From Natronorubrum tibetense GA33 (GTDB lineage: Archaea > Halobacteriota > Halobacteria > Halobacteriales > Natrialbaceae): DNA of 64,000 nt. The DNA is taken from assembly GCF_000383975.1 (NCBI RefSeq), contig NZ_KB913017.1, forward strand, positions 1,903,105-1,967,104, in the 5' to 3' direction. The position numbers and the translations under genes are program-made. Positions 1 through 64,000 of the stretch are shown here, in pieces (position 1 is the first letter of the stretch; every line of letters begins with the position of its first letter). The notes beneath the pieces were generated by a model, which saw nothing but the letters and a program-made list of their open reading frames with translations, had not been told where the DNA came from and made no database searches.

Positions 1-121
1 GACAGCGAGGTATCCGTTTGAGTGGCTGTCAGCGATCGCCGATCACTCGATTGCGGAGCCGAACGACGATCGGAAGTTCACCGAAGCGAACGATGTACCG
101 ACTCCCGCCGCGATACAGCGG
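1..121. other. Window edge, no gene seen
   Basis: This short stretch lies downstream of the minus-strand mgtE gene. I see no reading frame with haloarchaeal codon character, no tRNA and no clear promoter. A neighbouring gene may end or begin outside the window. Confidence 0.5.
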
Positions 122-1381
122 TTACAGGAGCACTGCCTGGGCCAGTCCGAGGAAGACAAAAAAGCCCAGCACGTCGGTCGCGGTGGTGATGAAAATCGTC
201 GCGGAGGTGGCTGGATCGTAGCCGAGTCGATCGAGCAACAGCGGGGTAATCGCCCCGAAGAAGCCCGCGATCACTAGGTTTGCAACCATCGAGATACCGA
301 TAACGGCGCCGAGCAGGACGCCGAACTCGCCGAAGGAGAACGCGATCGCGATGACGGCGACGAGCGCACCCGTAATGAGTCCGTTCGCGGCGCCGGCGAT
401 GACTTCGTTGGCGACGACGCGCTTGCCAGTCTTGAGCGACACCTGGTCCAGAGAGATGCCCCGGACGGTGACCGCCATCGCCTGCGTTCCGGCGTTGCCT
501 CCCATTCCGGCGACGACCGGCATGTAGGCGGCCAGAATCGCCACGGCGGCGATCGTCGACTCGAACAGCCCGACGACCGCGGCGGCCATAAACGCCGTTC
601 CGAGGTTGAGGATCAGCCATTTGTATCGCCGCCGAACCTTTTTCCCCGGCCCGTCAAGGACGCTCTCCTCCTCGGCGACGCCGGTGAACTCGTAGAGGGT
701 TTCGCCGGCGGCCTCCTCGATCATCATCAGCAGGTCGGCGGCGTGGATGACGCCGAGAATATCCTCGTCCTCGTCGAGCACTGCGACGTTCCGCTCGCGG
801 TTCTGTCGGAACACCTCGAGGACGTCTTCGTCGTCTCGGTCGTACCGGATGTGTGGCGTCTCCTGGACGTAGTCTGCGATCGTCTCCGTCTCTCGGTCGG
901 CCACCGAGAGCGCCGCCCCCGGGAGTTCACCCAGGAGTTCGTCTTCGTCGGTGACGAAGATCGTCGGCACCTGTCCCGTTCGATCCTCGAAGCGTCGAAT
1001 GCGCTCGACCACTGCGGCGAAATCCCGGGTTTTGTCGACGGTAACGTAATCGAGGCTCATCAGCCCGGCCGCGCTCTCGGGGTTGAACGACAGCAGAAAG
1101 TCAACCTTCTCGCGGCGCTCGCTATCGAGCGTCGCGAGGACGGCATCGCGGGTCTCTTTGTTGGCGTATCCGAGAACGTCGGTCACTTCGTCCGGATCGA
1201 GTCGATCGATGAAGTTCTCCAACTCCGAGCGGTTCAGCTCCGCAACGAGCGGTTCCCGCACGTTCTCCGGCAGCGCGAAGAACACATCGCGCCACTCGTC
1301 CCGCGGTAACGATGTAAACGGATCCGATGGATCGGGAGACATCGCGATCGTTTCCTGTACGTCCCGTAGCTGACTGCTCAT
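122..1381 (-). CDS. mgtE: MgtE family magnesium transporter
   Basis: Mg2+ channel/transporter of the cytoplasmic membrane, 419 aa. The order is that of MgtE: an acidic helical N domain (about residues 25-135), a CBS pair (about 136-235, with the sequence GVIHAADLL at 210-218), then a membrane domain of about five helices (255-419). The membrane domain carries the family signature GMGGNAGTQA at 292-301, which lines the ion path in known MgtE structures. An internal Met at residue 14 is an alternative start. The gene is divergent from a PhoU/TrkA-C protein across about 140 bp, which suggests shared control or a functional link. Identification is by family sequence features; the ion specificity is inferred. 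Confidence 0.95.
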   Translation of the reverse strand: MSSQLRDVQETIAMSPDPSDPFTSLPRDEWRDVFFALPENVREPLVAELNRSELENFIDRLDPDEVTDVLGYANKETRDAVLATLDSERREKVDFLLSFNPESAAGLMSLDYVTVDKTRDFAAVVERIRRFEDRTGQVPTIFVTDEDELLGELPGAALSVADRETETIADYVQETPHIRYDRDDEDVLEVFRQNRERNVAVLDEDEDILGVIHAADLLMMIEEAAGETLYEFTGVAEEESVLDGPGKKVRRRYKWLILNLGTAFMAAAVVGLFESTIAAVAILAAYMPVVAGMGGNAGTQAMAVTVRGISLDQVSLKTGKRVVANEVIAGAANGLITGALVAVIAIAFSFGEFGVLLGAVIGISMVANLVIAGFFGAITPLLLDRLGYDPATSATIFITTATDVLGFFVFLGLAQAVLL

Positions 1382-1521
1382 ACGCTGGGACTATAGAGTG
1401 GGTACTAAACGATACCGGAGCCGGTACTGGATTTTGCCCGCGCGCGTCGGCTCTCGGCTCCCGGCCGGTTCATCGAGTCCGTGTCCCAATCCTGATTAGT
1501 CAGCCCCCCAGATCAGGAGTC

Positions 1522-2718
1522 ATGCGCGAAATCTCCTACGAGCCCCGGAACGTCCGGGAGACGCTCGTCGAACTCAAAGACACCTCGGAGCTCGCGGTCG
1601 ATCTCGCCTACTCTGCCGTGCGCTATGACGACGCCGATCTCGCCGACGAAGTCGTCGAACTCGAGGCCCGGGTGAACTACCTACAGTACCACAGCCGGAT
1701 CGCCCTGATGCTCGCCGCGAAACGCGCCGAGGAGGCCGAGCGCCTCGTCGGGCTCTTTCAGGTGGCCTCGAGCGCCGTCCGGATCACCGAGGCCGCGGGC
1801 GACGTCGCCCGGATCGTCCTCGAGGAGGACGGCGTTCCGGCCGCGTTCGAACACGCCTTCCCGGACGCTGACGAGCGACTCGTTCGGGCGACCGTCGGCG
1901 AGGACTCCGACTTCGCCGGAAGCCGATTGCGGGAACTCGAACTCGACCTCAAGGAGGGCGTTCGACTCATCGCGATCCGACGCGCCGGCGAGTGGTCGTT
2001 TGCTCCCGACGGCGACGACCGTCTGCAGGTAGGCGACGTCGTCGTCGGCCGCGGTCCCCGAGACGGGATCGAGTCGGTCTATCGGCGGGCGACCGGCGAG
2101 GCGTTTCCGGCCCCGACCGAGCCGCCGGAGACGACGGCCGACCTCGAGCGCGCGGCCGACGCCGTCGTCGAACTCAAGGACATGGCCGAACTCGCCGTCG
2201 GGCTGGCCTACGGCGCGGCGCGGTTCGACAGCGACGAACTCGCGCGGGAGGTCATCTCGCTCGAGGAGCAGTCCGACGTTCGAAAGGCCGACCTCGAGAC
2301 CTGGGTCATCGAGACCGGCGGCGACTGGAACGCCGACGAACTCCGGGGGCTGCTCCACCTCGCAGCCGCTTCGGAGGCGATCTGTGACGCCGCCGTCGAC
2401 ATCGCCGAGGTCGTCCTGCGGGATGTCGAACTGCCGCCGGTGTTCGGCGCGGCGCTCGAGGACAGCGAGGAGGTTATCGCGGCCGTGACGGTCATCGCCG
2501 AAAGCGATCTGGACGGGACGACGATCGCCGACCTCGAGTTCGAGGAGGGCGCGGGCGTGGTCGTCCTCGCGATCCGTCGGAGTGGCGGCAACGCGTGGAC
2601 GTTCGACCCGACAGGGGATCTGGTCTGTGCAGCCGGCGACTCGTTGCTCGTTCGGGGCCCGCCCGTCGGCGTCGATCACCTGCGCGAACTCGCCGGTAAC
2701 GGAGACGGGCTCGCGTAA
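1522..2718 (+). CDS. Duplicated PhoU-like/TrkA-C regulatory protein
   Basis: Soluble 398-aa protein built as an internal duplication. Each half has a helical PhoU-like segment opening with VELKD (residues 16-20 and 216-220), followed by LAVxLAY and an acidic helix. Each then has an RCK_C/TrkA-C-like beta domain (about 130-185 and 328-385; both contain an AIRR or LAIRR strand and end in a V(V/L)VRGP-type turn). RCK_C domains bind small ligands that gate ion transporters. Located divergently beside mgtE, it may regulate that transporter, which is an inference from position. Start chosen at the ATG at 1522, where homology begins; the longer reading frame upstream would overlap the mgtE promoter region. 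Confidence 0.85.
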   Translation: MREISYEPRNVRETLVELKDTSELAVDLAYSAVRYDDADLADEVVELEARVNYLQYHSRIALMLAAKRAEEAERLVGLFQVASSAVRITEAAGDVARIVLEEDGVPAAFEHAFPDADERLVRATVGEDSDFAGSRLRELELDLKEGVRLIAIRRAGEWSFAPDGDDRLQVGDVVVGRGPRDGIESVYRRATGEAFPAPTEPPETTADLERAADAVVELKDMAELAVGLAYGAARFDSDELAREVISLEEQSDVRKADLETWVIETGGDWNADELRGLLHLAAASEAICDAAVDIAEVVLRDVELPPVFGAALEDSEEVIAAVTVIAESDLDGTTIADLEFEEGAGVVVLAIRRSGGNAWTFDPTGDLVCAAGDSLLVRGPPVGVDHLRELAGNGDGLA

Positions 2719-2834
2719 TCGGCTTCGATCGAGCGTCTGGTCGTCGTCTGTGTGTGCTTTCGCTATCGTGTCTCTCGGCGTGGCTCCGAGCTGTGCTCCA
2801 CAAAAGATATAGTCCCCTCGGGAAGTGCTCGCGT

Positions 2835-3107
2835 ATGGACTTCCCCCGTCCGTTGCCCCTCCGAACGACCGCCGCGGCCCTCTTTCCCGGTACGACCGTC
2901 CACTACTCCTACCGAACCGGCGACTCCCTCGCGACCGTCGTCGAACGTACCGAGCGCTTCGTGACGTTCGTCGGCGCGGAGTGCGACGGTCGGTTCACCC
3001 ATGAGCAGATCGATCGCTTGATCGAGGACGGGCGACTCGAGGTCGTACTGGACGACGAGCTGCACGTTCCGGACCACGAGATTCCGAAACTGCAGTCGAC
3101 GGAGTGA
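2835..3107 (+). CDS. Small conserved haloarchaeal protein
   Basis: Ninety-residue acidic protein with no signal peptide or membrane helix. It opens MDFPRPLPLRTTAAAL and has two short beta-type segments followed by a helix with the sequence IDRLIEDGRLEVV. Third codon positions are strongly G/C, as in neighbouring genes, and no competing frame is better. I do not recognise a named domain. An AT-richer AAAAGATATAG stretch 25-40 bp upstream of the ATG could hold its promoter, which would give a nearly leaderless transcript. It is alone on the plus strand before a convergent repeat-filled gap. Confidence 0.7.
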   Translation: MDFPRPLPLRTTAAALFPGTTVHYSYRTGDSLATVVERTERFVTFVGAECDGRFTHEQIDRLIEDGRLEVVLDDELHVPDHEIPKLQSTE

Positions 3108-3200
3108 GGTTTTCTCGATCGATCCACGTTTCGATATCGTCTACTCAGACGATTTCACTGACGAACTGGCCGTACTGCCCACACTGGCGGCGAGGATTTC

Positions 3201-3502
3201 CACGTCCTCCCCAACCGATTTCTTCTCACGGGCGCTTTGCGCCCGTTCGAATGGTTCGCGGAACCGGGGGTTCCGCGCTACGCTCACTTCGTTCGCTCAT
3301 CCATAGGAAGACACTTTGTGTCTTCCACGCAGTCGCTCGTTTCACTCGCGACGACCTCGCGCGCCTTCGAGCCGCGATTCACTGTTCGTTCGTCGCGGCT
3401 CACGGGTTGCTATGCTCCCCGTTCGCTCTCGAGGCGCTCCCGCTGGTCGCGCCTCGCAGCCGGCGCGCGCCACCGCACGTGGTTCGATCGGTCCGGAGCG
3501 AG
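3201..3502 (-). repeat. Hairpin-mosaic intergenic repeat, copy 1
   Basis: First of three related intergenic copies (the others are at 13203-13451 and, more diverged, 6921-7195). It holds successive perfect hairpins: CGGGCGC/GCGCCCG (3229-3245), CGCGGAACC/GGTTCCGCG (3257-3277) and GGAAGACAC/GTGTCTTCC (3306-3326). It ends in CGCGCGCCACCGCACG about 40 bp from the stop codon of the minus-strand DUF2391 gene. Compared with copy 3, the third hairpin keeps pairing through an A-T to G-C swap. It fills the convergent gap 3108-3518; short open frames through it are repeat artefacts. Confidence 0.75.
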
Positions 3503-3518
3503 ATGGGCAGGAAGTCGA

Positions 3519-4088
3519 TCAGTCCTCGCCGGGCAGAATGTCGCCCAGCGAGCCGCCGATCGCCATCGCGGTGAAGACCACGGACACCTGACAGAGGTTG
3601 ATCCACGGCTCGTCCCAGGTGACTCGGCCCCACAGTGTCATCATCGCCGTCGCCGTCACGAATGCGATGCCAAGGACCCACACCGGTCGGCGCGGCACGA
3701 GGCCGAAGTAGGGGTTGTGGATCTGCACCTCGCGGAAGTCGGCGACGTAGAGGATACCGACGACCAGCGAGACAGCGAGTGCGATGTTGACGGCGAAAAA
3801 CGCCGGGGTCGTCGCGAGGAACGCGCCGATGTCGATGACGCCGTCCTCGACGAGCATCGGGAGTCCGATGATGACGCTGCCGACGAACGCCTCCGCCTTG
3901 TCCTTCCCGGTGAACTGCGTGATCACCCGGTTGACCATCCCGTTGTGGGAGAGTCGGTCGGCCAGTCGCATGGTCCGCCGGACTTCCGTTCGCTCGGCGG
4001 GGTCGTCGACCGTCTCCGCCAGGGTCTCGAGTTGCTCGTAGAGATCGTCCAGCGTCGGGTCGTCGGGTGGACCCTCCGATCGTGACAT
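3519..4088 (-). CDS. DUF2391 family integral membrane protein
   Basis: Protein of 189 aa with a charged cytoplasmic N-terminus (about 1-60) containing LYEQLETLAETVDD, followed by four hydrophobic segments. These lie at about 68-85 (FVGSVIIGLPMLV), 90-112, 130-150 and 160-185. Pattern and length match the DUF2391 (TIGR02587-like) family of uncharacterised archaeal and bacterial membrane proteins. The ATG at 4088 is followed by MSRSEGPPDDP. No biochemical function is known to me. Its 3' end abuts repeat copy 1. Confidence 0.8.
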   Translation of the reverse strand: MSRSEGPPDDPTLDDLYEQLETLAETVDDPAERTEVRRTMRLADRLSHNGMVNRVITQFTGKDKAEAFVGSVIIGLPMLVEDGVIDIGAFLATTPAFFAVNIALAVSLVVGILYVADFREVQIHNPYFGLVPRRPVWVLGIAFVTATAMMTLWGRVTWDEPWINLCQVSVVFTAMAIGGSLGDILPGED

Positions 4089-4259
4089 TGTCGAGTGCTC
4101 TCACCAAGACGGCTAAAGTACGTCGGACTGTGCATCTGCGTGATGGATGGGGAACCGGTTTCGAACGAGGGGTGCTCCTATCGACCACCGATCGCGACCT
4201 TGTGTCCGGGTAACAGGAACCGGTACCATTTTGCAGTCGGAGAGGGGATGATCCTGTAT

Positions 4260-5945
4260 ATGAAACACGTACAGGGGCCACTGTGTACGGTCGACGTCGG
4301 AGCACGAACGAGCGAGACCGAGGACATCGACGACGTCCTCGAGTCGTTCCTCGGCGGGCGCGCGCTCGGTACGAAACTGGCGCACGATCGGATCCCGTTC
4401 GATGTCGACCCGCTGGGGGACGAGAACCGCCTCTACTTCGCAACGGGGCCGCTCCAGCACTCGACGATGAGCTTCACCGGCCGGATGTCGGCGACGAGCG
4501 TCTCGCCGCTGACCGACGGCCTGCTCTCCTCGAACGCCGGCGGGTTCCTCTCGCGGAACTTCACCGGAACGGGCTACAGCGCCGTCGAGATCACCGGCGC
4601 AAGCGATGATCTCGTCATCGTCCACGTCACCGACGAGGGCGTCGAGTTCGAGGAGGTGCCCGACCTCGAGGAGGCGACCGTCCCCGAAACCTGCGACTAC
4701 ATCGAGGACGAACACGGCCTCGAGAACGAACACACGGTCGTCGTCGGCCCCGCGGGCGAGAACCAGGTCCGCTTCGCCTCGATCATGACCTCCGAGGAGC
4801 GCGCGTTCGGCCGCGGCGGCCTCGGCGCTGTCCTCGGTTCGAAGAACGTCAAGGCGATCACCTTCGACGGCGACTCGACTCACGAAATCGAGATCCCGCC
4901 GCTCCAGATGGAGATCCACGGCGAGGCCGCACAGGTCGAGCATCCGATGAAACAGCAGGGGACCACCTCGGTCGCAGAGTACGCGAACATGGTCGAGGCC
5001 TTGCCGAGCTACTACTTCTCGGAGCTCTCTTTCGAGGGAATCGACGGCATCAGCGGCGACCGCGTGGAAGAAAAGAAGTACAAGAAAGGCACCTGCTCGG
5101 CCTGTGCCTTTGCCTGCAAACTCCCGACCCGAGACGAGGAGTCCGGACTCGAGACCGAGGGGCCGGAGTACGAAACGCTCATGGCCTTTGGCTCGAACTC
5201 CGGCATCGACGACATCGTCGATCTGATGAAATCGAACAAGCTCTGTGACGAGTACGGCCTGGACACGATTTCGGCCGGCGATACCGTCGCCGCCTACCTC
5301 GCAAGCGAAGACGAGTTCGGCAACGCGGATCTCATTCACGACCTGGTCGAGAAGATCGCCCACCGTGAGGGCATCGGCGACACGCTCGCCGAGGGCGTCG
5401 ACCGCATCCACGACGAACTGGGCGTCGAGAACTGGTCCGTCAAGGGCATGGAGTTTGCCGCCCACGACGGCCGGACTCTGAACGGGCAGGGACTCGCTTT
5501 CGCCACCTCGAACCGCGGTGCCGACCACATGTACGCCGAGTTCTACCCCTACGAGTACCCGCTGGTCGACGCCGACGACGCTTTCGACAAGGAGGGCCTC
5601 GAGGGCAAACCGCCGAAGGTCGTCGAACTCGAGAACATTAACGCGATCAAAGACAGCGCGGTCCTCTGCAAGTTCTCGCGAGACTTCGTGACTCCCGAGC
5701 GCATGGAGACGCTGCTCGACACCGACTACGAAGACCTGCTCGACCTCGGCGGCGAGGTCGTCACCCTCGAGCGCCACTTCAACAACCAACGCGGCTTCGA
5801 CCGGGGCGACGACACGCTCCCCTACGAGATTCCCGACTTCGAGCAGGGGCTCGCGGAGTACTACGAAGAACGCGGCTGGAACGACGACGGCACGGTGCCC
5901 GACGGCCAGTTCGGCGGCGACGCGGCCGCGCCGGCCGACGACTGA
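4260..5945 (+). CDS. aor: Aldehyde:ferredoxin oxidoreductase family protein
   Basis: Tungsten- or molybdenum-pterin oxidoreductase, cytoplasmic, oxidising aldehydes to carboxylic acids with ferredoxin as acceptor. The 561-aa length is slightly below the usual 600. The [4Fe-4S] ligands are visible as C279, C282 and C286 (CSACAFAC) and C470 (AVLCKFSRD). The pterin-binding N domain has FLGGRALGTKL (30-40) and the typical GRGGLGAVLGSKNVKAI (184-200). An in-frame ATG at 4248 is an alternative start; I prefer 4260 because MKHVQGPLCTVDV begins the conserved strand. No cofactor genes adjoin, but a MoaB homologue lies at 40.6 kb. Substrate is not predictable. Confidence 0.93.
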   Translation: MKHVQGPLCTVDVGARTSETEDIDDVLESFLGGRALGTKLAHDRIPFDVDPLGDENRLYFATGPLQHSTMSFTGRMSATSVSPLTDGLLSSNAGGFLSRNFTGTGYSAVEITGASDDLVIVHVTDEGVEFEEVPDLEEATVPETCDYIEDEHGLENEHTVVVGPAGENQVRFASIMTSEERAFGRGGLGAVLGSKNVKAITFDGDSTHEIEIPPLQMEIHGEAAQVEHPMKQQGTTSVAEYANMVEALPSYYFSELSFEGIDGISGDRVEEKKYKKGTCSACAFACKLPTRDEESGLETEGPEYETLMAFGSNSGIDDIVDLMKSNKLCDEYGLDTISAGDTVAAYLASEDEFGNADLIHDLVEKIAHREGIGDTLAEGVDRIHDELGVENWSVKGMEFAAHDGRTLNGQGLAFATSNRGADHMYAEFYPYEYPLVDADDAFDKEGLEGKPPKVVELENINAIKDSAVLCKFSRDFVTPERMETLLDTDYEDLLDLGGEVVTLERHFNNQRGFDRGDDTLPYEIPDFEQGLAEYYEERGWNDDGTVPDGQFGGDAAAPADD

Positions 5946-6424
5946 GACGGGTTCCTGTACCGATTTGACGGCCCGACCGGAGGGCGGCGGCTCGCGGTCC
6001 ACCAGAAATGGCTTCCAGCAGGCCGATGAGCACGGGGGGCCGGACGCCGACTCGAGGCGTTGAGACGCCGATCGACTCGCTTTTGTTCGCGATTTCGCGC
6101 CGACCAGTCCGAACTGAACTAGAACCCAAACGAACGCGGGGTCGAACGCGACGAGGGCTCTCCGGTGAATCCGAACGCGACGCGACCAGTAGCCGCGCCG
6201 CCACGCGAGCGTCGATTGGTACGTGCTACCAAACTGTGACGCCGGTTCCCGGTGTACTGGCGATCAGTCGTGTCACGTCTATCCAAACTACGAACTCGTC
6301 GCCGGTGACGGGGACTCCCTCGTCGTCGGCGAGCCGATGTCGAGCGGCGAGAGCGTTCCCGTCGTGATGAAGACGCTGGCGGTCGGGGAGTAACGTTGGT
6401 ATTCGCCGTCCGGATGAGCGTACT
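5946..6424. other. Intergenic gap with a possible gene remnant
   Basis: The 479-bp gap separates the aor stop from a minus-strand membrane protein. Most of it has no convincing coding signal. The stretch 6223-6393 (plus strand) reads in a codon-biased frame and is listed separately as a possible small gene or remnant. No RNA gene or hairpin repeat was seen. Confidence 0.5.
6223..6393 (+). CDS. Possible small Cys-containing protein or gene remnant
   Basis: Plus-strand frame of 56 aa from a GTG at 6223 to the TAA ending at 6393; there is no ATG, and a stop lies at 6190. The predicted peptide contains three cysteines in a C-x2-(G)-like arrangement (NCDAGSRCTGDQSCHVYP) and then a hydrophilic, beta-rich tail (LVVGEPMSSGESVPVVMKTL). 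Codon use is C/G-rich at third positions, unlike the neighbouring non-coding DNA. It could be a real micro-gene or the 3' end of a decayed gene. I do not recognise the family. Confidence 0.3.
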   Translation: MLPNCDAGSRCTGDQSCHVYPNYELVAGDGDSLVVGEPMSSGESVPVVMKTLAVGE

Positions 6425-6835
6425 CTACCGACTCTCCCGCTCGTCGTCGCCGTCGTCTCGGCTCCCCCAGTCGCCCTTGCGACCGCCCCACTCCTCCCCG
6501 TTCGTCTCGTCCCAGTCGTCGGTGCCATCCCAGTCGGCGTCCTTGGGGTCGGGTCGGTCGTCGCCGCGGGATCGCAGCGGCGCGTCGTCAGCTCTCGAGG
6601 GGTGGATGTTGAAGTTGTGCCCACGGTAGGGGTCCTCCTCCGGCTTGTAATCGAGTTCGCTGCGCTCGAAGAGGTAGATGAAGAAGCCGAAGATGGGGAT
6701 GCAGAACGTGATCGCGACCCACTTTTTCGGCGGCTCGAGGCCGACCTTTTTGGAATCGTAGTAGACGAACGCGGTGAGGGCGAGGTGCCAGGCGAGCGGG
6801 ATGCCGACGATCGCTGCCAGTAGGAGGTTGCTCAT
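6425..6835 (-). CDS. Two-helix membrane protein with acidic tail
   Basis: Protein of 136 aa. Two transmembrane helices (about 4-26 and 39-58, FCIPIFGFFIYLFERSE) are joined by DSKKVGLEPPKKWVA. This layout is like the N-terminal phospholipase D-nuclease membrane module (PLDc_N) that occurs alone in many haloarchaeal proteins. Residues 60-136 form a highly acidic, Trp/Gly-rich disordered tail, probably cytoplasmic. No catalytic domain follows. Start is the ATG complement at 6833-6835. Function unknown. Confidence 0.75.
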   Translation of the reverse strand: MSNLLLAAIVGIPLAWHLALTAFVYYDSKKVGLEPPKKWVAITFCIPIFGFFIYLFERSELDYKPEEDPYRGHNFNIHPSRADDAPLRSRGDDRPDPKDADWDGTDDWDETNGEEWGGRKGDWGSRDDGDDERESR

Positions 6836-6920
6836 GCGTGTACTGTCGGGATCGAGCTATCTAAATTCACGGTCATCTCGGGGTTCCGGTGAGTTTCGGT
6901 CCTCGAGTCGTCGTTCTCGG

Positions 6921-7195
6921 TCGCTCACTCTTCCACGCAGTCGCTCGTGATATCTTCTCACGGGTGCTGCGAGACGGCTCCGCCGTCGTCTCACGGGTGC
7001 TACGCACTCGTTCGACTGCTCGCGGAACCTTCGGTTCCGCGCTCGTCTCGACAGTCGCGACGCGTAGCGCCGCGCACTGTTCGTTCGCATGGTTTGCGGG
7101 ATCGAAGATCCCGCACTACCCGCGACGACCTCGCGCAATTTTGAGCTTCGGCGAGCGAACAGCGAGCCGAAGCCCAGCGCGCGCCACCGTACGCG
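6921..7195 (-). repeat. Hairpin-mosaic intergenic repeat, copy 2 (diverged)
   Basis: Rearranged relative of the repeats at 3201-3502 and 13203-13451. It shares CTTCCACGCAGTCGCTCGT (near 6929), the hairpin CGCGGAACC-TTC-GGTTCCGCG (7021-7041), CGCGACGACCTCG, and the terminal CAGCGCGCGCCACCGTACG, which ends about 65 bp from the stop of the minus-strand thiolase gene. It carries extra modules absent from the other copies (GACGGC-TCC-GCCGTC near 6971). It occupies most of the gap between two minus-strand genes. Confidence 0.65.
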
Positions 7196-7258
7196 GATTG
7201 CCCTCGCTACTCGCCGTTCGATACTTTCAGAAAGAATACGGAATTCGTGCGGGCTAGC

Positions 7259-8395
7259 TCAGTTGACGTCGAATTCGATCGCTGCACCCTGTCCGAAGCC
7301 GACACAGAGCGTCGCGAGTCCGAGGCCGCCGCCGCGCTTCTGGAGTTCGTGAATCAGCGTGACGGGGAGACGCGCACCGGAGGCACCCAGCGGGTGGCCG
7401 ATGGCGATGGCACCGCCGTTGACGTTGAAGATTTCGGGATCGATACCGAGTTCGTCGCGCGAGTAGACCGACTGGCTCGCGAACGCCTCGTTGAGTTCGA
7501 CCAGATCGTACTCGTCGATATCGCGGCCGTTGCGCTCGAGCAGCCCCTCGGTTGCCGGCACCGGGCCGATCCCCATCACGGTCGGGTCGACGCCGGCGAC
7601 GTTGTTCATGCCGACTTCGGCCATGATCTCGAGGTCGTGCTCCTCGGCGAACGCCTCGCTCGTGACGAGCAGCGCGGAGGCGCCGTCGGAGATCTGCGAG
7701 GCATTACCCGGCGTGACGGTGCCGTCGGATTTGAAGACGGTCGGCAGCCCCGCGAGTTTCTCGGCGGTCGTGCCGGGACGGATGCCTTCGTCTTCGGTGA
7801 CGGTGCCGTCCTCGGTCTCGATCGGGACGATCTCGTCGTCGAAGCGACCTTCCTCGGTCGCTTCCTCGGCGTTCTGTTGGCTGCGGGCGGCGTACTCGTC
7901 CTGTTCCTCGCGGCTGACGCCGTACTCCTCGGCGACCTTCTCGGCGGTCATCCCCATCTGGAGTTCACCGATGTTGTACATCTCGGCGAGTCGCGGGTTG
8001 ACCTCCATCGAGTTCTCGCCCATCGGGACGCGGGACATGCTCTCGACACCGCCGGCGATGACGGCGTCGCGGTTGCCCGCCGCGATAGCGTCGGAGGCGG
8101 AGATAACCGCCTGCATGGAGGAGGCACACCAGCGGTTGATCGTCGTCGCCGGGACGCCCTCGCCGAGTTCCGAGAGGAGGGCGATGACGCGAGCGACGTT
8201 GTTGTCCTGTTCGCCGCGCTGCTGGGCGCAACCCCACATGAGGTCGTCGACCTCCTCGCCGGAGAGACCAGTCTCGGCGAGGATCTCGTCGATCAGCGGC
8301 ACCGAGAGGTCCTCGCTGCGGACGTCGGCGTACACGCCGTCTTCTTTCCCCTGCGGAGTTCGTACTGCCTTCACCACGACTGGTGTCTGTGACAT
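7259..8395 (-). CDS. Thiolase (acetyl-CoA C-acyltransferase)
   Basis: Degradative or biosynthetic thiolase of 378 aa; cytoplasmic, joining or cleaving acyl-CoA units. The nucleophilic cysteine is C90 (NRWCASSMQ), the His of the GHP loop is H334 ([12 protein letters not shown]) and the second catalytic cysteine is C364 (LCVGFGQG). NEAF-type sequence ([11 protein letters not shown]) is present. Length and motif spacing fit the tetrameric thiolase family. Start is the ATG at 8395 ([10 protein letters not shown]); the open frame extends upstream but loses homology. No beta-oxidation partner is adjacent, so acetoacetyl-CoA versus longer substrates cannot be decided. Confidence 0.95.
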
Positions 8396-8565
8396 ATCGT
8401 AGCGAACATCCCTCACGAACTTAAATCCGGTAGAACTCCTGTACACACAGCAACTGTTTACGATGGCGACGTCCCTCCTCGAGACAGATCTGAAACGAGG
8501 GCCTCTCCGCCGCCGACACACTCTCGAGAACAATGCTTATCCCGAGTTGCTCGCAATACGCGGCC

Positions 8566-9321
8566 ATGGACGACGACGGACTGAACGCCGCTCGAGTCGA
8601 CGCCGAACGCGAACCGGCGTCCGACGCAGATCAGGACGCCCAATCTCCCTCCGATTCGGACCCTTCCCCTGAATCGAACGCTCCTCCTGAATCGGACTCT
8701 CGGTCCGGAACGCCCGAAACGACTCCCGACGAGGGTGACAGCGAGGCGAGCAACGACGGTGCCGACGAGGCGAGTAGCGACGGCCCGATGCCGAACGTCC
8801 CGGATCCCGAACCGGAGGAATCTGATGTCCCGGAGGACGTCCAGAAGTACGCCCGGTTCACGAAAATGGACGGCGCGCAGTACGACCGGGTCAACGAGTT
8901 CCTGCGCGACAGAACCTACATCACCGCCCGCGAGTGGGCCATCGCCCGCCTCTGTTCGGACTTCCGCACCGAGACCGGCGTCGAGATGACCAAGATCGGC
9001 GAGAACCTGCCCGAACTCGTCCCGTTCATGACCGACACCTACACGCCACAGGCGGTCAACCAGGCCCGATCCTCCTTCGAGGACAAGGTCCGGACGGCCG
9101 GCGCGACCTTCCTCTACGGCGCGATGTGTGATTTCTTCACCGCCGAGGAACTCGACGACGTGATGTACGAGTCGACCGAGGTCGCCAAGTTCCTGCTGGA
9201 AGTGGAGGGCGTCGACCTCTCCGTCGAGGACGAACTCGAGGCCGAAGAGCGAATCTCGAGTGTCATGCGTGAAGTTCGTGCAGCCAGCGAGGAACTGCGG
9301 GAACAGGAAGACGAGGAGTAA
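8566..9321 (+). CDS. DUF5806 family protein
   Basis: Acidic soluble protein of 251 aa. Residues 1-95 are low-complexity and disordered (Ser/Asp/Glu/Pro). The conserved part (about 100-240) begins with VPEDVQKYARFTKMDGAQYD and continues as a helical domain with TPQAVNQARSSF and FFTAEELDDVMYES. This corresponds to a haloarchaea-restricted uncharacterised family. The ATG at 8566 is preferred over the ATG at 8533 because the latter adds a non-conserved Cys-containing extension. It is divergent from the thiolase gene. Confidence 0.75.
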   Translation: MDDDGLNAARVDAEREPASDADQDAQSPSDSDPSPESNAPPESDSRSGTPETTPDEGDSEASNDGADEASSDGPMPNVPDPEPEESDVPEDVQKYARFTKMDGAQYDRVNEFLRDRTYITAREWAIARLCSDFRTETGVEMTKIGENLPELVPFMTDTYTPQAVNQARSSFEDKVRTAGATFLYGAMCDFFTAEELDDVMYESTEVAKFLLEVEGVDLSVEDELEAEERISSVMREVRAASEELREQEDEE

Positions 9322-9695
9322 CTCGTCCCGCGTTCGGCCGCGGCTCGAGGGCGAACCGATACGGACGAATCGCCCGGTTACCGCGTATAAGGGGGTCCCT
9401 GTCCACTGTTGTTCGTGAGCGAACGATCGATTTCGTCGGTAGGTCGTCGTTCTCGCGGCGAACGCCGGTCGGCTCGACGCCCACTATGCGAGTCGTTCAC
9501 GCTGCAGGCGTCGAACGACGCGTGGCTATTGCCATTCGTTGCGGATCGACACCGCCCGTAGACCCAATGGGTGGAGTAGTCACGGCCCTACGACTATCTC
9601 GCGTTCGGCAACGGTTAGTGCAGTTACGTGATCGGACTCCCCGTTTTTCGTAGTAAATTCGATACAAATAGTGTCTGTCATCAATAGCGAGTTGG
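9322..9695. other. Intergenic region, nothing convincing
   Basis: A 374-bp gap upstream of a Tat-exported protein gene. The right end becomes AT-richer (TAAATTCGATACAAATAG near 9653-9670), about 27-45 bp before the ATG at 9696, a plausible TATA/BRE region for that gene. I see no RNA gene, repeat or credible small frame elsewhere. Confidence 0.45.
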
Positions 9696-10670
9696 ATGTC
9701 TACGAATACGACGGATACGGAACCCCGTGCGGCTGACGACCCTCGCAGTGACGAATCGAACGAGCAATCGACCGGTAGCGGTCTAACCCGACGCCGGACG
9801 CTGCAGCTTGGAACCCTCGCCGGGGCCGGCAGTCTGCTCGGTGTGACCGGTCTCGGAACCGATGCTGCGGCTGCGAGCTGTGACCGACCGGATTCGATCG
9901 TCCACCTCGACTACGACGACTACGGGAACTGGGAAGAGCTCTACTGCGTGTCGAACGGCGACCCCGACAACATGACGATCGTTTCCGACCCGACGGCGTC
10001 CGGAGAGAGCGCTTTGCAACTCCGGATCCGCGAAGACGACCACTGGGGCGTGAGTACGCACTACGACTTCGAGGACGGACTGTTCGAACTCAACGGGCGC
10101 GTCACCTTCGCACTCAACACCAACTGGACGATGGGCGGCCGCAACGCGCCATCGAACTGTCGGCTCTGGAACTGTGCGATCGCCCGCGGCGAAGGGAGTG
10201 CCGGGGGCGGTATCCCCGACGGCACTAACGGCTGGAGTAATCGCCTGTACGTGACCGATAGAGGCACTGACCCGAACGGTCCGTTCCACCTCCTCTCGAA
10301 CACGTACCACATGGGCAACGGCGACGGCACCGGGGATCACGATTACCTCCTCGATGGCGAGAAATACGCGCGGGGATCGCCCGAGATCGAATCTGGCGTG
10401 TGGTACGATTTCGAGTACTACGTGTGCACAAATACGATCACCAACGACGAGGCGAACGCCGACGGAATTGTTCGATACTGGCTCGACGACGAACTCGTTT
10501 TCGAACGTGAGAACTTCCAATTCACAACGGACCACGCCGATAACATCATCGACACGAACGGCCCCGTCGGCCACTACGGCGGGCGATACACCGCGCCACA
10601 AACCCTCTATGCGTACTACGACGACCACTCGATGGCGCTCAACGGCGAGTTCGAGTTCGATTCGTGCTGA
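9696..10670 (+). CDS. Tat-exported polysaccharide lyase-like protein
   Basis: Secreted protein of 324 aa. The N-terminus has a Tat signal (TRRRTLQLGTLAGAGSLLG, 31-49) ending near AAAAS-C (57-62). The mature part is rich in Trp, Tyr, Asn and Gly and looks like a concanavalin-A-type beta jelly roll. Segments such as LFELNGRVTFALNTNW, GWSNRLYV and GVWYDFEYYV are reminiscent of polysaccharide lyase families of the PL14/PL20 type (alginate or glucuronan lyases). It is monocistronic, with its TATA-like region just upstream. The fold is inferred from pattern only; substrate unknown. Confidence 0.65.
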   Translation: MSTNTTDTEPRAADDPRSDESNEQSTGSGLTRRRTLQLGTLAGAGSLLGVTGLGTDAAAASCDRPDSIVHLDYDDYGNWEELYCVSNGDPDNMTIVSDPTASGESALQLRIREDDHWGVSTHYDFEDGLFELNGRVTFALNTNWTMGGRNAPSNCRLWNCAIARGEGSAGGGIPDGTNGWSNRLYVTDRGTDPNGPFHLLSNTYHMGNGDGTGDHDYLLDGEKYARGSPEIESGVWYDFEYYVCTNTITNDEANADGIVRYWLDDELVFERENFQFTTDHADNIIDTNGPVGHYGGRYTAPQTLYAYYDDHSMALNGEFEFDSC

Positions 10671-10719
10671 ACAGTTCCGGCTGGCCGGAATAACCGCCGG
10701 TCGAGCGGAAGACGTCCCC

Positions 10720-11217
10720 TTACTGACTCCACTCCCGGACGTCGGATTCCTCGAGAAACAGCGACGGATCGTCGTGCGAGAAGCTGACCCAGCCGTCGTC
10801 CGCCGGCGTGGCGGTCGTCACGTGAAGGAGGAGTTCCTCCGCCCGCAGCGCCGTCTCGAAGACGGCTCTCGAGTCGTCGAGATCGTATTTCAAGGGGACG
10901 AACACGGCCGTCTCCGTTTCGTCGTCGCGCTCGACCGCGAGGGCGACCCGCTGCTCGGTGTCGCTCTCGGGCGGGCGGTAGTAGACGTCCGCCGTCGTGA
11001 CGGTGACCTCGCTGCTCTCGATGAGCCGCTCGAGGAACTCGTACTCGTCGGGCGACACCTCCACGTCGAACCCGGTCCGTTCCTCGCCGTCGACCGGCGA
11101 GACGGCGTCGGGCTCGAGGACGATCGCGTCCCAGCCGTTCTCCTGGTACTCCTCGGCGATCGCCGTCGCGTCCTCGAGGACGGCCGTCCACTGCGAGTCG
11201 GCCGCGTCCGTCGTCAT
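10720..11217 (-). CDS. Conserved haloarchaeal protein (DUF7529-like)
   Basis: Soluble acidic protein of 165 aa, opening MTTDAADSQWTAVLEDATA. It alternates strands and helices, with a central VEVSPDEYEFLERLIESSEV and a hydrophobic strand AVFVPLKYDL. No signal peptide, membrane helix or metal ligands are seen. The pattern fits a small family found in haloarchaea, which I recall as DUF7529, but the assignment is tentative. It is convergent with the lyase-like gene and separated by about 160 bp from the lipoate ligase-family gene on the same strand. Confidence 0.6.
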   Translation of the reverse strand: MTTDAADSQWTAVLEDATAIAEEYQENGWDAIVLEPDAVSPVDGEERTGFDVEVSPDEYEFLERLIESSEVTVTTADVYYRPPESDTEQRVALAVERDDETETAVFVPLKYDLDDSRAVFETALRAEELLLHVTTATPADDGWVSFSHDDPSLFLEESDVREWSQ

Positions 11218-11375
11218 CGTCCTCCCTCCGCGGTTGGTCGGGCTCGAGTCATACTCGTCTCCGACGGTACCGAGAGGAAAAACCTTGTCTCATCGCCACG
11301 ACGGCGCGCCGTCGGCGTCCGTCGTTCGCCCACTATCGGCCGCCGAACGTGGGATCCGGCACCTATCGGACCGTC

Positions 11376-12107
11376 TCAATTGCTGCCGAGTTCGGTCACG
11401 GAGTCGACCGTCACGGCCGGTCGTTCGTCGCCGACGAGAGCGTCCTCGAGTGCTGAGCGAACGATCGCGGGGTCCGAGGGCCCGCCCGCGTCTGCGACGG
11501 TGCCGACCGTCTCGGGGTCGAACGGCACTGCGAGCGCGCCGTAGACCGACTCGAGGACGGCCGCGATCCCCTCGCGATTCGAAACCAGGACGCAGCCGGC
11601 GACCACCGCGGCGTTCTGACGAACGCGCTGGGCGATGCCGACGACCTTGCGCTGGCGGCCGGTTGCATCCGTCAGCGACAGCGAGTGCGTCCCGGGACAG
11701 AACGAGTCGTCGGGTTCGCCGCGGGTCGGCTCGAGCGATTCGCCGTCGGACTCGAGTTTCCCAAGCGCCTCCTCGACGGCGGTCGTGACGCGCTCGTATC
11801 GATCGTCGGTCCCTCGCCGAAAGTCCGCGACCGGTTCCGCGCTGGCGAACGCGAGCGCCGTCTTCCCGTCGTACGCTACCGCTCGCCCGCCGACGTCACG
11901 ATCGACGGGCGGGAAGCCGCGCTCTCGAGCGCGCTCGCGGGCCCGATCGTAGCCCTCGAGTCGCTGGTCCCGTCTGCCGAACGCGACTTGCCGGTGGGGC
12001 GTCCAGACTCGAACGGCGGGGTCGCCGTCGGCGGCCGTCGAGAGCAGTCGCCGGGTCACGTCGCGGTCGGTCTCGATCGTCGCCGCGCGGCCGCGAAGCA
12101 CTCGCAT
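11376..12107 (-). CDS. Lipoate/biotin-protein ligase A family protein
   Basis: Protein of 243 aa related to LplA/BirA-type cofactor acyltransferases. It has the family beginning AAVRVWTPHRQVAFGRRD-like segment (about 30-48) and the ligand-loop motif DRDVGGRAVAYDG (about 69-81), equivalent to the R-R-x-x-G-G-G-x-V-x-H/Y-D loop of lipoate ligases. A later CPGTHSL and GRQRKVVGIAQRVRQNA segment contains the catalytic Lys region. Haloarchaea use lipoate ligases to modify E2 subunits and GcvH. The start is the only ATG at the homology boundary (12107). Substrate (lipoate, octanoate or other) is unproven. Confidence 0.8.
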   Translation of the reverse strand: MRVLRGRAATIETDRDVTRRLLSTAADGDPAVRVWTPHRQVAFGRRDQRLEGYDRARERARERGFPPVDRDVGGRAVAYDGKTALAFASAEPVADFRRGTDDRYERVTTAVEEALGKLESDGESLEPTRGEPDDSFCPGTHSLSLTDATGRQRKVVGIAQRVRQNAAVVAGCVLVSNREGIAAVLESVYGALAVPFDPETVGTVADAGGPSDPAIVRSALEDALVGDERPAVTVDSVTELGSN

Positions 12108-12169
12108 CGGCCCGAGGTTGGTCCCGACGGACCTAAACGCTCCCGCTGCGCAGTCGGTACTGACAACCG

Positions 12170-13069
12170 ATGGCCGTAACGCTCCCCGAGGCGCTGCTGG
12201 GGCAGTATCAGCGCTTCTCGCTGTACAATTCGCCGTACCCCGCCCACGACGAGGGCTGTGCGATCGACTGCTACCCCGGCACGCTTCGGGACGGCCGCAC
12301 GACTGCGGCACCGAGTCCGGTCTCGGGAACGGTTCTCGAGACCAGAGCCGTCCGCGCGCCGTCGAAACCCTACGCGCCCGAGCACGACTACCTGATTCTG
12401 GTCGAGTGTGACGGCCCCGGAGACCTCGCGGGGCTGACGGCCAGAATCCTCCACGTCGAGCCGTCGGTCGAAGCGGGGGAACGAGTGGAGCGAGGGGACT
12501 CGCTGGGAACGCTCGTCCGCGCGGGCTTTTTCGCCCCCTGGGTCGACAACCACCTCCACGTCGGCTTTCGGGGTCCCGACCAGAACCCGCACCGGGCATC
12601 GGGATCGCTCCCGCTCGAGGTGGGCGTCGAGATTCGGCCGCTTGAGTGGGACGGCACCGGAACGGTGGTTTCGACCGGAGAGACGTACGCCGTGCTCGAC
12701 GCGCCGGTCCATCCCGATCCGGGCGAGACGTTCGTGGGAGTTCGGGCCGACGAGGATCGCTCCGACGGTGGCGGGGTGCTCGACGGCGGGCTCCCACACT
12801 ACGACGGTGGCGGGATTCACGGCCGCGACGAGGCGCTCGAGGGGGATCCGACTCCTGTCTCGCTGAACGGCGACCGACTCGGCGTCGCTCGAGGTCGGAC
12901 GATCGAGTGGGACGACGTGGTCGTCACCGCGAACGGCGAGTCGATCACCGGCCTCTCGCTGTTCTGCGCTCGAGACGCCGACTTCGGGGCGAAGCTGATC
13001 TGCCCGGACACGGAATTCGAGGTCGGCGAGAAGGTTCGGGTACGGGTTCGCTCGAGTGTCGACGACTGA
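12170..13069 (+). CDS. M23-peptidase-like (lysostaphin-fold) protein
   Basis: Cytoplasm-type protein of 299 aa with no signal peptide. The first half has a beta-rich lysostaphin/duplicated-hybrid look: HDEGCAIDCYPGTLRDGR, then PSPVSGTVLETRAV, then ARILHVEPSVEAGERVERGD and WVDNHLHVGF. The HDxGCAID and HLHV pieces mirror the H-x3-D and H-x-H zinc ligands of M23 peptidases, but the spacing is not canonical. The C-terminal half is an uncharacterised beta domain. It is divergent from the ligase gene across 62 bp. Function unknown; a peptidase role should not be assumed, since archaea lack murein. Confidence 0.6.
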   Translation: MAVTLPEALLGQYQRFSLYNSPYPAHDEGCAIDCYPGTLRDGRTTAAPSPVSGTVLETRAVRAPSKPYAPEHDYLILVECDGPGDLAGLTARILHVEPSVEAGERVERGDSLGTLVRAGFFAPWVDNHLHVGFRGPDQNPHRASGSLPLEVGVEIRPLEWDGTGTVVSTGETYAVLDAPVHPDPGETFVGVRADEDRSDGGGVLDGGLPHYDGGGIHGRDEALEGDPTPVSLNGDRLGVARGRTIEWDDVVVTANGESITGLSLFCARDADFGAKLICPDTEFEVGEKVRVRVRSSVDD

Positions 13070-13202
13070 TTCTACGCTCGAGTTTGGGCGTCGGTCGCTG
13101 CAGTTCGTTCCCTCGACCACTTCGTGGGCGTAGTGAACGAAGCGATCGTATTGAGGAGTTAGTGAACACGAGCGTGTTGCGCTCGCTGGCGGCAATGGGT
13201 GC

Positions 13203-13451
13203 CACGTCCTCCCCATCCGATTTCTGCTCACGGGCGCTTCGCGCCCGTTCGCATGGTCCGCGGAACCTGCGGTTCCGCGCTACGCTCGCTCCGGCGTCGC
13301 TCGCTCATCCCTAGGAAGACGCTTCGCGTCTTCCACGCAGTCGCTCGTATTACTCGCGACGACCTCGTACGACTTCGGCTCACGGTTCGCTCTCCGCTCA
13401 CCGAGAGCCAGCGCACGCCACCGCACGTTGCTTGGTCGGTTCGGAGTGGTA
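13203..13451 (-). repeat. Hairpin-mosaic intergenic repeat, copy 3
   Basis: Close relative of copy 1: CACGTCCTCCCC start, then hairpins CGGGCGC-TTC-GCGCCCG (13231-13247), CGCGGAACC-TGC-GGTTCCGCG (13259-13279) and GGAAGACGC-TTC-GCGTCTTCC (13314-13334). It then has CGCGACGACCTCG and the terminal GCCACCGCACG about 60 bp from the stop of the minus-strand DUF4385 gene. Loop bases differ from copy 1 while stems are preserved. The convergent gap 13070-13490 contains no other feature. Confidence 0.75.
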
Positions 13452-13490
13452 ACTCCTCTACCTATATCGAGCGCTGCTCGCCATCTGCTC

Positions 13491-14003
13491 CTACTTCGTC
13501 CGTCGTCGCTCTCGGTGGGCGTCTTTCGCCTCGAGATAGGCTTGATCCTCCCGAACGCGCTCCCAGTAGCGCTCGAAGACGAGCGCGGCGGCGCGCTTCT
13601 CGCGGTCGGCCCAGCGCTGGGGCTCGCGCTCGTCGCCACTCGCGGACGCTGTCCGCTCGTCATCCGAGGCGCGTAGCGCCTCGCTCCCGTCCTCGTACTT
13701 TGTTCCGCCGGGATACTTCGCGTAGCGCATCGCCCGCGTATACCCCATCTGGAGGTACTTTCGAGCCATGTCCATTCCGGGAAAGTCGTCGTCCTCGAGG
13801 TAGCGTTCGTACCGCTCGTAGATCGCCTCGGCGGACTCGCGGGCCGCCTCCGCGTCTTTGTACGACCACAGCGGGAGGAGTTCGCTCTTGTACGGTTCGA
13901 CTTTAAACACGCCTTCTTCTCCGCGGCCAATTTCGTACTGGTCAGGGTTCGCTCGGAAGTCGACGTCGTACTCGGGGTCGGTGTCGGACACTGCTATCAC
14001 CAC
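13491..14003 (-). CDS. DUF4385 family protein
   Basis: Protein of 170 aa. The core contains YEIGRGEEGVFKVEPYKSEL (about 22-41), LPLWSYKD and the hallmark FPGMDMARKYLQMGYTRAMR (about 74-93), matching the DUF4385 family found in bacteria, phages and archaea. The tail is charged and Arg-rich. The frame begins with GTG codons at 14003 (GTG-GTG-ATA), so the exact start is uncertain; a GTG start five codons in is possible. No function is established for the family. Its 3' end is next to repeat copy 3. Confidence 0.8.
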   Translation of the reverse strand: MVIAVSDTDPEYDVDFRANPDQYEIGRGEEGVFKVEPYKSELLPLWSYKDAEAARESAEAIYERYERYLEDDDFPGMDMARKYLQMGYTRAMRYAKYPGGTKYEDGSEALRASDDERTASASGDEREPQRWADREKRAAALVFERYWERVREDQAYLEAKDAHRERRRTK

Positions 14004-14144
14004 GGGACCTGTGAGGCAGGCTTGTGTTCGTCTACGGTGCGGGAGACGGGTGAGGACGTTGCTTGCGACCGTTGGTATGAACAGTTTTCAACGGGCAAAC
14101 CCCAAAGCGGAGGCGTAAAGAACGTCGGTCTGGGAGCAACGGAC

Positions 14145-14630
14145 ATGACCGAGGACATGCGGACGACAATGGACGAGTTCGACGACCTCGAGAGTCTGCT
14201 CCAGCACTTCATCGACGAGAATCAGGAATTCCTCTCGTGGATCGGGACGCGCGTCGACGACGTCGGCGACGGCACGATGACGCTCGCGCTTCCCTACGAC
14301 GAGAAGTTGAGCAACACGCGGCCGAACGCGCCGTCGGACGAACGCGCGGATCTCCACGGCGGCGTCGCCGCGACGCTGATCGACACCGTCGGCGGCCTCG
14401 CGCTCCGAACGGAGATGGACGACCCGTTCGGCGCCCGAATCGCAACGATCAACCTGAACGTCAACTACCTCCGGCCCGCCGTTGGCGACCTCTCGGCGAC
14501 GGCGAACGTCGTCCGTCTCGGCGGCAGCGTCGGCGTCAGCGAGATCACCGTCGAGAGCACGACACCGGACGGCGAGACGAAGGAGGTCGCGACCGGACAG
14601 GGTGCCTACCGGGTGTTTCGGCCCGAGTAG
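14145..14630 (+). CDS. PaaI-type hotdog-fold thioesterase
   Basis: Cytoplasmic acyl-CoA thioesterase family protein, 161 aa. The hotdog hallmark is DLHGGVAATLIDTVGGLAL (about 66-84), with the HGG turn and the acidic residue of the catalytic helix. It is followed by ATINLNVNYLRPAVGDLSA (about 97-115) and the terminal ATGQGAYRVF. Three in-frame ATGs lie close together (14145, 14157, 14169); I used the first because TGACC-ATG context and charge pattern fit. The gene is divergent from the DUF4385 gene. Acyl substrate unknown. Confidence 0.85.
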   Translation: MTEDMRTTMDEFDDLESLLQHFIDENQEFLSWIGTRVDDVGDGTMTLALPYDEKLSNTRPNAPSDERADLHGGVAATLIDTVGGLALRTEMDDPFGARIATINLNVNYLRPAVGDLSATANVVRLGGSVGVSEITVESTTPDGETKEVATGQGAYRVFRPE

Positions 14631-14699
14631 AATCGTCGTCTAGGCCCACGGCGAACCGACGGATCGAGACCCGGCCTGCGCGCTCGCGAAGACCAACGT

Positions 14700-14858
14700 C
14701 TAGCTCTCGATACCGGGTGTCTCATCGGCTAACTCGTCGCGATTCCGGCTCCGAGCACTGATCCAGAGGCGTCCGTGGAGGTAACAGCCGATCGCCGCGA
14801 CGAGGAGGAAGTAGCCGTAGATAGCCGTTTCGACGAGTGGAGGGACCGACTCGAGCAT
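14700..14858 (-). CDS. Micro-gene: single-helix membrane protein (52 aa)
   Basis: Read directly from the complement: ATG at 14858-14856, TAG at 14702-14700. The product has a short N-terminus (MLESVPPLVETA), one clear membrane helix (IYGYFLLVAAIGCYLHG, about 13-29), then a positively charged exit (RLWISARSRNRDE) and an acidic tail. Codons are C/G-rich at third positions. The topology suggests an outside N-terminus and a cytoplasmic C-terminus. It is followed upstream on the same strand by another membrane micro-gene, so the two may be co-transcribed. Family not recognised. Confidence 0.6.
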   Translation of the reverse strand: MLESVPPLVETAIYGYFLLVAAIGCYLHGRLWISARSRNRDELADETPGIES

Positions 14859-14933
14859 CGGTTTTCGGTACAGTCTCGTCGGCGATACGGTTGCACCTGA
14901 ACTTCGACACGCTTCTTAGGCGTTTGCGGCCGG

Positions 14934-15095
14934 TTAGGCGTTCGAGACCATCCAGTACCGCACGCCGAGGTAGATCATGACGATGCCGAACGTAACCGCG
15001 AACAGCGGTGAGCCGTCCATCGCCGCGTAGACCAGCGCGACCGCGTTCAGCGCGATCCCGACGACGTACATCGTCTGCATTCGTCGCTCGTTCAT
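14934..15095 (-). CDS. Micro-gene: two-helix membrane protein (53 aa)
   Basis: Complement frame from ATG at 15095 to TAA at 14934. The product starts MNERRMQTMYVVGIALNAVA and continues with a second hydrophobic helix (LFAVTFGIVMIYLGVRYW, about 31-48) after a DGSP turn. Basic residues at the N-terminus favour an in-in hairpin. Third codon positions are almost all G or C, which is strong coding evidence for so short a frame. It lies 75 bp before the 52-aa membrane micro-gene. Function unknown. Confidence 0.6.
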   Translation of the reverse strand: MNERRMQTMYVVGIALNAVALVYAAMDGSPLFAVTFGIVMIYLGVRYWMVSNA

Positions 15096-15273
15096 ACGGT
15101 CCCACCCGTGTCGTCCGCGAGGCGTTCGAGCACCCCGTCTCGAGGTTGCCGAGAGATTCTCATACCACGTTCTTGGGACCGGGGGTAGAAAACGCTCTCA
15201 CTTCGGGTCGATCCGCGATCACCGATCGATGGACGAAGCCGCTGCGTCTCGCCCGCTTCTCCATCACCTCCGC

Positions 15274-15852
15274 TTACTCGTCGCCGAATGCGAGATTGTC
15301 GCTGTCGACGACCTCGCCAAACAGCCAGTCGGCGTGGTCGATAGCGTACGCTTTGTGGTCGTCCTCGATCGCGCCGATGCAGTCTTCGACCATGAGCGGC
15401 CGGAAGTCTCGTAGCCCAGCACTGCCACCGGTGTGGAGCACGCAGACGTTCGCGAGGGTGCCACAGAGCACGAGATCGTCGATCCCGCGGGCGTTTAGCC
15501 AGCCCTCGAGTTCCGTGTTGTAGAAGGCGTCGTAGGTGTGTTTCTCGACGACGTGGTCGTCCTCCTCGACGGTGAGTTCGTCGACGATGTCGGCCTCCCA
15601 CGACCCCTCGAGGACGTGTTCGCCCCACTGCTCGAACTCGTCGTAGTAGTGGGCGTCGTCGAACTGTTCGGGCGGGTGGATGTCTCGCGTGTAGATCACC
15701 TGCAGGTCGGCCTCGCGGGCCCGTTCGACGAGGTCGGCGATTGGCTCGATGACGGTTTCGCTGCCCGGCGCGTACAGCGAGCCGTCTGGGTGACAAAAGC
15801 CGTTTTGCATGTCCACGACCACGACCGCGGTGTCGGCTGGCTCGAGGTCCAT
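15274..15852 (-). CDS. Isochorismatase-family hydrolase (nicotinamidase-like)
   Basis: Cysteine hydrolase of 192 aa. The catalytic triad of the family is visible: D14 (VVVDMQNGFC), K104 (VVEKHTYDAF) and C137 (GTLANVCVLHT). The cis-peptide neighbourhood around C137 is conserved. HPDGSLYAPGSE and the D/H residues in TRDIHPPEQFDD (56-67) would place the metal site of nicotinamidases. Nicotinamidase would feed nicotinate to the phosphoribosyltransferase encoded at 21.2 kb, giving NAD salvage, but other amide or ether substrates are possible. Start at the ATG at 15852 (MDLEPADTAV). Confidence 0.85.
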   Translation of the reverse strand: MDLEPADTAVVVVDMQNGFCHPDGSLYAPGSETVIEPIADLVERAREADLQVIYTRDIHPPEQFDDAHYYDEFEQWGEHVLEGSWEADIVDELTVEEDDHVVEKHTYDAFYNTELEGWLNARGIDDLVLCGTLANVCVLHTGGSAGLRDFRPLMVEDCIGAIEDDHKAYAIDHADWLFGEVVDSDNLAFGDE

Positions 15853-16013
15853 AACTATCGTCTTCTACGGACTCGCCGGCAAAAACGTTCGTGACGGGAC
15901 GGCCGTCGCCGGGGACGCCATTTCGCGGGCAGGCGTGACCGAGAGCCGACGAGTCCAGCACCAACCAGCGGCCTTTTTACACTCCTTTCCTTACTGCCTG
16001 TCAACGCTTCCAA

Positions 16014-17642
16014 ATGACGGCCACACTGACGCGAACGCGGTTCCTCGCCGCGCTGGTCGCGGTGTCGATGCTCGCACTGCTGTTCGTCGCGGCCAGCGGC
16101 GCGGTTCCGCTGTTGCCCGCGGGCGACTCCGCCGACCGGCCCGACGATCCGTCCACCGAAGACACCGTCGGCTACGTTGAGGGCTACTGGCACGACGACG
16201 AACTGGACGTCGACGACCGTGACGACGCCGCCATCGAAGACGAGGACGAACTCGAGTCGGTGATCTACCGATCGATGGCGCGCGTCGAGGAGATCCGCGG
16301 GCTGACCTTCGAGGACGAGGTCCCGGTCGACGTCATCTCCCGCGAGGAGTTCCAGGAGGACCACGAGGAACTGTTCGTCGAACTCTCCGCGGACGAACGG
16401 GTTCAACAGAACGTCACCTACGAGGCGCTGTTCATGGTTGACAGCGAGACCGACGCGGAGGCGGCACTCGAGGCCATGTACGGCGATAGCGTCGGCGGCT
16501 ACTACGACCCGAGTGCGAACGAGATCGTCCTCGTTTCGGACAGTCCCGAGTCGCCCGAGGTGGACGAGGTGATCCTCGGCCACGAACTGCTTCACGCCTT
16601 GCAGGATCAGCACTTCGACCTCTCGGGGTACGACCGCGAGACCATCGATCAGGACAACGCGAAAAACGGGCTGATCGAGGGCGACGCCGTGACGGTGGAA
16701 ACCGAGTACGACCGTAATTGCGGGGTCGAGTGGGATTGTCTTCCCGAGACCAACGCGCAGCCGACTCAACCGAGTGACATCAACTGGGGTATCTACGCGA
16801 TGCTCATCCACCCCTACGACGAAGGACCGGAGTACGTCGACTTCCTGCTCGAGGCCGACGACGGGTGGTCCGCAGTCGACGCGGCCTACGACGATCCGCC
16901 ACAGCATTCCGCCGAGGTGATCCACCCCGACGAAGACCGTGAGATGGCCGACGTTAGTGTCGAAGACGAGTCCGCCGACTCTTGGGAACCGTTCGAGGTC
17001 GACGGCGAGGTCGCGACTGAGACGGTAGGCGAAGCGGGAATGGTCGCGATGTTCGGCGGGAACGCGCCCGACCCGAACCAGCCGTCGGTGATCGAGGACG
17101 AGGACTTCCTCACCCCCGATTTCCGCATCGACTACGATCAGCCGTATACGGACGGCTGGGCGGGCGACCAACTCGTTACCTACGTCGATTCGGACGCGGC
17201 GGCGAACGGAACGCCCGCAACCGAGGAGACCGGCTTTGTCTGGCAGACCGAGTGGACCTCGAGCGAGGACGCCGACCAGTTCGTCGACGGCTACGGCGAG
17301 TTGCTCGAGATCAACGACGCCGAGGCCGTCGACGACCGCGACGGTCTCTACGAAATCGACGGCGCATACCCCGGCGCGTACGCCGTCCAGACGGATGGCG
17401 AGACGGTAACGGTCGTTCGCGCGCCGTCGGTCGACGAACTGGACGATATCGAAGCGGGAGTCACCGCCGGTAGCGAGTCGACCGACGGGTCCGACGAGAC
17501 GAGCGAGTCGGACGAGACTGATGGAACGGAAAGTGAGGACGATGACAGTGCGGCCAACGACGACTCCATTCCCGGGTTCGCCGCCCCCGGTGCGGTGATC
17601 GCCATCGTGGCCGCCGTGCTCGCGGCGCGCGTCCGGAACTGA
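16014..17642 (+). CDS. Hvo_1808-type surface protein, metalloprotease-like, PGF-CTERM
   Basis: Exported protein of 542 aa. It has a Sec-type signal or anchor (about 9-31) and a gluzincin-like zinc site with H190-E191-x2-H194 (GHELLHALQDQHF) and a likely third ligand E223 (NGLIEGDA). An acidic low-complexity linker (about 480-515) precedes a C-terminal IPGFAAPGAV motif plus helix and Arg, the PGF-CTERM signal. This signal is processed by archaeosortase A for lipid anchoring. The protein resembles the haloarchaeal Hvo_1808 surface family. A paralogue with a different anchor follows immediately. Protease activity is inferred from the motif. Confidence 0.82.
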   Translation: MTATLTRTRFLAALVAVSMLALLFVAASGAVPLLPAGDSADRPDDPSTEDTVGYVEGYWHDDELDVDDRDDAAIEDEDELESVIYRSMARVEEIRGLTFEDEVPVDVISREEFQEDHEELFVELSADERVQQNVTYEALFMVDSETDAEAALEAMYGDSVGGYYDPSANEIVLVSDSPESPEVDEVILGHELLHALQDQHFDLSGYDRETIDQDNAKNGLIEGDAVTVETEYDRNCGVEWDCLPETNAQPTQPSDINWGIYAMLIHPYDEGPEYVDFLLEADDGWSAVDAAYDDPPQHSAEVIHPDEDREMADVSVEDESADSWEPFEVDGEVATETVGEAGMVAMFGGNAPDPNQPSVIEDEDFLTPDFRIDYDQPYTDGWAGDQLVTYVDSDAAANGTPATEETGFVWQTEWTSSEDADQFVDGYGELLEINDAEAVDDRDGLYEIDGAYPGAYAVQTDGETVTVVRAPSVDELDDIEAGVTAGSESTDGSDETSESDETDGTESEDDDSAANDDSIPGFAAPGAVIAIVAAVLAARVRN

Positions 17643-17721
17643 GCGCTGTGGGTAGTCAGCGGATGCGCTCGAACCGCGGCGAGCGATGAACCTATGGCCC
17701 CGCCCTCGAAAGAGGTGCTCG

Positions 17722-19155
17722 ATGCAACGGGGCCACCTCGGACTCATTGCGGTCGTCTCCCTTCTCGTGCTCTCGGGCTGTGCGCTTCCCGACTCCCCGG
17801 ACCGGTTCGATACCGATCGAGAACTCGGCTACGTCGGCGGCTACGCGCACGACGACGCCTTCGAGTTCGACGACGCGGACGCGCTCACCGAGCGCCAGCT
17901 CGAGGCCGTCAAGTACCGCTCGATGGCCCGGATCGAGGTCGTTCGCGAGATGAAGTTCGAACACGACGTCAGGCTCGAGGTGATCTCCAGAGAGGAGTAT
18001 CGTAGCCAGCGCGGCGAGCCCAGGTCGGCGTCGCCGTTCGTCAACGAGGTCTGGCGCGGCGCGTTCATCGTCAACGGCGAGACGGACGTCAGCCAGGCGA
18101 TGAACACCCTCTACGGCGGGGCCGTCCAGGGCTACTACACGAGCCATCGAATCGTCATCATCACGGACGACACGGACGAAATTCGGATCGACCGTAACAC
18201 GCTGGTCCACGAACTGGTCCACGCCCTGCAGGACCAACACTTTGGGCTCGACCGGAGCGGCCAGTCGATCGACGAACAGCGCGCCGAGATCGGGCTTACC
18301 GAGGGTGAAGCGGAGTACATCCCGTATCTGTACGACCAGCGCTGTGGCGAGGAGTGGCAGTGTCTGGCCGAGTACGAACGCCCGCCGGCCACCAATCTCG
18401 GCGGAACACCGTTCAACGCCGGGCTCTTTCTCTCGATCTACGCGCCGTACTCGGAGGGCCCGCCGTTCGTCGACCACCTCCGCGATCGGGGCGGCTGGGC
18501 GGCCGTCGACGATGCCTACGACGACCGGCCGGCGAGTACGAGCCAGCTGATCCACCCCGAAAAATATCCGGACGATCGGCCGGTCGACGTCGTGGTGCCG
18601 GACCGCTCGAGCGACGACTGGGTGCCGTTCACCCGAGGAGGCGAACCACGCACGGAGACGGTCGGCGAGGCGACGCTGTTCGCCGCCCTCTGGACGAACG
18701 ACGTCGTCGACCGCTGGCTCACCGACGGAGCGACCGACCTCTCGCCGTACAACTACTCCTACCCGGCGACCGACGGCTGGACCGGTGACTCCATGCAGAT
18801 CTACCACGACGCGGACGACGAGGACCGAACCGGCCACGTCTGGTCTCTTGCCTGGGAGAGCGAGGACGACGCCGACAAGTTCGCCGCGGCCTACCGAACG
18901 CTTCTCGAGAACCGCGGGGCGACGGCGGTGGAGCGCGCGGACGACGTCTACCGAATCGAGGACGGCGAGGCGTTCGCCGGTGCCTACCGCGTGACCGTCG
19001 ACGGAGACCGCGTCGAACTCGTCGGCGCGCCGACGGTCGACGATATCGAGGCGATTCACGGGTCGGAGACGGCCTCGGCGACGCTCGAGGAGCCGGTCAC
19101 GGTGCCGACTCCGGCGACGACTATGTCAGGGTCGATCGTGGCTTCGCGGCCGTAG
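17722..19155 (+). CDS. Hvo_1808-type lipoprotein, metalloprotease-like paralogue
   Basis: Exported lipoprotein of 477 aa. A short signal ends in the lipobox LVLSGC with C20 as the lipidated residue. The zinc motif H163-E164-x2-H167 (VHELVHALQDQHF) and E194 (LTEGEAEY) match the preceding gene. The two share YRSMAR(V/I)E near the N-terminus and the DGWxGD segment near the end, but this one lacks the PGF-CTERM tail. ATG 17722 was chosen because AGAGGTG lies just upstream and a lipoprotein signal is short; an in-frame ATG at 17686 would add 12 residues. The gene starts 80 bp after its paralogue, probably one transcript. Confidence 0.82.
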   Translation: MQRGHLGLIAVVSLLVLSGCALPDSPDRFDTDRELGYVGGYAHDDAFEFDDADALTERQLEAVKYRSMARIEVVREMKFEHDVRLEVISREEYRSQRGEPRSASPFVNEVWRGAFIVNGETDVSQAMNTLYGGAVQGYYTSHRIVIITDDTDEIRIDRNTLVHELVHALQDQHFGLDRSGQSIDEQRAEIGLTEGEAEYIPYLYDQRCGEEWQCLAEYERPPATNLGGTPFNAGLFLSIYAPYSEGPPFVDHLRDRGGWAAVDDAYDDRPASTSQLIHPEKYPDDRPVDVVVPDRSSDDWVPFTRGGEPRTETVGEATLFAALWTNDVVDRWLTDGATDLSPYNYSYPATDGWTGDSMQIYHDADDEDRTGHVWSLAWESEDDADKFAAAYRTLLENRGATAVERADDVYRIEDGEAFAGAYRVTVDGDRVELVGAPTVDDIEAIHGSETASATLEEPVTVPTPATTMSGSIVASRP

Positions 19156-19308
19156 CTCACTGCCGTTGCCGATCGAACGTCGTCGCCCAGTACTGAACGC
19201 GAGGCGCGAACATAGCGCAACTGTGGGGCCGGTCGAAGCGGAGCGGTGGTCCCTTGGGGGACGTGTCGTTCGGTACGTTCAAGCAGGAATGCGGACAATA
19301 CCCGGTTC

Positions 19309-19476
19309 GTGAACCGATATCGGAACGGCGGCTTGTTTCTCACTCTCTGTCTCATCTGGGGAACGACGTTCGTCGCGATCAGCGCCGGGCTGTTGCACTT
19401 TCCGCCGGTGCTTTTCGCTGCGTTTCGGTACGATCTGGCCGCGATACTGCTGCTCGCGTACGGCTATTTCACCTAA
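19309..19476 (+). pseudogene. 5' remnant of an EamA/DMT-family transporter gene
   Basis: A GTG-initiated frame of 55 codons reads NRYRNGGLFLTLCLIWGTTF and continues through two helices to AAILLLAYGYFT, then stops. LIWGTTFVAIS and PPVLFAAFRYDLAA are the characteristic beginning of drug/metabolite transporter (EamA) proteins, which have ten helices and about 300 residues. The frame breaks exactly where the left end of the TnpB element begins. A possible 3' scrap (KRRFIARELSALKAES, about 20918-20983) lies beyond the right end, so most of the gene is missing. A GTG start or the upstream ATG at 19246 are both possible. Confidence 0.65.
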
Positions 19477-20920
19477 ATTTCAAGGCGGAGGCCCCTTCCT
19501 CTACGGAGTGAGCGGAGCGAACGGAGTAGGGAGGGGAGGAGCCGATAATCCCTCAACGTACCACGGTCTCTGGCAGGCTCACTCCCGAACGTTTAGTAAC
19601 ACTGCCATGTTATGTGAAACGTCGTGGAATACCGTCGTACCGCCATAATCAAGCTCGACGTGGATCAGGACGCCGATGCGTCCCTCCGTGAGACAGTCGA
19701 GCAATTCAAACATTGTGCGAACACCGCGAGCGAATGGTGTTGGCATGGCGACGACGGATACCACGTTACCTCGAAGGCCAAAGCCGAACGTGCCTTGTAC
19801 GACCAACTGCGGGACGAAACCAACCTCACCGCAAACCTCGTTCAGAAAGGGATTCGTCGAGCAGTTGAAGCCGTCAAGAGCGGTGTAGAACGACTGAAGC
19901 GCGGTGAACGCACGTCGCAACCCTACTTTTCTGCCGACAGCGCGGTCTACAATAAGCGCAGTGCGACCTTCCACCGCGACCACGTTTCGCTTTCAACTGT
20001 CAATGGGCGTGTTGAGTGTGACTACATCCTCCCCGACGACTCGGAGACACCGCCCACGAAGTACGTCTCCGATGAGGACTTCGAGTTTCGGATGGCTCAC
20101 TTGCAGTACCGCGACGGTGACTGGTATCTCCACGCTTCGATGCGGAAAGTCGAAGCAGACGAGGAATCGCCTGAATCCGAATCCAAGCACAGAACAGTCC
20201 TTGGTGTGGATTTAGGCGTCAACAATGTCGCTGTCGCTTCAACGGGGCGATTCTGGTCGGCAGACGAGTTTAACCACTGGCGTCAAGAATACGAGAAACG
20301 CCGTGCATCGCTTCAGCAGTGTGGTTCTCGACAGGCCCACGAGAACATCGAATCAATCGGGCAGAAAGAGTACGGACGGTTCGAGATATACCTACACACG
20401 GTGGCGAACGAACTTATCGAGGAGGCTGTCGAGAACGACTGTTCGCACATCGTGTTCGAGGAGTTGACCCACATTCGGGAGAACATCCCCGAGGCGACGT
20501 GGCAACACATCTGGGCGTTCCGACGCCTCTACGAGTACGTTGAATACAAGGCTGAAGAACACGGCATTGAAGTCGTACAGGTTGACCCGCGAAACACATC
20601 GAAGCGCTGCTCGACGTGTGGGTTTACCCACGACGACAATCGGCATCAAGAATCGTTCGAGTGTCAACAGTGTGGGTATGAGAACCACGCCGACTACAAC
20701 GCCTCCAAGAACATCGGTTTGCAGTATCTCCGTCGCAGGCAAAACGCAGGCGACGGAGGCGCACCAGTAGACGTGCGCTTGAATCGCGGGACGCTGAACG
20801 TGAGTGGGGAGTACGTCCCCCCTGCTACCACCGACGGTGGCATAGAACGGGAGTCCACGCGAAAGCCCTACCCTCAACGAGCGAGGTCGTCAGACCGAGC
20901 GAAGTAGGGTAGGGTAGTTT
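19477..20920 (+). mobile_element. IS200/IS605-group element carrying only tnpB (IS1341-type)
   Basis: The element lies between the truncated EamA 5' end and flanking DNA. The left end contains an imperfect hairpin: CCCCTTCCTCTAC (about 19492-19504) against GTAGGGAGGGG (19526-19536). The right end has a perfect 9-bp hairpin, CCCTACCCT (20866-20874) with AGGGTAGGG (20906-20914), followed by TAGTTTAC, a typical end for this group. There is no tnpA, so mobility would need a transposase in trans. Ends were placed by hairpins and the EamA break, so they are accurate only to several bases. Confidence 0.75.
19624..20907 (+). CDS. tnpB: TnpB RNA-guided nuclease (IS1341-type)
   Basis: Protein of 427 aa, starting with GTG. 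The split RuvC-like catalytic residues are present: D196 (LGVDLGVNNVAV), E279 (HIVFEELTHIRE) and D357 (NHADYNASKNIG). The zinc finger between RuvC II and III has C329, C332, C347 and C350 (CSTCGF and CQQCGY). All are intact, so the nuclease is predicted active. Known TnpB proteins cut DNA guided by an omega RNA made from the element's right end and promote retention of the transposon. The C-terminal tail after 370 overlaps the likely guide RNA. The gene has slightly lower GC than its neighbours. Confidence 0.93.
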   Translation: MEYRRTAIIKLDVDQDADASLRETVEQFKHCANTASEWCWHGDDGYHVTSKAKAERALYDQLRDETNLTANLVQKGIRRAVEAVKSGVERLKRGERTSQPYFSADSAVYNKRSATFHRDHVSLSTVNGRVECDYILPDDSETPPTKYVSDEDFEFRMAHLQYRDGDWYLHASMRKVEADEESPESESKHRTVLGVDLGVNNVAVASTGRFWSADEFNHWRQEYEKRRASLQQCGSRQAHENIESIGQKEYGRFEIYLHTVANELIEEAVENDCSHIVFEELTHIRENIPEATWQHIWAFRRLYEYVEYKAEEHGIEVVQVDPRNTSKRCSTCGFTHDDNRHQESFECQQCGYENHADYNASKNIGLQYLRRRQNAGDGGAPVDVRLNRGTLNVSGEYVPPATTDGGIERESTRKPYPQRARSSDRAK

Positions 20921-20935
20921 ACGAAGCGGCGGTTT
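20740..20935 (+). ncRNA. Predicted TnpB guide (omega) RNA / sense overlapping transcript
   Basis: Inferred from family knowledge: TnpB guide RNAs overlap the tnpB 3' end and run through the right end, with the guide taken from flanking DNA. Here the scaffold hairpin CCCTACCCT/AGGGTAGGG (20866-20914) encloses a smaller GGTC-GTCA-GACC stem (about 20885-20896). In haloarchaea, sense overlapping transcripts from IS1341-type tnpB genes have been reported. The 3' guide would begin after about 20920 (CGAAGCGGCGG). The 5' boundary is a guess. Confidence 0.5.
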
Positions 20936-21201
20936 ATCGCGCGGGAGCTGTCGGCGCTGAAAGCCGAATCGACTGCCGAGTAACGTCCGCGGGAACGCAA
21001 ATCGGACGTTTGCCAGTTCTTCTCGCGGTCGGAGTCGCTCCGGTACTGTGCCCTGTTACTGATCTCGACGGCTATCGCCCCCTCACTTGTGAGGCTGTCA
21101 AAATATCACTCGATCTGGGTTTCGACAGCGACAAAACGGACGCAATCGCGGCTCCGACCGCAGACGAGTAGCTTTTTTGTTCGCCCCGGAAAGTCGTCGG
21201 T
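20921..21201. other. Intergenic, possible EamA 3' scrap
   Basis: About 280 bp. The first 63 bp read KRRFIARELSALKAES then stop (TAA 20981-20983), possibly the last residues of the interrupted EamA transporter. The rest has no coding signal. A T-rich run (CTTTTTTG, near 21173) lies about 25 bp before the next ATG and may be part of the pncB promoter. Confidence 0.35.
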
Positions 21202-22362
21202 ATGACAAACCCGTTCGGAACCGTCCCAGCGGAGGCGATTCTCGAGGGGCGCGCCACCGACGCCTACTTCGAGCGCACCCGGGACACCCTCGAGCACGCG
21301 GGGAAGAATCCCCACGTCGTCGCCGAGGTGACGGCCGATCAGTTCCCCACCGGCGCCTTCGAGGTGTTCACCGGCGTCGAAGACGTTGCGACGCTCTTTG
21401 CGGGCCGCGACGTGGATATCGACGCGCTGCCAGACGGCCAACTGTTCGACGGCGGCCCCGTAATGCGGATCGAAGGGCCGTACCTCGAGTTCGCCGAACT
21501 CGAGACCTCCCTACTCGGCTTTCTGTCCCAACCCAGCGGGTTCGCGACTGGCGCACTCGAGGTTCGGCAGGCCGCGCCCGACTCGCTCGTTCTCTCCTTC
21601 GGCGCGCGCCACGTCCATCCCTCGATTGCGGCGACGGTCGAACGCGCGGCGTTGCTCGCCGGACTCGACGGCTTCTCGCACGTCGCGGCCGGCGACGTTC
21701 TGGGTCTGGAAGCCGGGGGAACGATGCCTCACGCGCTCATGTTCTGCTTCGGCGAGGGGAATCAGGCCGACGCCTGGACGGCGTTCGACGAGGCCGTCGG
21801 CGAGGACGTCCCGCGGATCGCGCTGACCGACACTTTCTGGGACGAAAAGAGCGAGAGCCTGCTGGCCGCGGAGACGCTCGGGGACGACCTCGAGGGCGTT
21901 CGCCTCGACACCACGGGTTCGAGGCGGGGGGACTTCCGCCACATCGTCCGCGAGGTCCGGTGGGAACTCGATGCCCGGGGCCACGAGGACGTCGACATCT
22001 TCTGTAGCGGCGGGCTCACCCCCGAGTCGATCCGCGACCTTCGGGATATCGCGGACGGCTTCGGCGTCGGTAGCCACATCACGGGCGCCGACTCGGTCGA
22101 CTTCAGCCTCGATATCGTCTCCCTCGAGGGCGACTCGGTTTCCAAGCGGGGCAAGCTCTCGGGCGTGAAGGAGGTGTACCGAACGGCAGCGGGGGGCCAC
22201 CACGTCGCGCTCGCCGACCGCGAGGGGCCCGAGGACGGCGAGGCGCTGCTCGAGCCGCTCGTTCGCGACGGCGAGGTGGTTCGGGAGTTCGACCTCGAGG
22301 CGGCCAGCGAGCGGTGTCTGGCCGACGCGGAGCGAGTCGGCTTCGACGAATCAACGGATTGA
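21202..22362 (+). CDS. pncB: Nicotinate phosphoribosyltransferase
   Basis: Cytoplasmic enzyme of the Preiss-Handler NAD salvage pathway that joins nicotinate and PRPP to form nicotinate mononucleotide; 386 aa. Family features are FELETSLLGFLSQPSG (the N-terminal barrel entry), FGARHVHPSIAATVERAA, AGGTMPHALMFCFGEG, the DTFWDEK loop, VRLDTTGSRRGDFRHIV, and the phosphate-binding IFCSGGLTPESIRDL. The His of ARHVHP corresponds to the phosphorylated His region of the family. ATG at 21202 (MTNPFGTVP) fits. A nicotinamidase-like hydrolase at 15.3 kb would supply the substrate. Confidence 0.93.
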   Translation: MTNPFGTVPAEAILEGRATDAYFERTRDTLEHAGKNPHVVAEVTADQFPTGAFEVFTGVEDVATLFAGRDVDIDALPDGQLFDGGPVMRIEGPYLEFAELETSLLGFLSQPSGFATGALEVRQAAPDSLVLSFGARHVHPSIAATVERAALLAGLDGFSHVAAGDVLGLEAGGTMPHALMFCFGEGNQADAWTAFDEAVGEDVPRIALTDTFWDEKSESLLAAETLGDDLEGVRLDTTGSRRGDFRHIVREVRWELDARGHEDVDIFCSGGLTPESIRDLRDIADGFGVGSHITGADSVDFSLDIVSLEGDSVSKRGKLSGVKEVYRTAAGGHHVALADREGPEDGEALLEPLVRDGEVVREFDLEAASERCLADAERVGFDESTD

Positions 22363-22387
22363 ACTCTCTGCCGTCGGCAGACGCAGT

Positions 22388-22636
22388 ATGGAGTCTACAA
22401 CCGACGCGGCGCCGTCTCGCGGCGCGGTCGTGAACCTGTTGACGCTCAAACTGGTCGGAATTGGTCTCTTTGCAGCCGTCGTCAACTGGTCCGCCATGAT
22501 GATCTCGGGTCCGCTCGGCCTGGTCCGGATCGGTCTCTTCGCACTCGGCAACGTCGTCGTCTGCTGGCTCGTCGTCGACGCCGTCTTCGCCGCTCTCGAC
22601 CAGTTGCTCGAGTCGAAACTCCACGACTGGGAGTGA
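22388..22636 (+). CDS. Small two-to-three-helix membrane protein
   Basis: Protein of 82 aa encoded 25 bp after pncB, probably in the same transcript. It has two hydrophobic stretches (about 17-38, LLTLKLVGIGLFAAVVNW, and 45-66, LVRIGLFALGNVVVCWLVV) and ends LLESKLHDWE. It resembles small haloarchaeal membrane proteins of unknown role (DUF7887-like, tentative). Third codon positions are G/C-rich and no other frame competes. Confidence 0.7.
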   Translation: MESTTDAAPSRGAVVNLLTLKLVGIGLFAAVVNWSAMMISGPLGLVRIGLFALGNVVVCWLVVDAVFAALDQLLESKLHDWE

Positions 22637-22676
22637 GCGAGTCCCGGTCGCAGCGCCGGGTGAATCGCGACCGTCG

Positions 22677-23576
22677 TCAGTTCAGATCCGCCCGCTCGAA
22701 CCGCCAGTAGCCGATCGCGAGCGGGATCACGATCCAGGCGAGCAGGATGACGGCGGCGAACCAGTCGCTGAGATAGAACGGCAGGTCGCCGCTCACGCGA
22801 TTCGAGACCAGGAGCGCGTTCGGGTTCTCCATCGTCTCCTCCGGGACGTCCTCGACCATGGTCTGCCAGCCGAGCATCGGCCAGATGAACTGATCGGCGA
22901 GTTCACTCGAAACCGCTCGGTAGGCCTCGAGCGGGTTCAGTTGCAGGAGGAAAAAGTACCACTCGGGGGCCTCGAGGCCGGGCAGTTCGCCCTCGACGAG
23001 GTAGTGGACGGCCGTGACGGCCGGATGCCAGACGAGCGTGAACACGACGTAGCTTCCGATCGCACCGCCCATCGCCTGCATTCTCGAAGACGACATCGCC
23101 GAGACGCCGACCGCGATGGCAGTAAAGGCCATGCCGAGGAGGATCGTCAGCGCCGAGAACCCGAGGAAGGTCCCAATCGGCACGTCGTCGAACAGTCCGA
23201 CTGCGATCACGATGGCGACGAGACAGGCCACGACCGACGCGACGGCGATGACTCCCAGTCGACTCAGGAATTTGCCGGCAAAGACGTCCCAGCGGCTGTG
23301 AGAGAGGCCGAACAGCACCCGCAGGCTGCCCGACTGTCGCTCGCCGACGACGGCCATGTAGCCGACGAGCAGCGCCAGAATCGGAATGAGGAGGAGTCCA
23401 CCGATGTTGGCGACGACGCCGATGACTTCCGTCGGTTCGGTCTCGGAGAGGTTGTCGGTCGCCGCGCCGACGGCGATGATTCCCATCAGGAAGACGAAGA
23501 CGCCCATCACGGCCCAGATCATCCGCGAGCGGATCGCGTCCTCGAAATCCTTTCGGGCCAGCAGCGTGGTGCTCAT
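22677..23576 (-). CDS. ABC-2 type transporter permease
   Basis: Integral membrane protein of 299 aa with six predicted helices. A first helix (about 18-38, MIWAVMGVFVFLMGIIAVG) is followed by a large loop and helices at about 57-77, 100-125, 135-160, 175-190 and 270-292. A NosY-like RQSGSLRVLFGLSHSRWDVFAGKF segment (about 80-103) fits ABC-2 permeases, with the permease motif GSLRVLF. The ATG overlaps the stop of the ATPase gene by four bases (ATGA), indicating translational coupling. Substrate unknown; related haloarchaeal pairs are annotated as efflux or copper/nitrous oxide processing exporters. Confidence 0.88.
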   Translation of the reverse strand: MSTTLLARKDFEDAIRSRMIWAVMGVFVFLMGIIAVGAATDNLSETEPTEVIGVVANIGGLLLIPILALLVGYMAVVGERQSGSLRVLFGLSHSRWDVFAGKFLSRLGVIAVASVVACLVAIVIAVGLFDDVPIGTFLGFSALTILLGMAFTAIAVGVSAMSSSRMQAMGGAIGSYVVFTLVWHPAVTAVHYLVEGELPGLEAPEWYFFLLQLNPLEAYRAVSSELADQFIWPMLGWQTMVEDVPEETMENPNALLVSNRVSGDLPFYLSDWFAAVILLAWIVIPLAIGYWRFERADLN

Positions 23577-24586
23577 TGAACCACCTCCTCGTCCGCTACG
23601 CCGCCGTCGGCTGCCGTTCGACGGGTCGCCTTCGACTCGTCGGCCGCCGCCCCCTCGCCGACCGACTCTGCCTCGACGCCGGTAAACGCGGAGAAGAGGT
23701 CCTCGAGCGTCGCCTCTTCGATATCGAAGTCGACGATCGGGGTTCCGGACTCGACGAGCCGATGGATCGCGTGCGCCTTCGCGGCCGGGTCGGCGTAGGT
23801 GACTCGGAGGCGGCCGTCGTCGGCCGTCACCTCGGTGACGCCGCCGATATCGGTGAGCGACGTCCGCTGGACCGACGGCTCTCCCGCCACGTCGACGACG
23901 AGACTCGAGCCCACGCCCGAGCGTTCGCGCAGTCCGGCGATGGTGTCGACGGTGACGAGCTGGCCGTCGTCGAGAATGCCGACGCGGTCGCAAACCGCCG
24001 ACACCTGCCCGAGGATGTGACTCGAGAAGAAGACGGTTGTCCCGTCGGCAGCTTCCTCGCGGATGATCTCCTGAAACGTCCGGATCCCGTGGGGATCGAG
24101 GCCGCTCGAGGGTTCGTCCAGCACGAGGAGGTCTGGGTCACCCACGAGCGCCATCGCCATCGCGAGTCGCTGTTTCATCCCCTTCGAGTAGTCGCCGACC
24201 GGTCGCTCGGCGTCGGCGAGGTCCAGTCCGACCCGTTCGAGCAGGGCTTCCGGGGATTCGGTCCCACCCTTGGAGTCGAGGGCGAACTCGAGGTGCCGGG
24301 AGCCCGAGGAGCGCTCCCAGAGGTCGAAGCCGTCGGGGAGGATGCCGACGCGCTCGCGGACGGCGTCGGTCTCCTCGTGGGTGTCGTAGCCGAGCACCGT
24401 CGCCGACCCCTCGCTGGGTCTGATGAAGTCCAGCAGGAGGTCGATCGTCGTCGTCTTCCCCGCGCCGTTCGGCCCGAGAAAGCCGAACACTTCGCCTTCT
24501 TCGACGGTCAACTCGAGTGTCTCGAGGGCCGTCTCCTCGCCGTAGCGTTTCGTCAGGTCGGTCGTTTCGATCGCGGCCATCGTCAT
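23573..24586 (-). CDS. ABC transporter ATP-binding protein
   Basis: ATPase of 337 aa partnering the downstream permease. Walker A is GPNGAGKTT (about 39-47), the signature is YSKGMKQRLAMAMAL (a variant of LSGGQ, typical for ABC-2 exporters), Walker B is LLVLDEPSSGLD, and the switch His lies in FFSSHIL. A C-terminal extension (about 220-337) forms the regulatory domain seen in CcmA/NosF-type ATPases, ending in an acidic disordered tail. Starts at ATG 24586, with a second ATG two codons in. A CTTATAGG-type box on the minus strand near 24750-24758 may be its promoter, leaving a leader of about 140 nt. Confidence 0.92.
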   Translation of the reverse strand: MTMAAIETTDLTKRYGEETALETLELTVEEGEVFGFLGPNGAGKTTTIDLLLDFIRPSEGSATVLGYDTHEETDAVRERVGILPDGFDLWERSSGSRHLEFALDSKGGTESPEALLERVGLDLADAERPVGDYSKGMKQRLAMAMALVGDPDLLVLDEPSSGLDPHGIRTFQEIIREEAADGTTVFFSSHILGQVSAVCDRVGILDDGQLVTVDTIAGLRERSGVGSSLVVDVAGEPSVQRTSLTDIGGVTEVTADDGRLRVTYADPAAKAHAIHRLVESGTPIVDFDIEEATLEDLFSAFTGVEAESVGEGAAADESKATRRTAADGGVADEEVVQ

Positions 24587-24822
24587 ACCACCTCCGTCGA
24601 CCGCCGGCGACCGTCGTTCCAGTTCGTGCGCTCGGTTCGATGGGATTGGCCCGCTCGCTGCGGTGCCGTGCCATCGGTCGGTCCGACTCCGGTGCCAGTG
24701 TCGGTCTGCGTGTCTCCCATCACGGTTCGACCGTCGACCGGCAGCATCCTATAAGCGGATTCACAGTTGTCGGGCCGGCAGTCGTGCCGAACAGTTATAT
24801 ACCAGTTCAGCCGACCGGCCGG

Positions 24823-25605
24823 TTAGCTGGCGGTTCGTTCCCGGACGTACTCGAGTGCGTCCCGTCCAGCCGTTCCCAGAAACAGCCGGCTGAACTGGCC
24901 GCTGAGCCACGCGAACGCGTTCAACAGCGCGAGCGAGGCGGTTAGCGCGACGACCCCGACTGCGGAGACCGCGAGCGCCTCGGGGAGCGTCGTCGCCTCC
25001 CACTCGGCGATCGTGACGGCGAACTCGACCCCGACGAGTAACTCGTTCCACGGGAGCGCCAGCGACGGCGTGAGATGGATCGGCTCGCCCCCGTTGATCA
25101 AGCCCACCTGCACGTTCGGCTGGTCGTAATAAAGCGGCGTCAGGAGCAGGACGACCGACGTGGTGAGCATCGTCGTCAGCAGGACGAACGAGACGATCCC
25201 GATGACGAACTTAAGAAAGAGGTAACAGATCGCCGCGTACGTCTCGATGCCGAAGACGAGCAGTCGAGCGCCGTCGACTCCGCCCTCTCCGTCGAGAAAC
25301 GGGTAGTCGGGCGAGTCGATCTCGACTGCCAACAGATGTCGAGTCGTCGCGCGCTCGAACGCCGCGAAGACGTGGCTCGCGGCGAGTACGAGGAGCAGGA
25401 TCGGTACGCCGACCAAGATGATCAGCAGGCCGAATCCGAGCGAGAATCCGGTAACCAGGAAGACAAAGTAGAGGATTCCGAGCGGGAACGCGAGTAGCAG
25501 GTATAGGAGGTTCAGATAGGTCTGCGGGCGGAACGGACTGAGTGCTGCGGCCCGCATCGTTCGGCCGACGTCGTTGATGCGGACGGATCCCGCTCGAAGA
25601 CTCAC
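24823..25605 (-). CDS. Sensor-domain membrane protein
   Basis: Integral membrane protein of 260 aa resembling the 'putative sensor' domain (PF13796 type). Two helices near the N-terminus (about 30-55, YLLLAFPLGILYFVFLVTGF, and 58-85) and two later (about 118-150 and 205-235) surround a loop containing PLYYDQPN and GLINGG. The start is a GTG at 25605. A TTTATG box on the minus strand at about 25630-25637 sits 25-30 bp upstream, which supports a leaderless transcript from that GTG rather than the internal ATG at 25557. No kinase domain is attached. Function unknown. Confidence 0.7.
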   Translation of the reverse strand: MSLRAGSVRINDVGRTMRAAALSPFRPQTYLNLLYLLLAFPLGILYFVFLVTGFSLGFGLLIILVGVPILLLVLAASHVFAAFERATTRHLLAVEIDSPDYPFLDGEGGVDGARLLVFGIETYAAICYLFLKFVIGIVSFVLLTTMLTTSVVLLLTPLYYDQPNVQVGLINGGEPIHLTPSLALPWNELLVGVEFAVTIAEWEATTLPEALAVSAVGVVALTASLALLNAFAWLSGQFSRLFLGTAGRDALEYVRERTAS

Positions 25606-25688
25606 GTCAGAACTCTCGTCGGTCAGTTAACATAAACCTTGGTGGGTGGCCTCGAATTCGGTGGTTACGGGCCGGGAAATCCGCTAAT

Positions 25689-25733
25689 CGCGGATCCGCA
25701 CCACGAACGGTTCGCGGATCCGAACGATTATAG
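25689..25733 (+). promoter_or_regulatory. Paired palindromes before a TATA-like box
   Basis: Two identical palindromic decamers CGCGGATCCG lie at 25689-25698 and 25713-25722, centre-to-centre 24 bp apart, followed by GATTATAGCC at 25725-25734. The spacing places both on nearly the same DNA face just upstream of a potential TATA box. They precede the HTH-DUF7521 operon by about 170 bp and could be an operator, perhaps for the encoded regulator itself. This is inference from sequence alone. Confidence 0.4.
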
Positions 25734-25899
25734 CCCTTCGAGCGGGAGTCCAGAGAGACGTGTCGGTCCGGCAACCGGAGTCCGTCGACGGCCTGCAGTC
25801 CGCTACCCGCAGGACTCGCGGCTCCGTCACGATGGACATGCGACTCGAGCGCCGCTCGGACTCGTACAGCACTGTCGACACTCGAGGGAGGGTGCAGCG

Positions 25900-26256
25900 A
25901 TGACGGCCGTCGTCGACGCCGACACCGAGGAGCTCCTCGCCCTGCTCGAGGACGAGTACGCGCGGACGATCATCCTCGAGACCTACCGCGACGCACAGTC
26001 CGTCGAGGCGCTGAGCGACGCCTGCAACGCCGATCCCTCGACCGTCTATCGCCGCATCGATCGCCTCCAGGAGCGCGACCTCCTGGCGGACCAGCAACGC
26101 CTCGACCCGAACGGCCACCACTACAAGGTCTACGTCGCCCGCCTCGAGCACGTCGCAATCGACGTGACCGACGACGGCTTCGACGTGACGGTCGACTATC
26201 GCGAGGAAGACGCCGCGGACACCTTCACGCGGCTCTACGAGGAGTTCTCCGGATGA
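25900..26256 (+). CDS. Winged-helix transcriptional regulator
   Basis: DNA-binding protein of 118 aa, ArsR-like. It contains EYARTIILETYRDAQSVEAL followed by a helix-turn-helix (SDACNADPSTVYRRIDRLQE, about 41-60) and a wing (LLADQQRLDPNGHHYKVY). No metal-binding cysteines are seen. ATG 25900 has a GGGAGGTG ribosome-binding site 6-12 bp upstream. The stop overlaps the next gene's ATG (ATGA), so it is coupled to two small membrane proteins. This HTH plus membrane partner arrangement recurs in haloarchaea; the signal sensed is unknown. Confidence 0.85.
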   Translation: MTAVVDADTEELLALLEDEYARTIILETYRDAQSVEALSDACNADPSTVYRRIDRLQERDLLADQQRLDPNGHHYKVYVARLEHVAIDVTDDGFDVTVDYREEDAADTFTRLYEEFSG

Positions 26257-26690
26257 TCGGGTCGATCAACACACCGACGAGCGGGCTCGAGGTGACGCGC
26301 CGAGTCGCGACGGTGGATGATTCGGTCGGCTCCGAGGTGGCGACGTGGATTGGGGCACTCGAGCCCTCGCTGCTCGCCTCGTTGCCGCTGCAGGTCGACG
26401 TCGAGGGTGGCTCGACGCCCGTCGTACTCGCCGCCGTCGTGACGTTCTTCGTGGCGACCGTCCTCGCCGTGCTCGTCACCTACCGGTTCATCGAGGGCTA
26501 CCGGCGGACGCGGGCGCGTCCGATCCTGTTGCTCGCCGTCGGGATGTTCCTGCTCGCGCCGGCCCCGATGTTCGTCCGACTGCTCGCGGGGAACCTCGAG
26601 GCCGTACCGCTTGCAGCCCAGTTGCTGTTCACGACACTGTCCGAGCTGTGTGGGCTGCTGGTCATCCTCTATGCCGTCTACACAACCTGA
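26253..26690 (+). CDS. DUF7521-like small membrane protein 1
   Basis: Protein of 145 aa with an extended N-terminus (about 1-50), then three helices. These lie at about 55-78 (VVLAAVVTFFVATVLAVLVTY), 88-110 (ILLLAVGMFLLAPAPMFVRLL) and 118-143. Basic residues (RFIEGYRRTRARP) lie between the first two. The same helix plan, with YRxxxGYRR, recurs in the next gene, so the two are paralogous. Coupled to the upstream regulator by a four-base overlap. Function unknown. Confidence 0.7.
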   Translation: MIGSINTPTSGLEVTRRVATVDDSVGSEVATWIGALEPSLLASLPLQVDVEGGSTPVVLAAVVTFFVATVLAVLVTYRFIEGYRRTRARPILLLAVGMFLLAPAPMFVRLLAGNLEAVPLAAQLLFTTLSELCGLLVILYAVYTT

Positions 26691-26692
26691 TC

Positions 26693-26962
26693 ATGCTCGA
26701 ATCCATCACCGCACTCGCGTCCGCCCTCACCGCAGTCGTGGGGCTGTTCGTCGCCCACCTCGCCTACCGGGGTTACCGGCGGAACGACAGCCCGACGATG
26801 CGTGCGCTCGCGATCGGGATCGTCTGCATCGCGGTGATTCCGTACCTGATTCTCTACCTCTTCGACCCCGTCCTCGGGCTCACCGACGCCCAGAGTCTCC
26901 TCGCGATCACGCTCTTTCACACCGCCGGACTGCTCGCGATCTACCGGACGTTCGATCGGTGA
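26693..26962 (+). CDS. DUF7521-like small membrane protein 2
   Basis: Protein of 89 aa, ATG two bases after the previous stop codon. It has three helices (about 5-22, 37-58, 66-84) with the loop HLAYRGYRRNDSPTM between the first two, mirroring the preceding protein. It probably completes a three-gene operon: HTH regulator and two interacting membrane proteins. A mechanism in which the membrane pair controls the regulator is speculative. Confidence 0.7.
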   Translation: MLESITALASALTAVVGLFVAHLAYRGYRRNDSPTMRALAIGIVCIAVIPYLILYLFDPVLGLTDAQSLLAITLFHTAGLLAIYRTFDR

Positions 26963-27110
26963 TCGGAAGCGGTCGACTGTTGGCCGCGTTGCTCGAGGTC
27001 GCTTCGTCGAACCCAATGCGGTATCAGGAGTAGTGTCGACCGGGACGGCACGCTGCAGCGGTCCTCGCCAGCGTCGGCGAGTCGACCAGTACGCGTCGTT
27101 GCGTCGTCGG

Positions 27111-27713
27111 TTAGAGTTCTTCGATGCTGCCGTCGGCGTCGCGCTCGCGGAATACCTGTCCTTCGAACAGCGTGACGACGACGTCGTCGTCCTGCCAAGC
27201 CTTCGGCGGGAGGCCCGCCTTTCGACAGGTTCGATCGAGGTACTCTTCGGCGCTCCACCGGTTTTCGACCGGGACCGTCGGATAGAGCCAACCGCTCTTG
27301 CCGCCGCCGTCGACGGCGACGCCGTGGGTTCCGAGCTCGAGGTCGGCCAGCGGATCGTCGGTCAGGACGACGTTCCGGACGGCACAGACCGAGACGGTGA
27401 GATTCGGAAGCTCTGAGGGGGTCACTTCGGAGCCACAAGAGTCCTCGCTCGCGGCTTCGATCGCCGCGTCGACGATGACGTGACCGAGTTGTTCGCCCGA
27501 GCGATAGCCGCCGGCGCAGCCGCGTAGGCTGCCCCGGCCGCGGGTGGACTCGAGGCGAACGAACGCGCCGGTTCGTTCGTAGAAGGCCTCGCGCATGCTG
27601 CCCGGTTGTTCTCGTTGTCCGTGTTGTACGAAAGATTCGACGGACTCGCGCGCGAGTTCGACCGCGCGTGCACCGTCTTCGTAGGAGAGGTTGACGCCCT
27701 GTCGCTGGGACAT
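27111..27713 (-). CDS. AMMECR1 / TIGR00296 domain protein
   Basis: Protein of 200 aa. The AMMECR1 hallmark region is LRGCAGGY (about 64-71; the human motif is LRGCIGTF). It is preceded by TGAFVRLES and followed by LTVSVCAVRNVVLTDDPLADLELGTHGVAV, and it ends FEGQVFRE. The family is universal in archaea and has no agreed biochemical role, though RNA- or redox-related functions have been proposed. The ATG at 27713 (MSQRQGVNLSYE) is preferred to one four codons upstream because the conserved segment starts here. Confidence 0.88.
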   Translation of the reverse strand: MSQRQGVNLSYEDGARAVELARESVESFVQHGQREQPGSMREAFYERTGAFVRLESTRGRGSLRGCAGGYRSGEQLGHVIVDAAIEAASEDSCGSEVTPSELPNLTVSVCAVRNVVLTDDPLADLELGTHGVAVDGGGKSGWLYPTVPVENRWSAEEYLDRTCRKAGLPPKAWQDDDVVVTLFEGQVFRERDADGSIEEL

Positions 27714-27788
27714 ACAGATATACATGGGAATTGTTCTCCTAAAGCGCTTCCATTCGAACCGAACGGTGAGCCGTCGCGTCGACCGGGG

Positions 27789-27797
27789 GACTTATTC
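27789..27797 (+). promoter_or_regulatory. TATA box of the RNase P RNA gene
   Basis: GACTTATTCG centred near 27793 lies about 26 bp before the G run at 27820, where the 5' strand of helix P1 begins. Haloarchaeal TATA boxes typically sit 24-30 bp before the transcription start, so this supports the proposed 5' end of rnpB. Confidence 0.5.
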
Positions 27798-27819
27798 GGC
27801 CGCCGCCCCTACGATAACT

Positions 27820-28375
27820 GGGAGAGAGAGCCTGGCTGCCGCGGTAGCTGTCTCGGCGACGGGGTAGCTATCTGACGTGGACCGACTCTCGGAGTCGCTC
27901 TACGCTGTAACGTGATCCATCCCTTCGGGATGCATCACGCTCTACCGTTGCCCGTCCCTCCGGGACGCGCAACGTACGCGAGGAAAGTCCCCCCACCTGT
28001 TCGGGCAGGTGACCGGACGCAAGTCCGGAGCGGGAGACCGCTGGCTCTGGAACAGAAACGACACGTCTCGGCCCGACCGATGATGCGCGCGAACCCGACC
28101 GAGAGGAAGGGGAGCTAACCCGCAGAGGATTGCGGTTGATATCCCGTGGTTCAAATCCACGGATCGTGTGCGCGGTTCGGAGCGCCTTCGGCGCGAAAAC
28201 CGCGAGTCACGATCGACCGTATGGAGACGGCCGAGGAGCGATGGAACGGCGAACCCTCACCGGTGCAAGTCCGTGCCGTGGTAGCCCGAACGCCCCGCGG
28301 CATCGCCGCGGACGGCACGGACGCTCAGCCGAATGCCGGGACGAACAGAAGGGGGCTTACTCCTCTCACCCAGTT
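27820..28375 (+). ncRNA. rnpB: RNase P RNA (archaeal type A)
   Basis: Catalytic RNA that removes 5' leaders from tRNA precursors. Hallmarks are the conserved GAGGAAAGTCC (27980-27990) and ACAGAAGGGGGCTTAC (28345-28360), whose AAGTCCCCC and GGGGGCTT strands pair as P4. P1 is proposed from GGGAGAGAG (27820-27828) against CTCTCACCC (28363-28371, one mismatch), and P2 from GGCTG (27834-27838) with CAGCC (28326-28330). Between them lie hairpins GTGAT..ATCAC (27912-27938) and GTTGC..GCAAC (about 27946-27973, P3 region). A T-arm-like hairpin sits at 28144-28162. At about 555 nt it is long for the family. Open frames across it are not genes. Confidence 0.9.
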
Positions 28376-28506
28376 TCGAACCCCTGAGCGGCAGCGCCGG
28401 ACCGCTCCCTCATCGCTCCGGCACGGACTCCGACGGGCGTCGCCTGTCGCAGCGTCCCGTGACTCACCGCCCACCCGATTCGACAATTCCAGCCTCGCTG
28501 CGGCCC

Positions 28507-29394
28507 TCAGAAGTCGTTGACGATCTGGGGAACGCAGCCGATATCGGGCCGCATGAACTCGCAGTGGCCATCGACCTGTGCGGTCACGTCGCGGTCGTGG
28601 TAGCTGTCTGGCGTCGAACCGGAACTGAACCAGCCGCCGCAGTCGGCGCCGTCGCAGCCGACGCCGCTTCCCCACGTCTGGAGGCCGTACAGTGTACAGA
28701 CCGTGTCGTCGTCCCGAGAGTGGTAGTTGTAGACGACGTGAGCCGAGTGAGTGATGCCGTCGGCGTACTCGCCGTCGTCACAGACCGTGTCATCGTTGAC
28801 GGCCGCTCCGAGCAACGCGACGGTGTCGATGACCTCGTCACCACCGAGCGCGTTTAACGTCGCAAGGCTCACCCGTCCACCCAGCGAGTGTCCTGTCAGC
28901 CGGATCGTCGTCGACGGGTTCGCTGCGCGGTAGTCCCGGAGCCAGTCGGCCAGCCGTTGGCCCGCCGTGTCGGCGTTGCTCTCGGCGCCCCAGAAGTTGG
29001 CCGTATCGGCGTCCCACGTGGCCGCCACGACGGGTGCGCCGTAGCCGTTCTGTCCCAACGCGGTCTCATAGGTGTAGGCCTGGTTCTCGCTGGACTTCAT
29101 CCCGTTCCAGCCGTGAACGTAGATGCAAATCTCGTCGACGCCGTGCGGGATATTCGACTCCGATGGGGTACCCGTCAGGTCGACCTCCGGATAGTCCGCT
29201 GGTGCCTCAACCGGCCAGTCCGTGCAGTCCTTTACCTCGCCAGCGGATACCGACGTGCTCGCCGCCCCAACACCGACGGCCCCCACGGCCGCCGCCGACG
29301 TCGCCCTGAGCAGGCACCGACGATTCAGGTCACTTTTGTTCTCGGTCAACACTTCTCGACCCATGTTACCGTCTCCCTTGTCATCTTCTGCCAT
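28507..29394 (-). CDS. Tat-exported lipase-like alpha/beta hydrolase 1
   Basis: Secreted hydrolase of 295 aa. The Tat signal has R25-R26 (NRRCLLRATSAAAVGAVG). The nucleophile elbow is GHSLGG with S170, and HGW (94-96) is the oxyanion HG motif of lipases. The mature part has many cysteines (C57, C90 and a cluster in the last third), suggesting disulfides outside the cell. ATG 29394 is chosen: a TTTTTATAAC box on the minus strand about 27-33 bp upstream fits a leaderless start, and the upstream TTG is unlikely. A paralogue follows at 29.7-30.6 kb. Substrate unknown. Confidence 0.85.
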   Translation of the reverse strand: MAEDDKGDGNMGREVLTENKSDLNRRCLLRATSAAAVGAVGVGAASTSVSAGEVKDCTDWPVEAPADYPEVDLTGTPSESNIPHGVDEICIYVHGWNGMKSSENQAYTYETALGQNGYGAPVVAATWDADTANFWGAESNADTAGQRLADWLRDYRAANPSTTIRLTGHSLGGRVSLATLNALGGDEVIDTVALLGAAVNDDTVCDDGEYADGITHSAHVVYNYHSRDDDTVCTLYGLQTWGSGVGCDGADCGGWFSSGSTPDSYHDRDVTAQVDGHCEFMRPDIGCVPQIVNDF

Positions 29395-29697
29395 GACGAG
29401 GAATACCAATTTTAACGTGTTATAAAAATCTGTTGATGCACACTTGGCAATACAAACTACTGTTCAGGAAAGAGCGACGCTGTCGGCCGGATATGCGTGA
29501 CCGCAACGTGAGACAGTGGCGAGACGCACATCCTGCCACGCGCCACCTACCAGTTCAACAACTATATCGGCGACCGGTGTGACCTGTCGGTACCGATGCC
29601 AACGCGATGTGATGCCCGCCGACTGTCCCCTCTATCCCCGTCGCCGAACCCGTAACCGCGTGGCTGCCGTCTCGATCGGTGGGCCTCTCTTGCTCCG

Positions 29698-30606
29698 TCA
29701 GTTGGAGTCCCAGTCCTCGACGATCCGTGGCACGCAGCCCACCTCTGGTTTCGCGTAGTCGCAGTGATCGTCGACCTCGTCGGTGACATCCACGTCGGTG
29801 TAGTTGCCCGGTACGGAGCCGCTGTCGTCGGTGACCCAACCGCCGTCGCAGTCGGATCCGCCGCAACCGAGGCCGCTCGAGAGCGACTGGAGGTCGTAGC
29901 CATAACAGATGCTGTCGTCGTTCTCCGAGTGATAGTTGGCGACCGCCTCAGCGCTGGCGTCGATGCCGTAGGCGTACTCCCCGTCTGTACAGACCGAATC
30001 GTCGTCTGCTGCGGTACCGAGCAGGGCAACGGTGTCGACCGTCGCCTCGCCATCGAGCGCCGTGAGCGCCTCGAGACAGAGCCGCCCGCCGAGCGAGTGG
30101 CCGACCAGCCTGACCGTCCGCTCCTCGAGAGCGGCCCGATCGGACGTGAGCCACGACGCGAGCCGCTGGCCGGCCGTCTCGGTCCTGCTCTCCGCGCGCC
30201 AGTAGTTTCGGGTGTCGGCCTCCCACGAGGCCGCGACGACCGGCGCGTCGTACTCGTCCTCTGCGAGCGCTTGCTCGAGCGTGTAGGCCTGATCGGTGCT
30301 GGTCTCGAGGCCGAGCCAGCCGTGGACGAAGATGACGAGTTCGGACTCGTCCTCGAGGGCGTCGAAATTCGCCGCCGACGGATTGGAACTGATGAGGTCG
30401 ATCTCCGGGTACTCCGCTGGCGCGTCTAGCCACTCGTCACAGCCCGTGAATCCGCTCGCGGCGGCCGAGCCGGAGGCGCCGGCGAGACCGGCCCCACCGA
30501 CTGCGGTGGCAGCCGTCGTCCGGAGGACTTGCCGCCGGCTTACGTCGCCCGTCTGTATCCCCTCGTCCTGTTCGGTCTCGTCTTCCGCTGGGTGGTGTGC
30601 AGGCAT
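29698..30606 (-). CDS. Tat-exported lipase-like alpha/beta hydrolase 2
   Basis: Paralogue of the preceding hydrolase, 302 aa. Tat signal SRRQVLRTTAATAVGGAG, oxyanion HGW in VIFVHGWLGLETS, catalytic elbow RLVGHSLGGRLCLEALTAL, and the shared end GCVPRIVEDW (GCVPQIVNDF in copy 1). The conserved Cys cluster GLGCGGSDCDGGW has its counterpart in copy 1. Start at ATG 30606 (MPAHHPAEDETEQDEG); the longer upstream frame is Arg/Ser-rich and not coding-like. The two genes are in tandem about 300 bp apart, so each probably has its own promoter. Confidence 0.85.
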   Translation of the reverse strand: MPAHHPAEDETEQDEGIQTGDVSRRQVLRTTAATAVGGAGLAGASGSAAASGFTGCDEWLDAPAEYPEIDLISSNPSAANFDALEDESELVIFVHGWLGLETSTDQAYTLEQALAEDEYDAPVVAASWEADTRNYWRAESRTETAGQRLASWLTSDRAALEERTVRLVGHSLGGRLCLEALTALDGEATVDTVALLGTAADDDSVCTDGEYAYGIDASAEAVANYHSENDDSICYGYDLQSLSSGLGCGGSDCDGGWVTDDSGSVPGNYTDVDVTDEVDDHCDYAKPEVGCVPRIVEDWDSN

Positions 30607-30715
30607 CGTTCTCGAACTCCGCTCGCGGTGGGTTCGGAACCGAGTACGAGTAACGGCCGTGTCGGCACACGACGGCCGCTCATAGGTCGGCCATCGATCG
30701 GACGGTGCTCGAGGT

Positions 30716-31069
30716 TTACGTGCCGGGGACGCCGACGGCGTCGAACGTCGTGATCTCGGCGAACGCGAGGCCGTACAGTACCACAACTACGGAGAGCCAC
30801 GCGACGAGCGTGATGCCGGCGGCGTCGATCCACCCGCCGGGATACCGTCGTTTGACGACCGCCAGATACGCGAGCAGTACGATCGCCGGGCCGAGGAACG
30901 GAATCCAGCCGAAAAAGAAGCCGACGACGCTCCAGACGATTGCGCCGAACAACGCGGTGAAGAACGCGTACGTGTAGTCGCTGACGTTGGCGATGACGGT
31001 GGCTCCGATGTGAATCCCCAGGCCACCGATCATGAGACTGACGAGGAAGACGACGAGGCTGTTGATCAT
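30716..31069 (-). CDS. Small integral membrane protein
   Basis: Protein of 117 aa with four hydrophobic segments: about 3-25 (SLVVFLVSLMIGGLGIHIGA), 34-58 (FFTALFGAIVWSVVGFFFGW), 60-74 and 85-105. Only KRRYPGGW is strongly charged. ATG 31069 begins MINSLVVFL; the upstream extension is repeat-derived. It sits between the lipase gene and the tRNA-Arg-derived array. Not recognised beyond being a small haloarchaeal membrane protein. Confidence 0.7.
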   Translation of the reverse strand: MINSLVVFLVSLMIGGLGIHIGATVIANVSDYTYAFFTALFGAIVWSVVGFFFGWIPFLGPAIVLLAYLAVVKRRYPGGWIDAAGITLVAWLSVVVVLYGLAFAEITTFDAVGVPGT

Positions 31070-31124
31070 GTCCGACGTATCTCGCTTCAGAAAGGAATAG
31101 ATATCGTCTGGGAAGACGGTAGGT

Positions 31125-31801
31125 CGATGAAAACGTCCTGACGGAGTCTTACGCGAGCGTAGCGAGCGTTGGGCACGGACGACGCGTGCGTCGTCCGGAG
31201 ATTTGGACACGGAAAGACGGTCGCCCTCGCTTCGCTCGGCCGCTGCGACTTTCCTGCTCAAATCTCCGGTGGAGTTTCGTCGACACCAGACGCTCGCTTC
31301 GCTCGCGATTTGGTGTCGACAAAAACGTTCTGACGGAGTCTAACGCGAACGAAGTGAGCGTCCTGACGGAGTTCTCTGCGAACAGGGTGAGCAGAGAGCA
31401 CGGACGGCGCGTGCGTCGTCCGGATATTTGAACAGGTGAGAGACGTTCCTACTCACCTCGCTTCGCTCGGTTGCGCGGGCTGTGACTCTCGTGTTCAAAT
31501 CTCCGTATATGAGTTTCGCCGACACCGGCCGCTCGCTTCGCTCGCGGTTTGGTGTCGGCAAAAACGTCCTGACGGAGTCTTACGCGAACGAAGTGAGCGT
31601 AAGGCACGTCAGGACCGAACGCAAGAGCGAGTGCTGAACAACGTGAAGCACTCGCGATAAGTGAGCGTCCTGACGGAGATTTGAACACGGGAAGACGGTC
31701 GCTCCCTTCGGTCGCGCTGCGACTTCCCTGCTCAAATCTCCGTATATGAGTTTCGCCGACACCAGCCACTCGCTTCGCTCGCGGTTTGGTGTCGGCAGAA
31801 A
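31125..31801 (-). repeat. Array of tRNA-Arg 3'-end units with hairpins
   Basis: Reading from tRNA-Arg downstream on the minus strand, the tRNA 3' end (plus-strand CGTCCTGACGG) recurs at 31666, 31565, 31359, 31326 (one mismatch) and 31134. Several copies are preceded by the T-arm half GTTCAAATCTCCG, and an inverted copy (CGGAGATTTGA) lies upstream of each complete one, forming long hairpins. A second hairpin, GCCGACACC/GGTGTCGGC (for example 31520-31560 and 31756-31796), follows three of the copies. No coding frame here is credible; apparent open frames come from the repeat. Confidence 0.8.
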
Positions 31802-31874
31802 CGTCCTGACGGAGATTTGAACTCCGGTCCCTGGCTCCGCAAGCCAAGAGGATAGTCCACTACCCTACCAGGAC
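31802..31874 (-). tRNA. tRNA-Arg (anticodon GCG)
   Basis: Complement reads acceptor GTCCTGG (31874-31868) paired with TCAGGAC at the 3' end (one G-T pair). The D arm is GGGTAGTGGACTATCC. The anticodon stem is TTGGC/GCCAG with loop TTGCGGA (anticodon GCG, reading CGC), and the T arm is CCGGAG-TTCAAAT-CTCCG. Discriminator G is at 31802, CCA is not encoded, and there is no intron. A GCTTTAGTG box at about 31900-31908 (minus strand) is in promoter position. It is followed immediately by the repeat array described separately. Confidence 0.92.
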
Positions 31875-32174
31875 TCATCTCTTCGTAACCCGGTGGACAC
31901 TAAAGCCCTTTCGAAAGAGACCGGCAGACGGCCGGCGAATCGCCGGTTCGTGCGTGGCTGCATCTCCCACGGTCGGGCCTCGAGGGCCACCCACCGAGCC
32001 ACGAGTTTATATACGGTGACAGGACCAGCAGGAGTATGCTCTCGGACGCGATGGTGGGCCGGCCGGAGTGGCAGAACCGAGTGCGGGCGGGCCGAACCGA
32101 TCCCGGTCGGAACCCCGGCCGACGACACCGAATGAACAACGCTTATGCGCGACCTACGCATGCACGAACCTAGA
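31875..32174. other. Intergenic region upstream of RPA gene
   Basis: Contains the tRNA-Arg promoter on the minus strand. On the plus strand there are two TATA-like sequences for the RPA gene: TTTATATAC at 32006-32014 and CTTATGCG at about 32138-32145, the latter about 30 bp from the RPA ATG. A 45-codon frame from 32036 (ATG after GGAGT) ends two bases before the RPA ATG. Its composition is Arg-rich and unconvincing as a gene, though an upstream leader peptide cannot be excluded. Confidence 0.5.
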
Positions 32175-33644
32175 ATGAGCGACATCGAGGGCGTGTACGA
32201 AGACCTCGAGGCCGACGTTTCTCTCGAGAAGTTTCGCGAGGCCGTCGAGGCGAAAGTCGAGCAGATGGGGGGTCTCGCGGACGAGGAGACGGCGGCGATG
32301 CTCGTCGCTCACGAGATCGGCGAGAGCGAGGTCGGCGGCATCGCCGACATCGAACCCGGCATGGAGGACGTGAAGTTCATCGCTAAAGTAACCAGTATCG
32401 GCGAGGTTCGCACTTTCGAACGCGACGGCGAGGACGAGGACGGCCGCGTCGTCAACGTCGAAGTCGCCGACGAGACCGGCTCCGTGCGTGCCGCCTTCTG
32501 GGACCAGCACGCCGAAGCGGCGATCGAGGAACTCGAGGAGGGCCAGGTGCTGCGAGTCAAGGGCCGCCCGAAGGAGGGTTTTTCGGGTGTCGAAATCAGC
32601 GTGGACGACGTCCAGCCCGATCCGGATACGGAGGTCGACGTGCAGGTCGCCGACACGCACACCGTCGAGGCGCTCTCACTCGGCCTCTCGAACGTCAATC
32701 TCGTCGGACTCGTGCTCGATACCGACAGCGTCCGCACGTTCGACCGCGACGACGGCTCCGAGGGCAAGGTTTCGAACCTCGTTCTCGGCGACTCGACCGG
32801 TCGCGTGCGCGTGACGCTATGGGACGAGCAGGCCGACACCGCAACGGAGATCGATCCCGGATCGACGGTCGAGGTGATCGACGGCTACGTCAAGGACCGC
32901 GACGGGACCCTCGAGCTCCACGTCGGCAACCGCGGTGCGGTCGAAGAGGTCGACGAGGAAGTCGAGTACGTCCCCGAGAGCACGCCGATCGAGGACCTCG
33001 AGATCGACCAAATGGTCGACATCGCGGGCGTCGTCCGCTCGGCGGATCCGAAGCGCACGTTCGACCGAGACGACGGCTCCGAAGGCCAGGTGCGAAACAT
33101 CCGCGTGCAGGACGCGACCGGCGACATCCGCGTGGCGATGTGGGGCGAGAAGGCCGATATCGACATCGGTCCGGGTGACGAGGTCGCCCTCGGCGACGTG
33201 GAGATCCAGGACGGTTGGCAGGACGATCTCGAGGCGTCCGCTGGCTGGCAGTCGACAATCACGGTACTCGAGTCCGACTCCGCCGGTTCCGGAGACGCCG
33301 CGGGCGACGAGTCGGGCAGCTCGAGCGACGCGAACGCCGGGCTGTCGGCGTTCGCCGGCGATGATAACGGTGACGATAGCAACGACAGCGACGATACGAA
33401 TTCGGAAGCTGAGACGGCCGAGAACGACGACTCGAGCGACACGGCCGCTGAGTCGGACGACCCGAACGACGGCGAGGAACTCGAGTTCACCGGGGTCGTC
33501 GTGCAGGCTGGCGATCCGGTCGTACTGGACGACGGCGAGTCGACGATGAGCGTCGCGACCGACGTCGACGTGGGTCTCGGCGAGGAGGTAACCGCCCGAG
33601 GGGTCGTCCGCGACGGTCGTCTCGAGGCAAACGACGTGTTCTGA
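32175..33644 (+). CDS. RPA-family single-stranded DNA-binding protein
   Basis: Replication protein A homologue, 489 aa, binding ssDNA in replication and repair. After a helical N-terminus (about 1-55) come three OB folds (about 70-165, 170-265, 285-385). They are recognised by the repeated RTF(E/D)RDDGSEGxVxN(L/I) strands (three times) and RVxxWDEQA/WGEKAD loops. An acidic linker (about 390-440) leads to a fourth beta segment at the C-terminus (ELEFTGVVVQAG). The layout is that of haloarchaeal Rpa2-type proteins. ATG 32175 (MSDIEGVYEDLEADV) is preferred to 32145, which adds a non-acidic tail. Confidence 0.9.
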   Translation: MSDIEGVYEDLEADVSLEKFREAVEAKVEQMGGLADEETAAMLVAHEIGESEVGGIADIEPGMEDVKFIAKVTSIGEVRTFERDGEDEDGRVVNVEVADETGSVRAAFWDQHAEAAIEELEEGQVLRVKGRPKEGFSGVEISVDDVQPDPDTEVDVQVADTHTVEALSLGLSNVNLVGLVLDTDSVRTFDRDDGSEGKVSNLVLGDSTGRVRVTLWDEQADTATEIDPGSTVEVIDGYVKDRDGTLELHVGNRGAVEEVDEEVEYVPESTPIEDLEIDQMVDIAGVVRSADPKRTFDRDDGSEGQVRNIRVQDATGDIRVAMWGEKADIDIGPGDEVALGDVEIQDGWQDDLEASAGWQSTITVLESDSAGSGDAAGDESGSSSDANAGLSAFAGDDNGDDSNDSDDTNSEAETAENDDSSDTAAESDDPNDGEELEFTGVVVQAGDPVVLDDGESTMSVATDVDVGLGEEVTARGVVRDGRLEANDVF

Positions 33645-33710
33645 CGCCGCGAGCAACCTCATCGAGCGGCTAGGAAAAGCGTTAAGGGAGTTAGCTTCGC
33701 CTATCATTGT

Positions 33711-34142
33711 ATGAACGTCGAACTCCCGTTCGCCCCGGTGGACACGATAATCCGGCGGAACGCGGGCGAACTTCGGGTGAGTGCCGACGCGTCGAAGGAA
33801 CTCGCAACGCGGATCCAAGAACACGGAAGCGAGCTCGCGATCGACGCCGCCGAGCTCGCGACCGAGGACGGGCGCAAGACCCTGATGGCCGAGGATTTCG
33901 GCGTCGAACGGGTCGTCGACAAGGATGATCTCGAGCTCCCCGTTGCCCCCGTCGACCGCATCGCCAGGCTGGATATCGACGATCGCTACCGCGTCTCGAT
34001 GGACGCTCGCGTCGCCCTCGCCGATATTCTCGAGGACTACGCGGACAACGTCGCTCGGGCGTCCGCGACCCTCGCCCACCACGCCGACCGACGAACGATC
34101 ACCGAGGACGACATCGAGACGTACTTCTCGCTGTTCGAGTGA
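33711..34142 (+). CDS. hstA: Archaeal histone, two fused histone folds
   Basis: Chromatin protein of 143 aa containing two histone folds in one chain, as in haloarchaea. Each half begins with LPFAPVDTIIRRN or LPVAPVDRIARLD, continues with a long helix (ASKELATRIQEHGSELA; ARVALADILEDYADNVA) and ends with the short third helix after (GRKTLMAEDF; DRRTITEDDIETY). The two halves differ enough to form an asymmetric pseudo-dimer. The protein is highly acidic, as typical for halophiles, where DNA binding by histones is debated. The stop codon lies one base before the ATG of the deacetylase gene. Confidence 0.95.
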   Translation: MNVELPFAPVDTIIRRNAGELRVSADASKELATRIQEHGSELAIDAAELATEDGRKTLMAEDFGVERVVDKDDLELPVAPVDRIARLDIDDRYRVSMDARVALADILEDYADNVARASATLAHHADRRTITEDDIETYFSLFE

Positions 34143-34143
34143 G

Positions 34144-35172
34144 ATGCAATTCGGCTACAGCGAGACCTGTCTCGCACACGATCCCGGTTCGCGCCACCCT
34201 GAGTCGCCGGACCGGCTACGAGCGATTCGAGAGCGACTGAAGAAGAAACACGGCGTCGAGTACGTCGAGGCCGAGCCCTGCGATATCGATCGGATGGCGG
34301 CCGTCCACGAGCGGGAGTACATCGAATCCGTCGAAGCGTTCTGCGCCGACGGCGGCGGCAACTGGGATCCCGACACGACGGCCGTCGAGGAGACCTGGGA
34401 CGCGGTCTGTTACAGCTCCGGACTCGCCTGCTGGGCCGCCGAGGCCGCACTCGAGGGGGAAGCCGGCCGGAAGACGCCGTTTTCGATCGGGCGACCGCCG
34501 GGCCATCACGCCGTCTACGACGACGCGATGGGGTTTTGCTTCGTCAACAACGCCGCGGTCGCGGCTCAGTACGCGCTAGATTCCGAGGACTACGACGTCG
34601 AGCGAGTCGCAATCGTCGACTGGGACGTCCACCACGGCAACGGTACACAGGACATCTTCTACGATCGCGACGACGTCTTCTTCGTCTCGATTCACGAAAA
34701 GGGGCTGTATCCGGGGACCGGCGCAATCGACGAGACCGGCGAGGGCGACGGTTCCGGAACGACCATGAACATCCCGATGCCCGCCGGGACGGACGACGGC
34801 GAGTACCTCGCCGCGGTCGAGGGACCGATCACGACGGCGCTGACGGACTACGACCCCGACCTGCTGTTGATCAGTGCGGGCTTTGACGCCCACCGGCACG
34901 ATCCGATCTCGCGGATTCGGCTGTCGACGGAGGCCTACGCCCTGATGACCGATCGATTCCGAACGCTCGCCGACGAGACCGACGCCGCGCTCGCGTTCAT
35001 CCTCGAGGGCGGCTACGGACTCGACGTGCTCGCCGACAGCGTCGCCATCGTCCACGAGACGTTCGACGGCCGGGAGCCGATCGAGCCTGACGCCGACTGC
35101 GGTGAGAACGTCGAGTCGACGCTCGAAGACGTACTCGAGGCGCACGGACTGGATACCGATCTCGACGGCTGA
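34144..35172 (+). CDS. Histone deacetylase superfamily protein
   Basis: Zinc-dependent deacetylase-family enzyme, 342 aa, cytoplasmic. The active-site motifs are GRPPGHHA (H121 and H122), DWDVHHGNGT (metal ligands D161 and H163), ISAGFDAH (D248, third ligand) and EGGYGLDVL (the catalytic-Tyr-type loop). The family also includes acetylpolyamine amidohydrolases and acetoin-utilisation AcuC. The ATG starts one base after the upstream histone gene's stop, so expression is probably coupled, giving a rare prokaryotic histone-deacetylase gene pair. Whether the histone is its substrate is untested here. Confidence 0.93.
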   Translation: MQFGYSETCLAHDPGSRHPESPDRLRAIRERLKKKHGVEYVEAEPCDIDRMAAVHEREYIESVEAFCADGGGNWDPDTTAVEETWDAVCYSSGLACWAAEAALEGEAGRKTPFSIGRPPGHHAVYDDAMGFCFVNNAAVAAQYALDSEDYDVERVAIVDWDVHHGNGTQDIFYDRDDVFFVSIHEKGLYPGTGAIDETGEGDGSGTTMNIPMPAGTDDGEYLAAVEGPITTALTDYDPDLLLISAGFDAHRHDPISRIRLSTEAYALMTDRFRTLADETDAALAFILEGGYGLDVLADSVAIVHETFDGREPIEPDADCGENVESTLEDVLEAHGLDTDLDG

Positions 35173-35199
35173 GTGGTTTCGGACGTTCTGGCGCTCCGC

Positions 35200-36597
35200 T
35201 CAGGGATGGGGCTCGAAGTATCGGCCGAGCTCGGGTCCGAACTCCTCGAGTAGCGCCGTGATCTCCTCGCCCACGAGGACCTCGTACTCGTTCTCGAGCG
35301 CTGTCTCGACGTGGGCGCCGAGGCCAACGTCGAAGAGGCGGTCGCTCGCGAGGAACTCGCGGGCGGTGGTGAACTCTCGCGGACGTTCGGTGACGTAGCG
35401 ATCACCGGCGATGAACGGGCCGTACGCCTCGGGATCGTCCGCGTAGGCGTCGTAAAACCCCTCGGCGTGGCTGCGGACGTGGATCGGCGGTCCGCGGTGG
35501 CCTTCGATCGCGGGGCGTTCGCTGACGGCGAGTTCGACGAAAATCACCGCGGTGTCGTCGGCCATCGTCGTCGCGCGGAAGATGTCGAAGCCGCGGTCGT
35601 CGAGTCCGGTCGCGATCCCGTCGACGGATTTCTGTAGTTGGGGGTAGAGCTGGTCCTCGACGAGATCTGGCGCTTCGAACCGGACGGCGACGGGCGTCGT
35701 GCCGCGGCGCTCGAGGTGTGTCCGTAGCTCGGACTCGCTCAGCGGCTCCGGCGCTGCGGGTTCGAAGACCTCAACTCGAGGGGTTTCGAGGAACGAGCGG
35801 GCGTAGTGCTGGAGGCGGGCGACGTTCTCGGGCGAGCAGACGGCGGCGACGTTGCGTTCGGGGTCGGTCGGGTCGATGACGACGAGCGGATCGTGGAACG
35901 TTTCTCGCCCGTGGTTTTCGGGATCGAGTTCGACCTGCGGGTGCCAGTTCGCTGCGGCCTCGAGCAGATTGCGAAAGCCGCCGTACTCGACGACGAGCAG
36001 TTCGGTCAGGTAGCCGCTGAAGCCCCGGGTCCGGAGGTCGCTGCCGTAGGCGCCGATTCCCTTCAGGAACTGTTTGGTGAGGCGAACGTCGTCGGCGAGG
36101 TCGTCGTCGAGGCGGGCCTCGAGGTACTGCGTGTGAAACGGCGTGCGGTCGACGGCCGAGCGGATTTCGGTGGCAGACTCGAGGCGAAAGCAGGGGACGA
36201 CGTCGATATCGAACCCCTCGACGGTGCCCTTGACGTAGGGGTGTTCGGCGTACTCCTCGTGGCCGTCGGGGAGGGTTTCGTGGCCGACTTCGAGGCCGTA
36301 TCGCTCGAGCTGTTCGCGCTCGAGATCCGGCGGGAAGCGGACGAAGATGTCGATGTCGCGGTCGCCGCTGACCCAGGTGTTCCTGGCGGTCGAGCCGGCC
36401 TGGATGATGTCGGCGTCGGGACAGCGGTCGGTCGCGGCGGCTTCGGCCCGCGCGACGAGCCGGTCGGCGACCGCGCGGAGGCGTTCCCGTTCGTCCGCGC
36501 TGGGTTCGATGCGCTCGTGGATGTCGGCGACGACCGACTCGAAGCCGTTGTCGCTGGTCGCGTCAGGATCGTCGCTCGCAGGGTCCTCCTCGCTCAT
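35200..36597 (-). CDS. cca: CCA tRNA nucleotidyltransferase (archaeal class I)
   Basis: Adds CCA to tRNA 3' ends without a template, 465 aa. The nucleotidyltransferase core has GSTARNTWVSGDRDIDIFV (68-86), with G68-S69 and the metal-binding D81 and D83; a third acidic residue lies in VEGFDIDVVPCF. The following helical region (RLTKQFLKGIGAYGSDLR, GFSGYLTELLVVEYGG) and the C-terminal tail and body domains match archaeal class I enzymes. ATG 36597 (MSEEDPASDD) is used; the longer frame overlaps the tRNA-Asn promoter. None of the five tRNAs in the window encodes CCA, so this enzyme is required. Confidence 0.95.
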   Translation of the reverse strand: MSEEDPASDDPDATSDNGFESVVADIHERIEPSADERERLRAVADRLVARAEAAATDRCPDADIIQAGSTARNTWVSGDRDIDIFVRFPPDLEREQLERYGLEVGHETLPDGHEEYAEHPYVKGTVEGFDIDVVPCFRLESATEIRSAVDRTPFHTQYLEARLDDDLADDVRLTKQFLKGIGAYGSDLRTRGFSGYLTELLVVEYGGFRNLLEAAANWHPQVELDPENHGRETFHDPLVVIDPTDPERNVAAVCSPENVARLQHYARSFLETPRVEVFEPAAPEPLSESELRTHLERRGTTPVAVRFEAPDLVEDQLYPQLQKSVDGIATGLDDRGFDIFRATTMADDTAVIFVELAVSERPAIEGHRGPPIHVRSHAEGFYDAYADDPEAYGPFIAGDRYVTERPREFTTAREFLASDRLFDVGLGAHVETALENEYEVLVGEEITALLEEFGPELGRYFEPHP

Positions 36598-36692
36598 TGG
36601 GGGGTGATACTCGAGCGCTGCGTGAAAGGGTGTCGAACACGGAGCAAGCAAAACGAAAGCCCTATCAAACACACCCGACTATTTGGAAATGA

Positions 36693-36798
36693 GCCGAAGT
36701 AGCTCAGTTGGTAGAGCACCTCGCTGTTACGGTGACACAGCACTTCGCTGGTCGCCGCAGATACGAGGTTGTCCCAGGTTCGAGTCCTGGCTTTGGCG
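36693..36798 (+). tRNA. tRNA-Asn (anticodon GTT) with BHB intron
   Basis: Acceptor GCCGAAG (36693-36699) pairs with CTTTGGC (36791-36797), discriminator G. Anticodon stem CCTCG (36719-36723)/CGAGG (36764-36768), anticodon GTT at 36726-36728. A 33-nt intron (36730-36762) lies after position 37. It folds into the canonical bulge-helix-bulge: helix GGTGAC/GTCGCC, bulge TAC, helix CTGT/GCAG, bulge ATA. Splicing after the second base of each bulge restores a normal loop. A CTATTTGG box is upstream, and a TTTTTT run follows (about 36811-36816), unlike the other four tRNAs. Confidence 0.92.
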
Positions 36799-36959
36799 CT
36801 TCCTCGTACGTTTTTTCGCCGATAGAGCCAGCCGTGGTTGACCCGAATTGCTTCTACTCGTAGTGTCGCCTCTGTCACGGTCGAATGAGGCCGTGACCGC
36901 TCTACTGTCTGTAACAGTCAGTCCGGTAGTTTATATCGAATAGCGCGGCGAAACCGTCC

Positions 36960-37427
36960 ATGCTCGACCGAAGCACGCGATACGAGAACCTCGAGGAGCC
37001 ACAAAAGCGCGGCCAGGCCACCGAAGCGATCGTTCGGGCGGCGTTCGCCGTGTGCGACGTTCCGGTGCTCGTGCCGACTTCCGACGACGAGCCGTACGAC
37101 CTGGTCGTCGAGGTCGGTGGACGATTTCACCGAATCCAGTGCAAGACGGCGTACCGAAAGAGCGAGGAAACGGTTGCCTTCGAAACTGTCAGCCGTACTC
37201 GCCAGCGACGTGAGCGGTACGACCGTCGAGGAGCGGACGGCCGCGCGGAGTACTTCGCTGTCTACGACCCGATAAACGACAACCGGTATCTAGTCCCCGT
37301 CTCGGACGCTGCGAGCGGGACGATGGAGATTCGATTCCGGACGCCGAAAAACGGGCAGCACGCCGGAATCAACCGGGCCGACGAGTATCTGTTCGACGAG
37401 CGACTCGAGGACCTGCGCCGACCCTGA
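36960..37427 (+). CDS. PD-(D/E)XK endonuclease-like protein
   Basis: Protein of 155 aa. The core matches the small PD-(D/E)XK fold of the PDDEXK_5 type (related to Holliday-junction resolvases and group I intron endonucleases): RGQATEAIVRAAF (helix with the catalytic Glu), DDEPYDLVVEV (the D of PD), and RIQCKTAYRK (the Q/E-x-K motif). A second beta segment (AEYFAVYDPINDNRYLVPV) follows. The promoter region has GTTTATATCG at about 36928-36937, 23-32 bp upstream, so the transcript is probably leaderless. Nuclease activity and substrate are inferred. Confidence 0.75.
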   Translation: MLDRSTRYENLEEPQKRGQATEAIVRAAFAVCDVPVLVPTSDDEPYDLVVEVGGRFHRIQCKTAYRKSEETVAFETVSRTRQRRERYDRRGADGRAEYFAVYDPINDNRYLVPVSDAASGTMEIRFRTPKNGQHAGINRADEYLFDERLEDLRRP

Positions 37428-37440
37428 GCCGCGCTTCGAA

Positions 37441-37863
37441 TCAGGCGTCCTGCAACTGCCCGATGGACTCGAGCGGAACCAGTGAGTAGTCGACGGTCTC
37501 AACGTCTTCGATCGCTCGGAGCTTGCCTACGAACGTCGAAATCGCCTCGAGATCGCTCTCGAGGACGAAGCAATCGACGCAGTAGTCCGCGACGTGGCTG
37601 TGATCGTTGGAGGCAATGTCAGCGTCGTGTTCGTGGCGCAGTTCCGTTACGCGGCGTTCGACGTGCTGGGTGCCGAAATCGTAGAACACGGTGACGACGC
37701 CGGCGAGGGACTCGTCTACGAACCGTTCGTCGTCGAACTCGGTGAGTAGCGTTCGCGCACTCTCCCGGACGACCTCGCTGCGGCCGGTGTAGTCGTGTTC
37801 CGTAGCGTGTGCATCGAGTCGGTCGATCAGTTCGGCGGGCATCGAGACGCTGACGACGGGCAT
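37441..37863 (-). CDS. NikR-like CopG-family metal regulator
   Basis: Protein of 140 aa. The N-terminal ribbon-helix-helix is VVSVSMPAELIDRLDAHATE plus GRSEVVRESART (about 3-45), the DNA-binding part. The C-terminal ACT-like domain carries possible metal ligands H85, H94, H96 and C101/C104 in SNDHSHVADYCVDCF; NikR uses three His and one Cys. It is divergent from two CobW-type GTPases across 109 bp, where GTATGAAC (37869-37876) and TTATGAAC (37903-37910) resemble NikR half-sites (GTATGA). Likely metal-responsive control of those genes. Start at ATG 37863. Confidence 0.82.
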   Translation of the reverse strand: MPVVSVSMPAELIDRLDAHATEHDYTGRSEVVRESARTLLTEFDDERFVDESLAGVVTVFYDFGTQHVERRVTELRHEHDADIASNDHSHVADYCVDCFVLESDLEAISTFVGKLRAIEDVETVDYSLVPLESIGQLQDA

Positions 37864-37972
37864 TGATAGTATGAACATAGGGGGCTTAGATAATAGAATT
37901 TGTTATGAACTGTCGAGTGCTTACGTAATAACTAACATTAACAAGGGCCGAGTGCACATTCACAACTGATCT
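37864..37972. promoter_or_regulatory. Divergent control region between NikR-like and CobW genes
   Basis: AT-rich 109-bp gap. It holds two similar octamers in the same orientation (GTATGAAC at 37869, TTATGAAC at 37903) and a GTTAT (37902-37906)/ATAAC (37928-37932) inverted pair. An ACATTAACAAG stretch near 37936-37946 is about 30 bp upstream of the CobW ATG. These could bind the NikR-like regulator, but no full canonical NikR palindrome (GTATGA-N16-TCATAC) is present. Confidence 0.45.
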
Positions 37973-39178
37973 ATGAGTAGCAACCGTATTCCCGTAACCG
38001 TTCTCAGCGGCCCGCTCGGTGCGGGCAAGACAACCGTTCTCAACCACGTGCTGACTGCAGACCACGGTCTCGAGGTCGCCGTCGTCGTCAACGATATGGG
38101 CGACGTGAACGTCGACGCCGAGCACGTCACCCAGCAGACCGACCTGGGCGGCGACGAGGAGATCATCGAACTGTCCAACGGGTGTATCTGCTGTCGCCTG
38201 CGCGGCGACATGCTGGACGAGGTCGGTCGGCTGGCCGATCGTCGCGACTTCGACTACCTGCTGGTCGAATCCTCGGGTATCTCGGAGCCGATTCCGGTCG
38301 CCCAGACGTTCGCGATGGGCTTTGAGGACGCCGACTTCGATCCGACTGACACCTACGAACTGGACACGATGGTCACCGTCGTCAACGCCCACAGTATCTG
38401 GGAGTCGTTCGACACCGGGACCGCGCTGACCGATCAGCAACTCGAGGGCGAGTCCGGCCGCGTGCCGGAGGAGGTGCTCCTCGACCAGATCGAGTTCTGT
38501 GACGTCCTCCTGTTGAACAAGTGCGATCTCGCTCCCGACGACTCGCTAGACGAGATCGAGGCCGTCTTGGAGCGACTCCAGCCCCGTGCCGATATCGTCC
38601 GAACCGAGTTCGGGAACGTCGACCCCGACGCAATTCTCGGGACCGGCCAGTTCGACTTCGAGCGCGCACAGGCGTCTGCGGGCTGGAAACACGAACTCAA
38701 ACACGACCACCACCACGACCCACAGGAAGAACACGGCGTTACGTCGTTCGTCTACCAGCGCGACCGACCGTTCCACCCCGAGCGGATCGCGAGCCTGCTC
38801 ACGGAACTGCCGGACGAACTCGTCCGCGCGAAGGGCTTTTTCTGGAGCGCGGGCCGCGAGGACGTCGCGATGGGCATCGACAAGGCTGGCACGTCGGTCC
38901 GTGCCGGTCCGTCAGGTCAGTGGCTCGCGACGCTCCCCCTGGCACAGCGCGAGCAGTACTTCGCCGCTCGTCCCGGCTTGAAAGACGACTGGGACGACCA
39001 GTGGGGTGACCGCATGACGCGGCTCGTCTTCATCGGCCGCGATTTCGAGGACGAGGAACTGATCGCCCGCCTCGACGACTGCGTGCTGACGGACGCGGAG
39101 ATGGACGACGACTGGGACGCCTACGCCGATCCGTTCGAACCGGAAGAGCAACGTGAACTCGCGCTCGCAAACGAGTAA
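37973..39178 (+). CDS. COG0523/CobW-type GTPase (metal chaperone) 1
   Basis: G3E-family P-loop GTPase of 401 aa. Walker A is GPLGAGKT (13-20). The metal-binding GCICC motif has C71, C73 and C74, the Walker B-type ESSGISEP lies at about 100-107, and the base-recognition NKCD is at 182-185. A short His stretch (HDHHHDPQEEHG) precedes the C-terminal CobW_C domain (about 255-375). Members deliver zinc, cobalt or other metals to client proteins. It is first in a two-gene operon with an adjoining paralogue, opposite a NikR-like regulator. Start at ATG 37973; the metal is not determined. Confidence 0.9.
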   Translation: MSSNRIPVTVLSGPLGAGKTTVLNHVLTADHGLEVAVVVNDMGDVNVDAEHVTQQTDLGGDEEIIELSNGCICCRLRGDMLDEVGRLADRRDFDYLLVESSGISEPIPVAQTFAMGFEDADFDPTDTYELDTMVTVVNAHSIWESFDTGTALTDQQLEGESGRVPEEVLLDQIEFCDVLLLNKCDLAPDDSLDEIEAVLERLQPRADIVRTEFGNVDPDAILGTGQFDFERAQASAGWKHELKHDHHHDPQEEHGVTSFVYQRDRPFHPERIASLLTELPDELVRAKGFFWSAGREDVAMGIDKAGTSVRAGPSGQWLATLPLAQREQYFAARPGLKDDWDDQWGDRMTRLVFIGRDFEDEELIARLDDCVLTDAEMDDDWDAYADPFEPEEQRELALANE

Positions 39179-40567
39179 ATGAGCGTTCCCGTCACCGTCC
39201 TCTGTGGCGAACTCGGCGCGGGCAAGACGACGCTGTTGTCCGGCCTGCTCGAGTCGACCGACCGAGAGATTGCCGTGTTAGTCAACGACGTCGGCGCGGT
39301 CAACGTCGATGCCGACCTCGTGGAGGCCCGAACCGATCTGACGACCGGCGAGGAGGTACTCGCCCTCGAGAACGGCTGTATCTGCTGTAGTCTCGGCGGC
39401 GAGCTTTCCCGGTCGGTGATCCAACTCTGGAAGGAACACGACTTCGACTACCTCGTCGTCGAGGCCTCGGGCGTTGGCGAGCCCGAACCGATCGCCCGGC
39501 AGTTCGTCCGCGGGCCCGCGGGCGGTCCCTACGACCTCGACGCGGTCGTCACCGTCGTCGACGCGCGACGGTTCTACGATCGGTTCGCTGCGGGCAGTTC
39601 GGACGAACGAGACGACCCGCCGATTCCGGAGCCCCAGGGCCCCGACGAGACCGGCAGCCGCCCGCTCGGAGACCTGCTGCTCGAGCAAGTCGAGTTCTGC
39701 GATCTGCTCGTCGTGAACAAGTGTGACCTCGTGAGCGACGACGAACGCGAGCAGGTCGTCGCGCTGCTCGAGACCCTTCAGCCCCGCGCCGAGGTCGTCA
39801 CGACCGAGTACGGCGCGCTCGAGCCCGAGGCGTTGCTCGACAGCGAGCGATTCGACCTCGAGGCCGCAGCGGAGTCGGCGGGCTGGAAGCGAGCGATCGA
39901 GAGCGACGCTGACGAGTCCGGCGAGGACGGTGCGCACGAACACGAGGCGGACGGCTCGGCTCACAGCCACGATGGTGACGGGCACGGTCACAGTCGCGAG
40001 AATCATGACCCGGTCCACGACGAGCACGATCACAGTCACGGCGACGAGCACGACCATGGCGGGCCACACGGGCATAGCGATGGGGATCACGATCACACCC
40101 ATCCTCCCGAGCGGTACGGTATCGAGGTCGACACCTATCATCGCCGGCGGCCGTTCCATCCACAGCGCCTCGCGGCCTTCCTCGCTGATCTTCCGGACGG
40201 TCTCGTACGCGCCAAGGGACTGTGCTGGATCGCTGGCCGCGAGAAACAGGCGATCACGGCGAGTTACGCCGGGTCGGAGACCAGTCTCGAGGTCACGGGT
40301 CGTTGGATCGCCAGCTTTTCGGAGGAGCGACAGGCGCAGTACCGACGCGGCCAGCCCGACCTCTCGTGGGACGAGGAGTGGGGCGACCGCGAGACGCGAC
40401 TCGCAGTTATCGGGCGGAATATCGCGATGGAAGATCTGCAGGCGCGACTCGATGGCTGTCTGTTGACCGACGAAGAGATGGAGGCGGACTGGACCGCCTT
40501 CGAGAACCCCGCACCGACGGGGATGGGCGAGACGGTGACGGTCTCACACGGGGGGACGAACTCGTGA
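39179..40567 (+). CDS. COG0523/CobW-type GTPase 2 with His-rich insert
   Basis: Paralogue of 462 aa whose ATG directly abuts the stop of the first GTPase. Walker A is GELGAGKTT (10-18), the metal motif is GCICC (C67, C69, C70), VEASGVGEP follows, and NKCD is at 180-183. Between the GTPase and CobW_C domains (253-308) lies an insert with 18 histidines among Asp, Gly and Ser, a likely metal-storage or sensing stretch. CobW_C continues to about 440. The His-rich insert is typical of zinc- or nickel-handling members. Probably co-transcribed and acting with GTPase 1. Confidence 0.9.
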   Translation: MSVPVTVLCGELGAGKTTLLSGLLESTDREIAVLVNDVGAVNVDADLVEARTDLTTGEEVLALENGCICCSLGGELSRSVIQLWKEHDFDYLVVEASGVGEPEPIARQFVRGPAGGPYDLDAVVTVVDARRFYDRFAAGSSDERDDPPIPEPQGPDETGSRPLGDLLLEQVEFCDLLVVNKCDLVSDDEREQVVALLETLQPRAEVVTTEYGALEPEALLDSERFDLEAAAESAGWKRAIESDADESGEDGAHEHEADGSAHSHDGDGHGHSRENHDPVHDEHDHSHGDEHDHGGPHGHSDGDHDHTHPPERYGIEVDTYHRRRPFHPQRLAAFLADLPDGLVRAKGLCWIAGREKQAITASYAGSETSLEVTGRWIASFSEERQAQYRRGQPDLSWDEEWGDRETRLAVIGRNIAMEDLQARLDGCLLTDEEMEADWTAFENPAPTGMGETVTVSHGGTNS

Positions 40568-40649
40568 GTCGAGTGCTCGGACCCGGTCGCTCGAGTCGGC
40601 GGCTTCCGAGAGGGGAGCTATTATCGCCCTTCGGCGAGGATATCGTCCT

Positions 40650-41243
40650 ATGACGACCGACACCGACGACCGCCGGAGCACCGACGATCACGGCCACGAT
40701 ATCATCGATCCGCTCTACGTGGGGATCGTCACCGTCTCGAGTTCGCGCGCACAGGCCGACGAGCCGGATCCCGACGATCCGGGTGGGGACACCATTCAGG
40801 AGTGTTTCGAAGCCGAGGGTCACGAGGTGCAGGAACGGCTCTTGGTCCGGGACGACTACTCGTCGATTCGGACGGCGGTGCGCGGACTGGTCGCACGTCG
40901 GGAGATCGATATCGTACTCACTACGGGTGGGACAGGGGTCACCGCAGACGACGTTTCACCCGAAGCGACCTCTTCGCTGTTCGAACGCGAACTTCCCGGC
41001 TTCGGTGAACTGTTCCGATCGCTCTCGTGGGATGAAGTCGGTACCCGCGCGATGGCCTCGCGCGCGACGGCCGGGATCGCGGTCGACACGCCGGTGTTCT
41101 GTCTCCCCGGGAGCACAAACGCCTGCCGGACGGCCTGTGAGCAACTGATCGTCCCCGAAGCGCCGCATCTGGCGGGCCTCGCGACTCGCCACCGACAGGG
41201 TGGAACCGATCAATCGCTGTCGGCTTACCAGGACGAGAACTAA
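40650..41243 (+). CDS. moaB: MoaB/Mog family molybdopterin biosynthesis protein
   Basis: Molybdenum cofactor synthesis enzyme of 197 aa that adenylylates molybdopterin before metal insertion. The MoCF-binding features are VGIVTVSSSRA (about 24-34), DIVLTTGGTGV (87-97), SPEATSSLFERELPGFGELFR (103-123) and the closing GIAVDTPVFCLPGSTNACRTA. N-terminal 20 residues are acidic and disordered. It starts 82 bp after the CobW pair and may share their transcript; together with the aor gene at 4.2 kb it shows the organism makes a pterin cofactor. A GGCGAGGATAT stretch precedes the ATG. Confidence 0.92.
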   Translation: MTTDTDDRRSTDDHGHDIIDPLYVGIVTVSSSRAQADEPDPDDPGGDTIQECFEAEGHEVQERLLVRDDYSSIRTAVRGLVARREIDIVLTTGGTGVTADDVSPEATSSLFERELPGFGELFRSLSWDEVGTRAMASRATAGIAVDTPVFCLPGSTNACRTACEQLIVPEAPHLAGLATRHRQGGTDQSLSAYQDEN

Positions 41244-41362
41244 GCGGATTCCCTTTCGCGGCGGCTCGGATAGTTTCGTTTTCAGCCTGTGACACTGCTC
41301 TCGGCTGCAACCGGACTCGAGGATACTGAATCGACTACTGATCACCAGCGTCCACCCCACCT

Positions 41363-42169
41363 ATGACGAACCCCAACGCATCGACCGACTCGACCGTTGC
41401 ATCGGACTCGACGACTCGCTTGACCGACGACATCCCCACCTACGACGTCGCCGTTATCAGCGGCGGCCCCGCCGGCTGTTCCGCCGCCGTCTTTACCGCA
41501 CGCGCCGCCCTCGAGACAGTCCTGTTCGAACACGATCGGTCGGCGCTGTTGAAGTCGGCCCACCTCGAGAACTACCTCGGCTTCCCGTTCGGAATCCAGC
41601 CGGCACAGTTCCTCGAACTGGCCCGCGAGCACGCTCGTGAGGCCGGCGCTCGCACCCATCGAGCGAGTGTGACGACGGTTCGGCGCGCCGAGGGCGGCGA
41701 CGAGAGCGGTTACGGGTTCGTCCTCGAGACCGAGGACCGAACCGTCCTGGCCGACCGACTCATCGTCGCTTCGTGGGCCCGGACGGCGTTTCTCGAGGAC
41801 CTGCCGGTGACCCGCGAGCCCGAGGAGCCGGGTCCGGTGATGGTGGTCCCGACCGATGCGGACGGCCGCACCGACTGCAACGGGCTGTACGCGGCCGGCC
41901 GGATCACGAGTCGGAACCATCAGGCGATCGTCAACGCCGGCAACGGTGCCGACGTCGCGCTGACACTCATTCGTGACGTCCGACCGGACTACTACAACGA
42001 CTGGGTCGTCCCCGACGGCTACTACGAGTCCTACGATCGAGCCGTTCCCGAGGGCGTCGAGGAGATTTCCGTTCCGGAACGTCGACGCCGGAGCGAGGCG
42101 GCCCAGGCAGGGATGCTCGAGTTCTTCGGCGAGTCGGCTGAGACGCGACTCGAGCAGGACGGAGAGTAA
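41363..42169 (+). CDS. FAD-dependent oxidoreductase, thioredoxin-reductase-like
   Basis: Flavoprotein of 268 aa. A Rossmann GGPAGCSAAVFTARAAL (34-50) binds FAD, and a second FAD segment CNGLYAAGRITSRNHQAIVNAGNGADVAL lies near residues 173-200. The CxxC redox pair of thioredoxin reductases is missing, and there is no NADPH-binding Rossmann domain: the protein goes from the FAD half almost directly to its end. It belongs to the shortened haloarchaeal thioredoxin reductase-like group of unknown electron partner. Start at ATG 41363; a disordered 25-residue N-terminus precedes the fold. Confidence 0.82.
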   Translation: MTNPNASTDSTVASDSTTRLTDDIPTYDVAVISGGPAGCSAAVFTARAALETVLFEHDRSALLKSAHLENYLGFPFGIQPAQFLELAREHAREAGARTHRASVTTVRRAEGGDESGYGFVLETEDRTVLADRLIVASWARTAFLEDLPVTREPEEPGPVMVVPTDADGRTDCNGLYAAGRITSRNHQAIVNAGNGADVALTLIRDVRPDYYNDWVVPDGYYESYDRAVPEGVEEISVPERRRRSEAAQAGMLEFFGESAETRLEQDGE

Positions 42170-42174
42170 GGGTT

Positions 42175-42182
42175 AACTATAT
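42175..42182 (+). promoter_or_regulatory. TATA box of tRNA-Met
   Basis: AACTATAT lies 22-29 bp before the first base of the tRNA at 42204, the usual position for an archaeal tRNA promoter. A comparable box is at 63654-63660 (TTTTATA) for tRNA-Phe. Confidence 0.5.
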
Positions 42183-42203
42183 TCCTCGATTTCGTTCGTG
42201 TGA

Positions 42204-42310
42204 GGGCCCTTAGCTCAGTCTGGTTAGAGCGCTCGGCTCATAACACGGCCGCAACTGGTGCGGGTGTGTGAGATACCGAGTGGTCGATGGTTCGAATCCG
42301 TCAGGGCCCA
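42204..42310 (+). tRNA. Elongator tRNA-Met (CAT) with short BHB intron
   Basis: Acceptor GGGCCCT (42204-42210) pairs with AGGGCCC (42303-42309), discriminator A. Anticodon stem CTCGG (42232-42236)/CCGAG (42276-42280), anticodon CAT at 42239-42241. A 32-nt intron (42243-42274) follows position 37. Its BHB has central helix CTCA/TGAG with bulges TAA and ATA, and an outer helix CACGGCCGC/GCGGGTGTG (one mismatch, one G-T). T arm GATGG-TTCGAAT-CCGTC. CCA is not encoded. Elongator tRNA-Met introns are common in haloarchaea but are longer in Haloferax. Confidence 0.92.
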
Positions 42311-42419
42311 TGTATCTCGCGGCGAACAACTCGTGAGCCGCGAGTACGGGATCGCTGGCGGATTCGAAGCAGGGAGGAGCTTCGCTCTGACCGAGGTTCG
42401 TAATCCGTCAGGGCCCATG
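42311..42419 (+). repeat. tRNA-trailing unit after tRNA-Met
   Basis: Directly after the tRNA comes a hairpin CTCGCGGC (42316-42323)/GCCGCGAG (42337-42344) with the 13-nt loop GAACAACTCGTGA. Then comes an inverted T-arm half CGGATTCGAA (42359-42368) and a small GAGC-TTC-GCTC hairpin. Last is a direct copy of the tRNA 3' end, GGTTCGTAATCCGTC followed by AGGGCCCATG (42395-42419), with a single inserted base relative to the real tRNA. The unit has the same order as those after tRNA-Val and tRNA-Phe. Confidence 0.75.
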
Positions 42420-43008
42420 CACAACAAACCCGAAGCGTGGCCGAAACCGATTCGGACGATAGTACGGTACTAAACCACCCGAAACGCTCGTTCTCTGTTT
42501 CGGAAACAGGGGGTCTCAAATTGGAACCGAACCAGTCACTGGTTCCGGGTCGCCGCCTGCTTGCGATGTTAGTAGCCGAAACGGGGTGGTCGGCGTGACG
42601 GTCGCTCCGTGGCCGTCAACGGATACCTAGAGCACGTACGAACACTGCGGAGCGTACGTTTCGGAGCGGTTCTACCGCGTCTACGGCGACAACAACGACC
42701 AAGCCCACCGCTGTGGAAGCGTATTTCGAGCGTGACCCGCTGACCGATACTGAGAGACGCCTCGCTGCTTGACCCCTTCGAAGCGACCGCCGGACCGGTC
42801 GTCTCGAGGGCTGTTCGTCGACCGCAAGAGGCCGAACAGTGAGAGAGCGAGATCACACTCGACGAATCCCATCGGATGGTACTCGTCCAGGCGGAGATCG
42901 TATCGCCCGAGCCGCCGCTGAAGCCCCGAGTGGTCGCCGTCGTGCGACGGGGGAAGTCTGCACGATATCGACTGTCACGCGGCGCTCAGTCGATCGTCGC
43001 GAATTCGA
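42420..43008. other. Degenerate region between tRNA-Met unit and padR
   Basis: About 590 bp with no intact gene. A zinc-ribbon-like fragment at 42631-42735 is listed separately. The remainder contains short frames with mixed codon quality, suggesting decayed sequence next to a tRNA gene, a common site of insertion and loss. Confidence 0.45.
42631..42735 (+). pseudogene. Zinc-ribbon (DUF7563-like) gene fragment
   Basis: Plus frame without a start codon reads STYEHCGAYVSERFYRVYG then DNNDQAHRCGSVFRA and stop. The CG-A-x-V-S-x-(R/Q)-F-x-R-V-(Y/F) pattern and the following Cys match the short zinc-ribbon proteins known in haloarchaea (DUF7563-like), which are about 50 aa with two CxxC pairs. Here the first cysteine of each pair is missing and there is no ATG, so I consider it decayed. 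Confidence 0.35.
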
Positions 43009-43281
43009 TTACTCGATGTACTGTTGTTCCCACTCTCTCCGGTCTTCGATTTGCTCGAGGCCGCTGTCGCTGATCGCGTAGTAGTTCGTTCGGCGATCGA
43101 GCTGTCCCTTTTCGACGAGCGCTTTGTTGACGAGCGTGTCGAGATTGGGATACAGACGGCCGTGATTGATCTCGCTGTTGTAATACTTCTCGACTTCGTC
43201 TTTTACTTCCTGGCCAGACGGCTCGTCGGCTCCGGCGATCACGTACAGTAGATCGCGTTGAAATCCGGTCAGATCGTCCAT
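43009..43281 (-). CDS. PadR-family transcriptional regulator
   Basis: DNA-binding protein of 90 aa, a compact PadR winged helix: TGFQRDLLYVIAGADEPSGQ, then EVKDEVEKYYNSEINHGRLYPNL (the recognition helix region with the family signature GRLYP), LDTLVNKALVEKGQLDRRTNYY and a short final helix. The ATG at 43281 (MDDLTGF) is used; the upstream extension has Cys residues and no homology. PadR proteins often bind ATGT-N8-ACAT-like sites; an ACTGT-gtgt-ACAGT palindrome (43349-43362) lies about 70 bp upstream. The gene is single. Confidence 0.88.
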   Translation of the reverse strand: MDDLTGFQRDLLYVIAGADEPSGQEVKDEVEKYYNSEINHGRLYPNLDTLVNKALVEKGQLDRRTNYYAISDSGLEQIEDRREWEQQYIE

Positions 43282-43819
43282 GTTGCAACCACACCGACAC
43301 ACCAACTGTTCGACTATTTGTTATCGTTCTCGTATCAACTGTTTCTCGACTGTGTGTACAGTCTAACTGAGATAATTACAGTGAGAGTCTGCTTTATTGT
43401 CGGTAACAGTGGACTACACGCGCCTCTCGTCGGCACACCGCTTGCTGGCGATTCGTCGCTCGAGGTGTGCGTCTCGCGTCTCTGCGGGCTAGTTTTCCCT
43501 GTGAGAGACAGTCAACGACCGCTTACTATCGAACCGGGAAGTGAGCGGATCGTGAAACGATCGCTGCGTCTCCGAGAACGTACTAGTTAGCGTGAATGTA
43601 CTGGAAAGATAGTAGTTCACTGACTACTGCCTCCGTATCGGTCGACGAGCGGGAGGGAAGTCACTCGAGTATCGGTATCGATGGTACGCGAGCGAGCGAC
43701 TCGTCGGTGCCAATCGCACTCGAGTGAGCACCCTGTCGATATCACGGTCGCTCTCCGTGTAGTCTACTGAAGAATGAAAATCGGATCGTGAAATCCGTTA
43801 CCGAACGTGTAGAGCCGTG
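43282..43819. other. Long intergenic region between padR and cspA
   Basis: A 538-bp gap. The left third is AT-rich and probably holds the padR promoter, with the ACTGTGTGTACAGT palindrome at 43349-43362. I find no RNA gene; possible frames (for example 43258-43590) have poor codon bias. The right part is simply non-coding up to the cspA stop codon. Confidence 0.45.
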
Positions 43820-44014
43820 TTACAGGCGGGTGACGTTGGTGGCGCGGGGGCCCTTGGGGGCCTGTTCGATGTCGAATTCGATGTCTGTGCCTTCTTCGAG
43901 GTCCGGACCGCCAACGTCTTCCATGTGGAAGAATACGTCGTCGTCCGCGTCGTCCGTCGAAATGAAACCGTAGCCGCCTGTGTCGTTGAAGAAATCAACG
44001 TTTCCTTTCGCCAT
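43820..44014 (-). CDS. cspA: Cold-shock protein (CspA-type)
   Basis: Nucleic-acid-binding OB-fold protein of 64 aa, a usual length for haloarchaeal CspA. RNP1 is GGYGFIS (about 14-20) and RNP2 is DVFFHMEDV (about 27-35). The protein ends APKGPRATNVTRL. It binds single-stranded RNA or DNA as an RNA chaperone. ATG 44014 (MAKGNVDFF) is used; upstream in-frame codons are within the promoter. The promoter contains a perfect palindrome around the TATA box at 44041-44060, 27-46 bp upstream. Confidence 0.95.
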   Translation of the reverse strand: MAKGNVDFFNDTGGYGFISTDDADDDVFFHMEDVGGPDLEEGTDIEFDIEQAPKGPRATNVTRL

Positions 44015-44040
44015 TGCATTCCAAGAGAGTGCCGGGTTAC

Positions 44041-44060
44041 GTATAACAGTTGTGTTATAC
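44041..44060. promoter_or_regulatory. Palindromic TATA element of cspA
   Basis: GTATAACA-GTTG-TGTTATAC is a perfect inverted repeat with a four-base spacer. Its inner edge is 27 bp from the cspA ATG, so one arm supplies the TATA box of a leaderless or short-leader transcript. The symmetry also allows a repressor site or divergent transcription towards the transporter gene, whose ATG is about 300 bp away. Confidence 0.55.
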
Positions 44061-44357
44061 TCGTCCTCTCGAGAGACAGACACACGCTCGAGCGAACGCG
44101 TGAGAAAGCGATTCCGAAGCCTCGATATTCGACTTTCAAAACCATATGAAATCTGAGTAGAAAAATCTCACGGCCGTGAAAAGTGCTCGCTGCGGGGCTT
44201 GTTCGCCCGATCTCACTCACGTCCGAGTGATATGTTCGATCGTCGGCTCCTCGATGGCTCGCCTCGAGTACTGAGCGACTCGTTCGCAGCGACCCGATCG
44301 AGGCGTGCTCGAGACCGTCTCGAATCGTTTAGGTGGGTTCGCTGATACGCGACGGGC
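44061..44357. other. Intergenic between cspA promoter and transporter gene
   Basis: Nearly 300 bp. AT-rich close to the cspA promoter (AAAACCATATGAAATC at about 44138-44153) and GC-rich near the transporter gene. No small gene, repeat or RNA is supported. Confidence 0.4.
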
Positions 44358-45095
44358 ATGACAGAGTCGAACTCGCCGTCGCGGCCGCCCGCCGGTCCGA
44401 CGGTCGCACAGGTGGCGTTGATCGGGCTGTTCGTGACGGCGCTCGTGACGGCGCAGTTGACGGCCTCGAAGGTGCTCGCGTTCTCGCTGCCGTTCTCGCT
44501 TCCGGTCACGGGCGCGGAGTTGGTACTTCCCGGTGCCGCGCTCGCCTACGCGCTGACGTTTTTGGCCAGCGACTGTTATGCGGAACTGTACGGCCGACGG
44601 GCGGCACAGATCGTCGTCAACGTCGCTTTCGCGATGAACTTCGTCGTTCTCGTGCTCGTCTGGTCGACCATCGCGGCTCCCGCGGCCGAGACCAGTATCG
44701 ATCCCGGAATGTTCGCGGACGTGCTGGGCGCGTCGACGAACATCGTCCTCGGCAGCCTGCTCGCGTACGTCGTCAGCCAGAACTGGGACGTGATCGTCTT
44801 CCACCGGATCCGCGACTACACCGGTCGCGAGAAGCTCTGGCTGCGAAACGTCGCCTCGACGGCGAGCAGCCAGGCCATCGACACCGTCATCTTCGTGGCC
44901 ATCGCCTTCTCGCTCGCGCCGGCCGTCCTCGGCGTCGGTCCCGTCCTGGGCGTCGGCGAACTCCTGGCGCTGATGGTCGGCCAGTACCTGCTGAAACTCG
45001 CCATCGCCGTCGTCGACACCCCGATCGTCTACGCCGTCGTCTCGTTCGTCCGCTCGCGCGAGGCGACGGCCGACGAGGAGCCGACGGTCACCTGA
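44358..45095 (+). CDS. YhhQ-family (queuosine/archaeosine precursor-type) transporter
   Basis: Integral membrane protein of 245 aa with about six helices. It has the DUF165/YhhQ features: VTAQLTASKVLAF (about 30-42), TFLASDCYAELYGRRAA (about 66-82), then after several helices LWLRNVASTASSQAIDTVIF (about 157-176), and the final helix VVDTPIVYAVVSF. The SD-C-YxE-xYG and SSQxxDT motifs are diagnostic. Bacterial members import 7-deazaguanine precursors for queuosine; the archaeal homologue could serve archaeosine. Specific substrate unproven. Confidence 0.9.
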   Translation: MTESNSPSRPPAGPTVAQVALIGLFVTALVTAQLTASKVLAFSLPFSLPVTGAELVLPGAALAYALTFLASDCYAELYGRRAAQIVVNVAFAMNFVVLVLVWSTIAAPAAETSIDPGMFADVLGASTNIVLGSLLAYVVSQNWDVIVFHRIRDYTGREKLWLRNVASTASSQAIDTVIFVAIAFSLAPAVLGVGPVLGVGELLALMVGQYLLKLAIAVVDTPIVYAVVSFVRSREATADEEPTVT

Positions 45096-45172
45096 TCGAC
45101 GGGTCGGCGGCCGGTCGTTCCCTTCTCGCGTCGAACGAGGACGTTTAGTAACCCGCCTCGAGAGGGATCGGT

Positions 45173-46267
45173 ATGGACGAACGCGTCCGCGAACACGCCG
45201 AGGTACTGGTCGACTGGAGCGCACGGGTCGAGGCGGGTGACGACGTCGTACTCGCCGTCGGACCCGACGCCCACGAACTTGCGGTTGCGGTCGCCGAGGC
45301 GCTCGGCGAGCGGGGGGCGAATCTGCTCGCGACCTACAGCTCCGGCGAGATCACTCGCGCGTATCTCCGCGCGCACGACGGCGAGTTCGACGAGAATCCG
45401 GCACACGAGCTCACACTGGTCGAGAACGCCGACGTCTACCTCTCGCTCGGCGGCGGACGCAACACGAGCGCGACGGCGGACGTCCCGGGGAAGACGCGCC
45501 AGGCCTACAGCAGCGCCAGAGACGAGATCCGCGAGGCGCGAATGGACACCCGCTGGGTCTCGACGGTCCATCCGACTCGGTCGCTCGCCCAGCAGGCGAA
45601 CATGGCCTACGAGGAGTACCAAGACTTCGCGTACGACGCGATCCTCCGCGATTGGGAGGCCCTGGCCGAGGAGATGGGACGAATGAAAGACGTGCTCGAC
45701 GAGGGCTCCGAAGTTCGACTTGTCTCTCGCGGGACCGACCTCACCATGAATATCGAGGGCCGAACGGCAGTCAACAGCGCCGCCTCGGTCGCGTACGACT
45801 CGCACAATCTCCCCAGCGGTGAGGTGTTCACCGCGCCCTACGCCACCGAGGGCAAAGTGACGTTCGACGTTCCGATGACGCTTCACGGTGAATCGGTCCG
45901 GAACGTTCGCCTCGAGTTCGAAGACGGCGAAGTCATCGACTACGACGCCGAACAGGGGGAAGACGTACTCACCGAGATCCTCGAGACCGATGCGGGCGCC
46001 CGGCGACTCGGCGAACTCGGTATCGGCATGAACCGCGGCATCGACCGCTACACGGACAATATCCTCTTCGACGAGAAGATGGGCGACACGATCCACCTCG
46101 CGCTCGGCCGGGCCTACGATTCGAACCTCCCCGACGGCGAGTCAGGCAACGACTCCGCAGTCCACGTCGACATGATCACCGATGTCAGCGAGGACTCGCG
46201 ACTCGAGGTCGACGGCACCGTCGTTCAGCGTAATGGACGCTTTCGGTGGGAAGACGGTTTCGAGTAA
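45173..46267 (+). CDS. Aminopeptidase, M29 (AmpS/thermophilic metalloprotease) family
   Basis: Metallo-aminopeptidase of 364 aa, cytoplasmic, releasing N-terminal residues. Residues 1-130 form the first domain. The metal site region has GEVFTAPYATEGKVTFDVPM (about 216-235), with the Glu and following motifs LGELGIGMNRGIDRYTDNILFDEKMGDTIHLALGRAY (ELGIG, E at the D/E-K, and the HLALG His) and HVDMITD near the C-terminus. These Glu, His, Tyr and Asp positions are the di-metal ligands of M29 enzymes. ATG 45173 begins MDERVREHAEVL. Single gene. Confidence 0.92.
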   Translation: MDERVREHAEVLVDWSARVEAGDDVVLAVGPDAHELAVAVAEALGERGANLLATYSSGEITRAYLRAHDGEFDENPAHELTLVENADVYLSLGGGRNTSATADVPGKTRQAYSSARDEIREARMDTRWVSTVHPTRSLAQQANMAYEEYQDFAYDAILRDWEALAEEMGRMKDVLDEGSEVRLVSRGTDLTMNIEGRTAVNSAASVAYDSHNLPSGEVFTAPYATEGKVTFDVPMTLHGESVRNVRLEFEDGEVIDYDAEQGEDVLTEILETDAGARRLGELGIGMNRGIDRYTDNILFDEKMGDTIHLALGRAYDSNLPDGESGNDSAVHVDMITDVSEDSRLEVDGTVVQRNGRFRWEDGFE

Positions 46268-46634
46268 CTCACAGTCTGCGGATTAGGCGACTCGCTCTCG
46301 ATTTCGTGTTAGTCACCAAATTCGATAGTAGCAGCCAATTAATTGCCTATTGTGTGTTGTCAAATCATATCATGAAACCGCGAAGTAGCTGCATAATAAT
46401 GTAGGAAATCATCGTTGGAATCGAGTACCGCCATGACCGGTGGCGGCGAAGTAACCGGTCGGGACTCGCTGCTCGTCCCATACATCGCCCGCCGACTGAG
46501 CATCGGCGGGGCGTGTATTCCCTTTCCACAGTTGTCTGCCCGCCCCGCCGGAGGCGGTACGTATCCGGCGATCACCGTCTTCGGTGTTCTGTATCCGCCG
46601 ACAGTCTCACCCGTCTCGAGTCCCTACGCCGACC
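46268..46634. other. Intergenic, nothing convincing
   Basis: A 367-bp AT-richer gap. It contains AATTAATTG (46336-46344) and other AT runs, but no tRNA, repeat or codon-biased frame could be supported. The promoter of the DUF309 gene is presumably in the last 60 bp. Confidence 0.4.
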
Positions 46635-47249
46635 ATGCGCGAACAGCTCCGGGCGGGCGTCGCCATCTACAACGCCGGCTTCTATCACGCCGCCCACGAC
46701 GCCTGGGAGGAGTACTGGCTCGACCTCGAGGCCGGCACCGAGGACGAGCGGTTGCTCCACGGGTTGATCCAGTTTACGGCTGCGGTCCACCACGCCCGAG
46801 GCCGTAACTGGGAGGGGGCCGTTGGACTGGCGGAGAGTGCCCGCGGGTATCTTGCCGGACTCCCCGCCGACTACCGCGACGTGGCGCTCGAGCCCGTGCG
46901 ATCGTTCCTCGAAACCCTCGCGGCGGATCCCGAACTGCTCGAGCGTCGGCAACCGATCCGGCTCGAACACGACGGAACGACGCCGACGCTTGCGGATCTC
47001 GGATTCGTGCCGACAGCGGTCGCGGCGACGGTCCTCGCGGCGGAACTTGGATACGACGAGGTGCCGATCGAGCAGGCTCGAACCTACGCCGAACGGGATC
47101 TCGAGGCCGGCGACGACGGCAGCCGGTTCATCACGCTGCTGTTCGACTTCGTCCGCGAGGACGACCACCGCGGAATCGTCTACCAGCGGCTTACGGACCA
47201 CGTTGACCGACGGGAGACTCGAGAGACCGACGTCGAGGGACTGTTCTGA
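46635..47249 (+). CDS. DUF309 family protein
   Basis: Soluble helical protein of 204 aa. The DUF309 signature is in the first half: GVAIYNAGFYHAAHDAWEEYWLD (about 8-30), the paired HxxHxxWE helix, followed by ERLLHGLIQFTAAVHHARGRNWEGAVGLAESARGYL (about 38-73). Family structures are small helical bundles with a cluster of His and Glu, possibly metal-binding. The second half is less conserved. ATG 46635 (MREQLRAGV) places the conserved helix at the start; the longer frame upstream is not supported. Confidence 0.87.
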   Translation: MREQLRAGVAIYNAGFYHAAHDAWEEYWLDLEAGTEDERLLHGLIQFTAAVHHARGRNWEGAVGLAESARGYLAGLPADYRDVALEPVRSFLETLAADPELLERRQPIRLEHDGTTPTLADLGFVPTAVAATVLAAELGYDEVPIEQARTYAERDLEAGDDGSRFITLLFDFVREDDHRGIVYQRLTDHVDRRETRETDVEGLF

Positions 47250-47391
47250 CGGCCGTTGGCCGTTCGGTTCGCGACGCGAATCGGCCCGTCGACTCGAGCG
47301 ATCTGACGTCGACTCCTCTCTGAACTGGGGGCCGATGCCCACAGACGGGAGCTGACACAACTCTTATTTGAGCGAACGTGCAACTGTTCCT

Positions 47392-47781
47392 ATGGCCGAA
47401 ACGGAAGCGAGACTGCGGCGCTACCTCGAGGACGAACTCGAGACGTGTCAGAACGAGGATCTACAGAAACGACTGGCCGAACTCGACGACCTCGAATCCG
47501 TGCTCGATGGGGGGACGGCCGGAACCGACGTGGCGACGTTCTCGGCGCTCGGCGACGAGACGCGATACCGCCTCGTTCGACTGCTCGTGGCGTCGGACGA
47601 TGAGCTCTGCGTCTGTGAGATCACCCCGCTCGTGGACGTCAGCGACAGCGCCGTCAGCCACGCGCTCTCGACGCTCACCGACGCCGGGCTCGTGACCAAA
47701 CGGAAGGACGGCCGGTGGCGAAAGTACCGTGCGACGAAGCGTGCAACTGCTCTTTTGACCGTTCTCGACGGCTCGCGATAA
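47392..47781 (+). CDS. ArsR-family metal(loid)-responsive repressor
   Basis: Winged-helix regulator of 129 aa. After a helical N-terminus (1-45) come TFSALGDETRYRLVRLLVAS (about 49-68), the metal-site motif ELCVCEI (two cysteines in alpha-3, as in ArsR/SmtB), the recognition helix VSDSAVSHALSTLTDAG and the wing LVTKRKDGRWRKYRATKRA. It precedes ridA with 87 bp between. A CTTATTTGAGCG stretch near 47372-47383, just before the ATG, is a plausible TATA region. Metal specificity (As, Zn, Cu or other) is not determined; the CVC pair suggests a thiophilic ion. Confidence 0.9.
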   Translation: MAETEARLRRYLEDELETCQNEDLQKRLAELDDLESVLDGGTAGTDVATFSALGDETRYRLVRLLVASDDELCVCEITPLVDVSDSAVSHALSTLTDAGLVTKRKDGRWRKYRATKRATALLTVLDGSR

Positions 47782-47847
47782 CGTTCGTTTCTATCAGTTC
47801 GACTCTACCCGAGCCAGGCTGCCGCCTCGTTCGAAATGCTTTACTGA

Positions 47848-47865
47848 TTGAGCACCTATTCAACC
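47848..47865 (+). promoter_or_regulatory. Operator-like inverted repeat before ridA
   Basis: TTGAGCACCTATTCAACC, with arms TTGA/TCAA, lies 4 bp before the ridA ATG. A near copy, TTGAACACACATTCAATC, with perfect TTGAA/TTCAA arms, is inside ridA at 48061-48078. ArsR/SmtB operators have similar imperfect palindromes, and an ArsR gene lies just upstream. Binding is inferred. Confidence 0.4.
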
Positions 47866-47868
47866 AAT

Positions 47869-48321
47869 ATGGCCCGCACGACAAACGAGAGCGAGCGTCG
47901 ACAGAACCACCAGCCGACGATGGAAACGGACGGAACGCTCAGCGAACGCAGCAAACGGCAGCGAGACGGGTTCGAGCACACCGGCGCGTTCGGTCAACGG
48001 ACGGGCGAGTCGGATCTAATCTTTTTCGAGGGAATCCTGCCGGAGATCGACGGCGAGGTATTGAACACACATTCAATCGAGGAACAGGCGGCGACGTGTT
48101 TCGACCGCCTCGAGTCGGTCCTGGAAACCCGAGACGTGACGCTCGAGGACGTGATGAAGCTCGAGGTTCATCTCACCGACCCGGACGCCAGCGAGGCCGT
48201 CGACACCGTCTACGACTCTCGGTTCGACGGGGTCGAACACCCGCCACGGACCGTTATCGGTGTCTGTTCGCTCCCCGGCGGTGCAGACGTGCAGTTCGAC
48301 GTCGTCGCAGCCGACGAATAA
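47869..48321 (+). CDS. RidA-family protein
   Basis: Protein of 150 aa: a disordered, charged N-terminus (1-45), then the RidA (YjgF/YER057c) fold. GQRTGESDLIFFEGILPEID (about 45-64) starts it, then a helix VEEQAATCFDRLESVLE-like region, VMKLEVHLTD, and HPPRTVIGVCSLPGGADVQFDVVA near the end. The Arg in HPPRT aligns with the substrate-binding Arg of enamine deaminases. RidA hydrolyses reactive enamines from pyridoxal enzymes. It sits 3' of an arsR gene and has an operator-like repeat at its start, so metal-linked control is possible. Confidence 0.85.
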   Translation: MARTTNESERRQNHQPTMETDGTLSERSKRQRDGFEHTGAFGQRTGESDLIFFEGILPEIDGEVLNTHSIEEQAATCFDRLESVLETRDVTLEDVMKLEVHLTDPDASEAVDTVYDSRFDGVEHPPRTVIGVCSLPGGADVQFDVVAADE

Positions 48322-48516
48322 CGCATCTCACCTTTCTCGGCCTGATTCTCATTGGGATGGCTCGCTGTCTCGCGATGGTACTCGTCTGGAACGACCTCGC
48401 GGACGGCTCGAGACGGGGCCGACCCCGACGAGCGATCGTCGCCGACGACGGACGACGATTGGCCGTCGCTCGCTCCATACTGGGATGGTAAAAGCAGGGT
48501 TCCCGTCTCCGGCCGA

Positions 48517-49488
48517 CTACTCGTGACCGGCGATCCGCAACGGCTCGTAGGGCTCCTCGAGATAGGCCATGTCCGACGCCGAGAGATCCAGTTCGATGGC
48601 CTCGACGGCTTCCTCGAGATGCTCGACGCTGGTCGTGCCGACGATGGGGGCGTCGACCTGCTCTTTGTGGAGCAGCCAGGCCAGCGAGATCTGGGCCATC
48701 GTGACGCCCTTCTCGGCGGCGAGTTCCTGAATCCGCTCGTTGATCTCCTCGCCGCCGCCCTGGAGGTACGGGATTTGCTCTAAGTACTCGTCCGTCTGCC
48801 CGCGCGTCGTCGACTCGAGGGCCTCGAGCGGGCGAGTCCCGACGCCGCGGGCCAGCGGCGACCACGGGATGACGCCGATCCCCTCCTTCTCACAGAGGGG
48901 CAACATCTCCCGCTCTTCCTCGCGGTAGAAGGCGTTGTAGTGGTTCTGCATCGTCGCGAAGCGCTCGAGACCCAGTTCGTCGCTCGTCTGCAACGCCTCG
49001 GCGAACTGGTGGGCCCACATCGAGGAGGTGCCGACGTATCGGGCCTGTCCCCGCCGTACGGCGTCGTCGAGCGCCCGGAGCGTCTCGTCGATCGGCGTAT
49101 CGTAGTCCCAGCGGTGGGTCTGGTAGAGATCGACGGTATCCATGCCGAGTCGCTCGAGGCTCGCCTCGAGTTCCTGCTCGATGGTCTTCCGGGAGAGCCC
49201 GCTCGAGTTCGGGTTGTCGGGGTCCATCTCCGCGTACACCTTCGTCGCGACGACCTGCGAATCGCGGTCGTAGCCCGCGAGCGCGTCGCCGAGAATCTCC
49301 TCGGATTCGCCAGTCGAGTAGACGTTCGCCGTGTCGAAGAAGTTGATTCCGAGGTCGATCGCGCGCTCGATGAGTTCGGTGCTCTCCTCGCGGTCGAGCA
49401 TCCAGTCGCGGCCGCTGCCAAAACTCATACAGCCGAGTCCGATGCGACTGACCGACATGCCGGTCGACCCGAGCGTCGTGTACTCCAT
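48517..49488 (-). CDS. Aldo/keto reductase
   Basis: NADPH-dependent oxidoreductase of 323 aa, TIM-barrel AKR family. The start is MEYTTLGSTGMSVSRIGLG. The catalytic tetrad parts are visible: NFFDTANVYSTGESEEILG (D and Y), VVATKVY (K), and YQTHRWDYDTPIDETLRALD (H). A conserved C-terminal coenzyme segment reads VTMAQISLAWLLHKEQVDAPIVGTTSVEHLEEA. The C-terminal part KEGIGVIPWSPLARGV matches the AKR12/AKR13-like members. Substrate unknown. Divergent gap upstream is small and contains no other signal. Confidence 0.93.
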   Translation of the reverse strand: MEYTTLGSTGMSVSRIGLGCMSFGSGRDWMLDREESTELIERAIDLGINFFDTANVYSTGESEEILGDALAGYDRDSQVVATKVYAEMDPDNPNSSGLSRKTIEQELEASLERLGMDTVDLYQTHRWDYDTPIDETLRALDDAVRRGQARYVGTSSMWAHQFAEALQTSDELGLERFATMQNHYNAFYREEEREMLPLCEKEGIGVIPWSPLARGVGTRPLEALESTTRGQTDEYLEQIPYLQGGGEEINERIQELAAEKGVTMAQISLAWLLHKEQVDAPIVGTTSVEHLEEAVEAIELDLSASDMAYLEEPYEPLRIAGHE

Positions 49489-49585
49489 AGGACTTGCTGC
49501 GTCGGCCCACCGTTAAAACGTCGCGACTCGAGAATGGGGTTATCGGCTTCCGGTTCCGGCGGGTGAGAACGACGGTGGCCGCGTT

Positions 49586-49637
49586 AGTCGTGCTCGGCGG
49601 AGAACAAAACGGCCGGCGTCAGTCGTGCTCGGCGGAG
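49586..49637 (-). repeat. Short direct duplication at the azf 3' end
   Basis: AGTCGTGCTCGGCGGAG occurs at about 49586-49602 and again at 49621-49637, where it forms part of the last codons of the azf gene. The duplication adds a second copy of the final coding bases beyond the stop codon, a sign of slippage or a small rearrangement downstream of the gene. Confidence 0.5.
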
Positions 49638-50362
49638 TTGTCCCGCGGCTCGTAGCCGAGGGCCTCCTTTGCGCGCTGGATCGAGTAATATTTCCGGTCG
49701 TTGTCGCTAATCCCGTAGACGATTTCGTACTCGTAGTCGGCCCGAATACAGCGATCGAACAGGTGTGCACAGTCGCGGTAGGAGAGCCACATCGCTTGCC
49801 CGCGCTCGTAGTCGATCGGGGGGTGGCCTCGAGTGAGGTTTCCGATGCGGACGTTGACGACCGAGATGCCGTACTCGTCGTGGTAGTACCGACCGAGGGA
49901 TTCGCCAGCGACCTTCGAGACGCCGTAGAGGTTGCCCGGGCGGGGGAGTTCCGTCCCGTCGAGCAGGTAGTCGTCGTCCGCGCGGTACATGTCGGGCGTT
50001 CGCTCCTCGGTCTCGTAGTGGCCGACGGCGTGGTTGGAGGACGCGAAGGCGACCTTCTCGACGCCCGCATCGACGGCGGCCTCGAAGACGGTCTGTGTCC
50101 CGTCGATGTTGTTCGTCAGGACGCTGTCCCACGGCGCGGTCTTACGGGGGTCGCCCGCAAGATGGAGGACGACGTCGATGCCGTCCATCGCCTCGCGGAC
50201 GGTCTCTTCTTCGGTGATATCTGCGACGACGAACTCGCCCGGATAGTCCTCCGTCGGCGGATCGCGGTCGAGCAAGCGCCACTCGTGGTCGTCCGCGAGG
50301 CCCTCGAGGATAGCCTCTCCGACGCGCCCCGCAGCCCCGGTCAGCAGGACCGACTGTGCCAT
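49619..50362 (-). CDS. azf: NAD-dependent glucose-6-phosphate dehydrogenase (Azf type)
   Basis: Short-chain/epimerase-type dehydrogenase of 247 aa, the haloarchaeal enzyme starting the oxidative pentose phosphate route. The Rossmann motif is LLTGAAGRVGEAIL (6-19), then VVLHLAGDPRKTAPWDSVL, the substrate/NAD Ser-Asn FASSNHAVGHYETEERTPDMY, and the catalytic Y-x3-K in LYGVSKVAGESLGRYYHD. GQAMWLSYRDCAHLFDRCI and YGISDNDRKYYSIQRA strongly match the Haloferax volcanii Azf sequence I recall. ATG 50362 begins MAQSVLLTGAAGR. Assignment by sequence resemblance is high confidence. Confidence 0.9.
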   Translation of the reverse strand: MAQSVLLTGAAGRVGEAILEGLADDHEWRLLDRDPPTEDYPGEFVVADITEEETVREAMDGIDVVLHLAGDPRKTAPWDSVLTNNIDGTQTVFEAAVDAGVEKVAFASSNHAVGHYETEERTPDMYRADDDYLLDGTELPRPGNLYGVSKVAGESLGRYYHDEYGISVVNVRIGNLTRGHPPIDYERGQAMWLSYRDCAHLFDRCIRADYEYEIVYGISDNDRKYYSIQRAKEALGYEPRDNSAEHD

Positions 50363-50508
50363 TCGTTCGGTGGGAGGCACAGGGGCGATAAGAACCATGC
50401 GGTTCCGAGTCGGTTCGAGTGGGTGTAGCACCCTTCGGTCGCGTCGGAACGACGCGACAGGCCGTCCGCATCGCAATCCCCTTGCCGACCGCACTCGAGC
50501 ACTCCCAC

Positions 50509-50874
50509 ATGACCAGCGATACCGACCCCACAGTCGCCGAGGCCGCCTGCTTCGAGGCTGGCATCAAGTTCGGCACGCTCTACCACCAGTTCGCCGGCAC
50601 TCCGGTGTCGCCCGACAGCGCTGCGAGTCTCGCGCGGGCGATGGAGGACTCGATCACCAATCAACCCCACTGTGCGGCGGTCACCGTCGACGTGATGGTC
50701 GACGAACTCGAGGCCGAACTCGCCGATTCGGCGGCTGATTACACGGAACTGACGGGACGGTTTCTCGAGGTCGAGATCGTCGTCGACTACGAGGGCTGTG
50801 AGGTCGTCACGCGGATGGCAATGGAAGACGGCTATCCGCTGATGCGCGTCGAGTCGGTTCGGGGTCGCGACTGA
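50509..50874 (+). CDS. mptD: Archaeal dihydroneopterin aldolase (MptD-type)
   Basis: Protein of 121 aa in the archaeal dihydroneopterin aldolase family (PF04038), needed for methanopterin/folate-type cofactor synthesis. Conserved features are AACFEAGIKFGTLYHQFAGTPVS (about 12-34), with the Glu and Tyr/His of the active site, NQPHCAAVTVDVMVD (about 50-64), and YPLMRVESV near the end. ATG 50509 has a GCACTCGAGC-type leader. It is divergent from azf across about 146 bp. In haloarchaea this would serve tetrahydrofolate biosynthesis. Confidence 0.87.
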   Translation: MTSDTDPTVAEAACFEAGIKFGTLYHQFAGTPVSPDSAASLARAMEDSITNQPHCAAVTVDVMVDELEAELADSAADYTELTGRFLEVEIVVDYEGCEVVTRMAMEDGYPLMRVESVRGRD

Positions 50875-50997
50875 TCGGCGGGCGGCCAGCGACTCCCTCG
50901 CGGAGCGCCCTACTGGCTTCAACTCGAGCACTCCACCGTCGACACCATTTTTCAGAAAATCCATACTTCTTGACACTCAACCTGTAGGGCAGACGTG

Positions 50998-51813
50998 ATG
51001 GGTCCCCTCAATTCAGTTGCCCCGTTTCACCGTGACCTCGCGCTCGCCGTGCTCGCAGTGGCGCTGCTCACTGCACCCCTGTGGGCGGCCACGCTATCGC
51101 TCGGCGAGCCGGTCACCGAGTACGACCGCGTCGAAGTCACGACCGACGGCGACGGCGTCGCGTACGCCGATCCCGATGCCGTTCCGCCTGAGACACCGAT
51201 CAGCGAGTCGATCGAGTGTGCCGGCTGGGGCGGTGACGTCCGTGCGTGCAGCTTCGAAGAGCACCTCCTCGAGGTCGACTCCCTGCCGACCAGTCTCTAC
51301 TCGACGAACCCGAACTCCACGTCGGTTCCGTGGACGCTCACGGCGGACTACTACGACTACGTCCAACTGGACGACCGACTCTACGAGGTAGCCTACGAGA
51401 CAAACGCGTCGGCACAGCGCAGCGACGGCATGTACCGGGTCGACATCACCCTCGAGCCCGCCGATCCCGACGATGTCCTCCGCTGGGAGTCGATCGATGT
51501 CGACGATGCCGACCTCCCGTCGGTCGTCGCCGATACCGCACGAGACGGATCGGGAACGAGTCGGGACGCCGTCGACGTCCCCGAATCACCGATTGAACTC
51601 GAGGACGGCACCTACTACCGAGTCTATCAGGAACGGGGCGAGCGCGACCCTCCGACAGGCGAGCGTCCCCTTTCGGCTGCGCTGACGTTCGTCTCGCCCG
51701 TCGTCGGCCTCATCGTTCTCGTCCGTCTCTCCCGTCGGGTCGAGATCTCGTACGTCGGCGCCGGTGAAAACGACGACGACACCGGGGACCCGTCGACCGA
51801 GAACCAACCGTAG
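50998..51813 (+). CDS. Membrane-anchored protein of unknown function
   Basis: Protein of 271 aa with an N-terminal helix (about 12-36, LALAVLAVALLTAPLWAA), a large polar region (about 40-220), and a second helix (about 222-240, LSAALTFVSPVVGLIVLV) with a charged tail. Topology places the central domain outside the membrane. The exterior has one CAGWGGDVRAC-type Cys pair and many acidic residues. GTG 50995 is directly followed by ATG 50998; I used the ATG. TATA-like TTCTTGACAC and CCATACTTC precede. Family not recognised. Confidence 0.7.
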   Translation: MGPLNSVAPFHRDLALAVLAVALLTAPLWAATLSLGEPVTEYDRVEVTTDGDGVAYADPDAVPPETPISESIECAGWGGDVRACSFEEHLLEVDSLPTSLYSTNPNSTSVPWTLTADYYDYVQLDDRLYEVAYETNASAQRSDGMYRVDITLEPADPDDVLRWESIDVDDADLPSVVADTARDGSGTSRDAVDVPESPIELEDGTYYRVYQERGERDPPTGERPLSAALTFVSPVVGLIVLVRLSRRVEISYVGAGENDDDTGDPSTENQP

Positions 51814-51972
51814 CGGCGACTCGACTCGACCCGTTCCGACACGAGCGCTCGGAACTGCGTGACTTCCCTTTCGAAACGCCGCTGCCGTTCGGCCGGTATC
51901 GCTCTGCTCGAGTCGATTTTCACTTTCACTTTCGGGCGACCTTTTAACCCCAGTCACGGTGAAGGGAATAAC

Positions 51973-52440
51973 ATGAGTCAAGCGACGTTCGGCGACGACG
52001 AGGAACTGTTCGGCGAAGCCGCCAACGAAATGCGCGAGGACGTCGAGGCCTCGCTCGAGGAGGCCTGGGACGCACTTCCGAGCGCCGACGACGTCTGGGA
52101 GACCGACGCCGACAACGTGCTGGGCGTGCTCAACGGGCTGAATTCCGCGCTGAACGCCGGGGATGCCGAGGACCACCTTCGAGACGCCAAGAAGTGGTTC
52201 ACGATGGGCCAGCGAGCCGACGCCTTCGAGGACGCCGACGACCTTGAAGAAGAGATCGGCGATCTCGAGGAAGCTATCGAGGACATCTCCGACGCCGGCG
52301 AACAGGTTGGCGAACTCACCTCGACGATTCCGGCCCTTCGCGGTACGCTCGAGGACGCCGGTCCCGCCGAGGACGAGGAAGACGAGGAGGAGGAAGCGGA
52401 GAGTGACGCCGACGAAGACGACGAGGAAGACGAAGAGTAA
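51973..52440 (+). CDS. DUF5790 family protein
   Basis: Very acidic soluble protein of 155 aa. It begins MSQATFGDDEELFGEAANEM, then has coiled-coil-like helices (SLEEAWDALPSADDVW, AEDHLRDAKKWFTMGQRADAF, EEEIGDLEEAIEDISDAGEQ) and a nearly all Asp/Glu tail. This pattern fits the haloarchaeal DUF5790 proteins, of unknown function, often next to conserved housekeeping genes. ATG 51973 gives the conserved MSQATFGDD; an in-frame Met 38 codons upstream lies in the TTTTAACC promoter region. Confidence 0.82.
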   Translation: MSQATFGDDEELFGEAANEMREDVEASLEEAWDALPSADDVWETDADNVLGVLNGLNSALNAGDAEDHLRDAKKWFTMGQRADAFEDADDLEEEIGDLEEAIEDISDAGEQVGELTSTIPALRGTLEDAGPAEDEEDEEEEAESDADEDDEEDEE

Positions 52441-52484
52441 CCTCGAGCCGACTCCGGTCACCGGTACTCGTGCGAACGAGCCCG

Positions 52485-53222
52485 CTACCGACGCTCGGGC
52501 CGCGAGACGTCTCGCTCTGCGACGGCCTCGAGCAGCCGCGCCAGCGCGTCGCCCGCTCGCTCGAGAAGCTCCTTGCCGCGCCGTTCATCGCCCGCGTCTG
52601 GATCCCCGACGACGCCGTTTTCGCTGAAGGCTGCCGAATCGTAGGCGAGATTCGTGTGACTTACCCACTCGCCCCAGCCGTCGGCTCGCCCGGCCTGGGC
52701 CTCGTCCATCCGATCCTCGCGAACCAGTTCGGGCTCGCAGTGGCGAAGCAGGGCAGTCTCGAGCGGGCCGCCGTGGCCCATCTCCGCGGAGTGTTCGCCG
52801 ACGGCCTCGAACCAGGTGAACGGGACGGCGTACGCCTCGCCATCGCGGGTGACCCGGCCGCCGACCTCTCGCAATGCGTCGACGTTACCGCCGTGGCCGT
52901 TGACGAGGACCACCCGGTCGAAGCCGTGGTAGGCGAGGCTCTCGACGGCCTCGCGGACGTAGCGTCGGAACGTCTCGTCGGAGACCCACATCGTCCCGGG
53001 GAACTGGCGGTGCTCTTCGGCGACGCCGACCGGAATCGCCGGGGCGCGCACGACCTCGCGATTGACGCGCGCTATTCCGGCGTCGGCGACCGCCTCCGCG
53101 GCGATGACGTCCGTCCCGAGCGGTGCGTGGGGGCCGTGCTGTTCCGTACTCCCGACGGGAACGACCGCGAGATCGGTCTCGCAGTCTCGAACGTCCGTCC
53201 ACGTCGCGTCGCGTAGGTTCAT
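52485..53222 (-). CDS. Creatininase-family amidohydrolase
   Basis: Metal-dependent hydrolase of 245 aa. The signature is VPVGSTEQHGPHAPLGTDV (about 21-39), with E, H and H/D metal ligands, followed by VLVNGHGGNVDALREVGG (about 105-122) and EMGHGGPLETALLRH (about 150-164). In archaea, members include the formamide deformylase ArfB of riboflavin/F420 biosynthesis as well as MftE-like peptidases. Specific function cannot be settled. ATG 53222 (MNLRDATWTDVRDC) is used. It is divergent from the PAP2 gene. Confidence 0.85.
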   Translation of the reverse strand: MNLRDATWTDVRDCETDLAVVPVGSTEQHGPHAPLGTDVIAAEAVADAGIARVNREVVRAPAIPVGVAEEHRQFPGTMWVSDETFRRYVREAVESLAYHGFDRVVLVNGHGGNVDALREVGGRVTRDGEAYAVPFTWFEAVGEHSAEMGHGGPLETALLRHCEPELVREDRMDEAQAGRADGWGEWVSHTNLAYDSAAFSENGVVGDPDAGDERRGKELLERAGDALARLLEAVAERDVSRPERR

Positions 53223-53345
53223 GCGGGAGTACTCCCACGGAGCAGCCAAGAAACCCCCGGTGGACGCGACTTGTTTCCGCCCCCATTTAGTACGCTTGCA
53301 GCTGCCGGTCTCGACGGTATCCGACGATCCGTCGAATCCGACGCC

Positions 53346-54275
53346 ATGTATCGCGGCGGCGACGTTCTCGAGTCGCTCCACGGCTCCGTTCCGGAGTGGT
53401 TGCTCCTGCTCGCTGCACTCGTAACCCGCCTCGGCGACGTCGCCACCGTTATTTCGATCGTGATCCTGGCGTCCTGGTTGCTCACGTGGCGAGGGACGGC
53501 GGCTGAACTCGAGTCTCCGGAGACGGATTCGATCGCACCGAACGCCGACCGCGCGCCCGCCGTCTGGCTCGTGGGCGTCGTCGTCGGCGGGCTGGCGGCG
53601 ATGACCGCACTGAAATATCTCTTCGCGTTGCCGCGGCCAGAACTCGTCGCGGCGACACCAAGCATGTTACCGACGGCGCTCGAGTCGACGTACGTCTCGA
53701 CGGTGACGCTGGGCGGCTACGGCTTTCCGAGCGGCCACGCGGTCGGGGCCACCGTCGCCTACGGAGCGCTGGCGCTTGCGACCTCCCTCGGGACGCGTCG
53801 CAGCCGACTCGCGGTCGCGGGCGTCCTCGCGCTCGCGGTGAGCCTCTCACGGGTCGTCCTCGCCGTCCACTACCCCGGCGATATCGTCGCCGGAATCCTC
53901 CTCGGGGTCGGCTACCTCGCGGCGGTCTGGTGGCTGCTCGAGCGCTCGCCGGCCGATCGCACGACGACCGCCTTCGCGCTGGCGCTCGGTCTCGCACTCG
54001 TCGCGATAGCCGTCAGCGGCGCCGCGGGCCGGTCGGTGGCGTACGCCGCACTCGCAGCCGGCGGCTTGACGATCTGGTCGTTCGCCCGTCCTCGCTCCGG
54101 TCGGCTCTCGTCCGCACGGCCCGCGTATCACGCGGAGTCGGCGACGATTGCACTCGCTCTCCTCGTCGGTGTTATCGTCGTCGGTGGAGGGCTGCAGTCG
54201 GTCGGTCCGGCCGCCGCCCTCGGTGCGCTGGTCGTCGTGCCGGCGGTGATCCGGCCGCGGCTGTCGCCGTCGTAG
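53346..54275 (+). CDS. PAP2-family membrane phosphatase
   Basis: Integral membrane phosphatase of 309 aa. The three PAP2 motifs are intact: ALKYLFALPRPEL (K-x6-RP, about 83-95), GFPSGHAVG (PSGH, about 123-131) and LSRVVLAVHYPGDIVAG (SR-x5-H-x3-D, about 161-177). Around them are about six helices, followed by a long additional hydrophobic C-terminal part (about 210-309) beyond a typical PAP2 length. It could act on undecaprenyl- or archaeal lipid phosphates. ATG 53346 preferred over the TTG 75 bases upstream. Confidence 0.9.
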   Translation: MYRGGDVLESLHGSVPEWLLLLAALVTRLGDVATVISIVILASWLLTWRGTAAELESPETDSIAPNADRAPAVWLVGVVVGGLAAMTALKYLFALPRPELVAATPSMLPTALESTYVSTVTLGGYGFPSGHAVGATVAYGALALATSLGTRRSRLAVAGVLALAVSLSRVVLAVHYPGDIVAGILLGVGYLAAVWWLLERSPADRTTTAFALALGLALVAIAVSGAAGRSVAYAALAAGGLTIWSFARPRSGRLSSARPAYHAESATIALALLVGVIVVGGGLQSVGPAAALGALVVVPAVIRPRLSPS

Positions 54276-54340
54276 CGGCGACCTCGCGAGTGGCGAACGC
54301 AGGGGCAATCGGTTTTTGACGGCGTCCGTACATTCCGACT

Positions 54341-54685
54341 ATGACTGACGACAATCGACAGCTCGGCGTCGAACTCGGCGAGCTCGGCGACGACCTCGAG
54401 TCCGCGGAGTATCCGATGAGCGAGGACGAGTTGCTCGAGCGCTACGGTGACGGGGAGATCGAGATGGAGGGCGAGACGGAGACGCTCGAGCACATCATCG
54501 GCCCGCTGAACGAGGACGAGTACCGAGACTACGGCGAGGTCGAGCAGGCGATCATGAACATGGTCGGCGACGAGGCTATCGGACGGAAGAATTACAGCGA
54601 CCGCACGCCCCCGGCGGCGGGCGAGGACCGCCAGGACGAAGGCGCACCGGACCAGGATGACCAGGAAGGCCAGGAGTCGTTCTGA
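54341..54685 (+). CDS. DUF5789 family protein
   Basis: Acidic soluble protein of 114 aa. It contains LGELGDDLESAEYPMSEDELLERYGDGEIEMEGETETLEHIIGPL and EQAIMNMVGDEAIGRKNYSDR; the helix with NMVGDxAxGRKxYSDR is the hallmark of the haloarchaeal DUF5789 family. The tail is disordered and Glu/Gln/Asp-rich. Related proteins are small and of unknown function, perhaps nucleic-acid-associated regulators. ATG 54341. Confidence 0.82.
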   Translation: MTDDNRQLGVELGELGDDLESAEYPMSEDELLERYGDGEIEMEGETETLEHIIGPLNEDEYRDYGEVEQAIMNMVGDEAIGRKNYSDRTPPAAGEDRQDEGAPDQDDQEGQESF

Positions 54686-54705
54686 CGGCCCGAGCGACGA
54701 TCGAT

Positions 54706-54750
54706 GGTTGCTGGTCGAGTACCGGTTAATGGTTGCTGGTCGAGTACCGG

Positions 54751-54755
<5 letters not shown>
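54706..54755. repeat. Tandem 25-bp duplication including a stop codon
   Basis: A 25-bp unit beginning GGTTGCTGGTCGAGTACC is repeated perfectly at 54706-54730 and 54731-54755. The right copy contains the TTA that is the stop codon complement of the minus-strand ABC gene. It is a recent duplication since the two copies are identical. Confidence 0.8.
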
Positions 54756-56694
<1,939 letters not shown>

Positions 56695-56787
56695 TGCGTT
56701 CGGTTCGGGGACCGCCGCCAATAAGGGTTGCTACGAACCGAAACACCCCAGCCGCCGGTAGCGTTCCGTGTCGCTCTCGCGTGCAAC

Positions 56788-57282
56788 TTACTGGTACTCG
56801 ATTTCGATCTCGTCGCCCGGTTCAATTCCCCGTTCGTCGGCGTAGCCTCGCGGCACCTCGAGGACGTACTGAGCCCGGCCGGTGTACTCGAGGTTCTCGC
56901 CGTCCTCGTCGGCGTCGGGTGCCCGAGCCGCCTCGATGGACGTGATCTCGCGGTCGGCGTCGACGAAGATGATGTCGATGTCGAAGTCCATCTCGCGCAT
57001 GAAGTAGGTTCGCTCGCCCTCGCTCGAGTGGACGAACAGCATCCCCTCGCCGTCGGCGAGCGAGTCGTGATCGCTCAACCCGGTGTAGCGCTCGGCGCGG
57101 GTGTCCGCGACCTCCGCGTCGACGACGGCGAGTTCGTCGCCGGTGTCGGCCTCGAGGACTCGGACTTCGGCCTGTTCCTCGGCCCAGGGCGGGGTGATCA
57201 GTCCCAGTTGGAGGACGAGCAGGCCGATCAAGGAGAGGGCGACGAGGAGAAGGAGGGACTTCCAGACCCGCTCGAGGACCAT
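56788..57282 (-). CDS. DUF192 family exported/anchored protein
   Basis: Protein of 164 aa with an N-terminal helix (about 8-30, SLLLLVALSLIGLLVLQLGL) that is a signal anchor, then the DUF192 beta domain: VRVLEADTGDELAVVDAEVADTRAERYTGLSDH (family start), GMLFVHSSEGERTYFMREMDFDIDIIFVDAD (the FMR-x-M-x-F-x-I-D-x-x-F signature) and IEPGDEIEIEYQ. Family structures are small beta barrels of unknown function. The gene is followed on the other strand by tRNA-Val. ATG 57282. Confidence 0.88.
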   Translation of the reverse strand: MVLERVWKSLLLLVALSLIGLLVLQLGLITPPWAEEQAEVRVLEADTGDELAVVDAEVADTRAERYTGLSDHDSLADGEGMLFVHSSEGERTYFMREMDFDIDIIFVDADREITSIEAARAPDADEDGENLEYTGRAQYVLEVPRGYADERGIEPGDEIEIEYQ

Positions 57283-57342
57283 ACCCCTCCTGCGGCGTGA
57301 GAAAGTAAAGGTTATTCGGACGGGGGGATTTGGTCGGCATAC

Positions 57343-57416
57343 GGGCTCGTGGTCTAGCTGGTTATGACGCGGCCTTTACAAGGCCGAGGTCGGTGGTTCG
57401 AACCCGCCCGAGCCCA
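57343..57416 (+). tRNA. tRNA-Val (anticodon TAC)
   Basis: Acceptor GGGCTCG (57343-57349) pairs with CGAGCCC (57409-57415), discriminator A at 57416. D arm GTCTAGCTGGTTATGAC. Anticodon stem CGGCC/GGCCG with loop TTTACAA, anticodon TAC reading GTA/GTG. T arm GGTGG-TTCGAAC-CCGCC. No intron and no encoded CCA. A GTTATTCGG box lies about 30 bp upstream. The 3' end is followed without spacer by a hairpin and a second T-arm and acceptor copy. Confidence 0.95.
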
Positions 57417-57539
57417 TATTTCTGCCGCGAACAAGTCGTGAGCGGCAGAAATCTGTCGCGAGTGGTGGGTTCGAACTAGACCGAGGTTCTGCGCCGCAGG
57501 CGCAGGTTCTCGGGCGTAGTTCGAACCCGCTCGAGCCCA
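57417..57539 (+). repeat. tRNA-trailing unit after tRNA-Val
   Basis: An 11-bp hairpin, ATTTCTGCCGC (57418-57428)/GCGGCAGAAAT (57442-57452), encloses the 13-nt loop GAACAAGTCGTGA. Then an inverted T-arm half GGGTTCGAACTA (57467-57478) pairs exactly with TAGTTCGAACCC (57517-57528). Inside lie CCGAG..CTCGG and a CTGCGCC-GCA-GGCGCAG hairpin (about 57489-57505). The unit ends with GCTCGAGCCCA (57529-57539), a copy of the tRNA 3' acceptor strand with one mismatch. Confidence 0.82.
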
Positions 57540-57692
57540 CCGTCGAAAACTCGTCCGCTGTTACACCCCCTAGTTATATTTCGGGTGAAACGCCCGCTCA
57601 CTAGCTGGGCGAATTGATCACAGACACATCTGCTGGGGAAATAGCAGTAATAGGATGCCACACAGGATGTGATGGCCGGCACTATAGGCAAG

Positions 57693-58229
57693 TCAGTTGT
57701 TGAGTAGAGGGAGTGACCGGTGATGCACGATATCTGAAAAAACGGTCCCCAAAAGAGACATCCAAAGGACACAGAGAACGAGTCCGAGGATCACTGCCCA
57801 GTGAAATTGTATTGCAAGCGGTGCAAGAACTACTAGGGGAATAGCTATCGGAGTAAGCATTATTTGTAGTAGTTCTCCAAGCCATGCCGGCCCAAAGCCA
57901 GCCATTTCGATGAGCGCCCAGACCAAAGAGACAGCTATGAAAATAGCGAATACGGCGAGAGCAGTATCGTCTGGCTGAAACACCCGCTGACGGTACGGTA
58001 ACGTATACTGCTCAGTCTCGCTACGCTGCTGCCTGAAGAGTGCTACGACCGCAGCAAACACGGTAGAACCGAAAACCGCAGCTCCGATAGCAATTGCGAC
58101 CAATTCTGTGGTGGGCTCCGTGTAGGGTGGTAGCCGCTCCGTCGTCACGTTACGATTGATGTACCACACTGCCGGGAAGAGCGCCATAAAAAACGGAATG
58201 ACCATTGTACGAACGAGTCGTCTCATCAT
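57693..58229 (-). CDS. AT-richer membrane protein next to tRNA-Val
   Basis: Protein of 178 aa with about five hydrophobic segments (about 8-25, 45-68, 90-110, 118-140, 145-165). Codon third positions are much less G/C-biased than neighbours, with many A/T codons, suggesting recent acquisition. It lies in a low-GC patch (about 57540-58490) adjoining the tRNA-Val unit. Two ATGs are adjacent (58229 and 58226). A palindromic TATA element is 10-27 bp upstream. Not recognised; possibly cargo of a former integrated element. Confidence 0.6.
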   Translation of the reverse strand: MMRRLVRTMVIPFFMALFPAVWYINRNVTTERLPPYTEPTTELVAIAIGAAVFGSTVFAAVVALFRQQRSETEQYTLPYRQRVFQPDDTALAVFAIFIAVSLVWALIEMAGFGPAWLGELLQIMLTPIAIPLVVLAPLAIQFHWAVILGLVLCVLWMSLLGTVFSDIVHHRSLPLLNN

Positions 58230-58238
58230 TCACTCTAA

Positions 58239-58256
58239 TTTATACTAACGTATAAA
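58239..58256. promoter_or_regulatory. Palindromic TATA element
   Basis: TTTATAC-TAAC-GTATAAA is a perfect inverted repeat with a four-base spacer, 10-27 bp before the ATG of the AT-rich membrane protein gene. One arm would act as TATA box for a near-leaderless transcript; the other may act in the opposite direction. It has the same design as the element upstream of cspA. Confidence 0.5.
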
Positions 58257-58512
58257 CATAATCCCGCTCTGCACCCGTTTTGCAGTTACTGAAGTGATTG
58301 AGAGGAATACCGGTACCTGCTTGCCCTGTACGTGCCATTAGAGGCCCAGAATCGATCTACCGCCGAGTATCTCAACCTCCCTTCCGCTACCCCGTCGCGA
58401 TAGGTCCCCGAAACCGATCCTCCCGTCCGATGTAATTCGAGACGAATTGACAACCCCCACCTCGAGCGTCCGCAACTCGCAGCACTTGAGCCCGCTTCAC
58501 TGCGCGGAGCAA

Positions 58513-60300
58513 TCACTGCGCCGAGTACAGCTCCGCGTACGCCCCGTCCAGCTCGAGCAACTGTCCGTGCTCACCGCGTTCGGCGATGGTGCCGTCCTCG
58601 AGCGTGTAGATCCGATCCGCGTCCCGAACCGTCGAGAGGCGGTGGGCGATGGCGAGGATCGTGTACTCCTGGGACATCGATTCGATGCCGTCCTGGACCC
58701 GGCGTTCGATGTTGGCGTCGAGGTCGCTCGTCGCCTCGTCTAACACGAGGATGTCGGCGTCCTCGAGCAGGGCGCGGGCGAGGGCGACGCGCTGACGCTG
58801 GCCGCCGGAGAGTCGGACCCCGTCGTCGCCGAGTTCGGTGTCGTAGCCCTCGGGCAGTTCGTCGAGGAACTCGGTGACCTGGGCGATCTCGCAGGCCTCT
58901 TCGACCTCTGCCCGGGTGGCCTCGCTGTTCCCGGCCGTGACGTTCTCGAGGAGCGTCGTGTTGAAGATATACGGGTCCTGGCGCACGAACGCGAGTCGCG
59001 AGCGCCACTCGTCGGTGTCGAACTCGTCGATCGAGTCGCCGTTGGCGGTGATCTCGCCGCTGTCGGGTTCGTAGAGGCGAGCGACCAGCGCGGCGATGGT
59101 CGATTTCCCCTCCCCAGACTGGCCGACGAACGCGACGAACTCGCCGTCGTCGACGCGGAAGGAGAGGTCGTCCAACACCGGCTCGTCGGGTTCGTAGGAG
59201 AACGAGACGTCCTCGAACGCCAGCGGCGTCGGCCTCTCCGGAACCGGACAGTCGCCGCCCTCGTGGTCCCGGTTCGCCTCGAGTTCCTCGATGAACTGCT
59301 GCGTTCGGACGAGGTGGGGGAGGCGGCCTTCGACCTTGTAGAAGTACTCGTTTGCGTTGCTGACCCGCGGCCCGAGCTGGAACATGATGAACAGGAACGC
59401 GGCCAGCGCGCCCAGCGACATGTCCGCGAACGTGATAGAGACGTAGATCAGGCCAAAGACCATGACGGCGATTCCGAGGTTGTACGCACAACCGATCGCG
59501 GCCTCGTTGCGGCCGAGTTTGATCGACGAGGTAGTAAAGCGCTCGAGGTGGGTGGAGAACGTGTCGTAGATCTCGTCGTGTTTCCCGATGAGCTTCACGT
59601 CCCGGATCCCCTGGGTCCCCGTCTGGACGCTCTGTTGGATCCCCTCGTTCGCGTCAGCCACCTGATCGCCGACGTCGTAGCCGCCCTCGAGCACGTGTCG
59701 AACGAGGAAGGTCAGGGAGACGATGGCGACCCCGGCGACGACCGTCATGAGCGGCGAGATGTAGAAGGCGATGGCGAGGTACATCCCGATCAGGAGCACC
59801 TGTTCGAAGAAGCGAACGAAGTCCCGGATCACCTTTCCGGCGTACTCCGCCTGCGTCACGATCGCGTTGAGAACGTCGTCGGAGCCCTCTTTGTCGAAGT
59901 AGGCGACTCGAGCGTCGAGCGCGCTCCGGAAGGCCTGGGACTGGAGGTCGCGGACGTAGTGGGTCCGCAGCCAGACGCGCATCCAGCCGACGGCGAACGA
60001 CGCGAGATACCGGACGGTGATCACCGCGCTGACGGTCAGCACGATGTACCCCAGCGTGAACGGGATTCCAACGAACTCGAACGCGGTCAGGAAGACGCCG
60101 ACGAGTTCGTCGTCCGCGGCCGCCTCGCCCGATCCCTGTGCCATCTCGATGATCGGGATGATGAAACTCACCCCGACGCCCTCGAGTATGGCGACGATCC
60201 CGCTGAAGACGATGAGGAAGACCGTGAGTGCCGGGCGATAGGTCGCAACGAGGTACAACCCCCGGAGCTTCTCGCGGCGTGTGAGATCCTCGGTAGACAT
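58513..60300 (-). CDS. ABC exporter, fused membrane-ATPase half transporter 2
   Basis: ABC transporter of 595 aa, exporter type. Six helices (about 20-330) come first. The nucleotide-binding domain has Walker A GQSGEGKST, a VRQDPYIFN Q-loop, signature LSGGQRQRVALARALL, Walker B ILVLDEATSDLD and switch AIAHRLSTV. It is more divergent from the 54.7-kb exporter than a recent duplicate. Related haloarchaeal proteins sit in exopolysaccharide and lipid clusters. ATG 60300. Divergent from a ParB-fold-like gene, so they may share regulation. Confidence 0.93.
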   Translation of the reverse strand: MSTEDLTRREKLRGLYLVATYRPALTVFLIVFSGIVAILEGVGVSFIIPIIEMAQGSGEAAADDELVGVFLTAFEFVGIPFTLGYIVLTVSAVITVRYLASFAVGWMRVWLRTHYVRDLQSQAFRSALDARVAYFDKEGSDDVLNAIVTQAEYAGKVIRDFVRFFEQVLLIGMYLAIAFYISPLMTVVAGVAIVSLTFLVRHVLEGGYDVGDQVADANEGIQQSVQTGTQGIRDVKLIGKHDEIYDTFSTHLERFTTSSIKLGRNEAAIGCAYNLGIAVMVFGLIYVSITFADMSLGALAAFLFIMFQLGPRVSNANEYFYKVEGRLPHLVRTQQFIEELEANRDHEGGDCPVPERPTPLAFEDVSFSYEPDEPVLDDLSFRVDDGEFVAFVGQSGEGKSTIAALVARLYEPDSGEITANGDSIDEFDTDEWRSRLAFVRQDPYIFNTTLLENVTAGNSEATRAEVEEACEIAQVTEFLDELPEGYDTELGDDGVRLSGGQRQRVALARALLEDADILVLDEATSDLDANIERRVQDGIESMSQEYTILAIAHRLSTVRDADRIYTLEDGTIAERGEHGQLLELDGAYAELYSAQ

Positions 60301-60390
60301 GAATTCGATTCGGATTACTGCTCGAGACGGTATTGTTATGGGAACGTTATCGACTCAGAGAGTGTTCACGCCCGATGGTAGTATTCGACT

Positions 60391-61245
60391 ATGGACCGTG
60401 AACGATTCTGCCATCTTTTGCGCCGGCGGGGCGTTTCCCGCCGTATGTCACTGCCCGATCGGTCGTCGCTGCCGGCTCGGACCATAGAGCGCGTCTACGC
60501 CGATCTGCCGTTCGCCGTCCCGTCGTCGGTCAAGAACGCGTACATTCGCCGAACGGTCGACGACGACTTCGGTCCGTTCGATCACCCGCCGGATCCGTTC
60601 GCGACGTTGACGGTCGATCCGGCCGACGTTCGATCGTTTACCGGCCGTCCCTATCCGCCCTACCACGAGAAGGAGGCACAGTTGGGGACCGTTCGCGACG
60701 GCAATTGGGACCGCACCGACGACGTGGAGATCGTCGACGACGACTATCGGGAGCGATACGACCTGTACCGAGCTGATCGGTTCTCCGAGAGCGTCTTCTT
60801 CGAGTCGATGCGTGCACACTTCCAGGACGGCCTCGACTGGACGGAGACTCCGTTCGTCGAGCGCTGTCTCGAACTGGCGGACGCCGGCGAACCGTCCTGG
60901 CGGAGTCTGACCTCGCGCGAGGACGTTCTGGACCGGTGTGCGGCGATCGATTCGCTCTACGAGCGGATCGAACGCGACGGCTACCAGTCCCAGCGAGACC
61001 TCGGCTACGGTTCCCTGCTCGGCGTCACCGAAGAAGTGCTCGTCGACATCGGCCGCGACGGCGACCTGCTCTTCGTCAACGGTCGTCATCGATTGGCCAT
61101 CGCGAAACTGCTCGGCCTCGAGTCGATCCCCGTCGGCGTCCTCGTTCGCCACCGAGACTGGATGGTCTACCGAGACGGCTGCGCCCGATCAGGAATCGCA
61201 CCCGACCATCCCGATCTTCGTGATCTGGCCGAGACCGACGGCTGA
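60391..61245 (+). CDS. ParB-fold-like haloarchaeal protein 1
   Basis: Protein of 284 aa. The central and C-terminal region has WDRTDDVEIVDDDYRERYDLY, SMRAHFQDGLDWTETPFVERCL, DSLYERIERDGYQSQRDLGYG, and the nucleotide-fold-like LLFVNGRHRLAIAKLLGLESIPVGVLVRH (about 227-255). The NGRHRLA helix-turn resembles the ParB/sulfiredoxin nucleotide-binding motif (GxxR-R). Proteins of this type are found near surface polysaccharide genes. No other ParB domains. A paralogue is encoded convergently at 61.7 kb. Function unknown. Confidence 0.7.
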   Translation: MDRERFCHLLRRRGVSRRMSLPDRSSLPARTIERVYADLPFAVPSSVKNAYIRRTVDDDFGPFDHPPDPFATLTVDPADVRSFTGRPYPPYHEKEAQLGTVRDGNWDRTDDVEIVDDDYRERYDLYRADRFSESVFFESMRAHFQDGLDWTETPFVERCLELADAGEPSWRSLTSREDVLDRCAAIDSLYERIERDGYQSQRDLGYGSLLGVTEEVLVDIGRDGDLLFVNGRHRLAIAKLLGLESIPVGVLVRHRDWMVYRDGCARSGIAPDHPDLRDLAETDG

Positions 61246-61365
61246 GTGGACGCGTCACCCGCTCACGAACTACTCACTCAGAAAACGAACGCTCGTCGAG
61301 ATCGAGAGTGCCCGCGGACTCGAGCGGCGCTCGAGCTACGCCGTCGCGACTGCCACCCGAAACGG

Positions 61366-61542
61366 CTAACGCTTGGCGACGAGGTCCAGCCACCGCGAGG
61401 ACCAGATCCACTCCGTAGACGACGGCCGATCGTCGTCCGTCGTCGCGATTCGCACGCCGACGACGCCGGACATCGACTGCGGGTCCCACTCCGCGTCGGC
61501 GGGGGCCGGCCTAAACGCGTCGTCGTCTCGGTTCTCGAGCAT
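61366..61542 (-). CDS. Micro-gene: acidic Trp-containing protein (58 aa)
   Basis: Complement frame from ATG at 61542-61540 to TAG at 61368-61366. The product is acidic at the start (MLENRDDDAFRPAPADAEWD), has a beta-type centre (SGVVGVRIATTDDD) and an amphipathic end (STEWIWSSRWLDLVAKR). Third codon positions are mostly G/C and there is no overlap with another gene. It lies between two convergent ParB-fold-like paralogues. It may be one of the many small haloarchaeal proteins of unknown function. Not recognised. Confidence 0.5.
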   Translation of the reverse strand: MLENRDDDAFRPAPADAEWDPQSMSGVVGVRIATTDDDRPSSTEWIWSSRWLDLVAKR

Positions 61543-61685
61543 ATTTCGTACCCGCCACGACGCGATGAATGGGGTTAGTTAGGCGCGGCTGAACGACGAC
61601 CATGTGTCCCATACCGCTCGATTTACCGCCGTCAATCATCGATAACTGGGTCGGAAGGGAACGGCTGCGGGACAATCACCGCTGC

Positions 61686-62597
61686 TCAACTGCTCGGGAC
61701 CGTTGTTGCGGTCCCGCTGCCGTCGTTCGAGGGATCGAACCCGTGCAACTCGCGCACGTCAGGATGCTCGAGGTTCGCTCGCGCCCGATTGGTCAGCGCC
61801 GATCGTCGCGTCGCAGTCGAGAGTTCATCGCGGATCGACTGCCAGCGTGCGTGTCGGCGACGGACCAGTACGGGAATCTCCTCGAGATCGAGGAGTCTGG
61901 CGATCGCCAGTCGGTGATCGCCGCGGTCGCCGTGCAACACCGCACCGTCCCTGCCGATGCTCACCGTGATCTCGTCGAGCCGTGGATCGAGCGTCCGATC
62001 CCACTTGTAGAAGATGTCCTGCTGGTAGTCGGGCCGCTCGGCCCAGAGTTCCGGCTGCGAGCGGTAGCCGTCAGTCGCGATTCGCTCGTAGATCGCGTCG
62101 AGCTTCTGGAATCGTGTCTCGAGTTCGTCGGCGGTCGCACAGCCCTTTGGCTGTTCGCCGGCCGCGAATCGATCGCGGTACTGCTCGAACTCGGCCGTCT
62201 CCCGCCAGGGAACGCCCCGATTGAAGTGTGCCTCGACGCTGCTGTAGGCGGCCGTCTCTCCGAACGGGACCGTGTCCCGATCCCAGTCGCCACCGTCGAC
62301 TCGCCCCCAGCGTTTCGACGGCGTTCGGACCTGTCGATCGATTCGGTCCGGGTCGATCCACAGCCGGACGAACGGATCCGCGTCCGTGACCGACCCGGGA
62401 TGTACTCGGCGTCGCGCCCGGAGATACGTCCGGCCGGCCGGAATGCCCCCCGATCGAGACAATAGTCGCCGACAGAGCCGATCCCGTCGTCGTCTGTACA
62501 CCGGGACGCTTCGACGGTACAGTTCGCGTGGCCCCTCCGATCGCGCCGTCGAGGCTGCACGTCCGAGTAGTTCCCACATGCCGGGATCTCGAGCCAT
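61686..62597 (-). CDS. ParB-fold-like haloarchaeal protein 2
   Basis: Protein of 303 aa homologous to the product at 60.4 kb. Matching segments are GRVDGGDWDRDTVPF, SVEAHFNRGVPWRETAEFEQY, LDAIYERIATDGYRSQPEL and HGDRGDHRLAIARLLDLEEIPVLVRRRHARW (the ParB-type GxHR loop). It ends with a different disordered tail. Convergent with paralogue 1, with a 58-codon gene between them. Both probably act in cell-surface or glycan-related processes according to known genome neighbourhoods; unproven here. Start ATG 62597. Confidence 0.7.
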   Translation of the reverse strand: MARDPGMWELLGRAASTARSEGPRELYRRSVPVYRRRRDRLCRRLLSRSGGIPAGRTYLRARRRVHPGSVTDADPFVRLWIDPDRIDRQVRTPSKRWGRVDGGDWDRDTVPFGETAAYSSVEAHFNRGVPWRETAEFEQYRDRFAAGEQPKGCATADELETRFQKLDAIYERIATDGYRSQPELWAERPDYQQDIFYKWDRTLDPRLDEITVSIGRDGAVLHGDRGDHRLAIARLLDLEEIPVLVRRRHARWQSIRDELSTATRRSALTNRARANLEHPDVRELHGFDPSNDGSGTATTVPSS

Positions 62598-63011
62598 TTT
62601 ACGAGGCTATGTGGCTTCGCAATGTCAGTAATGGGTCCGTGATTGTCGCTCGAACTATTACTTCCGGCACCTACGAACGTTTCGAGGGTGGTCGTCGACG
62701 GTCGTCGAGACCGATTGCCCACCGCCATCGCTCCCGCTCACACCTCCGTTTTCCATTACCTTCCACTTAACGTCGAGAATTGGGGATTACTGACGCAAAT
62801 CGCTCCGTTCGAGTGCGGTAACTCGAGGATACGCTTACAGCGGACGCTTCCGATCCGCAGGAATCGCTCCCAGTGGTGGATACCGATCGCGACGGCAGTC
62901 GTGGCTGCTGACTCAAACAGTATCGACGCTCTCGTTTCGCGTCAAAAAGCAGGTCCTCGTGCCTCGAGTCGAACTGTTGTTGCTCGTCGCTGTCCAACCG
63001 TACGCGACGCC
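62598..63011. other. Intergenic, no gene supported
   Basis: A 414-bp gap between two minus-strand genes. A frame across 62643-63242 has poor codon bias and overlaps the winged-helix gene antisense, so I reject it. The region contains some AT-rich DNA (AATTGGGGATTACTGACGC near 62779-62797) that might hold a promoter for the ParB-like gene. No repeat or RNA is seen. Confidence 0.45.
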
Positions 63012-63458
63012 TTAGTGTTTGAGTCGGGCGACGTTCTCTCGAATCTGTCCCAGCAGGCCGTCTCCGGACTCCTGCGTGAGGGCCGCGTGGAGCGTCGAGT
63101 TCTCCGGCTCGTCCTTGACGACGACGCGGAGGTACGGCTCGAGTTGAGTGAAGTTCTCCGAGAGGACGACGGTGTGGTTGTCCTCGTCGTGGTCGACGAC
63201 ACCCGCATCGGCCAGTTTCGGGACGTGACACTGCACCGATGAGACGTAGACGCTCTTGTACTCGTTTTTGGCGACCTCGTCCGGTGGGACATCGTGTTCC
63301 CAGCCCGCGACCTGTTCGGCGAGCGTCGACAGCTCGATCGGGCCGTCTTGTCCGCGCAGCGCGTAGAGGAGGTATCGGCGGCGACGGTTAGCAAGCAACT
63401 CGAGGATGGTGTCGGCAGAGAGTTCTTGATCCTCCTGACTCGAGGTAAGTGCTTCCAT
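63012..63458 (-). CDS. Winged-helix DUF7344-type regulator-like protein
   Basis: Protein of 148 aa. The N-terminal winged-helix core has LSADTILELLANRRRRYLLYALRGQDGP (about 13-40), STLAEQVAGWE, then EYKSVYVSSVQCHVPKLADAGVVDHDEDNHTV (recognition helix and wing), ending in a helix. These features are characteristic of the haloarchaeal DUF7344 winged-helix family (formerly included in HTH of unknown specificity). Probably regulates nearby or unlinked genes. ATG 63458. Confidence 0.82.
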   Translation of the reverse strand: MEALTSSQEDQELSADTILELLANRRRRYLLYALRGQDGPIELSTLAEQVAGWEHDVPPDEVAKNEYKSVYVSSVQCHVPKLADAGVVDHDEDNHTVVLSENFTQLEPYLRVVVKDEPENSTLHAALTQESGDGLLGQIRENVARLKH

Positions 63459-63653
63459 AACACGATATTACTCGCCAGCCCGGAAAAGGGTGTCTTGAAT
63501 ATCCCGAAATCCAACAGACACGAGTCAATGAGTCATAAACGTGACCGTATCCTCCCCGTTATTGTGCAATACGTGTTCCTACCGGGAATTACTGCCTGGT
63601 GAATTTACCGTGGGTGACACTCACACGAACGGCAGCCTCGATTCGAAATCCTT

Positions 63654-63660
63654 TTTTATA
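63654..63660 (+). promoter_or_regulatory. TATA box of tRNA-Phe
   Basis: TTTTATA lies 23-29 bp before the tRNA 5' end at 63683, the usual archaeal spacing. Confidence 0.55.
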
Positions 63661-63682
63661 CCATCGACGGATGTGTGAGTGA

Positions 63683-63756
63683 GCCGCCTTAGCTCAGACT
63701 GGGAGAGCACTCGACTGAAGATCGAGCTGTCCCCGGTTCAAATCCGGGAGGCGGCA
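63683..63756 (+). tRNA. tRNA-Phe (anticodon GAA)
   Basis: Acceptor GCCGCCT (63683-63689) pairs with AGGCGGC (63749-63755), discriminator A at 63756. Anticodon stem CTCGA/TCGAG with loop CTGAAGA (anticodon GAA). T arm CCCGG-TTCAAAT-CCGGG. No intron and no encoded CCA. Followed directly by a hairpin and repeated copies of its own 3' end up to the window edge. Confidence 0.95.
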
Positions 63757-64000
63757 TACTTTTCCGCGAGGCAATTCGCCGAGCGGAAAGTATCCAACCG
63801 ACCGGTTTGAACCCTGGAAGTCACAGCCCGGGAGCGCAGCGTAGTGAGCACCCCGGAATGTCTTCCTCCGGTTCAAATCCGGGAGGCGGCACTTCTCGCG
63901 GCGAACAACTTCGTGAGCCGCGGGTGTGCGACCCGAGCGGATTTGAACTAGAGAACTCGCAGCGCGAGCGAAGCGAGCGACCGTGTTCGCGTGGTTCAAA
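63757..64000 (+). repeat. Two tRNA-trailing units after tRNA-Phe (second cut by edge)
   Basis: Unit 1: hairpin ATACTTTTCCGC (63756-63767)/GCGGAAAGTAT (63783-63793), then the inverted T-arm CCGGTTTGAACC (63802-63813), GGAAG/CTTCC arms, and an exact 24-bp copy of the tRNA 3' end ending at 63891. Unit 2: hairpin CGCGGC (63897-63902)/GCCGCG (63917-63922) with loop GAACAACTTCGTGA, the inverted T-arm CGGATTTGAAC (63938-63948), and GTGGTTCAAA at the window end, the start of another direct copy. Confidence 0.82.

Follow-up and report, generated by a model that had tools for sequence, protein, structure and literature searches.

Units behind tRNA genes in the 64-kb window

The window, the whole 64,000-nucleotide stretch of Natronorubrum tibetense GA33 analysed here, carries genes for tRNA-Val, tRNA-Met, tRNA-Phe and, on the minus strand, tRNA-Arg, each followed directly by one or more short units (Table 1). 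Behind tRNA-Val come, in order, a first hairpin (HP1), the T-arm in inverted copy, another hairpin (HP2) and the tRNA stretch from the T-loop to position 73, repeated in direct orientation. The preliminary description of 57343-57539 had reported the tRNA, both hairpins and both copies, and it proved exact in each. The 11-bp stem of HP1 is formed by 57418-57428 pairing with 57442-57452, a perfect 12-nt inverted pair joins 57467-57478 to 57517-57528 with CCGAGGTTCTGCGCC/GGCGCAGGTTCTCGG nested within it, and the direct copy, taken as 57516-57539, is identical to the end of tRNA-Val at 22 of 24 positions. An HP2 that is 98% identical to this one (type A) lies behind another tRNA of the same genome, with a different 3' end.

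The order is repeated after tRNA-Met and tRNA-Phe, and in modified form after tRNA-Arg, as had been proposed; the direct copy of the tRNA-Met unit has an extra T inside the T-loop (GTTCGTAATCC). The loop described as common to the Val, Met and Phe sites was also recovered, with three matches to GAACAASTN{0,1}CGTGA in the window against 0.00 expected. An intron-bearing tRNA at 36693-36798 has no unit. Scanning the window with Rfam returned only tRNAs, RNase P and weak chance matches, and the units match no curated covariance model; the RNase P hit is an archaeal RNase P RNA at 27962-28371 (plus strand; RF00373, 122.6 bits).

Table 1. Positions of the anchoring tRNAs and of the downstream units in the window.
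Feature	Position	Strand	Basis
tRNA-Val(TAC), anchor, T-loop TTCGAAC	57343..57416	+	ARAGORN and Rfam RF00005
HP1 after tRNA-Val: 11-bp stem, GA/GA internal pair, loop around AACAAGTCGT	57417..57455	+	Inverted repeat, stem covariation
Inverted copy of T-loop and T-stem 3' strand (Val unit)	57464..57478	+	
HP2 core of Val unit, type A (TAGACCGAGGTTCTGCGCC...GGCGCAGGTTCTCGGGCG), common to other tRNAs	57479..57516	+	98% identical HP2 elsewhere
Distal end of Val unit: tRNA positions 53-73 in direct copy	57519..57539	+	22/24 with tRNA end
tRNA-Met with intron, anchor	42204..42310	+	Rfam RF00005
One complete unit after tRNA-Met, HP2 type B (CAGGGAG...CTGACCGAG)	42311..42417	+	
tRNA-Phe, anchor	63683..63756	+	ARAGORN and Rfam RF00005
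First tRNA-Phe unit, direct copy 24/24	63757..63891	+	
Second tandem tRNA-Phe unit, runs past window end	63892..64000	+	
tRNA-Arg, anchor	31802..31874	-	ARAGORN
First tRNA-Arg unit, direct copy 22/24	31666..31801	-	
Further, decayed tRNA-Arg units: HP1 type recurs, ...CTCCGTCAGGACG end copies repeated	31130..31665	-	Sequence

Pairing of the hairpins

Over 15 units, both sides of the HP1 stem had changed in 10 of 13 pairs. For HP1 and the T-arm pairing together, 93.9% of cells were paired and covariation was 0.484, compared with 0.183 for shuffled and at most 0.121 for slid alignments. At 4.1%, G-T pairs were less frequent in HP1 than in folded tRNAs (7.8%) or in HP1 sequences after shuffling (11.8%), which is a mild hint that HP1 pairs as DNA rather than as RNA. 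A kink-turn reading of HP1 was rejected by inspection, as the GA/GA pair is symmetric and has no 3-nt bulge.

The T-arm copies follow the local tRNA

A unit begins immediately behind tRNA position 73 and closes with a 3' end re-made from the T-loop onwards; the stretch from the T-loop to 73, approximately 20 bp, is thus duplicated per unit. Direct copies matched their own tRNA at 18.6/20 compared with 12.9 for swapped tRNAs, and inverted copies at 10.3/12 compared with 8.9, own exceeding swapped in 59/60. The first suggestion from the window, of a tRNA sequence made anew at every site, is upheld for both copies. Across 182 units the inverted copy tracks its own tRNA from position 54 to approximately 64 and fades beyond, with specific signal at positions 57, 59, 62, 63 and 64.

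Single-base insertions in 192 direct copies fall mostly (23/28) at T-loop positions 57/58, where they are C or T only; 23 of the 192 copies have such an extra base, for example GTTCACAAT and GTTCATAAT. This cluster may mark the junction at which the ends were joined, or alternatively may result from selection against a second T-loop.

Distribution in the genome and across haloarchaea

The 4.93-Mb genome has 46 tRNAs by Rfam, to which ARAGORN adds tRNA-Pro(CGG), which also has a unit. Approximately 30 of these 47 genes are followed by units; a recognisable first unit lies behind 29 of the 46 Rfam tRNAs, and decayed ones behind a few more. The last 24 nt of the tRNA are repeated at 19/24 or better downstream of 21/46 tRNAs and upstream of 0/46. 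A covariance model of the unit gave 39 genome matches at E≤0.001, and inspection of those away from listed tRNAs placed one after tRNA-Pro, one after a tRNA-Pro-like 3' fragment, and one each at an interrupted tRNA-Gly array, a tRNA-Glu 3' half and a protein gene. The tRNA-Gly array is broken by approximately 2.6 kb carrying a TnpB-like ORF of 412 aa (L301, 1206-2444, minus strand).

Across 242 haloarchaeal genomes the HP1 loop pattern exceeds its reversed control, with a peak in the window's own family. The unit covariance model was positive in 22 of 24 haloarchaea and in none of 124 other genomes of the phylum, and a unit is present at tRNA-Val in all ten genomes of the genus. The preliminary description would have given way had the pattern been absent at other tRNAs and in relatives; this is excluded, as most tRNAs carry it and it is found across haloarchaea.

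A type-B HP2 pattern without any tRNA sequence retrieved at least 120 stretches, and all matches listed are haloarchaeal; among them are Haloferax, Haloarcula, Halorubrum, Halobellus, Natrinema, Natrialba and other genera. When named haloarchaeal contigs were scanned for HP2 blind to tRNAs, 75 of 83 matches had a tRNA of the same strand no more than 300 nt upstream. Some of the remaining eight are cut by the end of the sequence piece, and L157, L189 and L216 are real exceptions.

HP1 and HP2 are separate modules

Among 173 units, nearest neighbours of HP2 with a similarity of at least 0.9 were found 65 times at tRNAs with a different 3' end, a count in which the type-B share is inflated by the pattern used for retrieval, with the long types giving the same picture. 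At the same threshold and in the same units, HP1 had 30 such neighbours at the same 3' end and none at a different one. The long HP2 types (43 and 51 nt) are 98% identical behind different tRNAs of one genome, and for those pairs HP1 similarity is at background (median 0.38 vs 0.37). Chimeras at the same tRNA (L101/L102, L142/L143, L077/L078 and others) have one hairpin alike and the other different, and breakpoints of both chimeras and HP2 swaps coincide with the T-loop copies.

The earlier statement that the units are not one repeat copied around therefore needs to be divided: it stands for HP1, which stays with its tRNA, and fails for HP2, which was copied between tRNAs. Transposition of whole units between tRNAs was rejected as the usual route, as HP1 never travels with HP2 across different 3' ends. 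Crossovers in the T-loop copies flanking HP2 would leave the tRNA-specific halves in place and so account for the lasting match of both copies to the tRNA beside them, whereas an exchange on the HP1 side would replace the tRNA's own 3' end and would presumably be selected against.

Probable gain, stacking and decay between relatives

At tRNA-Val, HP1 and HP2 differ even between genomes G000 and G008, although the sequence beyond the unit still aligns. A closer pair, G003 and G006, was compared at 36 orthologous tRNAs. At two of these (L117/L118 and L121/L122) G003 is occupied where G006 has no unit, and the orthologous flanks match; at four (L085/L086, L104/L106, L119/L120 and L127/L128) one of the two genomes has one extra unit next to the tRNA. 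One tRNA gives an ordered series over three species: a new unit followed by U1 and U2 in G000 (L028), U1, U2 and U3 in G003 (L119), and U2 and U3 in G006 (L120). At tRNA-Lys of G003 (L087) there are two identical tandem units.

Where units are in tandem, the most intact one adjoins the tRNA; in 45 arrays with at least two copies, direct copies carry a mean of 0.33 edits in the first position and 1.29 in the second. Single cases of presence and absence could be losses via the direct repeats. Polarity and the ordered series, together with the non-tRNA case described below, argue for gains.

Units at the end of a protein gene

In Natronorubrum texcoconense (L157) three tandem units lie behind an OB-fold protein gene ending CGGTTCGAACCGGTCTGA, the product of which matches Pfam OB_ChsH2_C with a score below the cut-off. 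The duplicated part is here the gene's own end, over a span (approximately 18-23 bp) similar to that from the T-loop to position 73. The same gene end carries units at two paralogues in the genome of the window (L303 and L305). Among 30 homologues retrieved three are occupied, in addition to L157 and L305; the others have no HP2 motif, and one of them (L312) has a decayed HP1-like stretch. Most of the empty homologues retain a T-loop-like palindrome.

As no tRNA sequence is duplicated here, the repeated stretch cannot have arrived with a tRNA-derived element, and must stem from copying or staggered cutting of the target. A duplication made from the target also argues that the unit is neither solely a device for tRNA processing nor attachment-site debris. 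Three proposals had been made for the Val unit, and the one of a mobile element using tRNA 3' ends fits best, while those of an RNA-processing device and of a decoy are weakened by the non-tRNA sites.

Candidate enzymes and integrative elements

The reported lack of an integrase in the window was corroborated, as none of the nine integrase-domain matches of the genome falls there. Tyrosine recombinases (Phage_integrase domain) are encoded in 15/15 unit-bearing genomes, with none in the window or within the arrays seen; they are common everywhere, so their presence gives weak support. The T stem-loop is one known att region in tRNA genes for archaeal tyrosine recombinases (PMC8371274), and on these two grounds they lead as candidate motor. 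Duplication of the new target's own sequence at the OB-fold gene would nevertheless need a staggered or copying step beyond conservative tyrosine-recombinase integration. Cas1 or a casposase was rejected as general motor because Cas1 is absent from 12 of the 15 unit-bearing genomes, including G000, G003, G006 and G008.

No enzyme, autonomous relative or circular form came to light. Pattern scans of IMG/VR gave a single match, due to chance, in a Mu-like phage of bacteria, and the Val unit had no blastn match in phage or plasmid records.

The preliminary description had allowed that the units could be remnants beside a complete integrative element. At tRNA-Glu(CTC), integrase-linked DNA adjoins the tRNA and the unit lies approximately 162 kb away beside a tRNA-Glu 3' half, a layout which indicates that the unit and the integrase-linked DNA are separate things and does not bear that account out. 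The approximately 162 kb between tRNA-Glu(CTC) and the second 3' half (L284 and L304; G000:C1:3243463-3405631) is probably a large integrative element. In Haloterrigena salina (L189, 498-1078, plus strand) a broken integrase-like ORF lies near a tRNA 3' fragment with a unit; it has no Pfam match and is integrase-like by reading of the sequence.

Comparison with known systems

Integrons (attI, attC, IntI) are anchored arrays of fixed orientation with the newest cassette beside the anchor; their cassettes bear genes and their attC sites have the core GTTRRRY. The units likewise form an anchored, oriented array with the newest member beside the anchor, and HP2 is an imperfect hairpin bounded by inverted core sequences. 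They differ in being anchored at the tRNA T-loop, in having the core GTTCRAAY rather than that of attC, in duplicating the target, and in their size of approximately 100-150 bp, which leaves no room for a gene.

With CRISPR adaptation and casposons the units share target duplication and anchor-proximal growth into head-to-tail arrays, both of which were found. Casposons favour tRNA 3' ends and make duplications of 14-15 bp, and for the Methanosarcina mazei casposon the duplication takes in no more than the final 4 bp of its tRNA (PMC6977970). Unlike casposons, the units have no terminal inverted repeats, and Cas1 is missing from most of the genomes that bear them (12/15).

Haloarchaeal MITEs, PATEs and SMRs (PMC3119063) resemble the units in being short, non-coding, palindromic and apparently mobilised in trans. 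Terminal inverted repeats bound the MITEs and SMRs, and insertion of PATEs and SMRs leaves the target unduplicated; in the part of that source used here, none of the three is tied to tRNA genes or rebuilds a tRNA end. The two ends of a unit (TTTCTG.. and ..GTGGTTC), unlike those of MITEs, do not form an inverted repeat, and the units duplicate approximately 20 bp of target, unlike PATEs or other IS200-IS605 derivatives. As in tRNA-targeting integrative elements (PMC8371274), the 3' part of the tRNA is used and the tRNA left intact; however, at approximately 100-150 bp the units have no cargo or integrase and are too short for an integrase gene, and they duplicate the target at a non-tRNA gene too, from that gene's own sequence.

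No earlier description of the units was found in the open-access literature, and they seem to be small mobile elements of a kind not described before. This claim of novelty follows from the differences listed above and from a literature search limited to open-access papers.

Origin of the units

The units are probably haloarchaea-wide, non-coding and non-autonomous cassettes of approximately 100-150 bp, which target T-loop-like sequences, chiefly in tRNA genes, form polarised arrays and are mobilised in trans. The target would be duplicated at an infrequent founding insertion, in which the ends are joined with a stagger or by copying; the array would then grow by tRNA-proximal additions and shrink by recombination between T-arm repeats, and HP2 would be swapped between arrays via crossovers in the conserved T-loop. 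As motor we suggest a recombinase that acts in trans on the hairpin DNA; the likeliest candidate is a tyrosine recombinase of haloarchaea for which the T-loop serves as core site. More tentatively, they may represent a new class of mobile DNA, that of gene-less integron-like cassettes with tRNA T-loops as anchors, in which the target 3' end is duplicated at each founding insertion and HP2 modules are swapped on folded T-loop sites by an enzyme of the host or mobilome; we consider this possible, at somewhat less than even chances.

The main rival as to the motor is replication itself. Fork stalling at tRNA genes, template switching at the T-arm palindrome and slippage between direct repeats could together create, correct and multiply the hairpins with no dedicated element. 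Correction of a quasi-palindrome would explain why inverted and direct copies match, and why the match fades gradually at its end (identity 0.81 at position 62, 0.44 at position 65), the identical tandem copies at L087 resemble slippage, and no enzyme was found. Such a process would not be expected to yield particular HP1 and HP2 motifs that recur across haloarchaea but are missing elsewhere, HP2 in common between tRNAs that share only approximately 8 nt of T-loop, or a unit complete with HP1 and HP2 at the end of a non-tRNA gene, and we think it unlikely.

Less probable still is an RNA device, in which hairpins in the pre-tRNA trailer serve as a terminator, an aid to 3' processing or a decoy for tRNA-end enzymes. 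Both hairpins fold strongly and covary, the units begin exactly at the mature tRNA 3' end, and the extra T-loop base in some direct copies would stop their likeness to tRNA; yet approximately one third of the tRNA genes of the same genome have no unit, the number and type of units vary between close relatives at the same tRNA, a unit also lies behind a protein gene, and HP1 is poorer in G-T pairs than tRNA folds or its own shuffled sequences. That the units are what ordinary proviruses or tRNA-targeting integrative elements left behind at their attachment sites is very improbable: the T stem-loop is among the known att regions of tRNA genes (PMC8371274) and a broken ORF, integrase-like by its sequence and with no Pfam match, lies near a tRNA fragment at L189, but the hairpin anatomy is alike in dozens of tRNAs and genera, no integrase lies between HP1 and the direct copy at any site seen, and the integrase-linked DNA at tRNA-Glu(CTC) has no unit on the tRNA side, the unit being approximately 162 kb off.

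If the units are cassettes mobilised in trans, most tRNA genes of these archaea bear a layered record of past insertions that has seemingly never been annotated. They would offer an independent system, beside integrons and CRISPR, for the origin of arrays with a fixed growing end, and would bear on how tRNA 3' ends draw DNA integration and on how a non-coding element re-specifies both target copies at each site. The conserved hairpins hint at a DNA-joining enzyme, which may serve tRNA-site engineering in halophiles.

In one further stretch of the genome (G000:C1:1969560-1969764; L046) a unit, itself decayed, lies behind the decayed remnant of a tRNA-like sequence (GCCACCT...GGGGTGGCA), possibly the site of a lost tRNA gene.
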